From: an uncultured Cohaesibacter sp.
GTDB taxonomy: Bacteria > Pseudomonadota > Alphaproteobacteria > Rhizobiales > Cohaesibacteraceae
Reading direction: 5' to 3'
Assembly (NCBI RefSeq): GCF_963676275.1
Contig: NZ_OY781091.1
Coordinates: 3,574,775-3,638,774 of the forward strand
Length of the DNA stretch: 64,000 nucleotides
The translations under genes were made by a program, and so were the position numbers. The notes beneath the pieces are model-generated. The model saw only the letters and a program-made list of their open reading frames with translations, had not been told where the DNA came from and did not search any database. Positions 1 through 64,000 of the stretch are shown here, one piece after another. Numbering within the stretch: the stretch's first letter is position 1; every line of letters begins with the position of its first letter.

Positions 1-28
1 AATCTGTTCAACGGATGAGGAGTGTTCC

Positions 29-178
29 ATGAAAATCGAAACCGACGACACTATGGGTGATCAATCGGACCAGCAGCCAGATCGTTTCGACTTCGGAATG
101 TGGCCGTCGCTGGCAGGGCTGATAGCCTGCGGCCTGATCATCTGGTTCATGTTCCATTTCGCAAATGGCAGCTATTAG
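29..178 (+). CDS. Small single-pass membrane protein, 49 aa
   Basis: This short reading frame runs from an ATG preceded by AGGAG six bases upstream to a TAG. The N-terminal half is polar and acidic (many Asp and Gln). A hydrophobic stretch follows from about residue 25 to 43 (LAGLIACGLIIWFMFHF), which should be one membrane helix, and the protein ends NGSY. I do not recognise a family. It lies 86 bases upstream of uxuA on the same strand and may share its transcript. The good ribosome site and the clean helix make it likely to be real. Its function is unknown. Confidence 0.6.
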   Translation: MKIETDDTMGDQSDQQPDRFDFGMWPSLAGLIACGLIIWFMFHFANGSY

Positions 179-264
179 CCCAACGCCCTTCCCCAACCCC
201 GCGCATGGTCCCGCAAGAGGCAAATTGCCCTTCCGGGGCCACTGGAAAGCATAAGGATCTATCC

Positions 265-1344
265 ATGTATCTTGGCGAACAACTTATCAGTCCAACAGAC
301 GAACGCTTGCGCCTGTCGGCCCAATTGGGCTGCGAGGGGATCGTGATCGACACTCGCCCCAACCCCGAGCTTCTGACCGGGGATGGTCTCTGGGACGCTG
401 CCAAAATCACGCAGCAGCGAAAATGGGTCGAAAGCTATGGCATGAGCTGCGATTGTCTTGCTCTGGATCTGGGCTCGCTGTTGCTTGACAGCCTGCGCAA
501 TCTGGAAAGGGCCAAGATCAGGGCCGCCCAGTTGCGCCAGCATATTCAGGCCGCAGGAGAAGGTGGCGTCAACATGGTCAAATTCACCGTGGCAATGGTC
601 GGCATCACCCGCACGGGCGTTGTCGATGGACGCGGCGGCATGAAATGCTCGACCTTCAAGGCCAGCGACTATGCGCCGGAGACCGACGCCCGCTTTTCCT
701 ATTGGGGCACGGTTTTGCCCGAAGATGGCGAAACCAAATCCGCCAGCCCCGTCTATGACAAGAGCAATCCGGAAACCGGCGGTCAGATGCTGGCAAATGA
801 AGCTGGCGGCATCAGCTTTGAAGAAGGCTGGCGGGCCATCGAATTCATGATCGACGAACTGTTGCCGACAGCGGAAAAGGCAGGCGTCAGACTTGCCTGC
901 CACCCGCATGACCCCGCCTATCCGCCGGAAGGCCTGAATGGCGTGCATCATGTGCTCGGCTCACTGGAGGGCATGAAACGCTTCATCGCACTGGCACCGG
1001 AAAGCCCCTCACTCGGCTTCAACTTCTGTCAGGGCACGATCGCTGAAATGTCCAGTGATCCCAATGCCATCGTTCTGCAAGCGATCCGCGAATTCGGCCC
1101 CAGACAAAAGATCTTCATGGTCCATTTCCGTAACATCAAGGGCGGCTATCTCGATTTCCGCGAAGCCATGCCCGACGAAGGCTCCGTCGATATGGCCGCA
1201 TCAATCAAGGCCTATCGCGAAGTCGGCTACAAGGGCATTCTCTGCCCCGACCATGTGCCCCTGTCCGATGTCGATCCGGGAAGAGAGCGCTTTTTCGCCT
1301 ATTGCCTTGGCTACACACGCGGCCTGTTGCAAACGATCAGCTAA
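265..1344 (+). CDS. uxuA: Mannonate dehydratase (UxuA family)
   Basis: Predicted to dehydrate D-mannonate to 2-keto-3-deoxygluconate in the cytoplasmic glucuronate branch of hexuronate breakdown. The 359-residue TIM-barrel protein carries family-typical stretches: HPHDPAYP near residue 210, GFNFCQGT near 250, the HFRNIKG metal-site region near 290 and PDEGSVDM followed by CPDHVPL toward the C-terminus. It is somewhat shorter than the E. coli enzyme (about 394 aa). The frame is open further upstream, but the ATG at 265 has an AAGGA seven bases before it and begins with the usual MYLGEQL-type N-terminus. A rho-independent terminator follows directly. The uxaA and uxaB genes for the galacturonate branch lie about 10 kb away. 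No CATCCnATG operator is visible upstream in this window. Confidence 0.88.
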   Translation: MYLGEQLISPTDERLRLSAQLGCEGIVIDTRPNPELLTGDGLWDAAKITQQRKWVESYGMSCDCLALDLGSLLLDSLRNLERAKIRAAQLRQHIQAAGEGGVNMVKFTVAMVGITRTGVVDGRGGMKCSTFKASDYAPETDARFSYWGTVLPEDGETKSASPVYDKSNPETGGQMLANEAGGISFEEGWRAIEFMIDELLPTAEKAGVRLACHPHDPAYPPEGLNGVHHVLGSLEGMKRFIALAPESPSLGFNFCQGTIAEMSSDPNAIVLQAIREFGPRQKIFMVHFRNIKGGYLDFREAMPDEGSVDMAASIKAYREVGYKGILCPDHVPLSDVDPGRERFFAYCLGYTRGLLQTIS

Positions 1345-1352
1345 CAACAAGA

Positions 1353-1382
1353 AAAAGCCCGCTTTACGCGGGCTTTTTTTCT
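1353..1382 (+). terminator. Rho-independent terminator after uxuA
   Basis: A GC-rich stem AAGCCCGC / GCGGGCTT with a short TTTAC loop is followed by a run of seven T. It begins about 10 bases after the uxuA stop codon. A-residues before the stem mean it may also act on the opposite strand, for the convergent permease gene. Confidence 0.9.
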
Positions 1383-1423
1383 TCTCAACCAACGCTTCAT
1401 GCTGCGGGCAGGCTCCACAAGAC

Positions 1424-2287
1424 CTAAAGAAAATAAAGGAAGACCGCCCCTGTCATGGCGATGGATATCGCAATCTTGAAGCTCCAGTCCTTGCTGCTTG
1501 CCCGCAAGCTCCTCGCCAGAAACATCGCAATCAGAATACCGAAAACACCGCGCATCGATTGCGCCACATTGGCCTTCAACACACCGGTGGTGATGAATCC
1601 CACCACCAGCAAATAGACCGCAATCACCCATGTCAGCCCGATCCAGCGGGCATCATAGACAATCCGCAAGGGTGCCTTGGTCATATAAAGCCCCGGAGCC
1701 GAGACGATGCCACAGAAGATATAGTTGGCAGAAATCAGAAGCGCGACCCGATGGAAAAGCGACAAATCGAGAAACCGGGTCGAGAAATGCGTCATTGCCG
1801 TATCGGAAAGCGCATAGCCGACGCTGGCAACAATCACGAACAGGGCTGGCCAAAGGTCAAGGCTCCCTGACCGTCGGGACAAGGCATAGCCCAGCAGCAG
1901 GATCAGGGCCGTGGCCAGCAACTGATGGGAGGACGGCAACCCCTGCCCCATGACCACCGCCATGACGGTCAAGGTGGGGATCTTCAGCGTCAACATGGGC
2001 GAGACGATCGACGCATCGCTCTTGCGGATGGCCAGGATAACAAAGAACTGCGCCACCGCATAAGGCGCATTGATCTTCACAAGGGAAATGAGATCTTCAG
2101 GGGCCAGATACTGCCATCCCCTCATCGCAAGGAAGGGAACAAGAACGATGAAAGCCATCGACACCTGCGTTGCAATCAGAATCTGGGTCGACCGGTAGGC
2201 ACTGGCCTGCTGGCATCTCTGTGTTGCAACATAATTCAGGGCCTGAAAGAAGGCCCCGAGCAGGCTGACCGACAATCCAAGAGACAT
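1424..2287 (-). CDS. DMT/EamA-type membrane transporter
   Basis: A 287-residue, very hydrophobic protein with about ten predicted membrane helices in two similar halves, the layout of drug/metabolite transporters (EamA family). The substrate cannot be told from sequence; relatives export amino acids, metabolites or drugs. It is transcribed on the minus strand and converges on uxuA, with the stop codon (TAG) about 40 bases beyond the uxuA terminator. The ATG at 2287 has no strong ribosome site. It is separated from the upstream minus-strand operon by about 320 bases that contain a terminator-like hairpin, so it probably has its own promoter. Confidence 0.75.
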   Translation of the reverse strand: MSLGLSVSLLGAFFQALNYVATQRCQQASAYRSTQILIATQVSMAFIVLVPFLAMRGWQYLAPEDLISLVKINAPYAVAQFFVILAIRKSDASIVSPMLTLKIPTLTVMAVVMGQGLPSSHQLLATALILLLGYALSRRSGSLDLWPALFVIVASVGYALSDTAMTHFSTRFLDLSLFHRVALLISANYIFCGIVSAPGLYMTKAPLRIVYDARWIGLTWVIAVYLLVVGFITTGVLKANVAQSMRGVFGILIAMFLARSLRASSKDWSFKIAISIAMTGAVFLYFL

Positions 2288-2503
2288 GCGCTGGGCTCAC
2301 TGGGAGAGAAGCAGCAAATGCTACAATGCATCTTCTCATCCCTCATGCGAGAGGATGATGTTTGTTCGCAAATTCTTGAGAAGAAAAGGAACGGCGAGGA
2401 AGCCGTTCCAGCCTATGTCAGATCAATTTCTCCTGTCAACGAAACAGGCATGACAAGCCGTAAAACGTCACAGAAAACAGACAATTAAGCCAAAAGGATA
2501 GCT

Positions 2504-2553
2504 CTTCCCCGACCTCTGAGCCGACAGGGCTCTCCGCATCGAGATCGGGGAAG
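2504..2553 (-). terminator. Hairpin terminator candidate after the ABC operon
   Basis: Arms CTTCCCCGACCTC (2504-2516) and GAGATCGGGGAAG (2541-2553) pair over 13 bases with one wobble, and an inner GAGCC/GGCTC stem adds to the fold. Read on the minus strand it lies about 55 bases after the end of the 2608-3180 gene and is followed by a weak T-rich stretch. The rest of 2288-2607 shows no gene. Confidence 0.5.
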
Positions 2554-2607
2554 AATGAGGCCGACCGGCGCTCATTTGAAGTGACGTGGATACGCTCACC
2601 GAGCGAT

Positions 2608-3180
2608 CTACGCCACGATCTTCATATGAAACAGCGCACCCGGATCCGCCGACATAAGCTTGGCAACCATGCCATGCTTGAAGGTCTGATAGGCTTTTTG
2701 CGTGGCGTCATCGCCCTTCCTTGGCTGGAACTGCTTGACCTGCGTGCGGAATTCCTCGGTGAAATAGCCATCCACCGGCCAGAGAGCGATCCGCTTGCCA
2801 CGATATTCAAACTCGAAATAGAAGCGTCCGATGAGTGCCTCTGGTGCCTCCATCGGCAGACCTTCGGTCTTGATCGTGATGTTATGGGCGTTGCGGGTGC
2901 TGCCGCGCAGCACAAGCTCGATGATGTCGGTCACACCCGGACCGGGGAATCCGACCTGAAGCTTCAGCTCGTTGCGTTCCATCGGCTCATCAGGTGACAG
3001 AGCCGCACTGGCGCGGGTCAGCATCTGGAACATCAGCGCCGAGGCGATGATCTGATCCGGACCGGCATAGCGGATGAAGTCTTCGCGTGTGAAGGCAAGC
3101 GGGCAATCGCCCTCTTTCAGCGCGACAACGGGGGCGTGGCGCGTCTGAACACCATACGGATTGGACTGTTGCATGGGCAT
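2608..3180 (-). CDS. Hypothetical protein linked to an ABC transporter, 190 aa
   Basis: I do not recognise this protein. It has no signal peptide or membrane helix, so it should be cytoplasmic. Visible stretches include DFIRYAGPDQIIASALMFQ in the N-terminal half and FYFEFEYRGKRIALWPVDGYF near the middle. The start ATG has GGAG six bases upstream and lies three bases after the stop of the substrate-binding protein gene, so it is the last gene of the permease-ATPase-binding protein operon. The linkage suggests it processes, senses or is induced with the imported compound. A search for co-occurrence with NMT1-type binding proteins would test whether the link is conserved. Confidence 0.7.
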   Translation of the reverse strand: MPMQQSNPYGVQTRHAPVVALKEGDCPLAFTREDFIRYAGPDQIIASALMFQMLTRASAALSPDEPMERNELKLQVGFPGPGVTDIIELVLRGSTRNAHNITIKTEGLPMEAPEALIGRFYFEFEYRGKRIALWPVDGYFTEEFRTQVKQFQPRKGDDATQKAYQTFKHGMVAKLMSADPGALFHMKIVA

Positions 3181-3183
3181 GGG

Positions 3184-4146
3184 TTACTCCATCGCACTTG
3201 GGGCAACGACGTCACTGATGTCAACCGGCCCCTTGATCAGGTCATTGGCGATGAGGAAGTCCATGTCATCCTTCATGCTGGCAAGATCGTCCTGATCAAG
3301 GCTCGTCGTGAAGCCTGCCCAGTCGGCCAGCTTGGTGGCGTCGTCTACGGAAATATTCTGCTCCTTGGCACCGAGCGCAATAGCCTCGGCGCGGTTGGCG
3401 TCGATATAGCTCTGGGCTTCCTTGTGCACCTTGATAACACGGGCCACCAGATCAGGATGCTCGGCAACAAAGTCAGGGCGGGCGGCAAGCACCAGCTTGG
3501 GCGTGACAAGGCCCTTGGCCGTGGTGATCACGTGAGCCCCTTCTTCCTCGGACTTGATGACCAGGGAAGCGGCCAGCAGGGCGGCGTCAACATTTCCCGA
3601 CAGCATGGCCGCGCGGGCCTTTGGCAGATCCATCGAGACGAAATTGACGTCACTTTGCTCAAGCCCGGCCTTGGCGATGGCTGCCACCAGCATCTGATGC
3701 AACACGGTGCCCTTCGGACCGGCGACCGTCTTGCCTTTGAGTTCAGCAACCGAGTTGGGGCCATCCTTGGCAGCGACCAGAGCGAAGGTCTCCGATGGAC
3801 GCGAGACGGCAGATATGATCTTGATCGGGTTGCCTGCGGCGGTGGCCATCAGCACCGAAGTGGAGTTCATCACCATGCCGAAATCGAGCGATCCAGCGGC
3901 CAGAGCCTGCGCCTGTTTGGCACCCGAGGTGATCTCGTGCCAGTTGATGGTGATGCCATCCTTTTCGAATTCCTTCTCAAGCCGTCCCTGCAGCTTGGTG
4001 ACCATGACCTGCAGATTGAAGGGCGATGTCACATAGGAGACGTTGATTTCCTTGACCTCGTCGGCAATAGCCGCTGCTGCGGACAGGGCAAGACCAAAGG
4101 CCGCGGCCAGAAGGGCCTTGATGCCAGTTTGAAGTGACTTCAGCAT
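3184..4146 (-). CDS. ABC transporter substrate-binding protein (NMT1/SsuA/TauA type)
   Basis: A 320-residue periplasmic binding protein. A signal peptide occupies about residues 1-29 (hydrophobic LLAAAFGLALSAAAA, then IADEV). The mature part shows the pattern of nitrate/sulfonate/taurine and thiamine-precursor binding proteins: an ITSGAKQAQALAAGSLDFG stretch near residue 90, a KGKTVAGPKGT stretch near 140 and a long helical C-terminal part. The ligand is not predictable from this. The start has GGAG seven bases upstream and overlaps the end of the ATPase gene by 7 bases. The order permease, ATPase, binding protein is typical of this transporter class. Confidence 0.88.
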   Translation of the reverse strand: MLKSLQTGIKALLAAAFGLALSAAAAIADEVKEINVSYVTSPFNLQVMVTKLQGRLEKEFEKDGITINWHEITSGAKQAQALAAGSLDFGMVMNSTSVLMATAAGNPIKIISAVSRPSETFALVAAKDGPNSVAELKGKTVAGPKGTVLHQMLVAAIAKAGLEQSDVNFVSMDLPKARAAMLSGNVDAALLAASLVIKSEEEGAHVITTAKGLVTPKLVLAARPDFVAEHPDLVARVIKVHKEAQSYIDANRAEAIALGAKEQNISVDDATKLADWAGFTTSLDQDDLASMKDDMDFLIANDLIKGPVDISDVVAPSAME

Positions 4147-4964
4147 GCGCTGACTCCTCCGTTTATGGGGGTGGTTGAATGAGAATTGGGCGTGCTTTCG
4201 CCGCGATGACTGACCAGTCCGCGCAAATGGCGCTGGATGGTGCGGATCTCGACCCCGTCCAGATCGCGAGGCCTTGGCAGGGCAATCGGAAAATCTTCAA
4301 TGATCCTGCCCTCAGCCATGACGACCACCCGGTCGGCCAGTTTGACCGCCTCTTCCAGATCATGGGTCACGAACAGGATGGTGCGAGGGCTTCGGGCCTG
4401 AAGGGCAAGCAGCAGCTCATGCATGTCCGCGCGCGTCAGGGCATCAAGCGAGGCAAAGGGCTCATCCATCAGCAACAGGGCGGGCTCCTGCAAGAGCGCG
4501 CGCCCAAGAGCAGCCCTCTGCGCCATGCCACCCGACAGGGCGGCGGGCCTGGCCTTGGCAAAGGCTGCAAGATCAAGTGCCCCGAGCATGTCTGCGACAC
4601 GTCTCAGTCTTTCTTTCCTGTCGAGTGTCTTCCGCGCTCGTAAGGCAAGCAGCAGATTCTGTTCAAGACTGGTCCATGGCAGCAGGCGGTGATCCTGAAA
4701 GACCACGGCACATTGCGCAGCAAGCCCAAGAGGCTGGATGCATCCCGCATCGGGGGCCACAAGCCCGGCTAGGCAATGCAGAAGGGTTGTCTTGCCACAT
4801 CCGGAACGGCCGATCAGCGCAACGATCTCGTTGGGGGCTATGCTGAGCGACAGCTCCTTGATGACAGTGTGACCGGCTGGCTTTGCGCTATTGTCGTCGG
4901 CCCGGACAAAGCGCTTGCTCACCCCCTTGATCTCGACGGGTGCCGTTGGGCTTCTCATGTCCAT
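4140..4964 (-). CDS. ABC transporter ATP-binding protein (SsuB/TauB type)
   Basis: The 274-residue ATPase that should power the importer formed with the neighbouring permease and binding protein. Walker A GRSGCGKTT is at residues 52-60, the Q-loop near VVFQDHRLLPW at 88-97, the signature LSGGM at 143-147, Walker B LLLMDEP at 163-169 and the switch His in FVTHDLEEA. The DHRLLPW sequence is typical of the nitrate/sulfonate/taurine subfamily. Its ATG overlaps the permease stop as ATGA. The extended C-terminal tail after the ABC fold is Ser/Thr-rich and unremarkable. Confidence 0.9.
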   Translation of the reverse strand: MDMRSPTAPVEIKGVSKRFVRADDNSAKPAGHTVIKELSLSIAPNEIVALIGRSGCGKTTLLHCLAGLVAPDAGCIQPLGLAAQCAVVFQDHRLLPWTSLEQNLLLALRARKTLDRKERLRRVADMLGALDLAAFAKARPAALSGGMAQRAALGRALLQEPALLLMDEPFASLDALTRADMHELLLALQARSPRTILFVTHDLEEAVKLADRVVVMAEGRIIEDFPIALPRPRDLDGVEIRTIQRHLRGLVSHRGESTPNSHSTTPINGGVSAC

Positions 4965-5815
4965 CAGAAGACACCCCCGAGCATACGCTGCCGGTCATCG
5001 GCTGGCAGCAGGCGGCGGAAGATGGCATCCAGCACCATGCCTGTAATGGCAATGACGACAATGCCAACGAAGATCCTGTCAGTCCGCGCCAATTGTTCGG
5101 AATCGAGGATGAGATAACCAAGCCCGGCGCTTGCAGCGATCAGCTCCGCCCCGACAAGGGCACGCCAGGCATAGCCAAAGCCAAGCCGCAAGCCGGTAGA
5201 AAGCCCCGCGCTCGCCCCCGGCACCAGCACAAAGCGGACGGTCTCCAGCTTGTTGAGGTTGAGGGTCTGAGCCATTTGCAAAAGTTTGGGATCAACCGTC
5301 TGCAGCGCCGTCAAGGCGGAAAGGTAGACGGGGAAGAAACTGGCAAGGATGATGACGGCGAGTTTTGACCCCTCCCCGATGCCGAACCACAGGATGAGCA
5401 GGGGAACCAGTGCCAGCGGCGGGATCACCCGGATGGCTTCGAGCGGCAGGAAGGTCATGCGCCGAATGAGCGGGAAGCGATAGTTGAGCGCCGCCAGCAG
5501 CAAGGCCGAAGACCCCGACAGCGCAAAGCCGACAAGCACCCGCATCAGACTCACCTCAATGTGCTCGGCGAGCAACCCCTTGCCCCAAAGATCCACGGCT
5601 GCGGTCCAGACTTCCACTGGTGGCGGCAGGAGATAGGCATTGAACCAGCCATACCGAGACCCAACGAGCCAGAGAAGGAATCCCAGCACAGGCAGAATGA
5701 GCAAGGCTGCAAAGGATGCATATCCCGGCTTGGCAACAATGCCTTTCAGTCGCGTTGGTCTCATGGAAGATAAGCGCACCAGATCTCCCCTTCCCCATAC
5801 CCCGGAGCGGGGCAT
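4964..5815 (-). CDS. ABC transporter permease (SsuC/TauC type)
   Basis: A 283-residue inner-membrane subunit with about six helices. The permease motif that contacts the ATPase lies around ALVGAELIAASAGLGYLI, the EAA-type loop of this subfamily (about residues 220-240). It is the first gene of the minus-strand ABC operon and overlaps the ATPase gene by 4 bases. The start is uncertain: neither the ATG at 5815 nor the in-frame ATG at 5764 (which begins MRPTRLKG) has a clear ribosome site. The inner start would remove 17 residues and leave the first helix intact. Confidence 0.85.
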   Translation of the reverse strand: MPRSGVWGRGDLVRLSSMRPTRLKGIVAKPGYASFAALLILPVLGFLLWLVGSRYGWFNAYLLPPPVEVWTAAVDLWGKGLLAEHIEVSLMRVLVGFALSGSSALLLAALNYRFPLIRRMTFLPLEAIRVIPPLALVPLLILWFGIGEGSKLAVIILASFFPVYLSALTALQTVDPKLLQMAQTLNLNKLETVRFVLVPGASAGLSTGLRLGFGYAWRALVGAELIAASAGLGYLILDSEQLARTDRIFVGIVVIAITGMVLDAIFRRLLPADDRQRMLGGVF

Positions 5816-5980
5816 TGGAAGCGGATGAAATTAATCTTGAATATTTTACTCAGGTATAGCCAATTAATTTCTTGAGTCAATAATTCAAGTTAATTTCTGT
5901 ACAGCAGATCTGTCGCAGCAACCAGCCTTTTTTCTGTTGGCACGCGACCAAGTCAGAAGGTAGGGACCAAGGCGAAACGA

Positions 5981-6012
5981 GAAAGGGCGGACTGTCTTGC
6001 AACAGCCCGCCC
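5981..6012 (-). terminator. Terminator after the zinc alcohol dehydrogenase
   Basis: Read on the minus strand, GGGCGGGCTGT and ACAGTCCGCCC pair (11 bp with one wobble) around a six-base loop, followed by TTTCTC. It lies about 60 bases past the dehydrogenase stop codon. Confidence 0.65.
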
Positions 6013-6072
6013 CTATCAGTTGATAGTGCTTCTATTCTTGTGCGGGGACGTAAAGCGCCCGGAAGCCGAAAA

Positions 6073-7089
6073 TTAGAGTTCGACCACCAGCTTGAGAACA
6101 TCATTCTTGTTGGCTTCCCAATATGGCAGGGCATCAGCGGCCTGATCCATCGGGAAGGTTTTGGTGATCAGGCTGTCCATCTTGTCGCCGATCTTGAGCA
6201 GAGCCTCGATCACCGCATCAAAGTCCGGACGCATTGCGTTGCGAGAGCCCATGATATCCAGTTCCTTGAGGTTGAAGAATTTTGTCTCATAGGTAACCGG
6301 AGCCTTGGAATAGCCGACATAGACAACGCGACCACAGAAGCAGGCAACATCGATTGCAGTGGTGAAGGTGATGGGCAGGCCAACGGCTTCGATAACGACA
6401 TTGGCACCGTGATTGTCGGTCAGTTCATTGACCTTCGCAACCAGCGCTTCACCACTCAGGGTGAGGAACTCACTGGCGCCAACGAGCTTGGCGATCTCTT
6501 CCTTTTCCGGGCTGACATCAACGGCAATGACGCGCGCACCACGCGCAGCAGCGCCCATGATGGCGCCCACACCGATCATGCCGCAGCCCATCACGACAAC
6601 GGTGTCGCTGGCTTCAACCCGACCGCGGGATACCGCATGAAAACCGACAGATAGCGGCTCGACCAGAACCTGCCGTTTCGGCGTCAGGCTTTCATTCGGC
6701 ACGACACAGTCGGCACGAATGACCATCTTCTCGCGCAGGGCACCATCGCGCTGAACACCGAGCGTTTCATTATAGCGGCAGGCATTCGGGCGACCGGCGC
6801 GACAGCTGCTGCAATGGCCACAAGCGGAATAGGGCCAGAGAATGACCGACTGGCCAATCTTGATCTCATCACCGACATTCGCACCCTTTTCAACGACAAA
6901 ACCGGACGCTTCATGCCCGGGAATACGAGGCAGCTGAACCAGAGGATTCTTGCCCATATATGTGTTGAGGTCACTGCCGCAGAAACCCACATAGGCAATG
7001 TCAACCAGAACATCATCCGGTCCCATGGTCATCGGCTCGACGTCGCGAAGCTCGTTCTTTTCCGCGTCAACAATGCAAAGTGCTTTCAT
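6073..7089 (-). CDS. Zinc-dependent medium-chain alcohol dehydrogenase
   Basis: A 338-residue cytoplasmic NAD(P)-dependent dehydrogenase resembling L-galactonate/L-idonate/sorbitol dehydrogenases. Catalytic zinc ligands are Cys37 (in CGSD), His59-Glu60 (PGHE) and probably Glu144 (VEPLS). Structural zinc ligands are Cys90, Cys93, Cys96 and Cys104. The Rossmann glycine motif GCGMIGVGA starts near residue 168. SRNAMRPDF near the C-terminus is shared with L-galactonate-type dehydrogenases. The frame is open to 7293, but the ATG at 7089 has AAGGAG seven bases upstream. Divergence from the GntR gene across a multi-site operator suggests a role in hexuronate or hexonate oxidation. The exact substrate is inference. 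Confidence 0.85.
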   Translation of the reverse strand: MKALCIVDAEKNELRDVEPMTMGPDDVLVDIAYVGFCGSDLNTYMGKNPLVQLPRIPGHEASGFVVEKGANVGDEIKIGQSVILWPYSACGHCSSCRAGRPNACRYNETLGVQRDGALREKMVIRADCVVPNESLTPKRQVLVEPLSVGFHAVSRGRVEASDTVVVMGCGMIGVGAIMGAAARGARVIAVDVSPEKEEIAKLVGASEFLTLSGEALVAKVNELTDNHGANVVIEAVGLPITFTTAIDVACFCGRVVYVGYSKAPVTYETKFFNLKELDIMGSRNAMRPDFDAVIEALLKIGDKMDSLITKTFPMDQAADALPYWEANKNDVLKLVVEL

Positions 7090-7400
7090 CACTTTTCTCC
7101 TTTGCGATTTATTCTTCCAGAGCAGAAATCCGCTCTTTTGTTCTGGTCCTGATTTTTCATGCCTGAGCGGGAAGCCGGACAGCTTCGCCACATCCGGAGG
7201 GCAGTGACGAAAGCCGTCGCTCGGGAGGAAACTGCGGCCCCATACGCGCATCACAGCGCTCATAAAGGAGCCGGGCCTCAACCGCTCAGGCATGTCTGAT
7301 AGGTCGAACTGCTTATTTTCCGACCAATTCCCAAATAGCTCCCATGTTTCCGTGCAAAACTAGTGAATTTCGCGTCAAAAATGTAAAATTACATTCGATT

Positions 7401-7439
7401 GATGGGATGTTTATCCCATAAACATGGGATGAATGTCAA
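7401..7439. promoter_or_regulatory. Three-site operator cluster between dehydrogenase and gntR
   Basis: Three copies of a 7-bp core, ATGGGAT (7402-7408), ATCCCAT (7413-7419) and ATGGGAT (7424-7430), are spaced exactly 11 bp apart and alternate in orientation, so neighbouring copies form inverted repeats. The third copy sits in CATGGGATG, the reverse complement of the CATCCCATG found upstream of dctP and uxaA. A TTGACA on the minus strand (7439-7434) could be the -35 box of the dehydrogenase. This is probably the main autoregulatory site of the GntR protein. Confidence 0.65.
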
Positions 7440-7484
7440 TATAAAGACGAAAGCAATGCAAAAAATCTGGTAGAATTTACCAAT

Positions 7485-7495
7485 TGATGGGATCA
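7485..7495. promoter_or_regulatory. Additional hexuronate operator TGATGGGATCA
   Basis: A perfect TGAT-GGG-ATCA palindrome containing the same ATGGGAT core. Its centre (7490) is 74 bp from the middle site of the upstream cluster (7416), the same spacing seen for the operator pairs of dctP and uxaA. It overlaps the furthest-upstream possible gntR start, which supports a downstream start at 7559. Confidence 0.5.
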
Positions 7496-7558
7496 TTGAC
7501 TTATAACCGCAAATTGGTAATGTTGATCGAGCGAAATCGGAATGAGGTACCCACGCAC

Positions 7559-8281
7559 ATGAGCAGCCCAAAGGTAGATCTGGCTATTTCACTGGTTCAG
7601 GATTTGATTCGATCTGGCAAAATCAAACCCGGAGATCGCCTGCCGAATGAGGCTGAGTTTTCCACTCAACTCGGTGTGTCGCGCAACTCTCTGCGCGAAG
7701 CGGTTCGTGCCATGAGCGCCATGAAAATTCTTGAAGCCAGACAAGGAGATGGCACCTATGTCTCCGGTCTGGATCCGGCCCAGATGATCGAAACCCTGCG
7801 TTTCGCTGTCGATGTCTCAGGCCCCGAAGCGGTTCTGTGGTTCCTCGAAATCCGCGTCCTGATGGAGCTGCACACAACAGCCATAGCCGCAGCCCGACGC
7901 ACAAAATCCGATCTGGACCGCCTCAAGCAATGCCATCAGGCCATGCTCAAGGCCGAAGATACCGACACGCTGCTCAAGAAGGATTCCGAGTTCCATCACA
8001 TCATCGCCGAGACAACCAAGAATCCGATCATGATTTCCCTGCTCAATGTGGTTTCCGCGCCGGGCCTGAGGGCACGCATCTGGCGCAACCGCATGACCGA
8101 CAGCGCAACCAACAATCTGCGCATCGAGCATGAAGAGGTGCTCAACCGCATCGAAGCGCAGGACGTCGAAGGCGCCAAATATGCCATGTATGCCCATGTC
8201 AGCGGCGTTCAGAGCTGGGTTAGAAACAATCCCGATTTCTTTTCCGCTTCCGAAGAGCCCCAAAGCTCGACCAAAAAGTAA
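7559..8281 (+). CDS. GntR/FadR-family regulator, probable hexuronate repressor
   Basis: A 240-residue transcription factor. The N-terminal winged helix-turn-helix spans about residues 5-72, with PGDRLPNEAEFSTQLGVSRNSLREAVRAM and the wing ARQGDGTYV. The C-terminal part is an all-helical FCD ligand domain with the likely metal-binding pattern D..FH..I (DSEFHHIIAE) and later histidines. Its position between hexuronate genes, with four operator-like palindromes in its own upstream region and the same palindrome before dctP and uxaA, points to a UxuR/ExuR-like repressor. The frame is open from 7484 (TTG) and 7487 (ATG), but those starts lie on an operator. The ATG at 7559 has GAGG eleven bases upstream and fits the domain boundary. 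Confidence 0.85.
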   Translation: MSSPKVDLAISLVQDLIRSGKIKPGDRLPNEAEFSTQLGVSRNSLREAVRAMSAMKILEARQGDGTYVSGLDPAQMIETLRFAVDVSGPEAVLWFLEIRVLMELHTTAIAAARRTKSDLDRLKQCHQAMLKAEDTDTLLKKDSEFHHIIAETTKNPIMISLLNVVSAPGLRARIWRNRMTDSATNNLRIEHEEVLNRIEAQDVEGAKYAMYAHVSGVQSWVRNNPDFFSASEEPQSSTKK

Positions 8282-8329
8282 TTCGGCAAGCATCAGACTG
8301 GCCCAAGGCCGCAGCCAGCAAGGCTGACA

Positions 8330-8363
8330 AAAAAGCCCCGCAGAACGATCTGCGGGGCTTTTT
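8330..8363. terminator. Bidirectional terminator between gntR and the TRAP operon
   Basis: A 14-bp perfect stem, AAAAAGCCCCGCAG and CTGCGGGGCTTTTT, surrounds a six-base loop. A-run and T-run on the two sides let it work in both directions. It lies between the convergent gntR (plus) and TRAP large permease (minus) genes. Confidence 0.9.
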
Positions 8364-8381
8364 GTTTGATGCCATATCTCG

Positions 8382-9661
<1,280 letters not shown>

Positions 9662-9665
<4 letters not shown>

Positions 9666-10159
9666 GCTGCTTCTCCTTCCTTATTATGGTCTTGGTGCTC
9701 GGGATGATCCAGACCGCGAATTTTCTTCACCATGTTGATGGCAACAAAGATGGCAGATCCGATCATGCCGACAGGCACGGCGATATCGATCCAGTACCAG
9801 GAGATTTTCAACACGCCCGTCAGTTTGAAGGCCACGCGTTCGGCCAGGCTATGCCCCAGATAGGCAATATAGAGCAGCAGCCCGATAGAGATCAGGGAAA
9901 CGAAGATCGAGCAGATCATGCGGGTCTTCTCGCCCATCAGGTCGGTCAGGAATGCGATCGAGAGATTCTCACGGTCTCTTTCCGCACACATGGCGCCAAC
10001 CATGACCACCCAGATCATGGCAAGGCCGGATGTTTCTTCCATCCACAAAATGGGGCTTTCCATCCAGTAACGCATGAAAACTGAATAGGAGGTTGCCAGG
10101 ACCAGATAGGCAAGTGGCAGGCCCAGCAGAATCGTAAAGATTCGACGCGTTATAGACAT
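9662..10159 (-). CDS. TRAP transporter small permease (DctQ family)
   Basis: A 165-residue membrane protein with four predicted helices, standard for the DctQ subunit, which pairs with the large permease. The typical WMEETSGLAMIWVVMVGAM stretch lies at about residues 39-57, where the family has a conserved W.EE motif. It sits between the binding protein (77 bases upstream) and the large permease (4-base overlap). The C-terminal tail is charged and cytoplasmic. Confidence 0.9.
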
Positions 10160-10236
10160 TGGAATTCCGTTTCAAGTCAAGGCGTTGAAGATGCCTGCCG
10201 CATGGTCTGCGACAGGCAGCGGCATAATGCCGGGAA

Positions 10237-11211
10237 TTATTTCAGCTGTTCCTGAATTTTGTCAAAGAGACCTTCGCTCCATTCAGGGAACTGACCGTAG
10301 ACAGTCATGGCCTTTTCACGGAAAGGAGCGGTATCAGGATAGATGACCTCTACACCGGCTTCCTTGAATTTCGCAATGAAGTCAGCTTCGCTTTCCTTGG
10401 CAAGCTGCTGGCTATAGACACCGGCCTCATACGCAGTTTCGTGAATGAGATCCAGATCTTTCTGGTCCAGGGTCTGGAAGAAAGCTTCACCACCAATGAA
10501 CACGGAAGTGTTCGTCAGATAGTTGATCATGGAAAGATATTTGGCTTCTTCCTGGAACTTGGCGCCATAGATCACGGCGAGCGGGTTTTCAACGCCATCG
10601 ATGATACCCTGAGACAGAGCGGTATAGGCTTCACCCAGAGGCATCGGGGTAGGCGTACCACCCATAGCTTTGATCGCCTTGATCTGCATGACGTTGTTTG
10701 GCGTGCGGATCTTCAGGCCCTTGAGATCGTCAGGGGTACGAACCGGCTTGTTGGCGATCAGCTGACGAACACCATAAAGGTAGTTTGTCATGACCAGATG
10801 AACGCCCTTTTCATTCAGCTCTTTTTCTTTTTCCTTGAACCAGTCGCTTTCATAGATAGCGAAGAGTTTGGCAGGATCCTCAGTCAGATACGGGCCAAAC
10901 AGAATACCAAGGTCAGGAACAAAGTCGGACAGGAAGCCGACGTCACTGATGGTAATGACGTTGGAGCCAAACATGGCCTGCTCGGTAACGTCCTGCTTAG
11001 AACCCAGCTGAGAGCTTGGATACAGTTCCAGTTTGATGGTGCCGTTGCTCTTTGCTTCAAGATCCTTGGCCCATTTGTTGACAACGATGTCAAGAGGCTC
11101 GCCTGGGTTGTTTTCGTAAGCAACCTTGATGGTTACGTCAGCCATGGCAGCGCCAACCATGGTGGTCATTGCAACTGCGGCAGCTACAGTATATTTGAGC
11201 AGATTTTTCAT
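10237..11211 (-). CDS. TRAP transporter substrate-binding protein (DctP family)
   Basis: A 324-residue periplasmic binding protein with a signal peptide (MKNLLKYTVAAAVAMTTMVG, then AAMADVTIK). The DctP pattern is clear: PGEPLDIVVNKWAKDLEAKSNG, YPSSQLGSKQDVTEQAMFG near residue 70, and the conserved PDDLKGLKIRTPNNVMQIKAIKAMGGTPTPM region around 150, whose Arg normally clamps a ligand carboxylate. The frame is open to 11310, but the ATG at 11211 has GGGAGGG just upstream and precedes the signal peptide. Its promoter region carries two operator palindromes 74 bp apart. Galacturonate or a related acid sugar is the likely ligand by context. Confidence 0.93.
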   Translation of the reverse strand: MKNLLKYTVAAAVAMTTMVGAAMADVTIKVAYENNPGEPLDIVVNKWAKDLEAKSNGTIKLELYPSSQLGSKQDVTEQAMFGSNVITISDVGFLSDFVPDLGILFGPYLTEDPAKLFAIYESDWFKEKEKELNEKGVHLVMTNYLYGVRQLIANKPVRTPDDLKGLKIRTPNNVMQIKAIKAMGGTPTPMPLGEAYTALSQGIIDGVENPLAVIYGAKFQEEAKYLSMINYLTNTSVFIGGEAFFQTLDQKDLDLIHETAYEAGVYSQQLAKESEADFIAKFKEAGVEVIYPDTAPFREKAMTVYGQFPEWSEGLFDKIQEQLK

Positions 11212-11306
11212 AATCCCTCCCATATATGGGTCCTGAGTTTGGCAAGATCCATCTGTTGTGGATGCTTGCAAGCCGAGATGTGGGTAGAACCTCCCTACCC
11301 TCCATT

Positions 11307-11317
11307 TCATCCCATGA
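11307..11317. promoter_or_regulatory. Proximal operator of the TRAP operon
   Basis: TCATCCCATGA, a palindrome apart from its central C. Its centre (11312) is 27 bp downstream of a TTGACA box (11344-11339, minus strand), so it should cover the start of transcription. The uxaA promoter has the same element at the same distance. Confidence 0.6.
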
Positions 11318-11338
11318 TTGGCACAAATTACAGCAATA

Positions 11339-11344
11339 TGTCAA
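11339..11344 (-). promoter_or_regulatory. -35 box of the TRAP operon promoter
   Basis: A perfect TTGACA on the minus strand, about 130 bases upstream of the dctP start codon, between two operator palindromes. The matching -10 is poor by eye, so the start point is not fixed. Confidence 0.5.
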
Positions 11345-11381
11345 TATTTATTCGGTGTTTTCCTGTATTCTCCTCAATATA

Positions 11382-11390
11382 CATCCTATG
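11382..11390. promoter_or_regulatory. Distal operator of the TRAP operon
   Basis: CATCCTATG within ATACATCCTATGTTTT, centred 74 bp upstream of the proximal operator. ACAT and ATGT form the inverted arms. Confidence 0.55.
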
Positions 11391-11514
11391 TTTTCAATCA
11401 TTGAGGTAAATATCGAATAACCTGAAAGCGGTATGGAATTGCCACACAATCGCAGGTCCATACCCGCCTTGCCGAGTGATCCGATAATCGATCAAAAATA
11501 TCGACAAGCACTTC

Positions 11515-11548
11515 AAAAAAAGCCCGACAGTCGCATGACTGCCGGACT
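11515..11548 (-). terminator. Terminator after uxaB
   Basis: Read on the minus strand, AGTCCGGCAGTC and GACTGTCGGGCT form a 12-bp stem with two wobble pairs and an ATGC loop, followed by a run of seven T. It closes the uxaA-uxaB transcript about 60 bases after the uxaB stop. Confidence 0.85.
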
Positions 11549-11609
11549 CTCAAAAGTTGAAACCCGTTATTTCAAACAGCGCCCTTCATGCAAAGGGCAA
11601 CTGCCTGTT

Positions 11610-13070
11610 TCAGGCCTTGATCCAGTCATTCAGGTCTTCAAGCTTGAAATCCGAACCGGTCAGGAATTCATAAGCTTGAGAGACGGCAGCGACGAGGGCA
11701 TCGCTTGCCAGATTTTTGCCCCAGATGCTTTCTTCGGCCAGATAGACCTTGACCATCGCGGCAACACCCTCGGCATCCTTCAGAGCACCGATGGCAGCCA
11801 TCTTGGCAATGACATCCTCGGCATCGCGCGGTGGCAATTCAGCGCTGCCCGCAAAAGCGCCGGTATAGAAAGCAAGCCATGCGGCCAGCGACAGGCTCAT
11901 GCAGCGCGGCGGCGTGCCGGTGGCTGCCATGGCGCTTTCGAAGCGCGGCAGGTTGCGGGTGTGGAACTTGGCCAGACCATTAAGCGAGATGTCATACCAG
12001 CGATGGACGATGAACGGGTTGGCAAAGCGGCGCAGAACCTCGGCGGAAAATTCATTCAGCTCTTCGCGTGGCAGCGACAGATATGGAATGATTTCCGTTT
12101 CCAGCATCTTGTTAAGGAAGGCACGGGCCGCCTCGTTGTCCATGGCCTCTTTCACCGAATTGGTGCCGGAAAGCAGCGCCAGCGGGCACAGTCCGGTATG
12201 GGCGCCGTTGAGGATCGCCACCTTGCGTTCCTTGTAACCATCAGCATTGGGCACGATCACCGTACCGGCATCCTTTTCTGCCATCGGCAGGCAGAGATCT
12301 GGCTTGCCCGCCCGCTGTTCGATGACGAGGAAGTGGAACAGCTCGCCGGTGACCATCAGCGGATCAAGATAGCCCAGTTCCTTCTCGATGGCGGCAGCCT
12401 CGTCACGCGGATAGCCCGGAACGATGCGGTCGACGAGGGTGTTGTAGAAGGCGTTCTTCGTCTCGAGCCAGGTGATGAACTCGGCGCCGAGATCCCAGTC
12501 CTTGGCATGCTTGTGAACGGTCTCTTCGAGCGTGTCGGCATTGTGGTCGATCAGCTCGCAGGGCAGGAAATGGAAGCCGGGCGCATCCACACCGCCACAG
12601 GTATTGAAGCGTTCGAGCAGCAGCCGGGTCACCTTGGCCGGATAGGAAGCCGGTGGGGTGTCGGTTGCCTTGCACTCGCCATTATAGACGATACCAGCCT
12701 CGGTGGTGTTGGAAATGACGGCAACAAAGTCGGTATTGCGGGCCAGCGAAAGCACCTCGTCCCACTGCTTGACCGCATTGAGCTCACGGCGCACCGCCGA
12801 GATCAGACGGGCATCAGACACCGCCTCGCCATCCGGGCCAACCCCGCGCGAGAGAACCGTATAGACACCATCGCTGTCATTGAGCGAAATCGGCACGCCA
12901 CCATCGATGGGGCGGACGATGACGATGCCATAATCGGCCCCGCAATCCTCATTCATGCGATCAATCTTCCAGTCCATGAAGGCGCGCAGGAAGTTGCCCT
13001 CACCAAACTGGATGATCCGTTCGGTCGGACGCGCCCGACCGCCTAGATTGCTCTCATTAACGCGTTGCAT
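11610..13070 (-). CDS. uxaB: Tagaturonate reductase (altronate oxidoreductase)
   Basis: Predicted to interconvert D-tagaturonate and D-altronate with NAD(H) in the galacturonate pathway. The 486-residue protein belongs to the polyol/mannitol dehydrogenase family. It opens with the UxaB-type IIQFGEGNFLRAFMDW (residues about 19-34) and VVRPIDGG. Later it has the family catalytic region with a Lys in KTE-type order (LKNAFYNTLVDRIVPGYPR near residue 205) and NGAHTGLCPLALLSG near 300. The length matches E. coli UxaB (483 aa). A ribosome site AAGGAAA precedes the ATG. It lies downstream of uxaA, separated by a 57-bp tandem repeat array, and a terminator follows. Confidence 0.93.
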   Translation of the reverse strand: MQRVNESNLGGRARPTERIIQFGEGNFLRAFMDWKIDRMNEDCGADYGIVIVRPIDGGVPISLNDSDGVYTVLSRGVGPDGEAVSDARLISAVRRELNAVKQWDEVLSLARNTDFVAVISNTTEAGIVYNGECKATDTPPASYPAKVTRLLLERFNTCGGVDAPGFHFLPCELIDHNADTLEETVHKHAKDWDLGAEFITWLETKNAFYNTLVDRIVPGYPRDEAAAIEKELGYLDPLMVTGELFHFLVIEQRAGKPDLCLPMAEKDAGTVIVPNADGYKERKVAILNGAHTGLCPLALLSGTNSVKEAMDNEAARAFLNKMLETEIIPYLSLPREELNEFSAEVLRRFANPFIVHRWYDISLNGLAKFHTRNLPRFESAMAATGTPPRCMSLSLAAWLAFYTGAFAGSAELPPRDAEDVIAKMAAIGALKDAEGVAAMVKVYLAEESIWGKNLASDALVAAVSQAYEFLTGSDFKLEDLNDWIKA

Positions 13071-13166
13071 AATCGGTTTCCTTTTGAAGTCTTGTTCTTG
13101 AATTCACGATATGTGGCCCGACCGGGCGGAGAAAACATGCCCCCGCCGCCGGGCGAAGCCTGCTAT

Positions 13167-13424
13167 GCGGCGATCACATCACCGCACCGATGTGCCCAAA
13201 GCCCTAGAACATGGCCCGAAGGTGCGGGGATTACATCACCGCGCCAATGTGCCCAAAGCCCTTGAACATGGCCCGAAGGTGCGGCGATCACATCACCGCG
13301 CCGATGTGCCCAAAGCCCTAGAACATGGCCCGAAGGCGCGGGGATTACATCACCGCGCCGATGTGCCCAAAGCCCTAAAACATGGCCCGAAGGCGCGGCG
13401 ATCACATCACCGCGCCGATGTGCC
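13167..13424. repeat. 57-bp tandem repeat array at the 3' end of uxaA
   Basis: About 4.5 copies of a 57-bp unit; the anchor ACATCACC recurs at 13176, 13233, 13290, 13347 and 13404. Units 1, 3 and 5 read CGATCACATC and units 2 and 4 read GGATTACATC, so the array alternates like a 114-bp higher-order repeat. The last copy is the final seven codons and stop of uxaA. Each odd unit can fold as GGCGCGGCGAT-CAC-ATCACCGCGCC (for example 13392-13416). The unit is 19 codons long and has no stop in one minus-strand frame (ATG at 13426, 87 codons). It fills the space between uxaA and uxaB. Confidence 0.93.
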
Positions 13425-14940
13425 ATGGAATGAACTCGTTGTCGCCGAGCCCCAATGCCTCCGACTTGGTCTTCTCACCAGAAGCGACCCGGATGATTGC
13501 CTCCAGAATTTCAGCCCCCTTCTCTTCCAGTGTCACGCCCTTGGAGAGAATGTCGCCGCAATTGATGTCCATATCGTCAGGCATGCTCTCGAACAGATGA
13601 TCGTTCGAAGCCACCTTGATGGTCGGAGCAGGCTTGGAGCCATAGGCAGAGCCGCGACCGGTGGTGAAGATGATCATATGCGCCCCACCGGCAATCTGAC
13701 CGGTACCGCAGACAGGATCATAACCCGGCGTATCCATGAAGACGAAGCCATGATCGGTCACCCGCTCGGCATAATCATAAACGGCAGTGAGCGGAGCCGA
13801 ACCGGACTTGGCGGTCGCACCGAGGGATTTCTCCAGAATGGTGGTCAGGCCACCGGCCTTGTTGCCCGGGCTCGGATTGTTGTCGAGGCTGCCCTTATGC
13901 ATGGCAACATAATCCTCCCACCAGCGGATCTGCGAGATCAGCTTTTCGCCCACTTCCTTGCTGGCCGCGCGGCGCAGCAGCAAGGTTTCGGCACCGTAGA
14001 TCTCGGATGTTTCCGACAGGATGGACGTAGCGCCAAGGCCAACCAGCATGTCTGATGCGACGCCCAGCGCCGGGTTGGCAGTGATACCGGAGAAACCGTC
14101 AGACGCACCGCATTGCAGGGCAATCTTCAGCTCCGAAGCCGGACATGGCTCGCGCTTGATCTTGTTCAGCTCCGGCAGGAGCGCGTGCACCTGAGCCTTG
14201 ATGGCGTCGATGGTCTTGCGGGTGCCGCCGGTTTCCTGAATGGTCATGGAGATGAAGCGATCCATCAGGCTCTGGCCCGGATCATCGAAATTGGACTTCA
14301 TCTGGGCGATCTGCATCACCTCGCAACCAAGCCCGATAAACAGGGCCATGCCGACATTGGGATGAGTTGCATGACCCCAGAGAACCTTGTCGAGAATCTC
14401 GAAACCACGACCCTTGTTATTCATGCCGCAGCCGGATTCATGGGTGAAGATCGCCACACCGTCGACATTGTCGTAAGCGTCAAACGCGCCTTCGATCTCA
14501 AGCTCCTGCGCCGCACGGTGGACCACCGTGGAAGAGCAGTTTACCGTCGAACAGAGCGCGACATAGTTGCGGGTGCCATAGGTGCCATTAGCGCGTTTGT
14601 AGCCCATGAAGGTGCGCGCTTCCAGATGCGGCACAGCGGCCTTTGCCGCTTCCAGATCGCAGCCGATCTGATAATCCTGACCATGGTCGGAGAAAGCGCA
14701 ATTATGCGAATGGACATGCTCGCCAGCGGCAATAGGCTGCGTTGCGCGGCCAATGATCTGACCGAACTTGATGATTGCCTCACCCAGCTCATGCGCCTTG
14801 CGGGCAATCTTGTGTCCCGGCATGATATTGCCTTCCAGCGCGACACCAAGCTCAAGTGGGTCTTCCCCCTTTTTCGCCCCGTCTGGCAAGATTGCAATCG
14901 TATCCGTTGGGTTCAAAACAATCGGTGGTCGTTTGGTCAT
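13402..14940 (-). CDS. uxaA: Altronate dehydratase
   Basis: Predicted to dehydrate D-altronate to 2-keto-3-deoxygluconate, the last hexuronate-specific step of galacturonate breakdown. The 512-residue protein is a full-length UxaA. It has an N-terminal SAF domain with AGEHVHSHNC (about residues 73-82) and a long galactarate/altronate dehydratase domain with GYKRANGTYGTRNYV near 115, SGCGMN near 175 and LKIALQCGASDGFSGITANPALG near 270. The iron/manganese-dependent enzyme acts in the cytoplasm. It is the first gene of a transcript continuing to uxaB, with a two-operator promoter upstream. Its last codons form one copy of the 57-bp repeat. Confidence 0.95.
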   Translation of the reverse strand: MTKRPPIVLNPTDTIAILPDGAKKGEDPLELGVALEGNIMPGHKIARKAHELGEAIIKFGQIIGRATQPIAAGEHVHSHNCAFSDHGQDYQIGCDLEAAKAAVPHLEARTFMGYKRANGTYGTRNYVALCSTVNCSSTVVHRAAQELEIEGAFDAYDNVDGVAIFTHESGCGMNNKGRGFEILDKVLWGHATHPNVGMALFIGLGCEVMQIAQMKSNFDDPGQSLMDRFISMTIQETGGTRKTIDAIKAQVHALLPELNKIKREPCPASELKIALQCGASDGFSGITANPALGVASDMLVGLGATSILSETSEIYGAETLLLRRAASKEVGEKLISQIRWWEDYVAMHKGSLDNNPSPGNKAGGLTTILEKSLGATAKSGSAPLTAVYDYAERVTDHGFVFMDTPGYDPVCGTGQIAGGAHMIIFTTGRGSAYGSKPAPTIKVASNDHLFESMPDDMDINCGDILSKGVTLEEKGAEILEAIIRVASGEKTKSEALGLGDNEFIPWHIGAVM

Positions 14941-15101
14941 TTACCCGCTGCCTTTCTCAAATCCATAGTCTTGCGTTGCCACTTGAAGTCATTTTCAAGC
15001 CATGCTTGACTGGTCCAGCACCGCAATCTGCTTCTGGCTCCGCCATTTTCCATGGGGCAGCAGCCAAATCCTCCGGCACACATGTGGTCAAACGCACCAT
15101 A

Positions 15102-15116
15102 ATTCATCCCATGAAT
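15102..15116. promoter_or_regulatory. Proximal operator of uxaA
   Basis: ATTCATCCCATGAAT, an inverted repeat with 6-bp arms around CCC. Its centre (15109) lies 27 bp downstream of the TTGACA at 15141-15136 on the minus strand, exactly as in the TRAP promoter. Confidence 0.7.
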
Positions 15117-15141
15117 ATCTGAATTTTTCGCGTTTTGTCAA
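15113..15141 (-). promoter_or_regulatory. uxaA promoter
   Basis: TTGACA (15141-15136, minus strand), then a 16-17 base spacer, then a weak AT-rich -10 (GATATT or ATATTC). The proximal operator overlaps the -10 and start region, which fits repression by steric block. Confidence 0.55.
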
Positions 15142-15173
15142 GATTTTTAACAGTCAAACCCCTATAATCAAAG

Positions 15174-15190
15174 AATACATCCAATGTATT
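15174..15190. promoter_or_regulatory. Distal operator of uxaA
   Basis: AATACATCCAATGTATT, a perfect inverted repeat with 7-bp arms around CCA. It is centred 73 bp upstream of the proximal operator, about seven helical turns. Confidence 0.7.
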
Positions 15191-15288
15191 TTCACATAAC
15201 CACATTCACCCTAGCCCAACATGATGTTGTTCTGCCAACCCGAGCTGAACCGCACCAATATCATTGATCTGATTTGAAAGGGACTGAC

Positions 15289-15756
15289 ATGAAAGAGAAG
15301 CTCCCACCGATCACCCTTGAACCAATCGGCAAGATCTGGACGGGCTTTGAGAGCCCCGAACAATGCCCCCGCAACAGCCGCTTCAACAAGGGGGAAAGCG
15401 TACTGGAAGTGGAACCGGCCTATGCCGATGCCTTTGTCGGGCTTGAGGAAGGGCAATATATCGCCGTGCTTTACTGGTTCGACAGGGCCGACCGCAGCAA
15501 ATTGCAAACAACACCGCCCAATGCAGACAGGCCCTATGGCGTCTTTGCCACCCGCTCGCCGCACCGCCCCAACCCGATAGCCCTCAGCACAGTCAGGATC
15601 ATCGCCATCAAGGACACCAGACTGACCGTCAGCGGGCTTGATTGCATCGATGGAACGCCGCTGCTCGACATCAAGATTCATATCCCCATAGTCGATGCCC
15701 CCAATGAAGCAACAAACAAGCTGCCATGGCACAGCGAACAGGCCGATCAGCCCTGA
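15289..15756 (+). CDS. trmO: tRNA m6t6A37 methyltransferase (TrmO/TsaA family)
   Basis: A 155-residue SAM-dependent methyltransferase of the UPF0066/TrmO family, which methylates N6-threonylcarbamoyladenosine at position 37 of some tRNAs. The hallmark SPHRPNPIALS lies at about residues 92-102. The GVFATR before it and the GLDCIDGTPLLDIKIHIP stretch near 125-140 also fit. The ATG at 15289 follows AAAGGGA; an in-frame TTG at 15274 is less likely. It starts about 100 bases from the distal uxaA operator and faces away from uxaA. It could therefore be affected by that operator, though functionally it is unrelated. Confidence 0.9.
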   Translation: MKEKLPPITLEPIGKIWTGFESPEQCPRNSRFNKGESVLEVEPAYADAFVGLEEGQYIAVLYWFDRADRSKLQTTPPNADRPYGVFATRSPHRPNPIALSTVRIIAIKDTRLTVSGLDCIDGTPLLDIKIHIPIVDAPNEATNKLPWHSEQADQP

Positions 15757-15910
15757 CATGGGGAGAAACAGGAGCCAGCAACCATATGCGCGCAGTGATT
15801 TCCGGGAAAACCGGGTACTGAAACGCGTTTGAGGTCTCGCGCCCCTCATTCCGTCGCCAATGATGCCTTCATCGAACAAATCGCAATTTCGTTATTCGTT
15901 AGGAGACATC

Positions 15911-16927
15911 ATGCGTCTTGCAAATTCTCTCTGTGCATTCCTCTTCTGTTCATTGACTACCGGTCTGGCAATGGCAGAAGAAATGGTCGGCTTTCGTCAG
16001 CTCTCTCTGGCAGACAGTCCTATCGTGATATGGTACCCGACAGAACAAACAGCTCCGATTTCCAAGGTCGCTGAAAATAAGGTATTTTTCGGTGTGGATG
16101 TGGTAGCCGATGCCCCTGTTTCCGCTGGCGTCCATCCGCTGGTCATTCTCTCCCATGGCTATAGCGGACTTTGGCGCAATCAGGCCTGGCTGGCGGATTA
16201 TCTAGCCCGTGCCGGTTATGTGGTCGCGGCATTTGATCATGCTGGCACCAGCTATTCGAGCATGGATTCATCATGGGCCACCAAACTTGCCAGACGCCCG
16301 CATCAGATTTCCGAGATACTCACGGCGCTGTTGGCGAATGAAGCCCTTGGAGACCGGATCGATCAGAGCCGCATATCCGTCATCGGGCATTCTCTGGGAG
16401 GGTCCAGCGCACTCTTCATGGCTGGAGGGATATTCGAACCAGCCCGGCTGATCGAGGCTTGCGGCGACGATACGGACAAGCTCCTGTGCAAATTATATCG
16501 CGCTGGTGGCCTGAGCAAAGACATGGAAGCCGTCTCGGCGCATGACCAAAGAATATCCTCCATCGTCCTTCTGGACATGGAAGGCGTTCGGGCATTCACC
16601 CCGGAAAGTCTTGGCGCTATCACCATTCCTGTGCTCGCCCTTGTCTCAGGCGTCGAAGACCCTGCCCTGCCTCTCCACTGGGAAGGTCGCCAGCAAGCCG
16701 CCCTGCTCCCGACATCCATCAGCCGCTATTCGGAAATTATCGGCGCGACACATTTCTCATTCATGAGCCTTTGCAAACCCGGCGCAATCGAGATGCTTGA
16801 GGAGGAAGCCTATGTCTGCAAGGGAGAAACAGCCCCCAGAGAACAACTGCACCAGCAGATTGCGCAAACCGTCATCACCTTCCTGAATTCCGGAAGGCAG
16901 ATGGTGTCTGCCCTGCAAGCTCCTTGA
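15911..16927 (+). CDS. Secreted alpha/beta hydrolase (dienelactone hydrolase-like)
   Basis: A 338-residue predicted esterase or lipase. Residues 1-23 are a signal peptide (MRLANSLCAFLFC..GLAMAEE), so it should act in the periplasm or outside. The oxyanion-region LSHGYSG lies near residue 78 and the nucleophile elbow GHSLGG near 158. The acid is probably an Asp in VEDPALP, and the His lies in ATHFSF. The fold resembles platelet-activating factor acetylhydrolase-like and dienelactone hydrolases; the substrate is unknown. The ATG at 15911 has AGGAGA five bases upstream. Its last 53 bases overlap the 3' end of the convergent AraC gene. Confidence 0.85.
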   Translation: MRLANSLCAFLFCSLTTGLAMAEEMVGFRQLSLADSPIVIWYPTEQTAPISKVAENKVFFGVDVVADAPVSAGVHPLVILSHGYSGLWRNQAWLADYLARAGYVVAAFDHAGTSYSSMDSSWATKLARRPHQISEILTALLANEALGDRIDQSRISVIGHSLGGSSALFMAGGIFEPARLIEACGDDTDKLLCKLYRAGGLSKDMEAVSAHDQRISSIVLLDMEGVRAFTPESLGAITIPVLALVSGVEDPALPLHWEGRQQAALLPTSISRYSEIIGATHFSFMSLCKPGAIEMLEEEAYVCKGETAPREQLHQQIAQTVITFLNSGRQMVSALQAP

Positions 16928-17873
16928 AAACGCGATTGAAATTGGATTTCGTCTGAAATCCCGCCTCCAGCATGATTTCGGTAACGGGTAGATCGGAATG
17001 CAGGAGCAGACGTTTGGCTTCATCAACCCGATAGCGGTTCACCAGATCAGTTATGCTGATACCATGAATATGATTGACAGCCCGGGAGATTGTCCGGGCT
17101 GGAATATGCGCCCGCCGCGCAAGCCGCGCCAACGTCAGATCATAATCCTTGTAAAGCCCCTGTTCGAACAAGGCTTCAACCCGTTGCAACACTTCGCTGG
17201 CCTGTGCTTCATCCAGATGGACAGCCACGGGCTCAGCGACAGCTTCCGCTAAAGGCGCCTCACCCGGCACTTCCAACCCAAGCCGGCCAACCAACCCGCC
17301 CGCGATGGTAACAAGCACCGCGCTCAGTGTCATGGCGACGATGGGCGCGGCAAAATCGACATAGCCCAGAGCAAGGATCGCAGACACGATCAAATCGGAT
17401 ATGGCACTCAGGACCAGAGCAATCGCAACGCCCCTTCGCATCCGGAAAATCAGCCCTTCACTTCCGAGGCGGACTTTTGGCGAAACACCATCTTGGGCCT
17501 TGCTGGCAAAAACCAGCCAGCCATACAACAGAAACTCAAGGCTCAAGAGAAGATCAATGCCGCTTTGGAAGAGCAACACGCTCGCCACAACAGCCATTGG
17601 CCAAATCACATGACGATGCCATGCGATCCTCCTGTTATCGAGATCAGCAAAGGCGATAAAGGCGCATACGGGAACCAATGATGCAGAAACAGGCTGAAGA
17701 TGACGCAGCCAGTCAATATCCAGACTCCATCGCATGCCAACGATGGCTGTTTGAAAGGCAGCAAGCCCCAGAAAAGCGAGGAACCACAGATTGCGCGTTC
17801 CGCTCCGCAACAAGACGAGAAGCACAACAACAAGCAATCCTGAAGCAAGAAAGGGAACGGGAACGGCAGGCAT
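16875..17873 (-). CDS. AraC-family regulator with an N-terminal membrane domain
   Basis: A 332-residue protein. Roughly residues 5-200 contain six or seven hydrophobic segments, and the C-terminal 100 residues form an AraC/XylS DNA-binding domain with two helix-turn-helix units (LARRAHIPARTISRAVNH and EIMLEAGFQTKSNFNRVFKE followed by GQTPSAFR). Such proteins act as membrane-embedded regulators sensing an envelope signal. The gene converges on the secreted hydrolase gene and their 3' ends overlap by 53 bases. No strong ribosome site is visible before the ATG. Confidence 0.85.
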   Translation of the reverse strand: MPAVPVPFLASGLLVVVLLVLLRSGTRNLWFLAFLGLAAFQTAIVGMRWSLDIDWLRHLQPVSASLVPVCAFIAFADLDNRRIAWHRHVIWPMAVVASVLLFQSGIDLLLSLEFLLYGWLVFASKAQDGVSPKVRLGSEGLIFRMRRGVAIALVLSAISDLIVSAILALGYVDFAAPIVAMTLSAVLVTIAGGLVGRLGLEVPGEAPLAEAVAEPVAVHLDEAQASEVLQRVEALFEQGLYKDYDLTLARLARRAHIPARTISRAVNHIHGISITDLVNRYRVDEAKRLLLHSDLPVTEIMLEAGFQTKSNFNRVFKELAGQTPSAFRNSGR

Positions 17874-18349
17874 GGCACCCCTGAAGACTTGACAGTAATT
17901 TCAACGCTCAAACGCACCTGATGACCATGATGGAAACAAAGAGCAATGTCGAGCAGGCCACGTGCAAGCAATCAACCCATTGAACAGAAACGCTCCAGTT
18001 TCGCCAGCTCCCACCATTTCCCACAAGGTGCAAAATGTGCTAGACCACTCATCATAGATTATTCTGTTTGAAAAGAGTCGCCATCCGTGATGGTGGCATG
18101 GTGCATTTGAATGGCATCAGCAATCATTTTCCAATAGCGCAGTTCATGCCTTTTTCAAAGCGGGATGCGACAGTTTTTAAAGTATGCAAATCCACTTTGA
18201 TGCACCAAGGATGCCATCAACAGCCAAAGCGACCCTATAGACCCGGATAATTGATCTGATAACGCAATTACGCCCTTGCAATGGCACAAACTTGGCGCAT
18301 TGTCATCGCCGACAAGGGCGCATCATGCAAGCCTGTCTGGAGAGCATAA
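17874..18349. other. Gene-free stretch between araC-like and GNAT-nitrilase genes
   Basis: This 476-base region should hold the divergent promoters of both neighbours. An open frame of 60 codons (18068-18250) lacks a ribosome site and looks fortuitous. I see no strong hairpin or repeat. Confidence 0.5.
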
Positions 18350-19927
18350 ATGAATTCGAAGAATATTGACGTGATCGTGCGGCAGGCAACCTATGAAGAT
18401 ATTCCCGCCATCACACGTTTGAGCGAAAAGGTCTATGGCGATCACGCCGTGCAGGAAGAAATGTTGGGCGGGCAGATCTCGGCCTTCCCGGAAGGCCAGT
18501 TTGTCACCACCTATAATGGCGAAGTTGTCGGTCATTGCGCCACCTTCATAATCTCTGGCGATATTGCTCTCAAACCGCATAGCTGGACCAGCATCACCGG
18601 CCACGGCTATGCTTCGCGCCACGATCCGGACGGCGATTATCTCTATGGCATGGAAGTTGTCGTCGATGAGCGCTTTCGCGGCCTGCGCATCGGCCAGCGC
18701 CTTTATGATGGGCGCAAGCATCTGTGCGAAAAGCTGGAGCTCAAGGGCATCATCTTTGGCGGACGCATGCCCAATCTGCACAAGAAGCTAAAACAATATG
18801 GCACGCCGGAGGATTATCTCGAGCAGGTGATCAACGGCAAACAGAATGACCCGGTGATCGGCTTCCAGATCCGCAACGGCTTCACCGTGCTCGGGCTGCT
18901 CAAGGGCTATCTGCCCTTTGACAAGGAATCTCTGGGCTATGCCACCCATATGGTCTGGTATAATCCCAAGATCGACCGCGACCAGCCCAAGCCGCTCTCC
19001 AAGCGCGGCCTGTCGCGAGATTCCGTTCGCGTCGCTTCCGTGCAATATCAGGCCCGCAAGGTCAAATCCTTCGAGGATTTCGCCGCCCAGCTTGAATATT
19101 TCGTTGATGTCGCCACGGTCTACCGCTCCGATTTCGTGGTCTTCCCGGAAATGCTGACCATTCCGCTTCTCTCCATCGAGAGCAAGAAGCTGACGCCGCA
19201 GCAGTCGATCGAGAAGATTTCGACCTATACCGAAAAATTCGTCACCTTCATGCAGAATCTGGCCATTTCCTATAATATCAACATCATCGGCGGCACCCAC
19301 CCCACGGTGATGAAGGATGGCAGCTTGGAAAATCTGGCCTATGTCTTCCTGCGCACCGGTGCCGTACATACCCAGTCCAAGATCCACCCGACTCCCAACG
19401 AGCGCTATTGGTGGAACATCGAAGGCGGCGACAAGCTCAAGCCGATCCAGACCGACTGCGGCCCGATTGGCGTGTTGATCTGCTATGATTCCGAATTCCC
19501 GGAACTGGCCCGCCATCTGACGGATCAGGGCATGAAAATCCTGTTCGTGCCCTTCTGCACCGATGAGCGACAGGGCTATCTCAGGGTGCGTTATTGCTGT
19601 CAGGCCCGCGCCATCGAAAACCAGATCTATGTGGTCACCTCCGGTATCGTGGGCAACCTGCCCGATGTCGAGAATATGGATGTGCATTATGCCGAGAGCG
19701 GCATTTTCACCCCTTGCGACTTCCCCTTTGCCCGCGACGGCATTGCGGCGCTGGCCGATGCCAATACCGAAACCATCATCTTCTCTGATCTGAAGACCGA
19801 TCAACTGACCATCAGCCGCAATTCCGGAACGGTCCAGAATCTGAAAGACCGCCGGTTTGATCTTTACCGGGTGGAATGGAACCCCAAATCCTCACCGCAA
19901 CAGGAACCCGCGATCAAGATCCGTTGA
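18350..19927 (+). CDS. Fused GNAT acetyltransferase and carbon-nitrogen hydrolase
   Basis: A 525-residue two-domain cytoplasmic protein. Residues about 8-215 are a GNAT N-acetyltransferase, with the acetyl-CoA loop RFRGLRIGQRLY near 107. Residues about 225-510 are a nitrilase-superfamily amidase with the catalytic triad Glu267 (FPEML), Lys344 (SKIHPT) and Cys378 (ICYDSEFPE). Proteins with this fusion are widespread and their reaction is poorly defined; the pair suggests acylation or deacylation of a small amine or amide. The ATG follows GGAGAG. No partner gene is adjacent. A hairpin GCCTCCC-GCAA-GGGAGGC lies at 19954-19971, just after the stop. Confidence 0.9.
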   Translation: MNSKNIDVIVRQATYEDIPAITRLSEKVYGDHAVQEEMLGGQISAFPEGQFVTTYNGEVVGHCATFIISGDIALKPHSWTSITGHGYASRHDPDGDYLYGMEVVVDERFRGLRIGQRLYDGRKHLCEKLELKGIIFGGRMPNLHKKLKQYGTPEDYLEQVINGKQNDPVIGFQIRNGFTVLGLLKGYLPFDKESLGYATHMVWYNPKIDRDQPKPLSKRGLSRDSVRVASVQYQARKVKSFEDFAAQLEYFVDVATVYRSDFVVFPEMLTIPLLSIESKKLTPQQSIEKISTYTEKFVTFMQNLAISYNINIIGGTHPTVMKDGSLENLAYVFLRTGAVHTQSKIHPTPNERYWWNIEGGDKLKPIQTDCGPIGVLICYDSEFPELARHLTDQGMKILFVPFCTDERQGYLRVRYCCQARAIENQIYVVTSGIVGNLPDVENMDVHYAESGIFTPCDFPFARDGIAALADANTETIIFSDLKTDQLTISRNSGTVQNLKDRRFDLYRVEWNPKSSPQQEPAIKIR

Positions 19928-19953
19928 TCGCGGCTGTTTCGGCCACCCACAGA

Positions 19954-19971
19954 GCCTCCCGCAAGGGAGGC
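19954..19971 (+). terminator. Hairpin after the GNAT-nitrilase gene
   Basis: A 7-bp stem GCCTCCC/GGGAGGC closed by a GCAA tetraloop lies 27 bases after the stop. No T-run follows, so it may stabilise the transcript end rather than terminate alone. Confidence 0.4.
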
Positions 19972-20140
19972 AACGGCCTACTTCGGCCCCTCATGCAAAC
20001 GGCATTGAGAGCGACATATTGGCATTGAAGCGTATGCAGCATTCAGACATATCAATATTTTTGAATATATAGTTCAAATATATTCATTATGTTGAAGTGG
20101 AAAGGTGCGATAAAATGACGCGGCAACATGGAGTATTGCC

Positions 20141-20728
20141 GTGATACCGCCCATCATCTCTGCATTTCTGACCTACACCCTGATCACAGCGCTGACCCCC
20201 GGCCCGAACAATATCATCGCGCTGAGCATGGCCACCCAATATGGCTTCCGACGCAGCGCGCGCGTCCTTGGCGGCATAGCAGTCGGCTTTCTGATCACGA
20301 TGCTGTTCTGTGCGATCTTCACCTATTCGCTGGTCAGCACGCTTCCCTCTGTTACCGGATGGATGAGATGGATCGGTGCGGCCTATGTCTTGTGGCTCGC
20401 CTGGCGTATAGCGCGCAGCACTCCCCCCACGTCCGATCATGACGTACCGCCCTTGAGCTTCTGGAACAGTATTTTCCTGCAATTCGTCAATATCAAGATC
20501 ATCCTCTATGGCATAACGGCGCTCTCCACCTTTGTGCTGCCCTATACCAGAGACATGGCAAGCATCTTCGGCGTCAGCATCATTTTGACGATCATCGGCT
20601 GCTTTGGAAATATGTGCTGGGCCCTTGCTGGCCACGGCTTCCAGACCCTGTTCCGGCAGCATGGACGCATCGTCAACAACATACTGGCCGCACTGCTCAT
20701 CTATTGCGCGGTTCGAATGTTTGTCTGA
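20141..20728 (+). CDS. LysE/RhtB-family exporter
   Basis: A 195-residue membrane protein with about six helices. The hallmark of amino-acid exporters, TPGPNNIIALSMATQYGFRR, is at residues 18-37, and the KxWL/YVLWLAWR-like stretch lies near 87. These proteins export amino acids or homoserine lactones; the substrate is unknown here. The start is GTG with a GGAG about eight bases upstream. It converges on the isoaspartyl peptidase gene with a gap of about 110 bases that shows no clear terminator. Confidence 0.85.
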   Translation: MIPPIISAFLTYTLITALTPGPNNIIALSMATQYGFRRSARVLGGIAVGFLITMLFCAIFTYSLVSTLPSVTGWMRWIGAAYVLWLAWRIARSTPPTSDHDVPPLSFWNSIFLQFVNIKIILYGITALSTFVLPYTRDMASIFGVSIILTIIGCFGNMCWALAGHGFQTLFRQHGRIVNNILAALLIYCAVRMFV

Positions 20729-20840
20729 AATGGCTCGCTGCAAAAGGCTTCAATAAAACGGCCTCGAAAGAAGCTGCAGTCAACACGGTGCTATCGGCTA
20801 GACTATATCGACAAAGCCGAAACCGACAGCCTCGGACAGA

Positions 20841-21764
20841 TCAGCGATAGATTTCCGTATGGGGCTCTTCGCCAGAGCGGACATAGCCGCGATACATGCC
20901 TTCCGAGTTGAATGGCAGGGTGATGTTGCCCTCACGATCCACTGCGATGACGCCACCCGAGCCATCATTATTGGCAAGGTCGTGCATCACCACATGATTT
21001 GCGGCCTGTTCCAGCGTCTCGCCCGCATAGCGCATGCGCGATGCAATCTCCGAGGCTGCGGTGTAGCGGATAAACACCTCGCCATGGCCGGTAGCAGACA
21101 CCGCACAGGTTTCATTGTCGGCATAGGTTCCTGCACCGATAACAGGCGTATCGCCGATGCGGCCCGCCGCCTTTCCTGTCCAGCCGCCGGTAGAGGTGGC
21201 GGCAGCCAGATTGCCAGCCTCGTCCCGCGCCACAGCACCCACGGTACCATGCTTGCGGGAAGGATCATCATCCTCTGATCCGGCCTGTTTCATCGCCAAG
21301 GTTTCCTGAAGAGCATCCCAGCGCGCCTGGGTGAAGAAATAATCTTTCTCAGCAAATTCGAGACCGGCCTTGCGGGCAACCGCCAAGGCATTGGGACCGG
21401 TCATCATCACATGAACGGTATTTTCCATCACCGCACGAGCTGCCCGCACCGGGTTTTTGGGGCCAAAGATGCTGGCCACGGCTCCGGCGCTGCGGTCCTT
21501 GCCGTCCATGATCGCGGCGTCCATTTCCTGTTCGCCCTGATCGGTAAAAACAGCGCCGCGTCCGGAGTTGAACAAAGGCTCGTCTTCCAGCGCACAAACG
21601 GCGGCGGTGACCGCATCAAGCGCCGTTCCACCGGCGCTCAGCACATCTTCCCCAGCCTTCAGCGCACGGGAAAGGCCTGCGTGATAGGCCGCTTCCTTCT
21701 CAGGCGTCATGGTTGATTTCAAAATCGTTCCGGCCCCACCATGGACCACGAGAGAGTAGCTCAT
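20841..21764 (-). CDS. Isoaspartyl peptidase / L-asparaginase (Ntn hydrolase)
   Basis: A 307-residue plant-type asparaginase of the IaaA/EcAIII family, which cleaves isoaspartyl dipeptides and asparagine. It is made as a precursor that cuts itself before Thr174 (KHGTVGAVARD), the nucleophile. Other family stretches are VHGGAG at 8-12, LFNSGRGAVFT at 64-74, STGG(WTGKAAGRIGD) near 190 and TGHGEVFIR near 230. The frame is open to 21833, but the ATG at 21764 begins MSYSLVVHGGAG, follows GAAGG and starts 2 bases after the deacetylase stop. It is the last gene of the GntR-led operon. Confidence 0.9.
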   Translation of the reverse strand: MSYSLVVHGGAGTILKSTMTPEKEAAYHAGLSRALKAGEDVLSAGGTALDAVTAAVCALEDEPLFNSGRGAVFTDQGEQEMDAAIMDGKDRSAGAVASIFGPKNPVRAARAVMENTVHVMMTGPNALAVARKAGLEFAEKDYFFTQARWDALQETLAMKQAGSEDDDPSRKHGTVGAVARDEAGNLAAATSTGGWTGKAAGRIGDTPVIGAGTYADNETCAVSATGHGEVFIRYTAASEIASRMRYAGETLEQAANHVVMHDLANNDGSGGVIAVDREGNITLPFNSEGMYRGYVRSGEEPHTEIYR

Positions 21765-21766
21765 AT

Positions 21767-22660
21767 TCAGACCTTCAGCCCGGCTTGCGTTGCGCAGTAA
21801 CGGGCGATTTCGGCATGGGGCGCGATCCAGCAATCGCCTTTCGCCGTGATGTGAGACAGCAATTCTTCCAGAATGAAGATACGAGACCGGTAGCCGGTGA
21901 TATGCGGATGCATGGTCAACAAGAACATGCCGCCTTCCTCATAGGCGCCATCGAATTCGCGCTTGAAGATATCGAGCACATCCGTTGGCGCGGTATAGGG
22001 GCGTTGCGCACCGAACCGGTTCATCATGAAATAGACCGCATCATCGCGAATCCACTCCACTGGCAATTCGACAATACCCGTCTTCTCGCCATTGTCGAGG
22101 ATCTCGTATGGATCGTCATCAGCAAACAGGGAACTGTCATAGATCAGACCAAGCTCGCGGGCGATTTTCAGGGTGACGTCGGAATAATCCCAAGAAGGCG
22201 TCCGCATGCCCACAGGCCGCACACCGGTGATCTTTTCCAATGTATCCGCAGAGCGGAGCATCAATTCACGCTCCTCATCGGCAGGCACCTGCGCGTTGCG
22301 CTCATGGATCCAGCCATGCAATGCAATTTCATGACCTTCCGCGGACAGCGACACCTGTTCTTCAGGATGCAGCAAGGCGGACACAGCAGGCACGAAGAAG
22401 GTGACCTTGACGCCATATCGGTCAAGAAGCTTGCGGATGCGCGGGATGCCCCGCCGAGCGCCATATTCGCCCCAACTGAGACGGGCGGGCGATTCACCGC
22501 CATCGCGCAGTTCGTTGGTTTCGTGGTCGCTGTCAAAGCTCAGCGCCACGGCACAACGCGCGCCACCCGGCCAGCTTTTGGGCAGCAGGGACTGGCCTGC
22601 ACGGACCTGATTGACCCGACCGCGCCAGGTCGCTTCGTCCCATTCATAGGGTTCTTTCAT
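21767..22660 (-). CDS. Polysaccharide deacetylase-fold hydrolase
   Basis: A 297-residue NodB-fold protein. The metal-binding motif has SFDSDHE near residue 41-47 (Asp-Asp pair) and HGWIHE near 118-123 (His..His). RTPSWDYSD near 170 and LLTMHPHITGYRSR near 250 complete the active site. The sequence resembles PuuE-like and Helicobacter PgdA-type members that act on cytoplasmic small molecules or peptidoglycan fragments. With no signal peptide it should be cytoplasmic, which argues for a small-molecule amide substrate. It overlaps the SDR gene by 4 bases and is followed after 2 bases by the isoaspartyl peptidase. Confidence 0.85.
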   Translation of the reverse strand: MKEPYEWDEATWRGRVNQVRAGQSLLPKSWPGGARCAVALSFDSDHETNELRDGGESPARLSWGEYGARRGIPRIRKLLDRYGVKVTFFVPAVSALLHPEEQVSLSAEGHEIALHGWIHERNAQVPADEERELMLRSADTLEKITGVRPVGMRTPSWDYSDVTLKIARELGLIYDSSLFADDDPYEILDNGEKTGIVELPVEWIRDDAVYFMMNRFGAQRPYTAPTDVLDIFKREFDGAYEEGGMFLLTMHPHITGYRSRIFILEELLSHITAKGDCWIAPHAEIARYCATQAGLKV

Positions 22661-23409
22661 GCGTGGCCTCCATCGACCGAGAGTATTTGACCGCTGATCC
22701 AGTCAGCCTGAGGCGACGCCAGAAACGTCACGGCGTTGGCGATATCCTGTGGCAGACCGAGGCGGCGCATATGAATTCCGCCGATGACAGCCTTCTGGCG
22801 CTCCGACCCGAAGGCCTGCCATTGCTTCTCCGTCGACGGATTGGAAAGAATGAAGCCCGGTGCCACGGAATTGACCGTGATGCCGAAAGGCCCCAGCTCA
22901 AGCGCCAACTGTCTGGTCAGCCCGACCAGAGCATGCTTGGCGCTTGCATAAGCTTGAATGCCAGTAAGGCTGGGGCGCAGGCCCGCGCCCGAAGAGATGG
23001 TGATGATCCGGCCCGACCTGCGCTCTTTCATGTGAGGAGCCACAGCCTGAGCGCACCACATGGCAGCGTCTACATTGACCTTGAAAATGGCATGCCAGTC
23101 CTCTTCGCCAATCTCATCGATCGGGCGACCAACCTGACCGCGCACACCGCCAGCAGACGTAACAAGCCCATCAATATGGCCATAATGCCCCAGCACATCC
23201 TGCATCACAGAGACAACGCCGTCCCGCGAGGACAGATCACCCTGATGCATGCCGATGCCCTCTTCCTTGAGCGATGCCATTCCGGCAGCATCAATATCAA
23301 TGGCGGCAACCTCTGCGCCGGAGGCCTTGAGCTGGCGCGCGATGGCTGCGCCGATGCCTTGAGCGGCACCAGTGACCGCGAATATTTTCCCTGAAAGATC
23401 TAGCTGCAT
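22657..23409 (-). CDS. Short-chain dehydrogenase/reductase
   Basis: A 250-residue classical SDR. The NAD(P)-binding TGAAQGIGAA is at residues 14-23, the structural motif is SAGG at about 90, the catalytic Ser lies in ISSGAG near 143 and YASAK near 158 gives the Tyr and Lys. The end (SGQILSVDGGHA) is typical. Asp residues after the second strand (AIDIDAAG) suggest NAD preference. It is cotranscribed with creatininase-like, PanE-like, deacetylase and peptidase genes, overlapping the PanE-like gene by 10 bases. The substrate is unknown. Confidence 0.9.
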   Translation of the reverse strand: MQLDLSGKIFAVTGAAQGIGAAIARQLKASGAEVAAIDIDAAGMASLKEEGIGMHQGDLSSRDGVVSVMQDVLGHYGHIDGLVTSAGGVRGQVGRPIDEIGEEDWHAIFKVNVDAAMWCAQAVAPHMKERRSGRIITISSGAGLRPSLTGIQAYASAKHALVGLTRQLALELGPFGITVNSVAPGFILSNPSTEKQWQAFGSERQKAVIGGIHMRRLGLPQDIANAVTFLASPQADWISGQILSVDGGHA

Positions 23410-24425
23410 AGAGGCACCATTTCATCAACCAGCTTTGCCGATTGCGCGCGTTTGCCATCTTCGATATCGTGGATCAAGTCCACCATTTTCGTCAGCGCCG
23501 GAACCTGCAATCCATGCGATTGGGCCAGAGGGATCATCGTGCCAATCTGGGCATCCACCTCGGTCTTGCGTTTGCGCACGGCAAGATCGCGCCAAATGCC
23601 CGAATGGGTCTTTGCGGTCTTGCGATTGTGCGCCACCATGGTGTCCATGGCTTTCCTCATGCCGACCGGGTCGGAGGCCAGAAAGGCCGCCGGATCAAAG
23701 CCGTTAAAACCAATCGGGCTGACACCTTCGGCCTTAGCCAGTGCCATCACTTCATGGCCGAGCGTCTCATAAACCACGCGATGTTCCGGTCGCGCCATGG
23801 CGTCCGACATGGAATCCGGGGTGAGCGCGGTACAGAAGAGCAGCGAGCCGTAGCCCATCTTGCCCCAAAGATAGCCCCAGATATTGTCCGTCAGCACGGC
23901 TCCGGGTTCGACAAGCGACAGCAAGGCATGAACTCTTTCCACGCGGGGCGTGCGCTGGCCATCAAGTTCGCCGACCGCGACTGCAGCCCGATTGCCATAG
24001 AGAACAAGCCCCGGCTCCAGCCAGTCGGCTCCGAAATTCACAAAGCAGCCAACCGTATTTTCTGCACCAATGGCAGCGGCGATTACCTTTTCATTGAGGC
24101 CGTTCTGGGCGGATACAACATAGCCATTGGGCGCGAGATGCTTCTTGAGCATGCCAAGCGCCGTCTCGGTGTGATGGGCCTTGACGGCAAGGAACACAAT
24201 GTCGAACGTTCCTTGCAGCTCTTCAGGCAAACTTGCGGGTAGAATTTGCGTAAATTCCTCGACCGGCCCTTCGATTTTCAGGCCGGAGGTGCGCATCGCC
24301 TCAACATGTTCAGGCACGATATCGACCATATGCACCTTGTGACCGGCGCGCGCGAAATAGGCTCCCAGCACTCCGCCAATGGCTCCGGCACCCCAGATCA
24401 GAATGGAAGGCTGTGTCATTCCCAT
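23400..24425 (-). CDS. 2-dehydropantoate 2-reductase family (PanE/ApbA) protein
   Basis: A 341-residue NADP-dependent reductase. The N-terminal Rossmann motif is GAGAIGGVLGAYFARAG (about residues 11-27), the coenzyme stretch VKAHHTETAL lies near 100 and the catalytic Lys is likely in WGKMGYGSLLF near 186. The length is slightly above ordinary PanE (about 300 aa). The operon holds amidohydrolases and an SDR instead of other pantothenate genes, so it probably reduces a different 2-keto acid. It overlaps the creatininase gene by 10 bases. Confidence 0.85.
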   Translation of the reverse strand: MGMTQPSILIWGAGAIGGVLGAYFARAGHKVHMVDIVPEHVEAMRTSGLKIEGPVEEFTQILPASLPEELQGTFDIVFLAVKAHHTETALGMLKKHLAPNGYVVSAQNGLNEKVIAAAIGAENTVGCFVNFGADWLEPGLVLYGNRAAVAVGELDGQRTPRVERVHALLSLVEPGAVLTDNIWGYLWGKMGYGSLLFCTALTPDSMSDAMARPEHRVVYETLGHEVMALAKAEGVSPIGFNGFDPAAFLASDPVGMRKAMDTMVAHNRKTAKTHSGIWRDLAVRKRKTEVDAQIGTMIPLAQSHGLQVPALTKMVDLIHDIEDGKRAQSAKLVDEMVPLCS

Positions 24426-25117
24426 TCGCCCGCGATCTGAGCACGGGTCTCTTCAACGGCAACGGCCCAGATGCGCTCCATCTCTTCATCGGAACGCTGG
24501 TATCGACCGCCATAATTGCCATCTCCGATCAGCGCGCGAACCCCGGCAGCATCGCGATCCCTGAGGCGGTCGAAATCGACATAGGGCTTCTGTTCATCAG
24601 GCATGGCACGACCTTCAAGGCGGGTGCAGGGGAAATTTTCCATCCAGCTTGCATGGCTCGCAACGGGATCAATTTCCTTGACCAGCCCCATGGTCTTGGG
24701 TGCCCGCCACCAATCGTGAAACCGACAGCGCGCACCTTTATTTTGCTCCATCCATTCCATTGTCACCGGCAGAATATGGGTGTTTCCGCCATGCCCATTG
24801 ACAATCAGAATGCGGCGAAAGCCGGTCTTGTAGAGGCTATCGAGAATATCCGTCAGCACAGCGGCATAGGTCGAAACTTTCAGCGAAACAGTGCCGGGAA
24901 AGGCCATAAAATAGGGTGTGAGACCATAGGGAACGGCAGGAAAGACGGGCACCCCCAAGGGCTCGGCCGCATCAGCGGCCACTTTTTCAGACAGGATGCT
25001 ATCCACGGAAAGGCTCAGCCATGCATGCTGCTCGGTGCTGCCAAGCGGCAACACACACCGGTCATCCGTCTTCAGATATTCTTCGACCTCAAACCAGTTG
25101 CTCTCGGAAATTTTCAA
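24416..25117 (-). CDS. Creatininase-family amidohydrolase
   Basis: A 233-residue protein of the creatininase superfamily, metal-dependent enzymes that open lactam or amide rings. Metal-ligand motifs are LPLGSTEQHAWLSLSVDS (Glu and His near residues 29-32, Asp near 39) and NGHGGN near 111. The HDWW stretch near 135 also fits. It is the second gene of the minus-strand operon, one base after the GntR regulator stop. Relatives cut creatinine, N-formamides, mycofactocin precursors and other amides, so the substrate cannot be assigned. Confidence 0.88.
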   Translation of the reverse strand: MKISESNWFEVEEYLKTDDRCVLPLGSTEQHAWLSLSVDSILSEKVAADAAEPLGVPVFPAVPYGLTPYFMAFPGTVSLKVSTYAAVLTDILDSLYKTGFRRILIVNGHGGNTHILPVTMEWMEQNKGARCRFHDWWRAPKTMGLVKEIDPVASHASWMENFPCTRLEGRAMPDEQKPYVDFDRLRDRDAAGVRALIGDGNYGGRYQRSDEEMERIWAVAVEETRAQIAGEWE

Positions 25118-25118
25118 C

Positions 25119-26114
25119 TTAGCCCCTCCGGGTTTTCATGATTTTTGTTCTATATGCCTCGATGGTCGGAAGCAGTTCTTTTTTGACAGCATTGATATCG
25201 GGCGTGTGGCGATATTCGAAGGCCTTCTGGTCCGCTCGCAAACTCTTGAGCAGATAGTCCGCACCCGTCGCATAGACCAGCACGTCCGCCGCCTCGATGG
25301 CAGCTTCGGCATCAGGCTCGCCACGCACAACAATCTGGACATCGGAAATATGCGGCCCAAAGCGATGGATGCCCGCCTTGAGCATGGTAACAAAGGTATC
25401 AAAATAGGAATATCCGACAACGCGCTCATCGGTCGAAAGCGAAGCAAGCGCGACGCGTGTCGCCTCGTCCGGAATGAGAGTGACGCCGGTGATCGGTGTA
25501 TCAGGGAAATATGTCTTTGCAGGCTCAAGCAGACTGCGCGGGGAAATAACCAGATCAAACTGTTGCCCTTCCAGCGAAGAGCGGTCTTCCATCGTTCCCA
25601 CAACCAGCCTGTCGGCCTTGTCCAGATGGGGACGCAACGCTTGCGCATAGGCTTCCGTCGGCTCCCAGAAATTGCCCAGAATAAGCAGCCGCATGGAAAC
25701 ATGCACCTGTCGTGGCGTCATGGAAACGCGCGTTGCAAGCTCGGATGGAGCAATGCCACAATCATAGGCCAGATCGACAAGCTCGGCGATTTTGCCGTCA
25801 AGTTCGCGCAATTTTGCGGCATTTGCCGACAGGGTCATGCTTTTCACGAAGGTGCCGCAACCGACACGCCCTTCGATATTGCCCACTTCCTGCAGGGCTG
25901 CATAGACCGTACTGACAGTAACGGGTGATATTTTCAACCGGCCAGCCAGCGACCGAACAGAGGGCAACCGGCCACCTTCCGGCAATTCTCCTGACGCGAT
26001 GCCAAACTCCAACGCTCCGCGCAATTGAACTGAAACCGGGACCGACGACGTGCGATCAATAGCCTCTACGATGCGATCCATGGCCTGATCAAATTGTGCT
26101 TGAATATTTGTCAT
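25119..26114 (-). CDS. GntR-family regulator (YtrA-like) of the amide/peptide cluster
   Basis: A 331-residue regulator. The N-terminal winged helix (about residues 25-95) has LRGALEFGIASGELPEGGRLPSVRSLAGRLKISPVTVSTVYAALQEVG and the wing EGRVGCGTFV. The remaining 230 residues are not a standard FCD or UTRA domain; they may be a ligand-binding fold, with LVVGTMEDRSSL and VISPRSLLEP stretches. The frame is open to 26198, but the ATG at 26114 gives a typical N-terminus. It heads the catabolic operon and diverges from the peptide ABC operon, and the shared intergenic region carries three GTATCAA repeats. Confidence 0.8.
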   Translation of the reverse strand: MTNIQAQFDQAMDRIVEAIDRTSSVPVSVQLRGALEFGIASGELPEGGRLPSVRSLAGRLKISPVTVSTVYAALQEVGNIEGRVGCGTFVKSMTLSANAAKLRELDGKIAELVDLAYDCGIAPSELATRVSMTPRQVHVSMRLLILGNFWEPTEAYAQALRPHLDKADRLVVGTMEDRSSLEGQQFDLVISPRSLLEPAKTYFPDTPITGVTLIPDEATRVALASLSTDERVVGYSYFDTFVTMLKAGIHRFGPHISDVQIVVRGEPDAEAAIEAADVLVYATGADYLLKSLRADQKAFEYRHTPDINAVKKELLPTIEAYRTKIMKTRRG

Positions 26115-26191
26115 AGTGTTATAATGAACAAAAACACCACCCCTGCCAAGTCCTGCAATCGCGACCTTCAACATATTTAATTCAGCGATTT

Positions 26192-26240
26192 GTATCAATT
26201 TAATGTTGACCGTATCAAATTTTGTCCATTAATGTATCAA
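26192..26240. promoter_or_regulatory. Three GTATCAA direct repeats in a divergent promoter region
   Basis: GTATCAA occurs at 26192, 26212 and 26234, spaced 20 and 22 bp, so all copies face about the same side of the helix. A TTGACC that could serve as -35 for the plus-strand transporter operon lies at 26206-26211. The repeats are candidate sites for the divergent GntR regulator. Confidence 0.5.
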
Positions 26241-26291
26241 TCAAATGAAACATAAAAAAAGCAATTCCACCCAACCACAAGGGAAAACCAA

Positions 26292-27869
26292 ATGACGAAA
26301 TCATTTTTGAGAACAGCCGTGGCCACAGTTGCCCTGCTTGCTGCGGTGCCTTCCGTTTATGCCCAGGATCTCATTCTGGGTCTGCGTGCAGGCCCCGATT
26401 CCATCGACCCGCACTGGTCAACATTGGGAAGTCAGGCAGAAGCCCTGCGCCACATCTATGACACGCTGGTGGATGTTGACGAAAAACTCCAGCTCAAGCC
26501 GGGCCTCGCCGTAAGCTGGGCCCCTGTCGACGACACAACATGGGATTTCAAACTGCGTCAGGGCGTCAAGTTCCATGACGGCTCCGACTTCACCGCAGAA
26601 GACGTCAAATTCTCCATCGAACGCATTCCCGTTGTCACCGGCCCAATGCCGATGACGCTCTACACGAAATATGTCGATAGCGTTGAAATCATTGACGATT
26701 ACACAATTCGCATTCACACCAAAGGCATGGCCCCGGCCCTTCCGAACGACTTTACCCGCCTGTTTGTCGTCCCCTCTGAAACCGGCATGGAAGCCCGCAA
26801 CGAAGAGTTCAACTCAGGTAAAGCCGCCATCGGCACCGGCCCTTACAAATTTGTTTCATGGCAGCCAAAGGGCGATCTCGTTCTCGAGCGCTTTGATGAC
26901 TATTGGGGCGGCAAGGCTGCTTGGGAAAAAGTCATTCGTCGTGAAATCGCCGATGACGCTGCCCGCGTTGCCGCTCTTCGCTCCGGCGAAGTCGACATGA
27001 TCAACTATGTCCCCGCGTCCGACTATCTGGCCTTCAAGAGCAACAAGGATCTGGAAACCTTTGTTTCCGATTCAGTCTATATTCTGAACATCGCACCAAG
27101 CGTCAAGGACGAAGAACCACAGCCAATCACCATCGACGGCAAGCCGGTTGATGGCAACCCGTTGCAAGACCTGCGCGTCCGCAAGGCGCTTGATCTTGCG
27201 ATTAACCGCGACGTGCTCGTCAATGTGGTTCTGGAAGGCCTTGGCGCTCCGGCAAACCAGCTCATGCCGGAAGGCTTCTTTGGCTATTCAGATAAACTCG
27301 GCAAACGCGAATATGACATTGATCAGGCCAAGAGCCTGCTGGCTGATGCCGGTTATCCGAACGGCTTCGAGATTGACTTCACCTGCACCAACAACCGCGT
27401 CCCGGGCGATGCTGTTGTCTGTGAAGCTCTGGCGCAGATGTGGTCGCGTCTCGGCCTGAAGGTCAATGCCCAGGCTCTGAACGGCACCGTCTTCTTCCCG
27501 GCAGCCGCTCGCGAAGAATATACCATGACCATGTCAGCTTGGGGCACCCTGACCGGGGAAGCTGCCTACACCTACGGCGCACTGACCCACACCAAGGATG
27601 CTGACAAGGGCTTTGGCAACTTCAACCGCACCGGCTATTCCAATCCGGAATTCGACAAGGTGTTTGACGAAGGCACCCAGACCCTCGACGCCGACAAGCG
27701 CAAGGCGCTTTATGAAGAAGCATCCTACATCGCCATGGAAGACCGTGCGCTCATCCCGACTGTCATTCTGCAAACGGTCTGGGCGGCAGATGCTGGCACT
27801 CTGAAAATCACACCTCGTGTAGATCAGGAAACGCGCGCTTACGAAATCACTCCGGCATCCGCGAACTAG
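26292..27869 (+). CDS. Peptide-type ABC transporter substrate-binding protein (family 5)
   Basis: A 525-residue periplasmic binding protein of the DppA/OppA family. A signal peptide spans residues 1-24 (AVATVALLAAVPSVYAQD). Typical stretches are LRAGPDSIDPHWST near 30, WDFKLRQGVKFHDGSDFTAEDVKFS near 85 and KAAIGTGPYKFVSWQPKGD near 180. It delivers a peptide or other bulky solute to the permeases encoded next. The start has AAGGGA seven bases upstream. A strong hairpin between this gene and the first permease gene would allow higher expression of the binding protein. Confidence 0.92.
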   Translation: MTKSFLRTAVATVALLAAVPSVYAQDLILGLRAGPDSIDPHWSTLGSQAEALRHIYDTLVDVDEKLQLKPGLAVSWAPVDDTTWDFKLRQGVKFHDGSDFTAEDVKFSIERIPVVTGPMPMTLYTKYVDSVEIIDDYTIRIHTKGMAPALPNDFTRLFVVPSETGMEARNEEFNSGKAAIGTGPYKFVSWQPKGDLVLERFDDYWGGKAAWEKVIRREIADDAARVAALRSGEVDMINYVPASDYLAFKSNKDLETFVSDSVYILNIAPSVKDEEPQPITIDGKPVDGNPLQDLRVRKALDLAINRDVLVNVVLEGLGAPANQLMPEGFFGYSDKLGKREYDIDQAKSLLADAGYPNGFEIDFTCTNNRVPGDAVVCEALAQMWSRLGLKVNAQALNGTVFFPAAAREEYTMTMSAWGTLTGEAAYTYGALTHTKDADKGFGNFNRTGYSNPEFDKVFDEGTQTLDADKRKALYEEASYIAMEDRALIPTVILQTVWAADAGTLKITPRVDQETRAYEITPASAN

Positions 27870-27904
27870 AATTGCCTGAGAGAAACTTTCGTTTCTAAAA
27901 TACC

Positions 27905-27933
27905 AGATGCACCCGGTTCGGCCGGGTGCATCT
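27905..27933 (+). promoter_or_regulatory. Intercistronic hairpin after the binding-protein gene
   Basis: A perfect 12-bp stem, AGATGCACCCGG and CCGGGTGCATCT, with a TTCGG loop. It lies 35 bases past the binding-protein stop and 120 bases before the permease gene. No T-run follows, so it is more likely an mRNA-stabilising or partial stop element than a full terminator. Confidence 0.75.
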
Positions 27934-28053
27934 CATTGCTGTTCGTGCGCACCGCGCCCTTCAAACCGATGCAAACCGATGCAAACTGGGGCCTGACGCC
28001 AAACCGTTGCGTTCTGGCACCTCGCCCGGCTTGCCGTCAGTCTCGAGGCTCAC

Positions 28054-29028
28054 ATGCTCGCTTTCCTCGTCAATCGCCTGTTGCAGGCGGTTCTGGTCGT
28101 ATTCGCCATGTCGATCATCGTGTTTGTCGGCGTCTATGCTATCGGCAACCCCATTGACGTGCTCATTGACCCCGGAGCCACACAGGCCATTCGTGAGCAA
28201 TTGATCCATCAATATGGTCTCGACCAGCCCCTGTGGCAGCAATATCTGACCTTCCTGAGCAATGTGCTCCATGGTGATCTGGGCAAGTCGATGGTCTACA
28301 ATATCTCCGTGACCAGCCTTGTCTTCTCCCGCTTGCCTGCAACATTGGAACTGGTGGGCATCGCTGTTCTGCTTGCCTCCATGATCGGCATTCCCGCAGG
28401 CATCTATGCCGGATATCGGCCAAACAAGCTGTTTGCCCGCTCCATCATGGCCTTGTCCGTTTTGGGCTTCTCGGTTCCGACCTTCTGGATCGGCATGCTG
28501 CTCATCATGGCATTCGCGGTCAATCTGGGCTGGCTGCCCTCTGGCGGGCGCGGCGATGTGGGCGAGATTTTCGGCATTCCCACATCCCTTGCCACGGTTG
28601 ATGGCTGGGAGCATGTCATAATGCCGGCAATCAACCTGTCACTCTTCATGATGGGCCTGATGATCCGCCTCACCCGCGCAGGCATGGTGGAAGCGATGCA
28701 GACCGATTATGTCAAATTCGCCCGCGCACAAGGCCTACCGGATCGCCAGATCGTCTTCAGCCATATCATGCGCAATATTTCCATTCCGATTGTGACCGTC
28801 TTCGGGCTCGAGGTCGGCTCAACGCTGGCCTTTGCCGTGGTGACCGAGAGCGTGTTCAATTGGCCAGGTGTCGGCAAGCTGATCATTGACTCCATTCTCC
28901 AGCTCGACCGCCCCGTCATGGTTACCTATCTGGTTCTTGTTGTTGTTCTTTTCGTGCTTATCAATCTCATTGTCGACCTAGTCTATGCACGCCTTGACCC
29001 GCGTGTCCGGTTGAAAGGAGGTCAGTGA
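28054..29028 (+). CDS. Peptide-type ABC transporter permease (DppB family)
   Basis: A 324-residue inner-membrane subunit with about six helices. It has the N-terminal DppB pattern (FLVNRLLQAVLVVFAMSIIVF), GLDQPLWQQYLTFLSNVLHGDLG near residue 55 and the EAA-like loop DYVKFARAQGLPDRQIVFSHIMRN near 225. VTESVFNWPGVGKLI near 265 is the usual C-terminal stretch. GAGG precedes the ATG. The stop codon overlaps the next permease gene's start. Confidence 0.93.
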   Translation: MLAFLVNRLLQAVLVVFAMSIIVFVGVYAIGNPIDVLIDPGATQAIREQLIHQYGLDQPLWQQYLTFLSNVLHGDLGKSMVYNISVTSLVFSRLPATLELVGIAVLLASMIGIPAGIYAGYRPNKLFARSIMALSVLGFSVPTFWIGMLLIMAFAVNLGWLPSGGRGDVGEIFGIPTSLATVDGWEHVIMPAINLSLFMMGLMIRLTRAGMVEAMQTDYVKFARAQGLPDRQIVFSHIMRNISIPIVTVFGLEVGSTLAFAVVTESVFNWPGVGKLIIDSILQLDRPVMVTYLVLVVVLFVLINLIVDLVYARLDPRVRLKGGQ

Positions 29029-29939
29029 TGACCGATGCCTCGCCAACCACAGCGCAAGCGGAAATTCATTCTGCCCGTTTGCGCAATTTTGTTTCAGACT
29101 TTGCCCGCTCGCCTGTAGCGGTCATCTCTCTTATTCTCATTCTTTGCCTGATGTTCGTATCCTTCGCGGCTCCGCTTGTTTCGCCACAGGATCCCTATGA
29201 TCTGGCCAAGCTGGACTGGATGGATGCATTCCTGCGTCCCGGAACGGTCGGCTCGGGGGGCTATGTCCACACGCTCGGCACAGACAATGCGGGCCGCGAC
29301 ATGCTGTCGGCCATTTTCTACGGTCTGCGCACCAGTTTCGTGATCGGCCTTTCGGCCGGAGCCCTTGCGCTCATGGTCGGCATCTGCCTTGGCTTGATAG
29401 CCGCCTATTTTGGCGGTCGCATCGAGGCGGTGATCATGCGCATTGTTGACCTTCAGCTCTCCATGCCAGCCATTCTGCTGGCGCTGGTGCTGGTGGCCGT
29501 TCTGGGGCAAGGCATCTCGCAGATCATTCTCGCCCTTGTCATCGCGCAATATGCCTATTTCGCGCGCACCACCCATGGCGCGGCCAAGGTGGAACGGGGC
29601 AAGGACTATATCGAAGCGGCACGCTCCACGCCTCTGCCCACAAGCAGGGTCCTGTTTCGCCACCTGTTGCCGAATGTTCTGCCGCCGCTGATCGTCGTGG
29701 CAACCGTTCAGGTCGCAAGTGCCATAGCGCTGGAGGCAACCCTGTCCTTCCTCGGGGTCGGCTTGCCACTGACCGAGCCTTCTCTTGGCTCGCTGATCGC
29801 CAACGGCTTCAAATATATCCATACAGACCGCTATTGGCTTTCCATCTTTCCCGGCCTGTTCCTGATGATCACCGTCGTTGCAATCAATCTAGTTGGCGAT
29901 CAGGTTCGTACAGTTCTGGATCCGAGGCAAAATCGATGA
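29028..29939 (+). CDS. Peptide-type ABC transporter permease (DppC family)
   Basis: A 303-residue inner-membrane subunit pairing with the DppB-like protein. Family features are HTLGTDNAGRDMLSAIFYGLRTSFVIG near residue 85, the EAA-like loop DYIEAARSTPLPTSRVLFRHLLPNVLP near 200 and EATLSFLGVGLPLTEPSLGSLI near 240. The ATG at 29028 sits six bases after a perfect AAGGAGGT, which favours it over the GTG one codon upstream. It overlaps the ATPase gene by an ATGA. Confidence 0.93.
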   Translation: MTDASPTTAQAEIHSARLRNFVSDFARSPVAVISLILILCLMFVSFAAPLVSPQDPYDLAKLDWMDAFLRPGTVGSGGYVHTLGTDNAGRDMLSAIFYGLRTSFVIGLSAGALALMVGICLGLIAAYFGGRIEAVIMRIVDLQLSMPAILLALVLVAVLGQGISQIILALVIAQYAYFARTTHGAAKVERGKDYIEAARSTPLPTSRVLFRHLLPNVLPPLIVVATVQVASAIALEATLSFLGVGLPLTEPSLGSLIANGFKYIHTDRYWLSIFPGLFLMITVVAINLVGDQVRTVLDPRQNR

Positions 29940-30901
29940 CCAAAGCTTTGGAAGTGCGAGGGCTGACCACCCGATTTGAGACCCGCAAGGGTATGGTCAC
30001 CGCAGTGAATGGCGTCAGCTTTTCTGTCGAAAAAGGGCGCATCATGGGGCTGGTCGGAGAAAGCGGCTCCGGCAAGAGCGTCACGGGCTTTTCCATTCTG
30101 GGGCTCATTGACGAGCCGGGCAAAATCACCGGCGGCGAGGTTCTTGTCGAGGGCCAGAATTTGCGCGCCCTCAAGCCTGAAGCCTTGCGTAAATTGCGCG
30201 GCTCCAAGGTCGCCATGGTGTTTCAGGACCCGATGATGACCCTCAATCCGGTGCTGCGGGTTGGCGATCAGATGACCATGGCCGTGCGGGTGCATGAGAA
30301 AATGTCCAAACGCGCCGCATGGGAGAAAGCCCGAGAAGCGCTCGAGATTGTCGGCATCCCCGCGCCTGCGGAAAGGCTCAAGGCCTATCCGCATCAACTC
30401 TCCGGCGGCATGCGTCAGCGCGTAGCCATTGCCACTGCCCTGCTGCATCGCCCCGCCGTCATCATCGCCGATGAGCCGACGACTGCGCTTGATGTGTCCA
30501 TTCAGGGGCAGATCCTTGCCGAGGTCCGGCGGCTTGCAGATGAAACCGGCACAGCCATTGTCTGGGTCACCCATGACCTTGCGGTGATTTCCAGTCTGGC
30601 CGACGATATCTGCGTCATGTATGCGGGCCGGATCGTGGAGAGAGGCACCGCCGAGGCGGTTATATCCGGGCCGCGCCACCCCTATACGGTGGGGCTGATC
30701 GGCTCGGTGCCGAGCCTGCATGAACCGGGCACGCCCTTGCCGCAGATCCCCGGCTCTACACCGCAATTGTCCAACCTGCCGACGGGTTGTCCGTTCCGGC
30801 CCCGCTGTGCCCATGCGACAGACATTTGCGCAAGCGAACCACCAACGACCGAAACCGACGGGCATTTCGTTGCCTGCCACCACCCGATGGAGGCCTCATG
30901 A
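29936..30901 (+). CDS. Peptide-type ABC transporter ATPase (DppD family)
   Basis: A 321-residue ATPase. Walker A GESGSGKS is at residues 41-48, the signature LSGGM near 158, Walker B VIIADEP near 178 and the switch HDL near 208. The C-terminal extension has the oligopeptide-transporter Cys motif with GCPFRPRCAHATDIC and later VACHHP, which in relatives holds an iron-sulfur cluster. The frame is open upstream to 29834, but the ATG at 29936 overlaps the permease stop as ATGA and begins at the domain edge. Confidence 0.92.
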   Translation: MTKALEVRGLTTRFETRKGMVTAVNGVSFSVEKGRIMGLVGESGSGKSVTGFSILGLIDEPGKITGGEVLVEGQNLRALKPEALRKLRGSKVAMVFQDPMMTLNPVLRVGDQMTMAVRVHEKMSKRAAWEKAREALEIVGIPAPAERLKAYPHQLSGGMRQRVAIATALLHRPAVIIADEPTTALDVSIQGQILAEVRRLADETGTAIVWVTHDLAVISSLADDICVMYAGRIVERGTAEAVISGPRHPYTVGLIGSVPSLHEPGTPLPQIPGSTPQLSNLPTGCPFRPRCAHATDICASEPPTTETDGHFVACHHPMEAS

Positions 30902-31920
30902 GCGCGCCGCTTCTCACCGTCAAGGCTGTCCATAAACGCTTCATCCGCAAGCCCGGTCTGGTCACGCAAGGGATCGATCGTCTGACCGGACGCCAATCCG
31001 GCTCCACTGTGCATGCGCTCTCCGATATCACCCTGTCAGTTGATCCGGGCGAAGTGCTCGGTCTGGTGGGCGAATCCGGCTGTGGCAAATCCACCCTTGG
31101 CCGCATCATTTCAGGCATTTACAGCCCCAGCGACGGGCATGTCTTCCTTGATGGCGAACCTGTCGCTACCGTTTATGGCGACTCCGTCAAGAAACTGACG
31201 ACAGAAGTCCAGATGATCCATCAGGACCCGTTCGCCAGCCTCAACCCTCGCATGAAGGTTGGCGAGACCATCGCCGAAGGACCGCGCGTCCATGGCTTGC
31301 TGAAGCCGAAAGAGGCCCAGAGCCGGGTGCGCTCGCTGCTTGAAAAAGTCGGCCTTGAAGGGGCTTATGCCGACAGGCTGCCGCATCAATTCTCCGGTGG
31401 TCAGCGCCAGCGCGTGGCCATTGCGCGCGCCTTGGCCATGGAGCCCAAATTGCTGGTGCTCGACGAAGCGGTGGCCTCGCTCGATGTTTCCATTCAGGCG
31501 CAGGTGCTCAATCTGTTCATGGAGCTGCGCAAGGAGCTTGATCTCACCGCCGTCTTCATCAGCCACGATCTTTCTGTGGTGCGTCATGTCTGCGATCGGG
31601 TTGCCATCATGTATCTTGGCCGCATCGTGGAACTCGCAACCGCCGCCGAGCTATATCAAAATCCGAAACATCCCTACACCAAGGCCCTGTTCGGATCGAT
31701 CCCGACCCTTGGCACGGGCCGGGCAAATTTCCAGCCCATCAAGGGCGAAATCCCCTCGCCACTCAATCCGCCAAAGGGCTGCGCGTTTCACCCACGTTGC
31801 CCCATGGCGGGCCCGCGATGTAAGGTGGAACTCCCCGCCCTCAAGCCATCCAAGGAAGGCGGCGCCCATGTAGCCTGTCATCTCAATGACGGCGGAACCG
31901 AAATAACGGAGGCAGCATGA
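30898..31920 (+). CDS. Peptide-type ABC transporter ATPase (DppF family)
   Basis: The second, 340-residue ATPase of the importer. Walker A GESGCGKST is at residues 58-66, the signature FSGGQRQRV near 165, Walker B LLVLDEAV near 185 (DEA in place of the common DEP/DEPV) and the switch HDLSVV near 220. The C-terminal oligopeptide motif GCAFHPRCPMAGPRC is present. The start overlaps the DppD-like stop as ATGA and its own stop overlaps the carboxypeptidase start in the same way. Confidence 0.92.
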   Translation: MSAPLLTVKAVHKRFIRKPGLVTQGIDRLTGRQSGSTVHALSDITLSVDPGEVLGLVGESGCGKSTLGRIISGIYSPSDGHVFLDGEPVATVYGDSVKKLTTEVQMIHQDPFASLNPRMKVGETIAEGPRVHGLLKPKEAQSRVRSLLEKVGLEGAYADRLPHQFSGGQRQRVAIARALAMEPKLLVLDEAVASLDVSIQAQVLNLFMELRKELDLTAVFISHDLSVVRHVCDRVAIMYLGRIVELATAAELYQNPKHPYTKALFGSIPTLGTGRANFQPIKGEIPSPLNPPKGCAFHPRCPMAGPRCKVELPALKPSKEGGAHVACHLNDGGTEITEAA

Positions 31921-33410
31921 ACCAGTTCTTTTCCGACCAGATCGGGCGTATCAATGACACGCTCTGCGCGGTCAATATGTTGCAATGGGATGCACGCGTC
32001 ACGATGCCTGCGGGCGGCTCTGAGACGCGGGGGCAACAAATCGCCACCTTGAAGGCTTATGCCCGCGCCATGCTGCTTGATGACGCCTTTGGCGATGCCG
32101 CCGCCGATGCATTGGAAAATGCCGATAATGACACCGATAGGAAGGCAGCCGAGGCTGTTCTTGAAGCGCGTGCTTGGCATCAACGCATTCCCACCAGACT
32201 TCTGAAGCGACTGGATGAGCAGTCGGTCATTTCCAGCAAGGCATGGGCCGATGCTCGCGCCAGGGGCGACTTCGCAAGCTTCAAGCCACACCTTGCCGAG
32301 ATTCTCGCGCTTTCCCGTCAGATGGCCGATGCCATTGGCTATGACGAGCATCCCTATGATGCCATGCTGCAAATCTATGAACCCGGAGAGACGGCAAAGT
32401 CGCTCGACACCCTGTTCTCAGCCTTGCGCAAGGGTATCAAGCCGATCCTTGAGAGGGTTCTCTCGCACCCGCAACCGCGCAAAGATTTTCTTTATCGCAG
32501 CTATCCCGTTACGGATCAGAAGGCGGTCTGTGGTCAATTGGCAGCTTTGCTCGGGCTGGACATGAACCGCAGCCGCCTTGACACTGCGGTCCACCCCTTC
32601 GAGATTTCCTTCACCCGTCAGGATGTGCGCATCACTTCCCGCTGGAACGAAACCTATCTGCCCATGTCGATATTCGGCACGATGCATGAGACGGGCCATG
32701 CGCTCTATGAGCAGGGCATTGATCCGTCCCTCACCCGCACCGCTCACACCACCGACCTCATCGGTCTTTATGCCGTTGGCGGCAGCAGCTTTGGCATGCA
32801 CGAAAGCCAGTCGCGCCTGTTCGAGAATCATATCGGACGCTCTGCGTCTTTCTGGGAGCAGCATTTTGGCCTGCTGAAGAGCCATTTTGCCGAGCAATTG
32901 ACGGATGTGACAATCGAGGAATTTGTCGCGGCGATCAATCGGTGCGAGCCGGGTTTCATAAGAGTCGAAGCCGACGAGTTGACCTACGATCTGCATATCA
33001 TGCTGCGCGCACGGCTTGAGATGGCACTGATGGACGGCTCCTTGAGTGTGGATGACATTCCTCAAGCATGGAACGAAGCGATCCGCGAGGACCTTGGCCT
33101 TGAGGTGCCCGATGACAGCTTAGGCTGCCTTCAGGACATTCACTGGTCCAGCGGCTATATCGGCTCTTTCCCCACCTACACGATTGGCAACATCACCGCC
33201 GCGCAGATCATGGCCCATTTCGATGCCACCACCCCCGCTTTGCGTGATACGGTCAATGCCGGTGATCTGGCCCCCTTGCGGTCTGCCTTGCAGAAGACCG
33301 TCTGGCAATATGGACGCTCGAAAAGCCGACGCGAAATCATTGCCGGTATCGGTGCCGATCCGGAAGATTGTTCAAGCTATATCGCTTATCTGGCAGAAAA
33401 ATTCGCCTGA
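31917..33410 (+). CDS. M32 metallocarboxypeptidase (Taq type)
   Basis: A 497-residue cytoplasmic zinc carboxypeptidase that removes C-terminal residues from peptides. The zinc motif HETGH is at residues 257-261, and the next-domain Glu ligand lies in FGMHESQSRLFEN near 290. WDARVTMPAGGSETRGQQIATL near the N-terminus is family-typical. Coupling to the importer by an ATGA overlap means the two are made together, implying that the imported solute is a peptide or peptide-like amide with a free carboxyl end. It is the last gene of the operon; no clear terminator was seen. Confidence 0.93.
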   Translation: MNQFFSDQIGRINDTLCAVNMLQWDARVTMPAGGSETRGQQIATLKAYARAMLLDDAFGDAAADALENADNDTDRKAAEAVLEARAWHQRIPTRLLKRLDEQSVISSKAWADARARGDFASFKPHLAEILALSRQMADAIGYDEHPYDAMLQIYEPGETAKSLDTLFSALRKGIKPILERVLSHPQPRKDFLYRSYPVTDQKAVCGQLAALLGLDMNRSRLDTAVHPFEISFTRQDVRITSRWNETYLPMSIFGTMHETGHALYEQGIDPSLTRTAHTTDLIGLYAVGGSSFGMHESQSRLFENHIGRSASFWEQHFGLLKSHFAEQLTDVTIEEFVAAINRCEPGFIRVEADELTYDLHIMLRARLEMALMDGSLSVDDIPQAWNEAIREDLGLEVPDDSLGCLQDIHWSSGYIGSFPTYTIGNITAAQIMAHFDATTPALRDTVNAGDLAPLRSALQKTVWQYGRSKSRREIIAGIGADPEDCSSYIAYLAEKFA

Positions 33411-33606
33411 CCCCACCCCGCCGCCTGATATTGACATCTTTCAAGAAACGCTTGAGTGGCCAGCGTGAAAGCAACAGGCCATGCGCACCAGATGATATCC
33501 AGAGAGCAAGAGCATCTCTAGAGAGATCTAGTCGAGTCGAAGCAGCAATTGCGGCTCAACAGAAAGCGGATCAATTCACAAGCGATTGTTTTCATTGAGG
33601 AAAGGA

Positions 33607-33681
33607 TGGTGGGCGTAACTGGGATTGAACCAGTGACCCCTACGATGTCAACGTAGTGCTCTCCCGCTGAGCTATACGCCC
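33607..33681 (-). tRNA. tRNA-Val (anticodon GAC)
   Basis: Read on the minus strand, GGGCGTA pairs with TACGCCC as acceptor stem. The D-arm has AGCTC..GAGC, the anticodon stem CTACG/CGTAG closes the loop TTGACAT (anticodon GAC) and the T-arm contains GGTTCAATCC. A genomically encoded CCA follows the A discriminator base. The gene stands alone between the carboxypeptidase and cpdR. Confidence 0.97.
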
Positions 33682-33848
33682 ATCCTTGGTGAACCGAGTT
33701 GTTTCAGTTCAAGCGGTGAGAAGGCTTCTACCGCCCTGTTGGAGGGATTGCAACCCCCTTTTACATTTCTGTCATCAATGAACAGTCAGGCTGTGAAAAA
33801 CCTTAGATATCAATCCTCGCAAACAGCCTCACTGGCGCTGGCAGCGGC

Positions 33849-34208
33849 TTAGGCAGCCAGCATTTTGCTCACTTCATTGACCAGATCACGCAGATGGAAG
33901 GGCTTTGACAGCACTTTTGCATCCTTGGGCGTATTGCTATCGGGATTGAGCGCGACAGCGGCAAAACCGGTGATGAACATCACCTTCAGATCAGGATCAA
34001 GTTCGGTTGCCCGGCGCGCCAGTTCAATACCATCCATCTCCGGCATAACGATATCCGTCAGCAACAGAGTGAAGGGTTCCTCACGCAAACGATCATAGGC
34101 GCTTTTCCCGTTGTCAAACGAGACAACTTCATATCCCGCATTCTGCAAGGCACGCGAAAGGAAGCGGCGCATGTCATTATCGTCTTCAGCAAGCAAAATC
34201 TGCGACAT
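33849..34208 (-). CDS. cpdR: Single-domain response regulator CpdR
   Basis: A 119-residue receiver domain with no output domain. The phospho-acceptor is Asp52 in LLLTDIVMPEMDG, acidic residues are at 9-10 (AEDD) and the conserved Lys lies in LSKPFHLRDLV. The sequence closely follows CpdR of Caulobacter and Brucella (DMRRFL, FITGFAAVALN, SKMLAA). Unphosphorylated CpdR primes ClpXP to degrade cell-cycle proteins and so controls CtrA turnover. The ATG at 34208 has GGAGA upstream; longer starts in the open frame lack one. Confidence 0.93.
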   Translation of the reverse strand: MSQILLAEDDNDMRRFLSRALQNAGYEVVSFDNGKSAYDRLREEPFTLLLTDIVMPEMDGIELARRATELDPDLKVMFITGFAAVALNPDSNTPKDAKVLSKPFHLRDLVNEVSKMLAA

Positions 34209-34528
34209 TTTATAGTGTTCTCCAGCCCGCTGGTGGGCATATTTCAGCAAATTCGTCTTAACCCGATTTCGGGATTGGGTAGACTACAATACAAAGCCAT
34301 TGAGGTAAAAATCCCGTGAACCAGAAGAGATTTCAACCAGCCTCTCTTCAATTCGGGACAAAATCATCCCTTTTTGCTTGTAAGTAGCGCTCCCAATAAT
34401 GATAATATTGAATTACACTTCTCTGACAAGAGAGAAGATAATCACGAATCATTCTTTTATCCCACCAGACATCCTCATCAGGCAAAAAGGTGGGAAAAGC
34501 ACAAATCCGGCCGCCCGGAGCGGCAGCC

Positions 34529-35458
34529 ATGTGTAACATGAAAATAGAGGGCAATTTGAGTTCCAATAAATTTCAGCCCACAGAAACGCTGGATGTCCCT
34601 TTTTGGATCGAGAGGCCCGAACAGCAACTGGCACCCTTCATTTTCAGCTCGCCCCATTCCGGGCGATGCTATACCGCCGCGTTCAAGAATGCCAGCCGCC
34701 TGACCGAACTGGAACTGCGCAGTTCTGAAGATTCCTATATCGACCTGCTCTATGGCAAAGTGCCCGAATCCGGCGCGCCATTGATGGCAGCCAACTTTCC
34801 GCGCGCCTATCTGGATCTCAACCGCGAGCCCTATGAGCTGGATCCGCTCATTTTCAGCGATCCCCTGCCCTCTTACGCCAAGACGTCCGGAACAAGGGTC
34901 GGCAGCGGTTTGGGAACGATTGCCCGTATTGTCGCCGAGCGCAAGGAAATCTACCGCCACAAGCTCAGCCTGCAAGAGGGCCTTGAACGGATTGAAACGC
35001 TTTACAAGCCCTATCACCAAAGCTTGCGGCGCGAGCTGGCTCTGGCCCATGTCAATTTCGGCTATGCCTGCCTGATCGATTGCCATTCCATGCCTGCGCG
35101 GGTGTTTCAGAATGCCAACCCCAACAACCGGCCGGACATCGTGCTGGGCGATCGCTATGGCACCAGCTGCCATCCCTCGCTGCTGTCAGCCGCCAAAAGC
35201 ATTTTCAATCATCTGGGATTGCGTGTCGAAATCAACCGCCCCTATGCCGGCGGCTTCATCACGCAGCATTATGGCAGGCCACTCAAGGGACTGCATGCCC
35301 TGCAAATCGAAATCGATCGCAGTCTCTATATGAATGAAGAGACCTTCGAACCGGTGCCACATTTCGATGAGTTGGTCGATTTGTTCGGGCGCTTTTCCGA
35401 GTTGCTGATGCAATGTGCAAGTGACGCGCTCTACCCCACCGCAGCAGCAGCCGAATAG
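34529..35458 (+). CDS. N-formylglutamate amidohydrolase family
   Basis: A 309-residue metal-dependent hydrolase of the HutG/N-formylglutamate deformylase family. SSPHSGRCY near residue 40, SSEDSYIDLLY near 65, RAYLDLNREPYELD near 90, DCHSMPA near 190 and FITQHYG plus LQIEIDRSLYM near 250 mark the active site. It may release formate from N-formylglutamate in histidine breakdown or act on a related acyl amino acid; no other hut genes are nearby. It is divergent from cpdR. The ATG at 34529 follows GGAG by eight bases; 34538 is an alternative start. Confidence 0.88.
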   Translation: MCNMKIEGNLSSNKFQPTETLDVPFWIERPEQQLAPFIFSSPHSGRCYTAAFKNASRLTELELRSSEDSYIDLLYGKVPESGAPLMAANFPRAYLDLNREPYELDPLIFSDPLPSYAKTSGTRVGSGLGTIARIVAERKEIYRHKLSLQEGLERIETLYKPYHQSLRRELALAHVNFGYACLIDCHSMPARVFQNANPNNRPDIVLGDRYGTSCHPSLLSAAKSIFNHLGLRVEINRPYAGGFITQHYGRPLKGLHALQIEIDRSLYMNEETFEPVPHFDELVDLFGRFSELLMQCASDALYPTAAAAE

Positions 35459-36092
35459 CCCCTCCCCAGCCTCTCGCCCAGCCCTCCCCACAGCAAACAA
35501 CCAGTGGCTGCAACCTTCATTATTCGGAACTTTGTGCTACCGGCGCTTGTTCACCAGCCTTGCCAGACGCCCTTTTGCACCAGACGCTTGACTGCAAACA
35601 AAAAAAAGGCCGCTTTGCGCGGCCCGAAAAGTCTAAGGAGGAAACGCCCAGCAAGGGCGGCGGGAAAAATGTTCCGCAAGAAGAAGATCGCATTTACAAC
35701 CCAAAACTGTCAAGCAAGCCCGGAAGCGCCCCAATTCGCAAATGGCTGGCAAAAAGAAAAATTTTGCCCAAAAATTAATCACAAACCAACAAATAGCTGA
35801 AATTACTTATTTTTAAATGCCTCAAAAGCGACACCCCATGACAAGCAATTAATGTGCATAATATTTACGCAAGTCGTAAAAATTCGCATTTTTGCTCATT
35901 TTCGAAGCAAATCTGCCCGCCTTTCGAAAATTCGGGCATTGAAAGCCTGCCCTTTCTCATTATTTTTTCTTCACCTTGCCTTGATTTTCAGATCATTGTG
36001 ATAGCGCTATTGCCTACTTGCCACTTGACCTGAAGCCAGCAAATCTGTCGTATAGGCAGGAAAAGTTCCCCACCTCAAGGATCAAACACCTC
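35459..36092. other. Gene-free stretch with a minus-strand hairpin
   Basis: About 630 bases without a convincing gene. A hairpin GGCCGC-TTTGC-GCGGCC (35608-35624) preceded by eight A reads as a terminator on the minus strand, although no minus-strand gene lies directly upstream of it. The rest is increasingly AT-rich toward the threonine aldolase gene and should contain its promoter. A 43-codon frame from 35669 has no properly spaced ribosome site. Confidence 0.5.
35600..35624 (-). terminator. Orphan minus-strand terminator hairpin
   Basis: The six-base stem GGCCGC/GCGGCC is followed, on the minus strand, by a run of eight T. It would stop antisense transcription, or end an unrecognised minus-strand RNA from about 35,630-36,090. 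Confidence 0.55.
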
Positions 36093-37145
36093 ATGTATTT
36101 TGCTAGCGACAACTGGGCCGGAGCCTCCGACCCGATCATGAACGCCTTGATGCGTCACAAGGATGGCTATGAACCGGCTTATGGCAGTGGCAAGCTCAGC
36201 GAGTCCATCGAGCGGCGCTTTCAGGAGATTTTTGAAACGGATTGCGCCGTGTTCGTTGTCGGCACCGGAACTGCGGCCAATGCACTGGCCCTGTCTGCCC
36301 TAACGGGACCGGCGGGCACCGTTTTCTGTCACAAGGAAGCCCATATCCGGGTAGACGAATGCGGCGCTCCGGAATTTCTGACCTCAGGGGCGCGCATGTG
36401 GGGCCTTGAAGGCAAGCATGGCAAATTGAACGCGCAGGCCCTTGCGATCGGCTTTCAGGAAGTGCCCCATGGCGTGGTTCATCACGGCCAGCCAAGCGCC
36501 ATTTCGCTGACGCAGGCCACCGAAGTCGGCACCATCTACAGCGTCGAGGAAATCTCCGCATTGTCCGAACAGGCCAAGGCCAACGGACTCGCGGTGCATA
36601 TGGATGGAGCCCGCTTTGCCAATGCCCTCGTCACGCTGGGCGTAACGCCAGCAGAAATGACATGGAAAGCCGGGGTGGACGTGCTCTCCTTCGGCGCCAC
36701 GAAAAATGGCGCATGGTGCGCCGAAGCCGTCGTCTTCTTCAACAAGGATTATGCAAAAGACTTCATCTACCGCCGCAAGCGCGCCGGTCAGCTCTTCTCC
36801 AAGATGCGCTTTGCCGCAGCCCAGTTCGAAGGCTATTTCGAGCATGATCACTGGCTGAATAACGCCCGCCATTCCAACGCCATGGCGCAAAGGCTGGTCA
36901 AGGGTCTGGAAGGGCTCAGCGATAGCCGCCTGGCCTGGCCGACCGGCTCCAATGAAATTTTTGCAATCGTGCCGAAAAAATCTGCCGAGAAGGCAAAGGC
37001 AGCAGGCGCGATCTTCTATGACTGGCCAACCTTCGGCCTTGATCGCGAAGAATGCCCCAAAGAGGGCGAAGTGCTCTTGCGTCTGGTCTGCTCCTTTGCG
37101 ACCACGGCAGGCGAAGTGGACCAGTTCCTCGATTGCCTGAAATGA
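36093..37145 (+). CDS. Low-specificity L-threonine aldolase family
   Basis: A 350-residue PLP enzyme that splits L-threonine or other beta-hydroxy amino acids into glycine and an aldehyde. The PLP lysine is Lys204 in SFGATKNG and the cofactor aspartate is in HMDGARFANA near 169-178. The N-terminus (MYFASDNWAGASDPIMNAL) is typical, though many relatives have DxxT where this has DNWAG. The ATG at 36093 follows AAGGAT. A 16-bp direct repeat straddles the stop codon region and a strong terminator follows at 37197. Confidence 0.9.
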   Translation: MYFASDNWAGASDPIMNALMRHKDGYEPAYGSGKLSESIERRFQEIFETDCAVFVVGTGTAANALALSALTGPAGTVFCHKEAHIRVDECGAPEFLTSGARMWGLEGKHGKLNAQALAIGFQEVPHGVVHHGQPSAISLTQATEVGTIYSVEEISALSEQAKANGLAVHMDGARFANALVTLGVTPAEMTWKAGVDVLSFGATKNGAWCAEAVVFFNKDYAKDFIYRRKRAGQLFSKMRFAAAQFEGYFEHDHWLNNARHSNAMAQRLVKGLEGLSDSRLAWPTGSNEIFAIVPKKSAEKAKAAGAIFYDWPTFGLDREECPKEGEVLLRLVCSFATTAGEVDQFLDCLK

Positions 37146-37196
37146 AGATTGTCTGAAATGAAGACTGCCTGAAAAAGCGAGCTATTCGAAATAGAA

Positions 37197-37228
37197 AAAA
37201 GCGCTCAACCGCAAGGAAGAGCGCTTTT
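37197..37228 (+). terminator. Terminator after threonine aldolase
   Basis: AAAAGCGCTC and GAGCGCTTTT form a perfect 10-bp stem around a 12-base loop, with A- and T-runs built in, so it may work in both directions. Confidence 0.8.
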
Positions 37229-37240
37229 CTGTGAGAGAGT

Positions 37241-37281
37241 GGTTGCCGGAAGCGGCAAAGACGGCACCTCTTCCGACAACC
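37241..37281 (-). terminator. Hairpin downstream of hsp20
   Basis: Arms GGTTGCCGGAAG and CTTCCGACAACC pair over 12 bases with one wobble. It lies about 90 bases after the hsp20 stop on the minus strand and lacks a long T-run. Confidence 0.4.
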
Positions 37282-37369
37282 CTTCTTGGGATGAAGAAGC
37301 GTGCGGGCCTATTTTGAGGCCAGCTGTCGCGCCCGGCCTTTCAGGGTCGGGCTGCGATCTGTCGGAAAA

Positions 37370-37843
37370 TCAGTGGGTAGCGCCCTCAATCACCCTCGGA
37401 TCTGTCTCCTTGCCAGAGGAGCGGATCTCGATCTGGCGCGGTTTCATGGCTTCGGGGATTTCGCGCTTGAGGTCGATATGGAGCAGACCATGTTCCATGC
37501 TTGCCCCTTCAACCTGCATATAGTCGGCGAGCTGGAACTGACGTTCGAAGGCACGCGAAGCAATGCCGCGGTGCAGATAGTCTTTTTCCTGTTCGCTTTC
37601 TTCCACGACTTTCTCACCGGTTACCTTGAGGCTATTCTCTTTCACTTCGATGGAAAGATCCTTCTCGGCAAAACCGGCAACGGCCATCGAGATACGATAG
37701 GAATTCTCGGCCAGACGTTCGATATTGTAAGGTGGATAGGACTGGGCGCTACTGTCCGGACCCGTTACGGTGTCCAGCATGGAGAAGAGCTTGTCAAAGC
37801 CGACAGTAGAGCGATAAAGCGGAGTGAGATCGTAGTGACGCAT
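37370..37843 (-). CDS. Small heat-shock protein (Hsp20/IbpA type)
   Basis: A 157-residue ATP-independent chaperone. The alpha-crystallin domain spans about residues 38-130, with YNIERLAENSYRISMAVAGF, LKVTGEK and the final strands ending GLLHIDLKREIPEAMKPRQIEI, where the I-x-I-like tail motif would sit. Members hold unfolding proteins for refolding. The ATG at 37843 has a perfect AGGAGG upstream. The frame continues upstream without support. The 5' leader contains a CCCTTCC/GGAAGGG hairpin (37891-37918). Confidence 0.92.
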   Translation of the reverse strand: MRHYDLTPLYRSTVGFDKLFSMLDTVTGPDSSAQSYPPYNIERLAENSYRISMAVAGFAEKDLSIEVKENSLKVTGEKVVEESEQEKDYLHRGIASRAFERQFQLADYMQVEGASMEHGLLHIDLKREIPEAMKPRQIEIRSSGKETDPRVIEGATH

Positions 37844-37890
37844 GATAGAGTCCTCCTTTTGAGCGACAAAAATTGCGTTCGTTAACCTAC

Positions 37891-37918
37891 CCCTTCCCCC
37901 GTTCTGTGGCAGGAAGGG
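37891..37918 (-). promoter_or_regulatory. Hairpin in the hsp20 leader
   Basis: CCCTTCC and GGAAGGG form a 7-bp stem about 50 bases upstream of the hsp20 start. It does not mask the ribosome site as drawn and lacks a recognisable ROSE signature, so a thermometer role is only possible. Confidence 0.3.
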
Positions 37919-38169
37919 AATGAAGCCGGAGCCGCATTGGCCTCCGACATTAAATGATATGGAAATGCCCGCCGAGCATTTCAAGACCCTCAAATCATTT
38001 TCCATGAATGGCGGAAACATGCCATTTCAGAGCCTTGCCACATCCTCGCCTTGTTGCTGAACCCGATATGAACGAGCCTTTCCGAATGGGTTCATGATGC
38101 CTCTGCTAGCCTATCCTCACAACAATACGGCAAAGCCCGAACCAAACAGAATCAAGGAAAGGCAAGACA

Positions 38170-38886
38170 ATGAAACTGACAGCAATCGCACTTCCCATAT
38201 TGGTCGCATTTACCGTTTACCAACCAGCGCAGGCTCAGGACTATGGACGCAGTTATGGACGGGATTACACGCCATATTACGGGCAGGACTATGGACGGAG
38301 CCATTGGCAGGATTCAAACCGCTATTATCAGGTCTATCAGTCCGGTTACTACACCCAGCCTCCCCTCGGGCGTGATCTGAACAAAAAGGCGGAAAAGCCG
38401 CAGAGCACCAGAGAAGTTACCCGCCAAAAGAGCGTCGAGCGAAAGGTGATCCGCAACGAAAGCGGCAAGAAAACCGTAATTCAGAAAACCGTCACCCAGC
38501 GCAAGGTCGTCAAGAAAACCGTCATCGAGCCACCAAAGCAGCGGGCGCTTTCCAGTCATGAACTGATCCGGATTGCAGAGAGAAACGGCTATCGGGACAT
38601 TCGTGATTTCTCCCAGCGCGGCAAGATCGCCTCTATGAAGGCGCGTGATCGCTACGGTCGGCTCTATAGCCTTGAAATCAATGCCTATACGGGCAGTTTT
38701 GTGAAACAGACCGCCCTTTCCCGCAGAGACGAACATCGCAATTGGGGTGGATATCACCGGAGCGCAGACCGCTATTATGGTGGATATGAACGCAGCTATA
38801 ACCGTCCCATGGACAATAGTGGCGTTTCCTTCATCCTGCAGCTGAACAGCCTGCTTCAGATAGGTCAGGGCCGCTGGTCTTACTGA
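38170..38886 (+). CDS. Secreted Tyr/Arg-rich protein of unknown function
   Basis: A 238-residue exported protein I do not recognise. Residues 1-22 are a signal peptide (ending QPAQAQD). Residues about 23-60 are low-complexity with repeated DYGRSYGRDY-like units. Residues 75-125 are strongly basic with VxRKVI/VVKKTV repeats. Residues 128-180 (SSHELIRIAERNGYRDIRDFSQRG..YSLEINAYTG) resemble a PepSY-like or BON-free small domain often found in rhizobial envelope proteins. Another Tyr-rich patch follows (YHRSADRYYGGYERSY). The AAGGAAAGG ribosome site is clear and a terminator follows. Confidence 0.75.
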   Translation: MKLTAIALPILVAFTVYQPAQAQDYGRSYGRDYTPYYGQDYGRSHWQDSNRYYQVYQSGYYTQPPLGRDLNKKAEKPQSTREVTRQKSVERKVIRNESGKKTVIQKTVTQRKVVKKTVIEPPKQRALSSHELIRIAERNGYRDIRDFSQRGKIASMKARDRYGRLYSLEINAYTGSFVKQTALSRRDEHRNWGGYHRSADRYYGGYERSYNRPMDNSGVSFILQLNSLLQIGQGRWSY

Positions 38887-38928
38887 GCAGCCACCATTTC
38901 CTGCTGAAACGCGATATTTCAGCCCTGC

Positions 38929-38965
38929 AGCCTGTGGCCCTCCCCCCAAGGGTCACAGGCTTTTT
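38929..38965 (+). terminator. Terminator after the Tyr-rich protein gene
   Basis: AGCCTGTGGCCCT and AGGGTCACAGGCT pair over 13 bases with one mismatch around a C-rich loop, followed by TTTTT. Confidence 0.85.
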
Positions 38966-39097
38966 CATGGCCGCTTGCGCCCTGTTTTTCCCATAAGTTG
39001 CTGTTAGCCGTGAAAAAGCCCGATATAGGCAATTTTCCCCTCCCATCCGCAGCACTTTTCGCTAAACTGCACGCAAAAAGGCTTCCGAGGGGCAGAT

Positions 39098-40084
39098 ATG
39101 CATTTGAATCATCTTGATAAATATCCCGATCTGGCAGATGGAATCTGCCATGGCATGACATGCTGGGATAATCGGCAAGTGCGCGTTGCCCGTTGGCCTG
39201 CCCTTTCCTCTGCCCCCAAGGGCACCATCTGCCTGCTGCATGGCCGGGCTGAATTCATTGAGAAATATTACGAAGTGATCCGCGAATTGCGCCAGCGTGG
39301 CTTTGCTGTGGCCACAATGGATTGGCGCGGACAAGGCCTTTCGGACCGACAGGCGGGGCATCCACTGAAAGGAGACGTGCGGCACTTCTCAGATTATGGC
39401 AAAGATCTCATCCAGTTCATTCGCGAGATCATTCTGCCTGATTGCCCGCCCCCCTGCTTTGCCCTGACCCATTCCATGGGTGGCCTCATTCTTCTTTCCA
39501 ATCTGCCGCAAATGCGAATCAAGATCGATCGGGCCGTGTTATGTGCGCCCCTGATTGCGCTTTCAACCAGCCGATACAGCTTTCTGGGCCACACGCCAAG
39601 CCAGTCTGGCATCCGCAAGCTGACAGCTCTGATGCGCTATCTGGGGCAAGGCGAGCGCTACGCGCCGGGGGTTTCCCGCACGCCCTTCGACAGACAGGGC
39701 TTTTACAACAACCATGTCACGTCCGACGGACCGCGCTATGACAGAAACCGCCAGTTTATGATCGATTATCCCGATCTGGCAATCGCCGGCCCGACCATTC
39801 GCTGGCTGCATGAAAATTGCAAGGCGATGGAGCGGCTGCATTCCAGCGATTTCCAGTCATCCATTTACACGCCCACCCTGATTGTCACGGCAGGCAATGA
39901 CGAAGTCGTTGATTCAAAAGCAGCCGAACTCTTCGCTCTGACAACACGCGCCGCAGGCGCGGTTTGCATAGCTGGCAGCAGGCATGAAATCATGATGGAA
40001 CGCGAGATCATACGCGAACAATTCTGGGCGGCCTTTGACAGCTTCATTCCCGGAGAGAATGCCCTGCAACCAAGCGGCAATTGA
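39098..40084 (+). CDS. Alpha/beta hydrolase (lysophospholipase/monoacylglycerol lipase-like)
   Basis: A 328-residue serine hydrolase similar to PldB. LHGRAEFIEKYYEVIRELRQRGFAVATMDWRGQGLS is at residues about 47-82, with the lysophospholipase-type DxRGxGxS. The nucleophile elbow THSMGG is near 126. The acid is likely Asp in TAGNDEVVD near 270 and the His in GSRHEIMME near 293. No signal peptide is visible. AGGGG precedes the ATG. The convergent HisN-like gene begins 64 bases after the stop. Confidence 0.88.
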   Translation: MHLNHLDKYPDLADGICHGMTCWDNRQVRVARWPALSSAPKGTICLLHGRAEFIEKYYEVIRELRQRGFAVATMDWRGQGLSDRQAGHPLKGDVRHFSDYGKDLIQFIREIILPDCPPPCFALTHSMGGLILLSNLPQMRIKIDRAVLCAPLIALSTSRYSFLGHTPSQSGIRKLTALMRYLGQGERYAPGVSRTPFDRQGFYNNHVTSDGPRYDRNRQFMIDYPDLAIAGPTIRWLHENCKAMERLHSSDFQSSIYTPTLIVTAGNDEVVDSKAAELFALTTRAAGAVCIAGSRHEIMMEREIIREQFWAAFDSFIPGENALQPSGN

Positions 40085-40148
40085 GATCAGATCAACCCCG
40101 ACCAGATGAGGGCCGAACCGAGCCGCCGCCCCCATCCAAGAGTGTCGA

Positions 40149-40955
40149 TCAGCTCCGACCCGACAACAGATCCAGCACCGACTGATGCAGATCCGGGTCA
40201 CCAGTGGCCACCACCTGCCCACCGTCAAAAGCAGAATTGCCCTGCCAGTTGGTGACGACGCCGCCCGCACCTTCAATCAGCGGAATAAGCGGCGCAATAT
40301 CCACCGGCTTCAATCCAGCCTCGATCACCAGATCCACCATCCCGATCGCCAGCATGCAATAGGCATAGCAATCCACACCATAGCGTGACAGGCGAACCTT
40401 CTGCTCCACCTTGCGAAAGGCGGCCAGCTCATCGGGGGCAAAAATGTCCGGAGCCGTCGTGAAAAGGGTCGCTTCGCCAAGGGCACTGCATTTGCGGCTG
40501 CTGACGCTGCGCTCCCCATCCGGCCCTTGATAGAAAGCCTTTTTGCCATCGCCGAAGAACCGCTCTTTGGTGAAGGGCTGGCTCATCATGCCAAGGCTCT
40601 GCCCGCCCTGATGGCGATAGCCGATCAGCGTCCCCCAGGTCGGCAATCCGGCAATGAAGGCCCGCGTTCCGTCAATTGGATCCAGCACCCAGAGACCATC
40701 GGCATCCAGATCCTTGCCCTCGAATTCCTCGCCCAGAATGCCATGGCCGGGAAATTGCTCCTGAATGAGCCCGCGCATTTTCAGTTCGGCCTGCTTGTCC
40801 GCATCGGTAACCGGATCAAAGCCCCCTTCGAGTTTATTCTCTATCTCGATGGCCTTGCGAAACAGCGGCATGACCGTTTCTCCCGCCAAATCGGCCAGTT
40901 GGTGCAGAAAATCGAAATCCGGTGTGCGATCAGGGGTCATTTGAAATGCTTTCAT
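40149..40955 (-). CDS. Inositol monophosphatase family, probably histidinol-phosphatase
   Basis: A 268-residue metal-dependent phosphatase. Metal-site motifs are DPVTDADK near residue 47, GEEF near 75, the family signature LDPIDGTRAFI near 88 and DIAPLIPLIEGAGG near 220. The DGTRAFI variant, with GLPTWGTLI after it, is typical of HisN-type histidinol phosphatases; inositol phosphatases usually read DGTTNF. The ATG at 40955 (MKAFQM) was preferred over 40940. It is not near other his genes. Confidence 0.85.
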   Translation of the reverse strand: MKAFQMTPDRTPDFDFLHQLADLAGETVMPLFRKAIEIENKLEGGFDPVTDADKQAELKMRGLIQEQFPGHGILGEEFEGKDLDADGLWVLDPIDGTRAFIAGLPTWGTLIGYRHQGGQSLGMMSQPFTKERFFGDGKKAFYQGPDGERSVSSRKCSALGEATLFTTAPDIFAPDELAAFRKVEQKVRLSRYGVDCYAYCMLAIGMVDLVIEAGLKPVDIAPLIPLIEGAGGVVTNWQGNSAFDGGQVVATGDPDLHQSVLDLLSGRS

Positions 40956-41163
40956 CACTATTTCTGCTCGCCCCGAAAAGAGGCACGAGCACCGACGGTT
41001 CGGGATCAGACGAAACCGAAGCTCAATATAAGACAGAGATGCTGTTATTCTCCGTCTCTGATCATCATGATTTGTAGCCAATGGGATAGCGCCGGGCAAT
41101 GCAATAAAGACGCATCAGAACCAAAGAACAGCCATCAAAGCCAAGAATGCCAAAGGCAAGAGC

Positions 41164-42384
41164 CTACGGGCGAGCGCTCCAGGCGAAATCATCCACCCGA
41201 TATTTCGGTGCATTTCCTGCGCTCGAGAGCTGGTCTTCACCAGAGGATCCCTCTGCAAAGGACAATGTGAAAAGGGTAGGATTGATCAGCTCGTCAGAAT
41301 CAAGCGGCGGTTTGCGCAGCACATAGATATCGCGCCGTGCCCCGAGCCCTTCACGCAGGGCCGTTTCATCTGCCTTGGCCAGATTCTTCGGCAACACATC
41401 TTCATCCACCGACTGGGACAGGACCCGAATGACCAGCTTCTCGACATAGAAGGCCAGTTTGCGTCGTCCGGCGGCGGTGAAGCGAATGGCATTCTTGAGC
41501 CGCAGCCTCACATCCTGACCGGTCAGATCCGGTCCGCGGAAGGAGAAGTTGCCCTCTTCATCGGAAAAGGCATCCCAGATATCAATAAATTCCTCATCAC
41601 GCTCGGTCAGGCGGCTTGAAACCAGATCATTGAGATAGCGCATGTCTGCGGCGAGTGGCTCGCTGCCAACAGGGGGCAACCCCACCCAGAAAACCGGCTT
41701 GTCCTGTTTGGCAAAAGCCAGACGCACCCTGTCAATCTCACGCTGATAGGCCCGCGCCCATTCATCGGTACGAAATTCATAGGCGGGCGTTATCTCGTTA
41801 CCCTCCGCATCCTTTTGCGCGGGCATTTCCCGACGGTCATTAAGCCCGACCATCACCACCGCAAAATTGAAAGGATGGGCTGCAAAATAATCCTCGGCAT
41901 CGCTCAGAGGATTGTTTTTGGCGTGATAGACAAGCCCGCTGTTGGGCTTGGAATGGATTTCCACCTTGACGTCGGAAACATTGGCAAAGGCATCCTGAAG
42001 CCCCCAGGCGATATCCTGAGAAAATTCATCGCCAAAGACGGCGATGACAGAAGCGTCTGGATCCTTTGTCACGGTTTTGATGACGGGCTCGGAAGGTGCC
42101 TTCTTAACCGTTTTCTGACTGGAAGCATCCGGCTTTGCCTCCTTCTTCGGCGTCCGGCGTTTGAACAACAGCTCAAAGAATCCCAGCGCCACTTCATATC
42201 GACCATCATCCGGGTGCACCTGCCGCTGGGAGGACTGGCCGCCAGAAAGACCGGCCAGAGGGCTTGTGGATGCAGCCATTGCAGGATCGGTCAGAACAGA
42301 CTGCAAGAGAAAACCGGCCGCCGTCAGAAGACACACCAGTCCATAGAGGCGAACAGGCACGCTTTTTCTCGTCCGAAGGCTCAT
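41164..42384 (-). CDS. DUF459/SGNH-fold exported protein
   Basis: A 406-residue protein with an N-terminal signal or anchor (GLVCLLTAAGFLLQSVLTD, about residues 14-32). A Lys/Pro-rich linker (about 70-105) precedes a SGNH-like domain. Block I reads VFGDEFSQDIAWGL, where a catalytic GDS serine would be expected but Glu is present. Block III is GLNDRR near 190 and Block V reads DIWDAF without the usual His. It may therefore bind rather than cleave glycans or esters. It lies just downstream of the lytic transglycosylase gene on the same strand. The ATG at 42384 follows GGAGA. Confidence 0.8.
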   Translation of the reverse strand: MSLRTRKSVPVRLYGLVCLLTAAGFLLQSVLTDPAMAASTSPLAGLSGGQSSQRQVHPDDGRYEVALGFFELLFKRRTPKKEAKPDASSQKTVKKAPSEPVIKTVTKDPDASVIAVFGDEFSQDIAWGLQDAFANVSDVKVEIHSKPNSGLVYHAKNNPLSDAEDYFAAHPFNFAVVMVGLNDRREMPAQKDAEGNEITPAYEFRTDEWARAYQREIDRVRLAFAKQDKPVFWVGLPPVGSEPLAADMRYLNDLVSSRLTERDEEFIDIWDAFSDEEGNFSFRGPDLTGQDVRLRLKNAIRFTAAGRRKLAFYVEKLVIRVLSQSVDEDVLPKNLAKADETALREGLGARRDIYVLRKPPLDSDELINPTLFTLSFAEGSSGEDQLSSAGNAPKYRVDDFAWSARP

Positions 42385-42441
42385 CTTCTTGTCTCCATGC
42401 ATGTCTTACAGCCGCTCCGATCCAATTCCTGAAGGACAGCT

Positions 42442-43653
42442 CTAGCCTCTCTTGCGCAGGGCTTCAAGCAAATCGCCACTGGCAAATCCGTCTGGCACCA
42501 GTCCAGACTTTTTCTGCCAATGCCGAATGGCGGCGCGCGACTTGGAACCCAGCCGACCATCGACGCCACCTGTATCATATCCAAGGCGATTGAGGATAGT
42601 CTGCACCTCCTCGCGTTCACTCCTTGTCAGCATTCTGTCAGACCTTGGCCATTCATGGGCAAAGCCGCCACCACCGCGAATCCGGTCGGCCAGATGGCCA
42701 ATCGCCAATGCATAGGAGGTGGCATTGTTGTAGCGCTTGATGACGGAGAAATTCTTCAGGATAAGGAATGCCGGGCCGCGATATCCCGCAGGCATGATCA
42801 ACTGCGCCCGATCATCGGGGCGCGGGAAGGAGCGCCCGTGAACCCGCTTTGCACCAAGCGCCTGCCAGTCCGCCAGCGTCTTGGTAACATTGCCATCAGC
42901 CAGTTCGAAGGCAAAATTGCCCGGTAGCGTAACCTCATAGCCCCAGGTCTTGCCACTTTCCCAGCCAGCTTCCTTGAGCAGATTGGCGCTGGAGGCCAGA
43001 GCATCAGGAATCGAATTCCAGATATCGCGATGGCCATCGCCATCGAAATCCACAGCCTTGGAAAGGAAGGTGGTGGGAATGAATTGAGTATGCCCCATGG
43101 CTCCGGCCCATGACCCGACCATCCCGGAAGGCGTGATGTCTCCATTCTGCAAGATCTTGAGCGCAGCAATCAGCTGTGTACGGCCAAATTCGCCCCGCTG
43201 CGGGTCCGCATAGGCCAGCATCGCCAGCGACTGGATCGTCGGTTTGATCAGTGCCTTGTTGCTGAAAATGGAACCATAGGCGGTCTCCATGCCCCAGATG
43301 GCGAGAAGGACGTGCCGGTCAACCCCGTAGCTCTGCTCCAGCTTTGCCAACAGGGAAGCATATTTGCGCCGCATTTCCTGACCATTCTTGATGCGCAGAT
43401 CGCTGACCGCGCCATCCATATAGGACCATATGGGCTTGACGAATTCGGGCTGATTGGTCGCCCGCTTGATCACGGAACTGTCAAACTGCGCCCCGGCAAA
43501 AGCGGCATTGTAGGTTTGCGCAGTTATGCCCTGAGCCCGAGCGGTGGGCCAGAAAGACCGGATCCAGTCCTGAAACCCCTGGGCCGTTTGTGCACTGGCC
43601 TCGGCACAGAAGAGTGCAAACAACACAAAACCCGTAGCAACCAACCCCTTCAT
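42442..43653 (-). CDS. Lytic murein transglycosylase (MltB family)
   Basis: A 403-residue exported enzyme that cuts peptidoglycan between MurNAc and GlcNAc with 1,6-anhydro ring formation. A signal peptide spans about residues 1-22 (GLVATGFVLFALFCAEASAQ). The catalytic Glu is in LLAIWGMETAYGS near 125, and GAMGHTQFIPTTFL near 185 is the family motif. The C-terminal 60 residues are a peptidoglycan-binding type 1 domain (VQTILNRLGYDTGGVDGRLGSKSRAAIRHWQKKSGL). The start is uncertain: 43653 gives a clean signal peptide, while 43695 adds 14 residues. It is probably cotranscribed with the DUF459 gene. Confidence 0.88.
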   Translation of the reverse strand: MKGLVATGFVLFALFCAEASAQTAQGFQDWIRSFWPTARAQGITAQTYNAAFAGAQFDSSVIKRATNQPEFVKPIWSYMDGAVSDLRIKNGQEMRRKYASLLAKLEQSYGVDRHVLLAIWGMETAYGSIFSNKALIKPTIQSLAMLAYADPQRGEFGRTQLIAALKILQNGDITPSGMVGSWAGAMGHTQFIPTTFLSKAVDFDGDGHRDIWNSIPDALASSANLLKEAGWESGKTWGYEVTLPGNFAFELADGNVTKTLADWQALGAKRVHGRSFPRPDDRAQLIMPAGYRGPAFLILKNFSVIKRYNNATSYALAIGHLADRIRGGGGFAHEWPRSDRMLTRSEREEVQTILNRLGYDTGGVDGRLGSKSRAAIRHWQKKSGLVPDGFASGDLLEALRKRG

Positions 43654-43895
43654 GGAGCTATAGCTGATTGATCTTGACCATTTTCCTATTGGCATAAACA
43701 AATCCCGATCTCGCAAATAAAGAGCAGCAGTGAATCACTATGCAACCCAATTATGGCCAAGATAGTAACAGTTCACCATCCAAATTCATTCTCCCTATTT
43801 GCATAATTGGAGAATTTCTGGTTTGAATGAAGCGGTACTTATTCTTCAAACCTAGCAATTTTGATAGACAAATTAACTTATCGGAGCACAAGCAA

Positions 43896-44789
43896 ATGGT
43901 ACAGCCAATCCGCAAAGCCGTATTCCCTGTAGCAGGTCTTGGAACGCGTTTTCTACCAGCGACCAAAGCCCTGCCCAAGGAAATGCTGACGATTGTCGAC
44001 AGGCCAGTGATTCAATATGTGGTTGACGAAGCCAGAGCTGCCGGTGTCGAGCAATTCATTTTCATTACCGGACGAAACAAGGCCGTTATCGAAGACCATT
44101 TCGACGTTCAGGTGGAATTGGAAGATACGCTCAAGCAGCGCGGCAAATATGACATTCTGAAAAGCTTGCGCAAGGATCTGCCCAAGGCTGGACACACCAT
44201 GTTCACGCGCCAGCAGCAACCTCTGGGCCTTGGCCATGCGGTTCTCTGCGCCAAGGAACTTGTTGGTCGCGAGCCCTTCGCACTGCTGCTGCCGGACATG
44301 ATCATGAAATCCCCCAAGGGCTGCCTCTCCCAGATGATGGATGTCTATAACAAACATGCTGGCAACGTCGTTGCTCTTGAAGAAGTGCCCATGGAAATGA
44401 CATTCAAATATGGTGTCATCCAGCCGGGCACACGCTATGAAGATGGCCTTGAGATCACCGGCATGGTCGAAAAACCCGAACCGGGCACCGCACCATCCAA
44501 CCTCATCCTGTCCGGCCGCTATATTCTGCAGCCGGAAATCTTCGATTATCTCAAGGACCAGCAGCCGGGCAGTGGCAACGAAATCCAGTTGACCGACGCC
44601 ATGATCAGCCTGAATAACGACCAGAGCTTCACCGGCATGATCTATGAAGGGGACACCTTCGACTGCGGCTCCAAATCCGGTTTCCTGATGGCGAATGTCG
44701 CCTTTGGTATGGAACGCGATGACATTGCACCCAATGTAGCAGGCACCATCCGCTCGATCATCGAAAAATATGACACATCGAGCAAATAA
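43896..44789 (+). CDS. galU: UTP-glucose-1-phosphate uridylyltransferase
   Basis: A 297-residue cytoplasmic enzyme that makes UDP-glucose for polysaccharide and glycolipid synthesis. The nucleotide-binding start AVFPVAGLGTRFLPATKALPKEML is at residues 8-31, RGKYDIL near 82, QQPLGLGHAVLCAK near 105, LLPDMI near 130 and EKPEPG near 190. The length matches bacterial GalU. The frame is open to 43827, but the ATG at 43896 has GGAG ten bases upstream and begins with a typical N-terminus. A terminator follows. Confidence 0.95.
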   Translation: MVQPIRKAVFPVAGLGTRFLPATKALPKEMLTIVDRPVIQYVVDEARAAGVEQFIFITGRNKAVIEDHFDVQVELEDTLKQRGKYDILKSLRKDLPKAGHTMFTRQQQPLGLGHAVLCAKELVGREPFALLLPDMIMKSPKGCLSQMMDVYNKHAGNVVALEEVPMEMTFKYGVIQPGTRYEDGLEITGMVEKPEPGTAPSNLILSGRYILQPEIFDYLKDQQPGSGNEIQLTDAMISLNNDQSFTGMIYEGDTFDCGSKSGFLMANVAFGMERDDIAPNVAGTIRSIIEKYDTSSK

Positions 44790-44839
44790 GCGGGCTTTTG
44801 GCCAAATCTGCATGTGCGTGCGCATCAGACCATAAACAG

Positions 44840-44862
44840 AAAGCGGGCCCAAAGCCCGCTTT
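44840..44862 (+). terminator. Terminator after galU
   Basis: AAAGCGGGC and GCCCGCTTT form a 9-bp stem with a CCAAA loop, followed by TCTTTT, about 50 bases after the galU stop. Confidence 0.85.
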
Positions 44863-44964
44863 TCTTTTATCCAGAAATCATCTTCTGCCCGATCAGACAG
44901 GCACGGTGCCCGCAGGGCTTTAAACCAGATGAACTATCACAGCAGCCACCCTTGGCATTGGCAC

Positions 44965-45315
44965 CTATTCGACAAGTGTGATGATATTGCCTGAAGGATC
45001 GATCAGGTGAACCAGAGAACCACCCCAGAATTGCCTTTCGGGTGGCGCAACAAAGGGAACACCGCGCGCCTTCAGCGTCTTGTAAAGGCTCGGCAGGTCA
45101 TCGACGGCAAGGGAAAGACCGGTAAAGCGGCCAATCAGGGAAGCCTGTGGGCCGCGAGCATCCTCTTCCTCGATAATCACAAGCATGCCCGGCTCGAAAC
45201 CAACCGCGCCCTGCTCAAAACGGTCCCAAACCATGGGCCATTGGAGGGAGTTTGCATAAAAATCGCGAGCGACTGCGAGATCTCTGACGAAAATCCGGAA
45301 TGCGGTTACATGCAT
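44965..45315 (-). CDS. VOC/glyoxalase-fold protein
   Basis: A 116-residue protein with the two-unit vicinal-oxygen-chelate fold. FRIFVRDLAVARDFYANSLQWPMVWD opens it and HLIDPSGNIITLVE closes it, with the metal-type Glu at the end. The likely metal ligands (His2 and the terminal Glu) are partly kept, so it could be a dioxygenase, glyoxalase or resistance-like protein. The substrate cannot be told. The ATG at 45315 follows AGGGG. Confidence 0.8.
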   Translation of the reverse strand: MHVTAFRIFVRDLAVARDFYANSLQWPMVWDRFEQGAVGFEPGMLVIIEEEDARGPQASLIGRFTGLSLAVDDLPSLYKTLKARGVPFVAPPERQFWGGSLVHLIDPSGNIITLVE

Positions 45316-45552
45316 TTGTTGGCCCCTATACTGCCCGTCGGCACTTGAAATCACCGACCTACGAAATCCATAGCAGGCAAAACAATTGTAATCAACAGAG
45401 CGTTTATTGTTTTGTCTGCATCACGCTTGCTTCAAAGCTTTGTTTTTACAAGTTCTCTTGAAGGCAGCCGTTATCAGCTCGAGGATACAACGGATTTACA
45501 GCAAGAAGGATCCTACGATTGGTGTATCACTTGCAGCAAAGCCAAACGAAAA

Positions 45553-45579
45553 AAGGTGACCCGAATATGCGGTCACCTT
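45553..45579. terminator. Bidirectional hairpin after the DUF2336 gene
   Basis: AAGGTGACC and GGTCACCTT make a 9-bp perfect stem around a 9-base loop, with A-run and T-rich flanks. It lies about 70 bases past the DUF2336 stop on the minus strand. Confidence 0.65.
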
Positions 45580-45647
45580 CTTTATATTCATGCAGGAAAG
45601 CGCCCGGTTCCCTCTTCTTGAAAACAGAAGGACAGGCGGATCGGCGA

Positions 45648-46727
45648 TCAATCCAGAATGAGGCCGGAGTTGGGCCAGTCATTGACGATGCTCAGGGCCT
45701 CTTCGGTGCTCATCTGGCGATAGCGCTTGAGCACGGCGCTGCACTGATTGGCAGAAAGACACAGCATCCATGGCCCACATTCCAGAATATCGCGCACCAG
45801 TTCCTCCGAGAAGGACTGCAGCTTGAACAGGCTCAAGACCTGATCCCATTCCAGCGACGACATCATGCGCGCAATGATCTGATGTGGAAAACCGGTCAAT
45901 TTGGCGATACCGCAAACAAGATCAGCAAACTGGTCATTGCAGGCAAATTGTCTGAGCACACCATTACCAAGGAACCCCTGTTCATGGAGCTTCTCGATCT
46001 TGGCAAGGGAGGGATCAAAACGGTAGCGCGCCAGATAGGAATGGCGGGAAAGATTGTAGAACCGCTCTTCAATCGCCGGTTCGAGGCTTTTCCAGACCCC
46101 ACTCAAATCCATAAACTTGCGTGAGGAAGCCTGATGACTGTTGACCGGGCTGGGCTTGTGCCGCTCGACGATCCGGTTGGCCAGTTCATGCGCCAGAAAG
46201 CTGTCATTGGCTGCAGCCTGATCCAGAGCCTGCATGCTGCCTTCAGAAATCTCCGCACCATTGTTGGCGGCAAGCTTGATCATGATGACGCTGCGCCCGG
46301 ACTTGACCAACACGTCGGTAACGACAGAACTGAGGCTTTTGCGCATGCAGATAGAGACCATATGGTCATCACTGGTCTCGTTGCTCACCTCAATCAGATC
46401 GTGATCCGTCAGCACCGGAGAATGACGCAGCACAGGATCGGCTACCTTGATCACATCAAAGGCAAATCTGCGGACGATACTGTGCGGGGCATTTTCCAGA
46501 TGGCAGATTTTCTGAGCCGCGAAGGAGCGGGTATCTTCGCATACGAGATCTGCCAGTCTCTGAAAGACCGTGTCATAAGTGGCCAATTGCTCCTCATCGC
46601 AATGAGATGCTGTAAGCGAGAACAGGGACGCAACATGGCGCATCAATTCATCGCTCTTACCATGTTCGCTTTGACCGTTGAGAACTTTCCAGTCCACAAG
46701 CTCGGTTTTTACGTTGGCAGCCTGCAT
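45648..46727 (-). CDS. DUF2336 family protein
   Basis: A 359-residue, mostly helical cytoplasmic protein of the alphaproteobacterial DUF2336 family. Recognisable stretches are the N-terminal helical repeats (FQRLADLVCEDTRSFAAQKICHLENAPHSIVRRFAFDVIKVADPVL) and LTDHDLIEVSNETSDDHMVSIC near 115. The repeats look HEAT-like, which suggests protein binding. Family function is not established. The stand-alone gene has about 370 AT-rich bases upstream. Confidence 0.8.
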   Translation of the reverse strand: MQAANVKTELVDWKVLNGQSEHGKSDELMRHVASLFSLTASHCDEEQLATYDTVFQRLADLVCEDTRSFAAQKICHLENAPHSIVRRFAFDVIKVADPVLRHSPVLTDHDLIEVSNETSDDHMVSICMRKSLSSVVTDVLVKSGRSVIMIKLAANNGAEISEGSMQALDQAAANDSFLAHELANRIVERHKPSPVNSHQASSRKFMDLSGVWKSLEPAIEERFYNLSRHSYLARYRFDPSLAKIEKLHEQGFLGNGVLRQFACNDQFADLVCGIAKLTGFPHQIIARMMSSLEWDQVLSLFKLQSFSEELVRDILECGPWMLCLSANQCSAVLKRYRQMSTEEALSIVNDWPNSGLILD

Positions 46728-47104
46728 TTCGACAAATCCTGTTTAACTTTACTCTCCCCTCAGGGAAGCTGGTTTCCGGACCAATTTACAGACAAGCCAT
46801 ATATAAAGACCTAAACATCAAACCGAGATTTGACGATAAAGCTCTGAAAAATAAGAGCAAATTTAATTAAAATTGGAATGATCGAGTATCCTTGCCACCG
46901 CAAGTCCTATTTTCCCAACGCAATCAAGGACTAAGCCACGTACAACCCAGCAATAATCTTGAGTTGCAAGACCGGATCACTGGCAATCCTGACGAAAAAT
47001 CAGAGCAAAAAAACTGATGTGGAATGGCAAAAAAATTTCTACAATCATTCCAAATTGATCTTTTGGACAGATTCAACCATTAAGATTTGACAAAGAATTT
47101 GGCA
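46728..47104. other. AT-rich gene-free region
   Basis: No gene or repeat is visible. The part next to 46,728 should hold the promoter of the DUF2336 gene; the left half borders the ettA terminator. Confidence 0.45.
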
Positions 47105-47136
47105 AAGAAAAAGCCCTGTTCGGTGAACAGGGCTTT
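47105..47136 (-). terminator. Terminator after ettA
   Basis: AAAGCCCTGTTC and GAACAGGGCTTT form a perfect 12-bp stem with a GGT loop. On the minus strand it is followed by TTTCTTTGCC. It lies about 30 bases past the ettA stop. Confidence 0.85.
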
Positions 47137-47166
47137 AACAATTCAGACAAAGCAGTCTGCGTCATT

Positions 47167-48819
47167 CTAACGCGTGAAAGGCTTGTATTTGACGCGCTTG
47201 GGATTGACCGCATCCGGGCCAAGCCGACGGATCTTGTCCTTCTCGTAATCCTCGAAGTTACCCTCGAACCATTCCACATGGCTATCGCCTTCAAAGGCCA
47301 GAATGTGAGTGGCAAGACGGTCAAGGAACATACGATCATGGCTGATGACCACGGCGCAGCCTGCGAAATCCTCCAGCGCATCCTCAAGGGCTGCCAGAGT
47401 TTCGGTATCAAGGTCGTTGGTCGGCTCGTCGAGCAGCAGCACGTTGGCTCCGGACTTGAGAACCTTGGCCAGATGGACACGGTTGCGCTGACCACCCGAA
47501 AGCGATCCCACCTTCTGCTGCTGGTCTCCGCCCTTGAAATTGAAGGCGGAGCAATAGGCGCGACTGTTCATTTCGCGCTTGCCCAGTTTGATGATGTCAT
47601 CCCCTTCGGAGATTTCTTCCCACACGGTCTTGTCCGCATCCAGCGCATCGCGGGACTGGTCGACATAACCCAGATGCACGGTCTCACCCAGAGTGATCGC
47701 GCCGCCATCGGGTTTGTCATGCCCGGTCAACATCTTGAACAGGGTCGATTTGCCCACACCGTTGGGACCGATCACGCCAACAATGCCACCCGGTGGCAGG
47801 CGGAAATCGAGGCCATCGATCAGCAATTTCTCACCAAAGCCCTTCTTGAGACCTTCGACATCGATGACCACGTCGCCAAGGCGTTCTCCCGGCGGGATAA
47901 TGATCTGGGCTGTACCCGGCGCACGTTCCTCGTTGCGCTTGAGCAATTCGTCATAGGCCTTGATACGGGCCTTGGACTTGGCCTGACGGGCTTTCGGGCT
48001 GGCGGCAATCCACTCCTGTTCGCGAGACAGGGCACGCTGGCGGGCAGCCTCTTCGCGGCCTTCCTGAGCCAGACGTTTCGCCTTGGCTTGCAGATAGGCG
48101 CTATAGTTGCCTTCGTAAGGAATGCCACGACCACGGTCGAGTTCCAGAATCCAGCCGGTCACATTGTCAAGGAAGTAACGGTCATGGGTGATGATCAGAA
48201 CAGCGCCCTTGAATTCGCGCAGATGCTTTTCAAGCCAATGCACGGTTTCCGCGTCCAGATGGTTGGTCGGTTCGTCAAGCAGCAGCAGATCCGGCTCGGC
48301 CAGCAACAATTTGCACAGCGCCACGCGGCGTTTCTCACCGCCGGAAAGAACCGAGACATCCGCATCAGACGGCGGGCAACGCAGGGCATCCATGGCCATT
48401 TCCACCTGAGACTGCAAATCCCAGAGATTCTGGCTGTCGATGACATCCTGCAGCTTGGCACCCTCTTCCGCGGTTTCGTCGGAATAGTTCATCATCAGTT
48501 CGTTGTAGCGATCCAGAATGGCCTGCTTTTCAGCGACCCCTTCCATCACGTTGCCCAGAACATCCTTGCTTTCATCCAGCACCGGCTCCTGTGGCAGATA
48601 GCCAATCTTGGCTCCTTCCGCCGCCCAGGCTTCACCGGTGAATTCCTTGTCGAGGCCGGCCATGATCCGCAGCACGGTGGATTTACCTGCACCGTTCGGG
48701 CCGAGAATGCCGATTTTCGCATCAGGGTAGAAAGAAAGATGGACATTCTCCAGAACCTTCTTGCCGCCGCTGTAGGTCTTGGAAAGACCATGCATGTGAT
48801 AAATGAATTGTCGAGCCAT
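47167..48819 (-). CDS. ettA: ABC-F translation factor EttA
   Basis: A 550-residue cytoplasmic ABC-F protein with two ATPase domains and no membrane part. Walker A motifs are GPNGAGKST (about 39-47) and GPNGVGKST (about 350-358); signatures are LSGGEKRRV and LSGGQRNRV. The EttA arm and linker lie between ([25 protein letters not shown]). EttA binds the ribosomal E-site and gates the first elongation steps according to ATP supply. The sequence and length match the EttA subgroup closely, including the [10 protein letters not shown] start. Confidence 0.95.
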
Positions 48820-49032
48820 ATATCGCTACCGTCCGAATAGAGTGTGTGCGCGTCAAACCATCCCGAATGTGCCAACAAACGCGAGCCGTTTAAGCAGGCT
48901 GGCATTGCCCATATCCGCAGGGAATCATGGCAACGCTTGAGGGGAAACGCGGGTTGCCCCGTTTTAAAGGCCAGAGCCCGGCGTTTCAATCCCTATTCTT
49001 GTGACTGTTCATGAAGACTTTGGCATGGCGTT

Positions 49033-49092
49033 GGCCCCAATGCTGGCCCCAGTGCTGGTTCCAGAGCTGGCGCCAGTGTTGGTTTAGGCGCT
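49033..49092. repeat. 12-bp tandem repeat array beside the diguanylate cyclase gene
   Basis: Five imperfect 12-bp units of the type GGCCCCAGTGCT (49033, 49045, 49057, 49069, 49081). The array lies directly downstream of the cyclase stop codon on the minus strand and upstream of ettA. It is divisible by three and could be decaying coding sequence. Confidence 0.75.
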
Positions 49093-49103
49093 GGCTTCCC
49101 GCC

Positions 49104-50033
49104 CTAGAGCTTCTTGCCGCTCACATGCACGCAGCCACGCCCTTCGCGCTTGCTGAGATAGAGCTGCTTGTCAGCAAGATCGACGATTGTCTCGACACAA
49201 TGAGACGGATCGGAAAGAACCCCGCCCATCGAAGCGGAGAAGGAAAGGATCTCATCGCCCAGATCCATCCAGGATTCCTTGATCAGAAGATCGAGCCGCT
49301 TGCCGACTATTTCCAGCCCCGGCGCGGTAGCGTTGGGCAGCAGAATGATGAATTCGTCTCCCCCCAGCCGGCAGACAATATCGGAGGGCCTGAGAATGCC
49401 GGACAGGGTTTTGGCTATCGCCACGATGACGCGGTCACCAACCATATGCCCCCAGGTATCATTGATGCTCTTGAAATTGTCGATATCGGCAAGAATGACC
49501 CCGAATGGCTGCTGCTCCTTGTCCTGCTTGGCTTGCAGCCGTTCCAGCGAAAGATCGGCATATCGCCTGTTGCCAACCCCTGTCAGAGCATCGGTCAAGA
49601 CTTCCTGTTGCAGCGATTCAAACTCAGACACCATGGTGAGATGCTGGCTGTTGTCCTTGAACACCTCGACCGATCCGGTGATTTTCCCCCGCTCATCGCG
49701 GATTGGAAAAGAGCGGATATTGACCGGGATGCGATGGCCCAGCTTGTGATGCATGTAAACGCTGACTTCCCGCGACTGGCCATCGCGCATGCAGGAAGCA
49801 AGCGGACAGCCCTTCAGGCAGAGGCAGTTGCCGTGATCATCAACATGATTGAGCGTATGATCGGCGCAGCTTTTGCCCAACACCTCCTTGGCGCTGAAAC
49901 CGCTAAGCCTCTCGGCGCCCTTGTTCCAGAACAGAACACGACGCTTGCGATTTACGAAATAGACCCCGTCATTCAATGCATCCAGAACAGATACAAAAAA
50001 CTCTTTATCCAGACTTTCGAGCACTTTTGACAC
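49104..50033 (-). CDS. PAS-GGDEF diguanylate cyclase
   Basis: A 309-residue cyclic-di-GMP synthase. A PAS domain spans about residues 12-130 and includes a Cys cluster (Cys70, Cys72, Cys76, Cys81). The GGDEF domain spans about 145-305 with the intact active site GGDEF at 224-228. The inhibitory I-site RxxD (Arg215-Asp218) lies five residues before it, so product inhibition is expected. No membrane helix is visible. The frame is open to 50111 with TTG, but the GTG at 50033 has AGGA seven bases upstream. The sensed signal is unknown; a redox role of the cysteines is a guess. Confidence 0.88.
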   Translation of the reverse strand: MSKVLESLDKEFFVSVLDALNDGVYFVNRKRRVLFWNKGAERLSGFSAKEVLGKSCADHTLNHVDDHGNCLCLKGCPLASCMRDGQSREVSVYMHHKLGHRIPVNIRSFPIRDERGKITGSVEVFKDNSQHLTMVSEFESLQQEVLTDALTGVGNRRYADLSLERLQAKQDKEQQPFGVILADIDNFKSINDTWGHMVGDRVIVAIAKTLSGILRPSDIVCRLGGDEFIILLPNATAPGLEIVGKRLDLLIKESWMDLGDEILSFSASMGGVLSDPSHCVETIVDLADKQLYLSKREGRGCVHVSGKKL

Positions 50034-50214
50034 GAATTTTTCCTGATCTAAGACCAGAGGTGGGGGAGGCCTCGGGAAATATTTTCGGTTTCGAATATCA
50101 AAATATTTCAATCAGTATCATTTGGAATAATTTAAATTTCGTAAGCCGAACACAGGAGAAATCATTGGCAAATATGACAGTTTTGGACGATTTGCGCCCT
50201 TTGCTCGCCTCAAC

Positions 50215-50925
50215 CTATAGTTTGCACCAATCAATTTCCTCTCTCCCACGCGCCGCCAGATAGGCATTGGCGCGGGAAAAACAGCGCGACCCGAGGAAAG
50301 CCTCGAAATCAGCCCCCGCCTTGCGCGCCCCAAGCGGGCTGGGATGCGAGGTCCGGATCACGCAATGCCTCGCTTCGTCGATGCCAGCAAGCAGCTTATG
50401 GCTATGCTTGCCCCAGGCGAGAAACACGATCGGCCCGGCTGTTTCATTGACGCGCGCCAGCACTGCCCCGGTAAAGGCCTCCCACCCCTTCTTGGCATGG
50501 GAAGCTGCTTCTCCCTGCCGCAGGGTCAAAGTACTGTTGAGCATCAACACCCCCTGCCCTGCCCAAGCGGACAAATCACCGTGGCCGGGCGGGACGAGAC
50601 CGCAATCTTCAGCCAGTTCCTTGTAGATATTATTCAGCGAGCGCGGCGGCTTGATGCCTCGCGGTACGGAGAAGGACAATCCCATGGCATGAGGAACAGA
50701 CCCCTCCAGCCCCGGATAGGGATCCTGTCCGGTGATAACCACCTTGACCTGATCAAGCGGCGTATAGCGCAGTGCATTGAGCCGCATACCGCGCGGCGGC
50801 AGGATCTGATAGTCCCGCTCTTCCTCTGCGAGCCAACGCTCCAGCGCGCCTAGATGCGATAGCTGATCTTCAAGCGCCCGGCGCCAACCTTCGCAGGCCT
50901 CCAATTCATCCAGCAAACTTTCCAT
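50215..50925 (-). CDS. ung: Uracil-DNA glycosylase (family 1)
   Basis: A 236-residue DNA repair enzyme that excises uracil from DNA. The water-activating motif GQDPYP is at residues 66-71 (catalytic Asp68), and the minor-groove loop HPSPLGAR lies near 188. VLMLNSTLTLRQGEAASH and FLAWGKHSHK are family stretches. The ATG at 50925 overlaps the stop codon of the upstream GNAT gene (GTGATG), so the two are coupled. Confidence 0.95.
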   Translation of the reverse strand: MESLLDELEACEGWRRALEDQLSHLGALERWLAEEERDYQILPPRGMRLNALRYTPLDQVKVVITGQDPYPGLEGSVPHAMGLSFSVPRGIKPPRSLNNIYKELAEDCGLVPPGHGDLSAWAGQGVLMLNSTLTLRQGEAASHAKKGWEAFTGAVLARVNETAGPIVFLAWGKHSHKLLAGIDEARHCVIRTSHPSPLGARKAGADFEAFLGSRCFSRANAYLAARGREEIDWCKL

Positions 50926-51446
50926 CACGCACGCTCCGCCAAAGCCCTGAAGGCCTCACCCTTGGCCACATAAAGCCGTTCGGCATTCGACCATTCCAAA
51001 CCGCAGGCCTCGTAAAAGCCTTGCGCATTGACATTGTTGGCATCGACCGACAGGCGGACATAGCTGTAGCCCCGATCCAGCCCCAGTTTGGCGACCTGCT
51101 CAAGCAACAGGCGCCCCAGCTTCAGCCCCCGCGCCCGAGGCGAGACATAGAGATCCTGAACATAGAAACCGGGCTTGCCTGCCCATGTCGAAAAACTGTC
51201 AAAGAACAGACACATGCCAACAGGTTCGCCATCCATATCGGCAATGATGGCTTCAAATCGCGGCCGCTCGCCAAAGCCGTGCCTTTCATAATCCTCCACG
51301 CAAGCCGTATGCTTGTGGCTTTCACCAAGAAAGACAGCCAAATCGGCAACCATCTGTCGAAGAAGTGCGGCGTCCTGTCGCTCCGCAAGGCGGAAAGTGA
51401 CCGCTCCGGAGCCAGTTGCGTCGGGTGAAGCCTTGGAAGATGTCAT
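50925..51446 (-). CDS. GNAT-family N-acetyltransferase
   Basis: A 173-residue acetyltransferase resembling diamine (spermidine/spermine-like) acetyltransferases. The pattern FYVQDLYVSPRARGLKLGRLLLEQVAKLG holds the acetyl-CoA loop, and NAQGFYEACGLEWSN is the usual C-terminal element. EPVGMCLFFDSFSTWAGKPGF is close to diamine acetyltransferase members. The ATG at 51446 follows AAGG. It is the first gene of a two-gene unit with ung. Confidence 0.85.
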   Translation of the reverse strand: MTSSKASPDATGSGAVTFRLAERQDAALLRQMVADLAVFLGESHKHTACVEDYERHGFGERPRFEAIIADMDGEPVGMCLFFDSFSTWAGKPGFYVQDLYVSPRARGLKLGRLLLEQVAKLGLDRGYSYVRLSVDANNVNAQGFYEACGLEWSNAERLYVAKGEAFRALAERA

Positions 51447-51573
51447 GAAAGGGCCTTGCAGATTATCGAAAAACTGCCCGGACCATACAAAGCTTTCTGC
51501 CAACAATCAAACGACATCCCGAGGCGTTTTAGCAATCATCAACGACGTGGAAGAAACGCTTCACCATTATTTC

Positions 51574-51589
51574 AATCAATCGATTGATT
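51574..51589. promoter_or_regulatory. Perfect 16-bp palindrome upstream of the tetR gene
   Basis: AATCAATCGATTGATT is fully self-complementary. It lies 77 bases upstream of the TetR-family gene that starts the exporter operon, and a good -10-like TATAGT follows at about 51,606. It is a likely operator for that regulator. Confidence 0.65.
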
Positions 51590-51665
51590 AAAATTTCTCA
51601 TCCTGATATAGTCGCGCTAAAGATCAGCAAGCAGATCTCCTCAAAGGCAGGCAAAACAGGTTCAA

Positions 51666-52319
51666 ATGGCTCAGGCACGATCAGATACGACCAAAATGGC
51701 GCTCATACGCGCCGCCTTTCAGCTCTTTGCGGAACAGGGCTATGAAGGCACCTCCACCCGCGAGATTGCCGCGCGCGCCGAAACCAACATCGCCTCGATC
51801 AATTATCATTTCAGCGGCAAGGCCGGTCTGCGTCTGGCTTGCGCGGAAACAATCATTGACCGCTTCGAGCATTTGCGAAAGAAGCCAGACCTGATCCAGC
51901 TACCCGAGGGCTTGCAAAAACCCGAAACCGAATTTGAAGCAGCGCTGCTGCGACAGGCCATCATCGTTCTGGGCCTTGAAGAGGCCCAGCTGATCATGCG
52001 CTTTCTGTTGCGTGAAGCGCAGGAAGAGGGTGAAGTTTTTGATCATGTCTATAAACACTTCTTCAATCCGGTCTTCACCTTCTTCTATCAATTGTTCCTG
52101 CAGGCAACGCACCGGACCGATGACGAGGAAAAGCGGGAAGAGTTGAAGATCGCGATCTTTTCCATCATCAGCATGCTCGCCTATTTCCGGATCGCCGAGC
52201 CCGTCATCCTCAGGCACCAGAACTGGCCAGCCTATCAGTCAGAACAGACCGAACTCATGCTGCGTGTCCTGCAAGGCAACATTCGCGGCATAGTCGCCAA
52301 CTATAGGAGAAAAACATGA
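51666..52319 (+). CDS. TetR-family regulator of the exporter operon
   Basis: A 217-residue repressor. The N-terminal helix-turn-helix (about residues 10-55) reads RAAFQLFAEQGYEGTSTREIAARAETNIASINYHFSGKAGL. The helical C-terminal domain is of the kind seen in CecR/YbiH, whose E. coli gene also leads an adaptor-ATPase-permease exporter operon. It probably senses a drug or toxic compound and derepresses its own operon. The stop overlaps the adaptor start as ATGA. Confidence 0.88.
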   Translation: MAQARSDTTKMALIRAAFQLFAEQGYEGTSTREIAARAETNIASINYHFSGKAGLRLACAETIIDRFEHLRKKPDLIQLPEGLQKPETEFEAALLRQAIIVLGLEEAQLIMRFLLREAQEEGEVFDHVYKHFFNPVFTFFYQLFLQATHRTDDEEKREELKIAIFSIISMLAYFRIAEPVILRHQNWPAYQSEQTELMLRVLQGNIRGIVANYRRKT

Positions 52320-53275
52320 GTTTTCTCTGCAGCCTCCCCGTCGTCGCCACCCTGCTTGCAGGTTGCATTCCTCCGGCCCCTCTGGCGACCGGTTATGTTG
52401 AAGGCACCTATGTCGAAATCGCCCCGATCGAGACGGCGCGGATCATCGAAATCCCGGTCAAAAGGGGCGACCATGTCAAATCCGGCGAGATTATCGCCAG
52501 ACTCGAACATCAGGACGCAAGCCTTGCCGTCGACAATGCGCAAGGCGCACTCATGCAGGCGCGCAGCACGCTGGCAAATCTGGAACAGGGCGCAAGGCCC
52601 GAACAGATTGCCGCGCTGGTAGCCTCGCTGGAGGCAGCAAGGCTGACGGCAGAACAGGCCAATCGCGATTTGCAACGCCAGAAAACCCTGCTCGACAAGG
52701 GGTCTGCTGCACAAAGCACCTATGACAATGCCCGCACCAGCTACGATGTCGCCAAAGCACAAGTCGAGGAAATCAAGGCCAATCTGGCCTATACCAGACT
52801 GCCGTCACGGGACAATGAGATCGAAGCGGCCAGAGCCTCGGTGAAACAGGCCTATGCCAGCCTCAAGACGGCGGAATGGAAGCTCCAGCAGCGCACGCTG
52901 AAAGTCAGCGAAGCGGGCACTGTAACAGATATCATTCACGAGGCGGGTGAGATGGCCGGACCTCAGGTCCCCATATTATCGATCCTGCCTGATGACGGCA
53001 TCAAGCTCAAACTCTATATCGCAGAGAAAAGCCTTGCCGAAATTCATCTGGGCAGCAGGCTCTCGGTCACGTGCGACTCCTGCCAAAGTGATTTATTCGC
53101 AGAGGTCAGCTATATTTCGGACGGACCGGAATTCACCCCGCCCGTAATCTATTCCATCGAAAACCGCCAGAAACTCGTCTATCTCATCGAGGCCAGAGCG
53201 CAAAAGGGATCAAGCCTCAAACCCGGCCAGATCGTTTCTGCCTGGCTGCCGGACGCACCCGCCGGAGGCAACTGA
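52316..53275 (+). CDS. HlyD-family adaptor, probable lipoprotein
   Basis: A 319-residue periplasmic adaptor similar to YbhG. The N-terminus ends in a lipobox-like LLAGC at residues 14-18, suggesting lipid anchoring. A split lipoyl/barrel-sandwich domain (ETARIIEIPVKRGDHVKSGEIIARLE and LKVSEAGTVTDIIHEAGEMA) flanks a long coiled-coil hairpin (about residues 70-175). It should link the ABC-2 transporter to an outer-membrane channel. It overlaps the TetR gene by 4 bases and the ATPase gene by 1 base. Confidence 0.9.
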   Translation: MSFLCSLPVVATLLAGCIPPAPLATGYVEGTYVEIAPIETARIIEIPVKRGDHVKSGEIIARLEHQDASLAVDNAQGALMQARSTLANLEQGARPEQIAALVASLEAARLTAEQANRDLQRQKTLLDKGSAAQSTYDNARTSYDVAKAQVEEIKANLAYTRLPSRDNEIEAARASVKQAYASLKTAEWKLQQRTLKVSEAGTVTDIIHEAGEMAGPQVPILSILPDDGIKLKLYIAEKSLAEIHLGSRLSVTCDSCQSDLFAEVSYISDGPEFTPPVIYSIENRQKLVYLIEARAQKGSSLKPGQIVSAWLPDAPAGGN

Positions 53276-54222
53276 TGAAGGCGATTGATGTACGCAATCT
53301 GGTCAAGCGCTTCGGCGGCAAGACCGTGGTCGACAATGTCACCCTGTCCGTCGAGGAAGGCGAGATTTCCGGCTTTCTCGGCCCCAACGGTTCAGGCAAG
53401 ACCACGACCATTCGCGTCATGTGCGGCCTGCTGACACCGGATGAGGGGGAAGGCACCGTTCTGGGCTATGACCTGCGCGCCGATCAACTCCGGATCAAGC
53501 GTCAGGTAGGCTATATGACGCAGAAATTCTCCTTCTATACGGATCTGACGATCGAGGAAAATCTCTTCTTTGTCGCCCGTCTCTATGGCCTTTCACCGGC
53601 CAGCGCCTATGTGCGCGATACGCTGGACAAACTGGGCCTCACCTCGCGCCGCCATCAGCTTTCCGGCCTGTTGTCAGGGGGCTGGAAGCAGCGTCTGGCG
53701 CTGGCCGCCTGCATCATGCATAAACCCAGATTGCTGTTGCTGGATGAACCCACCGCAGGCGTTGACCCCAAGGCACGACGAGAATTCTGGGACGAAATCC
53801 ACGACCTTGCCGCAGACGGCATGACGGTGATGGTCTCCACCCATTATATGGACGAGGCTGAGCGTTGCCACCGCATCAACTATATCGCCTATGGCAAATT
53901 GCTCACCTCAGGTTCTGTCGCAGAGGTTGTCGCCGAGGCTGGTCTCAACACCTTCATCCTCTCCGGCAAAAGCGCCCAGAAGGCCGCCCGCATGCTGGAA
54001 AATGAGCCGGGCGTTGACCAGATTGCCCCCTTCGGCAACAGCCTGCATGTGGTCGGCAAGGACAAGGCGCTGCTAGAAGCGGCCGTACAAAAAGCCTCCC
54101 GACAATTTGACATCCTGTGCGAGCCCGGCCAGACCACGCTGGAAGATGTGTTCATCCAATATATGTCCAGCTCCAGAGACAATATGGCCGAGCCGGAAAA
54201 CGGGGGACACGGACATGCATAA
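53275..54222 (+). CDS. ABC exporter ATPase (ABC-2 type)
   Basis: A 315-residue ATPase of the DrrA/CcmA-like group. Walker A GPNGSGKTT is at residues 36-44, the signature LSGGWKQRL near 138, Walker B LLLLDEP near 155 and the switch HYMDEAERC near 190. The C-terminal 80 residues are the DUF4162-like extension. Relative to E. coli YbhF it has one ATPase domain, so it must dimerise. The stop lies 8 bases inside the permease gene. Confidence 0.92.
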   Translation: MKAIDVRNLVKRFGGKTVVDNVTLSVEEGEISGFLGPNGSGKTTTIRVMCGLLTPDEGEGTVLGYDLRADQLRIKRQVGYMTQKFSFYTDLTIEENLFFVARLYGLSPASAYVRDTLDKLGLTSRRHQLSGLLSGGWKQRLALAACIMHKPRLLLLDEPTAGVDPKARREFWDEIHDLAADGMTVMVSTHYMDEAERCHRINYIAYGKLLTSGSVAEVVAEAGLNTFILSGKSAQKAARMLENEPGVDQIAPFGNSLHVVGKDKALLEAAVQKASRQFDILCEPGQTTLEDVFIQYMSSSRDNMAEPENGGHGHA

Positions 54223-55342
54223 TCTGTTCTCCTTCTACCGCCTCTACGCCCTGCTGGCCAAGGAAATCACGCAAATGATGCGGGACCGCATCACATTTGC
54301 CATGATGATCGGCATTCCGCTGGTGCAGCTGGCGCTATTCGGCTTTGCCATCAACACCGACCCCAAGCAACTGCCCTCTGCCCTTGTAACCACATCGCAG
54401 GACCAGTTCACCCGCGCCATTGTCTCGGCCTTGCAGGTGACCAACTATTACCGCTTCGATTATGTCGGCATCTCGGCAGAGGAAGCCGATGAATTGATGC
54501 TGGAAGGGCGCATCTCCTTCATCGTGACCATTCCATCCGATCTTTCCAAGCGACTGCTGCGCGGCGACAACCCGCAGATCCTGATAGAAGCGGACGCCTC
54601 TGACCCGTCCGCTTCTTCCGGTGCCGTGTCGACGCTGGCAACCGTCGCCCAAAAGGCCTTTGCCCGCGAACTGGACAGCGATGATAGCTCAAGCAGCAGC
54701 AGTCTCGATATCGTCGTTCACAAACGCTTCAATCCCGAAGGCATCTCACAGTACAACATCGTGCCCGGCCTGCTCGGCGTCATCCTGCAACTGGTCATGG
54801 TGATGATGACCGCCATGGCGCTGACCCGCGAGGTGGAGCGGGGAACGATGGAAAATCTGCTCGCCATGCCTGCCACGCCCTTCGAGATCATGCTGGGCAA
54901 GGTTCTGCCCTATCTGGGAGTCGGAGCCGTGCAGGTCGTGGTCATTCTGGTCGCGGCCAAGCTGGTCTTCCATGTGCCCTTTGTCGGCTCGCTGGGGCTG
55001 CTTGTTGGTGGCATTCTGGTCTTCATCTCGTCCCTCGTCCTCATTGGCTATTTCATCTCCACCGTCGCAGGCAGCCAGATGCAGGCCATGCAGATGAGCT
55101 TCTTTTTCTTCCTGCCCTCGCTGATGCTGTCGGGCTTCATGTTTCCCTTCAAGGGCATGCCGCACTGGGCGCAGTCGATCGGCGAGATTTTCCCGCTCAC
55201 CCATTTCCTGCGCATCGTGCGCGGCGTGATGCTGAAGGGGGCAGATCTGGAGGCCATGCGTTCGCCCATGCTGGCGCTTGTCGGTTTCACCGTGCTGCTG
55301 GTCATTTTCTCGCTCGCTCGCTTCCGCAAGACGCTGGACTGA
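54215..55342 (+). CDS. ABC-2 type exporter permease (YbhS/YbhR-like)
   Basis: A 375-residue inner-membrane protein. One N-terminal helix (MMIGIPLVQLALFGFAI) is followed by a large periplasmic loop (about residues 45-175, with a Ser-rich patch DSDDSSSSSS). Five C-terminal helices begin at IVPGLLGVILQLVMVMMTAMAL, with EVERGTMENLLAMPATPFEIMLGK as the ABC-2 signature. Only one permease gene is present where E. coli has two, so it should form a homodimer. Confidence 0.9.
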   Translation: MHNLFSFYRLYALLAKEITQMMRDRITFAMMIGIPLVQLALFGFAINTDPKQLPSALVTTSQDQFTRAIVSALQVTNYYRFDYVGISAEEADELMLEGRISFIVTIPSDLSKRLLRGDNPQILIEADASDPSASSGAVSTLATVAQKAFARELDSDDSSSSSSLDIVVHKRFNPEGISQYNIVPGLLGVILQLVMVMMTAMALTREVERGTMENLLAMPATPFEIMLGKVLPYLGVGAVQVVVILVAAKLVFHVPFVGSLGLLVGGILVFISSLVLIGYFISTVAGSQMQAMQMSFFFFLPSLMLSGFMFPFKGMPHWAQSIGEIFPLTHFLRIVRGVMLKGADLEAMRSPMLALVGFTVLLVIFSLARFRKTLD

Positions 55343-55364
55343 CAGCCGCCGACCACACAGACCT

Positions 55365-55425
55365 TTATACAGCATTTTTGCTCATACGCCCATAGCAGGG
55401 GCATTTGAGCAAAAATGCTGTATAA
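55365..55425. repeat. Perfect 20-bp inverted repeat between two exporter operons
   Basis: Arms at 55365-55384 and 55406-55425 are exact complements (TTATACAGCA..TTGCTCA and TGAGCAA..TGCTGTATAA) around a 21-base spacer. The AT-rich arms differ from the surrounding GC-rich coding DNA. It may be a terminator hairpin, an operator pair, or a small mobile-element remnant. Confidence 0.9.
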
Positions 55426-55482
55426 TGCCAATGAATGCAGAATGTGAAGATCAACAGGCATCCCCTATGTGAGGTCGATCAG

Positions 55483-56205
55483 ATGCATAACGGCAAAAGC
55501 CAATCCCTTGCCTTCAGGACAAAAGGTCTAACCAAGGTCTATGGCCAAGGCAATGCAGCGGTGCATGCCCTGCGCGGGGTTGATCTGGAAATTCCCTCCG
55601 GCGAAATCGTGGTGCTGCTAGGCCCATCCGGCAGCGGCAAATCGACCCTGCTCAATATCATCGGCGGCCTTGATCGAGCCACCGACGGCGAAGTCTATTT
55701 TCGCGACCTGTGTCTGTCCGATCTTCCCGATGACAAGTTGACCCTCTATCGCCGCGACCATGTCGGCTTCGTCTTCCAATTCTACAATCTGATGCCGAGC
55801 CTCACCGCCCATGAGAATGTCGAGCTGGTAACAGAGATTGCCGACGACCCCATATCGGCGCAAGAAGCGCTGGCGCTGGTCGGTCTTGCCGAGCGGGCCG
55901 ACCATTTCCCCGCCCAGCTTTCCGGCGGAGAGCAGCAAAGAGTGGCCATCGCCCGCGCCATCGCCAAGCAGCCCACCGTTCTTTTCTGCGACGAGCCGAC
56001 CGGCGCGCTGGACAGCAAGACCGGCAAGGTGGTGCTCAAGGTCCTCAAGGATATCAACGAGACGCTGGGAGCAACTCTGCTCATCGTCACCCATGCGGCC
56101 AGCACTGCGGCCATGGCCGATCGCGTCATCCACTTTGCCGACGGGCATATCAGAGAAGTGGTGAAAAACGAGAATAAGCGCGATCCCGAAGAGATCGAAT
56201 GGTAG
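55483..56205 (+). CDS. MacB/LolD-type ABC ATPase
   Basis: A 240-residue ATPase that should drive the FtsX-type permease encoded next. Walker [10 protein letters not shown] is at residues 47-55, [27 protein letters not shown] is the Q-loop region typical of LolD/MacB, the signature is LSGGEQQRV near 147 and Walker B is [12 protein letters not shown] near 165. The ATG at 55483 has GAGG upstream; the ATG at 55435 lacks a ribosome site. Confidence 0.92.
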
Positions 56206-56217
56206 GAGAGAAACAAC

Positions 56218-58581
56218 ATGTCTCCTCTGGACCGGAAACTGGCAAGAGACCTCTGGCGCATCAAGGGGCAGGCAATTGCCATTGCGATGGTGATCGCCAC
56301 CGGTGTCACCCTGCTGGTGATGATGGCCGGTGTCATCAATTCGCTCGAGGAAACCCGGCGCGTCTATTATGAGCGCAATCGCCTCGGTGATCTGTTTGCC
56401 CCGGTCAAACGGGCGCCTGCCCATATTGTCCGCAAATTGTCCGCCCTGCCCGGCGTCTCCGCAGCAGAGGGCCGCATCACCGGTTCGGCGCTTGTCAGCC
56501 TGCCCAGCCTTGATCTCCCCCTGCGCGCCAGTGCCATTTCCCTGCCCGACCATGGCGAGCCGCGCCTCAATGCCATTCATCTCACCGATGGTCGCCGCAT
56601 GGATGTCCGAAATTCCGATGAAATCATCTTGCTCAACAGCTTCGCCAAGGCGCACGACCTCAAGCCGGGCGACACAATATCCGCCACGATGAATGGGGCC
56701 AAACGCAATCTGCAAATCGTCGGTCTGGCCCAGTCTCCGGAATATCTCTACAGCGTCGCGCCGGGCGAAATGGTGTCCGATGACAGCCGCTTTGGCGTCA
56801 TCTGGATGAGCCAGACAGCCCTTGCCGCCGCCTTTGACATGCAGGGGGCATTCAACGAGATCATTCTCTCTCTTGGCCGCAGCAATCATTTGCAGGAAAC
56901 CCTTGATCAGGTTGACAAGATCCTTGCCCCTTATGGTGGCCTTGGAGCCTACGGCCTCAAGGATCTGACATCCAATCGCTTTGTCACCGAGGAAATCGAG
57001 GGCATGCGTTCCTCGGCCAAAATCGTACCGCCGCTGTTCCTCGCGGTTGCTGCCTTCCTGCTCAATATCGTCATTTCCCGCATGGTGGAGGCCGAGCGTG
57101 AACAGATCGGGCTGATCAAGTCCTTTGGCTATACCAATTGGGAAGTCGGTCTGCATTATTTCAAATTCGTGCTGGTGATCGCCATTGGCGGTGCCATTCT
57201 TGGCTGCATCGGCGGCATCGCGCTGGGGCGTTCGATGATGCCGCTCTACCAGACCTATTACAAATTCCCGATATTGCTTTTCCGATTGGAGCCGGCCTCT
57301 TTTGCCACCGCGATCCTGACCTCAGTCGCTGCCGCCTCGGCTGGTGGATTGCTGGTCTTGCACAAGGTTTTCGCCCTAACACCAGCCGAAGCCATGCGCC
57401 CGCCCGCCCCGCCAGATTACTCAAAAAGCAATCGTCTGGGCAAAAGGCTCAATCGCTTTCTCGATCAGCCAAGCCGCATGGTGTTAAGACGGATCACCCG
57501 CCAGCCGGGCCGGATGCTCGGCTCGCTGATGGGCATTGCCTGCGGCATGGCCCTGTCCGTGTCGATGATATCGATGCTGGCGGGCTTTGACCGCACCATC
57601 GACCTGACCTACAGCGTGACAGACCGCTCCGACGTGACGGTAACCTTCACCCATGCGCTGGGGCCGCAAAGCATTCACGAGCTGGACAGCATCCCCGGCG
57701 TTATCGAAACAGAGCCGGAACGCAGCGTGGCCGTTGTCTTCCGCAACGGAACCAGGAGCTATCGCGGCGCCATCAATGCCCTCGTTCCGGAACCGCGCCT
57801 CAAACGCGCCCTTGATGACAAAAGCGCGCCCATCCCGCTGCCGGAACGCGGTATCATCCTGTCGCGCTCCCTTGCAGCCGAGCTTGATATCGAGCCCGGA
57901 GAAAGCCTCGGCATCGAAGTGCTTGAAGGCCAGCGCCCCACCCTGATCATCCCGGTGAGCGGGGTGGCCGAAAGCCTGCTGGGTTCTCCCGCCTATATGC
58001 GCATGCAAACCCTGACGCGGCTTCTGGGGGAACCGGGGCGCGTCTCGGCGGTTTATTTGCGGATCGACAAGAACAAGGCCAGCAGCATTTTCAAGGCGCT
58101 CAAGAGCCGCCCCTATGTGGCAGGCGTCAGCATGAAATCCGATGCGCGGGCCGCCTTCCAGAAGATGATGGACACCGGCGCTGGCTCGATGCGCTATATC
58201 ATGCTGATCATAGCGGGCATCATCACCTTCGGCATTGTCTATAACGCCGCCCGCATCGCCTTTGCCGAGCGCCAGCGCGATCTGGCCAGCCTCAGGGTTA
58301 TGGGCTTTACCAGACCCGAGGTTTCATTTGTGCTGCTGGGCGAACTGGCCATCATCACATTGGCCGCACTGCCCATCGGCTCCATTCTGGGCTATTATTT
58401 CACCATCGTGATTGCCAAGGGCTTCAGCACGGATCTTTACCAGATCCCGATCCTGTTCATTCCGGAAAGCTATGGCCGGGCATCGCTTGCGGTGCTGGTC
58501 GCGGCGGTCTTTTCAGGCTGGATCGTGCGACGCGACATAGATCGCGCCGATCTCGTTGCGGCCCTGAAAATCAGGGAATGA
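56218..58581 (+). CDS. FtsX-type ABC permease with two FtsX modules
   Basis: A 787-residue inner-membrane protein. It has an N-terminal helix (AIAIAMVIATGVTLLVMMAG), a periplasmic domain, three helices (about 265-385), a second MacB-like core starting with a helix near 440 and a final helix trio (about 660-775). The two FtsX domains put it in the class of large permeases that form mechanotransmission transporters. These act on periplasmic substrates or lipoproteins without moving them across the inner membrane. AGGAG precedes the ATG. Confidence 0.9.
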   Translation: MSPLDRKLARDLWRIKGQAIAIAMVIATGVTLLVMMAGVINSLEETRRVYYERNRLGDLFAPVKRAPAHIVRKLSALPGVSAAEGRITGSALVSLPSLDLPLRASAISLPDHGEPRLNAIHLTDGRRMDVRNSDEIILLNSFAKAHDLKPGDTISATMNGAKRNLQIVGLAQSPEYLYSVAPGEMVSDDSRFGVIWMSQTALAAAFDMQGAFNEIILSLGRSNHLQETLDQVDKILAPYGGLGAYGLKDLTSNRFVTEEIEGMRSSAKIVPPLFLAVAAFLLNIVISRMVEAEREQIGLIKSFGYTNWEVGLHYFKFVLVIAIGGAILGCIGGIALGRSMMPLYQTYYKFPILLFRLEPASFATAILTSVAAASAGGLLVLHKVFALTPAEAMRPPAPPDYSKSNRLGKRLNRFLDQPSRMVLRRITRQPGRMLGSLMGIACGMALSVSMISMLAGFDRTIDLTYSVTDRSDVTVTFTHALGPQSIHELDSIPGVIETEPERSVAVVFRNGTRSYRGAINALVPEPRLKRALDDKSAPIPLPERGIILSRSLAAELDIEPGESLGIEVLEGQRPTLIIPVSGVAESLLGSPAYMRMQTLTRLLGEPGRVSAVYLRIDKNKASSIFKALKSRPYVAGVSMKSDARAAFQKMMDTGAGSMRYIMLIIAGIITFGIVYNAARIAFAERQRDLASLRVMGFTRPEVSFVLLGELAIITLAALPIGSILGYYFTIVIAKGFSTDLYQIPILFIPESYGRASLAVLVAAVFSGWIVRRDIDRADLVAALKIRE

Positions 58582-58609
58582 ACGGCTATCGCTAACCGGA
58601 GGGCTCATC

Positions 58610-59833
58610 ATGGCCAAAAAAAGATCCCGTTCCTATTTTGCCATCACTGCGGCGCTCTTCGTCATCGCCGGGCTGACTTATGCCTTCTGGCCGCGCCCGC
58701 TTTCGGTCGACATCGGCACGGCTCAGACGGGATCGATGATTGTCACCGTCGATGAGGAAGGCTTCACCCGCGTGCATGATGCCTATGTGGTGGCAAGCCC
58801 GGTGACAGGGCGATTGCTGCGCGTCGAGGTCGAACCGGGCGATCCCGTATTGAAGGGCGAGACGGTCATCGCGCAAATTCGCCCTGCCAGTCCGGCCATG
58901 CTCGACATCAGAACCCGCGAGCAGGCAAGAGCATCCGTAACGGCTGCACAAGCCACCCTGCGCGTCGCAAAGGCCGACCTCAACAAGGCCGGCTCCGATC
59001 TGGAACTCGCCCGCGAGGAACTGAGCCGCACCCGCCAGCTCGCAGAAAAGGGCACAGCCAGCAAGGCCCAACTTGACGAGGCCGAGGCCAATTATCGCAG
59101 CGCCAGCGCCGCCAGAGACAGCACAGAAGCGGTGATTGCGGTAAGAGAAGCGGAACTGGCCAATGCCCGCGCCCGCCTCATCGGCTTTGAGGAAAATGGC
59201 AACACCGGCTCTGACACTACGCTTTCCATCATCCCCCTGACTGCCCCTGCGACCGGCACCATCCTGCGCGTCATCCAGAAGAGCGAGACCACCCTTTCCG
59301 CAGGCACCGACATCATGGAAATTGGCAATGTCGATCATGATCTGGAAGTGGTGGTGGAATTGCTCTCCACCGATGCGGTGCAGGTCACCCCCGGCGACCG
59401 CGTGATGATAGAGGACTGGGGCGGTGAGGCGCAGCTTGAAGGCACCGTCAAGCGGGTCGAACCATGGGGTTATACGAAATATTCCTCTCTCGGCGTTGAG
59501 GAACAACGGGTGAAAACCATCATCGCCTTTACCGGTCCGAAAGAGCTGCGCGACAAGCTCGGCCATGGCTACAGGGTTGAGGTAAAAATCGTCATCTGGT
59601 CGACCGACAACAGCCTGCTCATTCCCTCCAATGCCCTGTTCCGGGATGGCGAGAAGTGGGCGGTCTTTAAAGTCGTGCACAAAACTGCATATCAAACCGG
59701 TGTAAAGGTCGGAAAAGACAATGGCATTTCGGCTCAAATTCTTGATGGACTAAAGTCGGGAGACGAGATCATTCTCTACCCCTCCTCCGGGCTAACCGAC
59801 GGAGCCAAGGTGAGCCGCAGGCAGGCTGAGTAA
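58610..59833 (+). CDS. MacA/HlyD-type periplasmic adaptor
   Basis: A 407-residue adaptor anchored by one N-terminal helix (YFAITAALFVIAGLTYAFW). A lipoyl-type half (TGRLLRVEVEPGDPVLKGETVIAQI) starts near residue 62, a coiled-coil hairpin rich in Ala, Glu and Arg spans about 105-185, the second lipoyl half follows (LTAPATGTILRVIQKSETTLSAG) and beta-barrel and membrane-proximal domains close the protein. It completes the second exporter with the ATPase and FtsX permease; the outer-membrane partner is not in the window. GGAGGG precedes the ATG. Confidence 0.9.
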   Translation: MAKKRSRSYFAITAALFVIAGLTYAFWPRPLSVDIGTAQTGSMIVTVDEEGFTRVHDAYVVASPVTGRLLRVEVEPGDPVLKGETVIAQIRPASPAMLDIRTREQARASVTAAQATLRVAKADLNKAGSDLELAREELSRTRQLAEKGTASKAQLDEAEANYRSASAARDSTEAVIAVREAELANARARLIGFEENGNTGSDTTLSIIPLTAPATGTILRVIQKSETTLSAGTDIMEIGNVDHDLEVVVELLSTDAVQVTPGDRVMIEDWGGEAQLEGTVKRVEPWGYTKYSSLGVEEQRVKTIIAFTGPKELRDKLGHGYRVEVKIVIWSTDNSLLIPSNALFRDGEKWAVFKVVHKTAYQTGVKVGKDNGISAQILDGLKSGDEIILYPSSGLTDGAKVSRRQAE

Positions 59834-59890
59834 GCTGAAATTTTCTCACAAGTCTGCAAAGGCCCCGCGCCAAACGGCAAACCCGCAAGA

Positions 59891-59928
59891 TCACCGAAGG
59901 CAAAAGCCGAAGTCACCAAAGGCAAAAG
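59891..59928 (+). repeat. Duplicated ribosome-site segment upstream of the pectinesterase gene
   Basis: TCACCGAAGGCAAAAG (59891-59906) and TCACCAAAGGCAAAAG (59913-59928) are direct repeats 22 bp apart. The second copy supplies the AAAGG ribosome site for the ATG at 59930. Confidence 0.7.
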
Positions 59929-59929
59929 A

Positions 59930-61375
59930 ATGACAGACATGCTAATGACCAGCACTCCGACCCGGCCGCAAATGACCAAAGAGCAGGCAGACCTCTATCG
60001 CCCGGAAATGGTCCTCAAGCATGATGTCGCCGAAAAAGAGCGGGCGAAATGGGATCCGATTGCCCCGGCGCTGACAGACAGCCCTCGGGCACTTGTTCCC
60101 GATTATCGGGTCGATCCGGGCGACATGACCAGCCTCGACTGCTTCGCTTCCATCCAGCAGGCAATCAGCAAGGCCGTCAGCGATGCCAAGATCCACCGCC
60201 GCACCCGCCGCCTCTATATCGAGATTGCACCGGGCACCTATGACGAACTGGTCTATATTCCGGCTCTGGAAGTGAATGGCCAGAAAGTACCGATCACGCT
60301 CTATGGCCGGGAGAGCGATGCAAGCCTGACAAAAATCTCCGTAAATATCGATCAGGGCCTTACCGCCGATGCCTATAGCGAACTGTTCGGCCCCGCTTTC
60401 CTCAACACCGAACATACCATCAGGGACATGTTCAAGGAGGTTGCCTCGCGCGGCACGTTCGATATCGGCACCACCAATTCCTGCGTCTTGCGCATTCGCA
60501 ATGACGGCTTCGAGGCGGTCAACCTGACCATCGAAAACCGCTATAATGAAGACCGCCTGACCCCGGATATTGCCAACAGGGCGGATGTTTCGCGCAATGA
60601 CAAGGGCCAATATTCCCATGGCCAGCATCAGGCCGTGGCCTTATTGGTGGATGGCGCAGACCGGGTCATGTTCGAGAATGTGCGTCTGCTGGGTGATCAG
60701 GACACGCTCTATTTCAAGACCAACGAACCAAAGGTCACGGTAAAATCCTATTATAAGGATTGCTATATTGAGGGGGATGTCGATTTCATCTTCGGCAACA
60801 GCACGGCCTTTTTCGACCATTGCGAAATTTGCTCCAAAGGCGCGCGCACATCAGACACCTATGTCGCAGCCCCCAGCACCAACATCCATATTCCCTATGG
60901 CATCGTTTTCTGGAATTGCGATTTCACCCATGATGACAGCGAGGCCGCCCAGAAGGGTACTTTCTATCTCGGTCGGCAATGGTTCGAGCGAGTTCGGGCA
61001 ACCCCCTATGGCACCTCTCCGGTTCCTAACTATAGCTGCACGCTGGGAGAGCTTTCCCATTATGAGGAGCCGACCGGCACGATTGCACTCAAGACCCTTG
61101 AAGCGGTGGGCAAGGTCGCGGTGCTGCATAGCCGCATCGGCAGCCACATCAATCCCGCCGCCCCCTGGACCGACTGGAACGGCGGCAGCTTCGAGAAGGA
61201 CGGCAGCTATCACCCCGCACCATGGGCCCCGCGCTTCCGCCCGGTTCAATTCGGCATTGCGGATTTCAACCGCTATCTTGCCGACTGGCTGAAGCAACAG
61301 GATCTTGACTATCCGGAGCAGGATGCCCCGTTGCCCTTCATTGCCGAATATGGCAACAGGCAAACGGTGCTGTAA
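59930..61375 (+). CDS. Pectinesterase without a signal peptide
   Basis: A 481-residue carbohydrate esterase family 8 protein that removes methyl esters from pectin or oligogalacturonides. Catalytic motifs are GQHQAVALL near 229 (Gln oxyanion hole), LLGDQDTLYFKT with Asp258, GDVDFIFGNSTAFFD with Asp285 and FYLGRQW with the substrate Arg near 347. The right-handed beta-helix pattern is intact. Most relatives are secreted or lipid-anchored, but the N-terminus here is polar and lacks a signal peptide, so it may act on imported methylated oligomers. It is 95 bases after the adaptor gene. Its hexuronate products would feed the uxa genes at 11-15 kb. Confidence 0.9.
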   Translation: MTDMLMTSTPTRPQMTKEQADLYRPEMVLKHDVAEKERAKWDPIAPALTDSPRALVPDYRVDPGDMTSLDCFASIQQAISKAVSDAKIHRRTRRLYIEIAPGTYDELVYIPALEVNGQKVPITLYGRESDASLTKISVNIDQGLTADAYSELFGPAFLNTEHTIRDMFKEVASRGTFDIGTTNSCVLRIRNDGFEAVNLTIENRYNEDRLTPDIANRADVSRNDKGQYSHGQHQAVALLVDGADRVMFENVRLLGDQDTLYFKTNEPKVTVKSYYKDCYIEGDVDFIFGNSTAFFDHCEICSKGARTSDTYVAAPSTNIHIPYGIVFWNCDFTHDDSEAAQKGTFYLGRQWFERVRATPYGTSPVPNYSCTLGELSHYEEPTGTIALKTLEAVGKVAVLHSRIGSHINPAAPWTDWNGGSFEKDGSYHPAPWAPRFRPVQFGIADFNRYLADWLKQQDLDYPEQDAPLPFIAEYGNRQTVL

Positions 61376-61681
61376 TCTCGGCAAATCACGCCCGGCTACA
61401 CTGACGAGGCCAGAAAATGCGCGGCAAAATACCAGCCTGCCAAAGACAAGTCAGTCCATGAAAGAGCAAAGGGCCCTAACGGGCCCTTACACTGAAATCA
61501 CAACAAGACCAGATTGAGACGCTCCATGGCGGAAAGCATGGCTGCATAAACAGCAAGCCGCCGTCCTGCATCGCCGCTCGTCATCTCTACGCGCCGCTTC
61601 CGGCTCGTCACGTCTGAGAACCGCTACCGCGTGTCATTTCTGAGAACCGCTACCGCTCGGAGACGATTGCCCAAAAGGCCC
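61376..61681. other. Intergenic region with a hairpin and an 18-bp direct repeat
   Basis: AAGGGCCC-TAAC-GGGCCCTT (61469-61488) is a perfect 8-bp stem without a T-run. An 18-bp repeat, TCTGAGAACCGCTACCGC, occurs at 61613-61630 and 61639-61656. No gene is visible between the pectinesterase and the first sulfotransferase-like gene. Confidence 0.6.
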
Positions 61682-62362
61682 CTAAATCGCCGCATCCCCT
61701 TTCAGCAGCGCCTCATAACGCCGTTCCTTCTCTTCCACTCCGGGAAATTTCGACAACATCTCTTCCCGGCTCATGAAGAAAGAAATCTCGGAATTGTCCT
61801 TGCTATATTCCTTTTGACTCTTGAGATCATTGACGACCGGCCACTGTTCCCAGAAGTCCTGCCATTTATCCGAGATTTCACACTTCAGACACTGCGACGC
61901 CCGGACCGGATCGAAAATGTCGCGTTCCTCCAGCGGGATCATCACCAACCGGCCGGCTTTTTCCGCATGCTCGTAAAATTCGAGATTCTTCGTCCAAAGA
62001 TGCTCGACCCTGGCCGGACGCATTCCCCATGGCTTGATATTGCCATGAGAATTGATGACCTTCTGCAAGGGACGATAAGTCGCAATGACTGCCGCTTCGG
62101 GAAAGATGTCAAACAGCCTCATGGCGTCATCATCAACGCCGGGATCTTCCAGCTTGAGTGCCTCCAGATTGTGATGATTGACAAATTCCTCGATCTTCCC
62201 CTGATCTCTGAAGGAATGATAGGTGGGAACCAACCCTTCGGCAGATTTTCGGGCTGAATTCACTTTTCCGAACGGATAAGGCATTCGGCCAAAAAGCGCA
62301 GAAACCAGACGAATGGAAAATTCACTGCCGCTCCGGCTGCCGGCCACAAATAAAAACTTCAT
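61682..62362 (-). CDS. Sulfotransferase-like protein, 226 aa
   Basis: A 226-residue cytoplasmic protein. The N-terminal FLFVAGSRSGSEFSIRLVSAL resembles the PAPS-binding loop of P-loop sulfotransferases, and VIATYRPLQKVINSHGNIKPWG near residue 92-113 has the R..P......S pattern of the 3'-phosphate site. The fit is weaker than for the neighbouring gene, so assignment is tentative. The likely acceptor would be a glycan or lipid. Confidence 0.6.
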   Translation of the reverse strand: MKFLFVAGSRSGSEFSIRLVSALFGRMPYPFGKVNSARKSAEGLVPTYHSFRDQGKIEEFVNHHNLEALKLEDPGVDDDAMRLFDIFPEAAVIATYRPLQKVINSHGNIKPWGMRPARVEHLWTKNLEFYEHAEKAGRLVMIPLEERDIFDPVRASQCLKCEISDKWQDFWEQWPVVNDLKSQKEYSKDNSEISFFMSREEMLSKFPGVEEKERRYEALLKGDAAI

Positions 62363-62558
62363 ATTAACGCGCCCATTATCGATTTAAAATTGAATCGCGG
62401 CCCCATCTTGTTGTGTTTAAAAACACAATGCAACTTCACATTTCATGCTGACAATTTGATATTCAGAACTGTAAAGAGGCCAGCTTTACAGCATGAATGG
62501 TCCGGGCATCCTCTTGCCTGCCAGCAATCGCCTAAGGCGCCGGAATCTCAGGCCAGTC

Positions 62559-63323
62559 TTAAAACCAGTGATCGATTTGCAAACCGGTCAAATCGGCAAA
62601 TTCTTCCAACGTGTTTTCATGACGCTTTAGAAGAATGTCCTTGACGCTTGTCGGGCATTGCTTGCTTGGTCCGACAAACACCTTCTCTTCCTTGATTTTT
62701 CCCAGATGGCCACCATCCAGCCCGATATGAGCAAGCAGCTTCTTGACCACCGGTTTGGGATCGGCGTCAATTTCGTCTGTCATATGGAAGGAAAAGGCCG
62801 TGCGGGGGAAAATCTCGAACCACCGCTTGAGTGGCGCTACATAATCTCCCATTTCGATCACATGCTTCATGACCGCAATGTCGAGCAAAGCCGCCTCGTC
62901 ATCGAGCTGTCCCCGGCGTTTGGCAATCATCCGGATGGCAGACCAGTCCCGCTCGATCGGATTTCTGAAAATGGCGAACAGCTTCACATTCGGACAATGC
63001 TGATGCAATTGCTCGATTCGTTCGCGAGGCGCCCGCATATAGGAAGGTGAAATCTCGCCCGCAACCTCTCCTTCAGGAGTATGGGAAAAGACTTCCAGAT
63101 ATTGCTCCCAGGACAGCTCCTTGTTGGGGCCCACCAGAAATTGTATCTCCTTTGGCAATGTGTTCAGAACCACGCCATCGACTTTACTCTTGGACAAGAA
63201 GTCAAATTTTCTTGGCATTGCGGGAAAATTGACCCCCGGGCAGTGTCGCAGGGCCTCAAAAAGAAAGGTTGTACCGCTCTTCTGGGCTCCAATACCGATG
63301 AAGTCAGGAGAATTTTCACTCAT
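62559..63323 (-). CDS. Sulfotransferase family protein
   Basis: A 254-residue PAPS-dependent sulfotransferase. The PAPS loop is DFIGIGAQKSGTTFLFEAL at residues 7-25 and the 3'-phosphate motif is LFAIFRNPIERDWSAIRM near 115-132, with Arg and Ser in the expected places. GEISPSYMRAP near 90 is also typical of bacterial heparan-like and lipid sulfotransferases. It adds sulfate to an unknown acceptor, probably an exported glycan. It is adjacent to a second, weaker sulfotransferase-like gene and a methyltransferase gene. Confidence 0.85.
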   Translation of the reverse strand: MSENSPDFIGIGAQKSGTTFLFEALRHCPGVNFPAMPRKFDFLSKSKVDGVVLNTLPKEIQFLVGPNKELSWEQYLEVFSHTPEGEVAGEISPSYMRAPRERIEQLHQHCPNVKLFAIFRNPIERDWSAIRMIAKRRGQLDDEAALLDIAVMKHVIEMGDYVAPLKRWFEIFPRTAFSFHMTDEIDADPKPVVKKLLAHIGLDGGHLGKIKEEKVFVGPSKQCPTSVKDILLKRHENTLEEFADLTGLQIDHWF

Positions 63324-63646
63324 ATTCTTGCTTTCGAAAAATGGTTATAAAACAAATTTGCACTTATGAGATGCCATTAGAACAAGGCTACATATGCCGA
63401 ACAATCCGGAAAACTGCAAGCTCGGTCAAAATATTGCTTTGAATTGGCATTTATCACCAAGTCATTCAAATTTATGAATTTATAGTCTGCTTGGCCACTA
63501 CCTATCGTGAGGGATTTTCTGGGCGCTGCCAAGCGATCTAAGTTGAGTTTATTCCGACTTTGTTTTACCAATCAACAGGTAACCTCACTCGGAAGCCGTT
63601 CGAAAGTCTGGGCTACGACACTTATTGCACAGAACAGGAGAGTGCT
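63324..63646. other. AT-rich divergent promoter region
   Basis: The 323 bases between the divergent sulfotransferase and methyltransferase genes hold no gene. The region is AT-rich compared with its neighbours and should contain both promoters. Confidence 0.45.
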
Positions 63647-64000
63647 ATGCCCTTTAGCGCAGAAGCAAGCAAGCCTTGGATCGGGGAAAGGCTTCGCGAA
63701 CTTGAACAGATTGGCAGGGTTCTGGATATCGGCGTGGGTGCCGGGCGCTACTCAAAGTTGTTTCGCGCTCTTTGCCCGGATGCCGAATGGATTGGCGTGG
63801 AGATTTTCAGTCCCTATATCGAGCGTTTCGGCCTGACCAAGCTCTATGATGAAATCATCGAGCAGGATGCCAGGTCTGTCGATTATGCCAAACTGGGAAA
63901 TTTCGATGTCGCCTTCTGTGGTGATGTTCTGGAACATATGACAAAAGATGAAGCCAAGACCGTTATTGATATGATGGTTCGCTATACCGGCAATATTTTC
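63647..64000 (+). CDS. SAM-dependent methyltransferase (partial, cut by window end)
   Basis: The first 118 codons of a class I methyltransferase. The SAM-binding motif VLDIGVGAGRYSKLF is at residues 27-41, the acidic residue after the second strand is in EWIGVEIFSPY near 52-60, and FCGDVLEHMTKDEA near 90-103 is the usual post-motif. GGAG precedes the ATG. The rest lies outside the window, so the substrate cannot be judged; the sulfotransferase neighbours suggest glycan modification. Confidence 0.85.
   Translation, partial: MPFSAEASKPWIGERLRELEQIGRVLDIGVGAGRYSKLFRALCPDAEWIGVEIFSPYIERFGLTKLYDEIIEQDARSVDYAKLGNFDVAFCGDVLEHMTKDEAKTVIDMMVRYTGNIF

What the first reader, a model, noticed from the sequence alone, without database searches (positions are those of the whole stretch)
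7401..15190. Paired CATCCnATG operators 73-74 bp apart in front of hexuronate genes
Seen directly: upstream of dctP, CATCCCATG (centre 11312) and CATCCTATG (centre 11386) are 74 bp apart. Upstream of uxaA, CATCCCATG (15109) and CATCCAATG (15182) are 73 bp apart. In both promoters a TTGACA lies exactly 27 bp from the proximal operator centre. In the gntR-dehydrogenase region three cores are phased at 11 bp, and a fourth lies 74 bp from the middle one. Seven helical turns with operators on both sides of the -35 box suggest repression by DNA looping. FadR-type repressors of hexuronate genes are known (UxuR/ExuR); this geometry is my inference.
Basis: partly seen in the sequence, partly recalled or inferred. 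Interest (0 to 1): 0.75.

Follow-up and report, generated by a model that had tools for sequence, protein, structure and literature searches.

The report
Paired repressor sites, fixed helical spacing
In marine Cohaesibacter bacteria, promoters of a sugar-acid pathway carry pairs of binding sites, about seven DNA turns apart, probably read by one GntR-type repressor; the distance barely changes while the DNA between them drifts, so the repressor probably folds the DNA into a small loop to shut the genes.

Summary
The genus is Cohaesibacter. Paired CATnGGATG operators lie 74 bp apart before dctP and 73 bp before uxaA. In 18 genus genomes, exact pairs (60-89 bp allowed) occur 19 times, all at 72-74 bp and only in the 10 genomes with the gntR gene. 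The DNA between is 52-58% identical on average, yet its length varies by at most 1 bp. Tropicimonas, another order, has two such operators 74 bp apart before uxaA. Seven of nine actinobacterial loci with a related regulator hold CATCCnATG cores, mostly palindromic, linking protein and operator.

Corrections: the genes look like an L-galactonate/tagaturonate branch; the uxaC-containing hexuronate clusters lie elsewhere and have no operator pair. The regulator fails the UxuR/ExuR models.

Looping is the best explanation but untested: nothing here shows binding, tetramers or need for phase. Looping by a GntR-family repressor is known (Atu1419). Most species compared are close relatives.

The parts
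7559..8281 (+). gntR: FadR-type (GntR + FCD) regulator, likely reader of the operators
   Evidence: PF00392 and PF07729 above cut-off; model pLDDT 89 with seven C-terminal helices; co-occurs with the pairs in 10 of 10 genomes
6073..7089 (-). zinc-dependent sugar-acid dehydrogenase, LgoD/RspB-like
   Evidence: 31% identical to E. coli LgoD; best PDB sequence match RspB; start by comparison
8382..9665 (-). dctM, TRAP large permease
   Evidence: TIGR00786 above cut-off
9662..10159 (-). dctQ, TRAP small permease
   Evidence: PF04290
10237..11211 (-). dctP, TRAP solute-binding protein
   Evidence: PF03480
11610..13070 (-). uxaB, tagaturonate reductase
   Evidence: NF002969 521.6 bits, cut-off 359
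13402..14940 (-). uxaA, read as altronate dehydratase
   Evidence: PF20629, PF04295; below the galactarate dehydratase cut-off
11305..11319 (.). dctP proximal operator, centre 11312, inferred -10/+1 region
   Evidence: core 11308-11316; 11 of 15 columns invariant in 10 species
11379..11393 (.). dctP distal operator, centre 11386, about -77
   Evidence: core 11382-11390; same distance in 9 of 10 species incl. one degenerate copy, 1 bp less in one
11339..11344 (-). TTGACA, inferred -35 of dctP
   Evidence: invariant, 32 bp from the proximal centre in 10 of 10; the promoter scan found no full sigma-70 match here
15102..15116 (.). uxaA proximal operator, centre 15109
   Evidence: core 15105-15113; 11 of 15 columns invariant in 8 species
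15175..15189 (.). uxaA distal operator, centre 15182
   Evidence: core 15178-15186; 73 bp in 7 of 8 aligned species, 72 in one
15136..15141 (-). TTGACA, inferred -35 of uxaA
   Evidence: 32 bp from the proximal centre in 8 of 8; TTGACA-16-GATATT, 10 of 12
7398..7412 (.). operator A, centre 7405
   Evidence: present in 10 of 10 species
7412..7420 (.). middle core, centre 7416; probably not a conserved operator
   Evidence: ATCCCAT in 3 of 10 species
7420..7434 (.). operator B, centre 7427, just downstream of the inferred dehydrogenase -35
   Evidence: present in 10 of 10, A-B 22-23 bp
7483..7497 (.). operator C, centre 7490, at the inferred gntR -35
   Evidence: present in 10 of 10, B-C 63 bp in 9 and 62 in one
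7434..7439 (-). TTGACA, inferred -35 of the dehydrogenase gene
   Evidence: 7 bp from B in 10 of 10; no full sigma-70 match in the scan
7496..7501 (+). TTGACT, inferred -35 of gntR
   Evidence: 6 bp from C in 10 of 10; no full sigma-70 match in the scan

Best explanation
A FadR-type (GntR/FCD) repressor encoded at 7559-8281 binds, as a dimer, AWWCAT-nGG-ATGWWT operators that come in helically phased sets in its own cluster: before uxaA(-uxaB), before dctPQM, and between gntR and the dehydrogenase gene. At uxaA and dctP one operator lies near the -10/+1 and the other 73-74 bp upstream, with the -35 between. Two bound dimers, or a tetramer, meet and close a loop of about seven turns that excludes RNA polymerase. 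Between gntR and the dehydrogenase the matching distances are about 63 and 85 bp (six and eight turns). A sugar acid of the pathway, probably L-galactonate, L-fuconate or tagaturonate, releases the repressor. Shown by computation: sites, pairing, conserved spacing, association with this regulator. Inferred: binding, repression, effector and loop.
For: 19 exact pairs in 18 genus genomes, all 72-74 bp although 60-89 was allowed, all in the 10 gntR-positive genomes, reversed control 0. Inter-operator length is equal in 36 of 45 (dctP) and 21 of 28 (uxaA) species pairs, against 4 of 45 and 1 of 28 for the leaders; the distal-to--35 segment averages 58% and 52% ungapped identity but keeps its length within 1 bp. 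A-B-C spacing is kept in 10 of 10. Tropicimonas: 74 bp, although TTGACA has moved about 2 bp relative to the operators. CATCCnATG cores lie near related regulators in 7 of 9 actinobacterial loci, 8 of 10 cores with near-palindromic flanks. Precedents: Atu1419, pLS20 repressor.
Against: No binding, oligomer or expression data. Nine of the ten Cohaesibacter regulators are at least 91% identical, so the species are not independent. In G004 (L047) the distal dctP operator is degenerate. Two of nine actinobacterial loci hold no core, and most hold single sites. Loops below about 90 bp are costly unless the DNA is bent (stated in PMC4207663); bending was not tested. The model has seven C-terminal helices, unlike the tetrameric VanR-type Atu1419. 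The scan found no full sigma-70 promoter at dctP or at gntR/dehydrogenase.
Confidence: 0.6

Rival explanations
1. Two operators for the same repressor without a loop: the proximal one blocks polymerase, and the distal one, near -77, hinders upstream contacts of polymerase or only raises local repressor concentration.
For: FadR-subfamily repressors are usually described as dimers (PMC7797058). The distal operator keeps a fixed distance to the -35 within Cohaesibacter. One species has a degenerate distal site.
Against: In Tropicimonas the operator pair keeps 74 bp while both distances to TTGACA change (one case). In the gntR region the sites stand differently to the -35 boxes but still at about 63 and 85 bp.
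Confidence: 0.2
2. The regulator is dual: it represses from the proximal operator and activates, or changes polymerase contacts, from the distal one.
For: A site near -77 is a position from which activators can work, and FadR and LldR have been described as dual regulators (recalled; the title 'Dual role of LldR' was seen in a reference list).
Against: A fixed pair distance is not needed for this, and the dehydrogenase and gntR promoters have a different arrangement.
Confidence: 0.1
3. The distal operators serve a second promoter, either divergent or in tandem.
For: The scan gives a weak plus-strand promoter-like match at 15147-15176 beside the distal uxaA site (9 of 12), and a trmO-like gene starts at 15274 on that strand.
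Against: The gene upstream of uxaA differs among the 8 species examined; trmO lies there only in the window genome. dctP has no divergent gene, since uxaB points the same way. At most 2 of 100 columns upstream of the distal operators are invariant, so no second conserved -35 is seen.
Confidence: 0.05
4. Chance matches in closely related genomes.
For: The bare core is not enriched in the window and most species are close.
Against: Pair statistics, spacers about half diverged with constant length, and recurrence in another order.
Confidence: 0.02

Closest known systems
Atu1419 of Agrobacterium fabrum (GntR, FCD, VanR group; PMC7797058, abstract and passages read)
   Same: FCD-type GntR repressor with two palindromic operators at a promoter; looping seen by electron microscopy
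   Different: Operators 190 bp apart, 10-bp ATGTATACAT, VanR group with six helices; here 73-74 bp, a 15-bp odd-centred operator, seven helices in the model
LldR of E. coli (PMC10272880, passages read)
   Same: Best-scoring NCBIfam model for this regulator; two boxes in every LldR-binding region
   Different: Score 122.5 bits against a cut-off of 311; other operator and other genes; no loop mentioned in the passages I saw
DgoR of E. coli (PMC7674646, passages read)
   Same: FadR-type sensor of a sugar acid (D-galactonate), seven-helix metal-binding FCD, two inverted repeats at its promoter; second-best PDB sequence match (7c7e)
   Different: Repeats overlap the promoter; no distant phased pair described in the passages I saw
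RcoLS20 of plasmid pLS20 (PMC4207663, passages read)
   Same: Short loop between operators about 75 bp apart; 5 bp more destroys regulation
   Different: A conjugation-gene repressor of other sequence type, clusters of CAGTGAAA motifs, statically bent spacer
L-galactonate loci of Halomonas and Chromohalobacter (PMC5507952, passages read)
   Same: lgoD, uxaA, uxaB (or uxaF) and a TRAP transporter together
   Different: No paired operators reported in the passages I saw

Membership tests
GntR superfamily, FadR (FCD) subfamily | GntR winged helix plus FCD domain | tested here: met
   PF00392 57.4 bits (cut-off 27), PF07729 74 bits (cut-off 24.3)
GntR superfamily, FadR (FCD) subfamily | Seven-helix C-terminal domain (FadR group) rather than six (VanR group) | tested here: met
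   Predicted model, pLDDT 89: helices 73-87, 89-113, 116-131, 135-151, 156-179, 181-199, 203-223; prediction only
GntR superfamily, FadR (FCD) subfamily | Operator with TKGT/ACMA boxes and usually a 3-nt centre | tested here: not met
   Three-base centre kept, but the boxes read CAT/ATG; exceptions such as NanR and BioR are known
UxuR / ExuR hexuronate repressors | Equivalog model cut-offs | tested here: not met
   62.5 vs 442 and 57.4 vs 396 bits
LldR | Equivalog model cut-off | tested here: not met
   122.5 vs 311 bits
DNA-looping repressors | Two operators in phase with conserved spacing around the promoter | tested here: met
DNA-looping repressors | Tetramer or dimer-dimer contact; loss of repression on half-turn insertion; need for the distal operator | not testable with these tools
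   needs protein and reporter experiments
L-galactonate utilisation locus | lgoD + uxaA + uxaB + TRAP transporter, no uxaC | tested here: inconclusive
   uxaB, a uxaA-family gene and TRAP present; dehydrogenase 31% to LgoD but also close to RspB; uxaC elsewhere; substrate untested

The most novel reading that the evidence does not exclude
The repressor is a fixed-length DNA ruler: one protein closes six-, seven- and eight-turn loops at three promoters, and the preferred length is set by the protein and co-evolves with it. In C. celericrescens (regulator 69-70% identical) the uxaA, dctP and B-C distances (72, 73, 62) are each exactly 1 bp shorter than in the other species measured. It would be a seven-helix FadR-group repressor that works by a tight obligatory loop, with a natural series of spacings for measuring helical repeat and loop energetics in vivo.
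Probability: 0.25. Interest if true: 0.65.

Novelty: new variant of a known kind. Interest (0 to 1): 0.48.

Why it matters
GntR repressors are mostly treated as single-dimer blockers; the paper on Atu1419 calls it the first tetrameric member. Here promoters of one cluster keep 62-86 bp operator distances to within 1-2 bp in ten species, and the seven-turn pair recurs in another order. That gives a compact test of whether FadR-type repressors loop DNA below 90 bp. The locus also suggests an operator (CATnGGATG) for a branch of regulators with members in Alphaproteobacteria and Actinomycetota, useful for regulon prediction and sugar-acid biosensors.

Tried and rejected
Single-core enrichment: rejected as evidence, 5 seen and 4.76 expected. 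A genome-wide regulon: AWNCATCCNATGNWT has 7 exact hits, 4 of them here; of the other 3, two lie inside long open frames and one overlaps the likely start codon of a gene I read as fucU, so I treat the regulon as local. Operators at the genome's other uronate clusters: the uxaC locus at 355 kb (4.4 kb) has no core; the one at 3.93 Mb (4.3 kb) has one bare core, about 440 bp upstream of uxaC, without the A/T flanks; the wider stretches of 19-20 kb hold one bare core each, the one in L218 being that same core. In four gntR-negative genomes the uxaA-uxaB stretches hold 0, 0, 1 and 1 bare cores; the one in L222 is about 420 bp upstream of uxaA. The DctP model failed (pLDDT 35), so no structure search was made with it; that 4ovt and 4o8m bind L-fuconate and L-galactonate is recalled, and one search found no paper with these codes. 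Wider homolog searches: 1 of 385 class genomes (the own one) and 1 of 394 genomes of the Tropicimonas family (itself); few candidates per genome are scored, so misses are possible. A recognition-helix argument (Ala or Thr at position 32) was too indirect. Second sites near actinobacterial cores (L186, 116 bp, exact; L188, 75 bp and L187, 41 bp, one mismatch each) may be chance. DNA curvature was not computed. Papers on the operator sequence: searches listed 15 of 18 and 25 of 72 papers; I opened none for this purpose; among those listed none is by title about a GntR operator, and one Lactococcus paper (PMC4286628) holding CATCCCATG and GntR was not opened.
Full report
WHAT IS THERE. The window lies in a 5.03-Mb chromosome. 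On the minus strand stand uxaA, uxaB, then dctP-dctQ-dctM; gntR (plus) and a zinc dehydrogenase (minus) diverge at 7090-7558.

IS IT MORE THAN CHANCE. The bare 9-mer is not enriched (5 seen, 4.76 expected). The pair is: in the whole genome two same-strand exact pairs have centres 71-77 bp apart, both here, with 0.019 expected from 92 and 74 single cores. In 18 genus genomes, exact pairs with 60-89 bp spacing occur 19 times; spans give 72, 73 or 74 bp in every case; all lie in the 10 genomes with gntR and none in the other 8; the reversed control gives 0. By promoter: uxaA 73 bp in 9 and 72 in 1; dctP 74 in 8 and 73 in 1. The pairs of G007 and G010 on separate contigs I assigned to uxaA by similarity, not by alignment. 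The tenth dctP promoter (G004, L047) has a degenerate distal half-site at the same 74 bp.

LENGTH IS KEPT, SEQUENCE IS NOT. Between distal operator and -35 the mean ungapped identity (equal-length pairs) is 58% (dctP) and 52% (uxaA), down to 38% and 33%. The lengths are 34 bp in 9 and 33 in 1 of 10 dctP promoters, 33 bp in 7 and 32 in 1 of 8 uxaA promoters. Two of 34 and 2 of 33 columns are invariant there, against 11-12 of 15 in each operator and 6 of 6 in TTGACA. Inter-operator length differs in 9 of 45 and 7 of 28 species pairs; the leaders downstream, of similar identity, differ in 41 of 45 and 27 of 28. Nine of the ten regulators are at least 91% identical, so these pairs are not independent.

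THE DIVERGENT REGION. A (7405), B (7427) and C (7490) are present in all 10 species: A-B 22-23, B-C 63 (62 in one), A-C 85-86 (84 in one). The middle core reads ATCCCAT in 3 of 10, so '74 bp from the middle core' is a feature of this genome rather than of the system. TGTCAA is 7 bp from B and TTGAC 6 bp from C in 10 of 10; I read these as the -35 boxes of the dehydrogenase gene and of gntR. The promoter scan found no full sigma-70 match at dctP or in this region, and at uxaA one match on each strand.

A SECOND ORDER. Tropicimonas sediminicola (Rhodobacterales) has a 57-60% identical regulator beside uxaA. Two operators lie 74 bp apart upstream of uxaA. TTGACA lies between them, 34 bp from the proximal centre (32 in Cohaesibacter) and 40 bp from the distal one (41-42; 40 in one uxaA): the pair distance is held although the -35 has moved. 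No operator was found just upstream of its gntR.

WHO READS THE OPERATORS. (a) Pairs and gntR co-occur: 10 of 10 with, 0 of 8 without. Four of those eight have uxaA-uxaB copies without pairs, but these are copies of another cluster, so the test is weak. (b) Nine actinobacterial loci with 35-41% identical homologs (L058, eight plasmid hits) were scanned over about 12.6 kb each. Seven hold 10 exact CATCCnATG cores; 8 of the 10 match a palindrome at 10 or more of 12 positions (six match by construction), three perfectly, such as AGACATCCGATGTCT. In L058, L189 and L192 a site lies within about 150 bp upstream of gntR. L191 and L193 have none. The consensus of 66 Cohaesibacter sites is AWWCATnGGATGWWT: the three-base centre of FadR-subfamily sites without their TKGT/ACMA boxes. 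The asymmetric centre is flipped at the proximal site of Tropicimonas and at B of L048, so the symmetric arms probably matter.

WHAT THE GENES DO. uxaB passes the tagaturonate reductase model; uxaA is below the galactarate dehydratase cut-off and I read it as altronate dehydratase. No uxaC is in the cluster. The genome's two uxaC genes are at 355 kb and 3.93 Mb, the latter near its own uxaA (72%), a 96% identical uxaB and another TRAP transporter; no operator pair is seen there, only a bare core about 440 bp upstream of that uxaC. The dehydrogenase is 31% identical to E. coli LgoD, with RspB as best PDB match. The set lgoD + uxaA + uxaB + TRAP is what PMC5507952 (passages) describes as L-galactonate loci. 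The Tsukamurella relative stands beside an alpha-L-fucosidase and, like the Curtobacterium one, beside fumarylacetoacetate hydrolase and SDR genes, which I read as L-fucose-type acid pathways. I therefore prefer L-galactonate, L-fuconate or tagaturonate as substrate and inducer; this is inference.

MECHANISM. Relative to the inferred -35 the proximal operator covers the -10/+1 region and the distal one is centred near -77. Distances of 63, 73-74 and 85 bp put the sites on nearly one DNA face. The best explanation is repression through a small loop held by two repressor dimers. Precedents: Atu1419, an FCD-type GntR tetramer seen looping 190 bp (PMC7797058, passages); RcoLS20, operators 75 bp apart and regulation destroyed by 5 bp more (PMC4207663, passages); LldR, two boxes in every target region (PMC10272880, passages). 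The regulator model has seven C-terminal helices, as reported for FadR and DgoR rather than for Atu1419. H146 and H191 are invariant in 41 homologs, H213 is kept in 36 and D142 in 26, which fits a metal-dependent sugar-acid sensor such as DgoR (PMC7674646, passages). Foldseek gives FCD-type GntR proteins in general, NanR first. Missing: any evidence on binding, oligomer state, DNA bending or need for phase.

A DETAIL WORTH TESTING. In C. celericrescens (L048, G015; regulator 69-70% identical) the uxaA, dctP and B-C distances are each exactly 1 bp shorter than in the other species (72, 73, 62). With three loci this may be coincidence; if not, loop length is set by the protein.

VERDICT. A real, conserved paired-operator architecture, very probably read by the adjacent FadR-type regulator; looping likely but unproven; gene label corrected; a new variant of a known kind. 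Searches listed no paper that I could see to describe this operator or such pairs; the library lacks most subscription journals, and most listed papers were not opened.

Noticed in passing
window 11610-13070 and G000:C1:3924738-3926195 (L208, L218): A second uxaB copy is 96% identical in protein and about 95% in DNA, while the neighbouring uxaA copies are 72% identical in protein. In five other species the within-genome copies are 90-100% identical over 1.4-2.9 kb, which looks like gene conversion between the two clusters.
   Followed up: partly
window 13111-13400: The gap between uxaB and uxaA holds a short tandem-repeat stretch; the mechanical plus-strand open frame 13111-14055 reads repeated KALEHGPK-HHRADVP units.
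   Followed up: no
L051, position 1066 (G000 about 4756665): An exact extended operator match overlaps the likely start codon of a gene I read as fucU (L-fucose mutarotase, recalled from its sequence).
   Followed up: no
L186, 7743 and 7859: An Embleya plasmid relative has two exact cores 116 bp apart (about 11 turns) downstream of its gntR.
   Followed up: no
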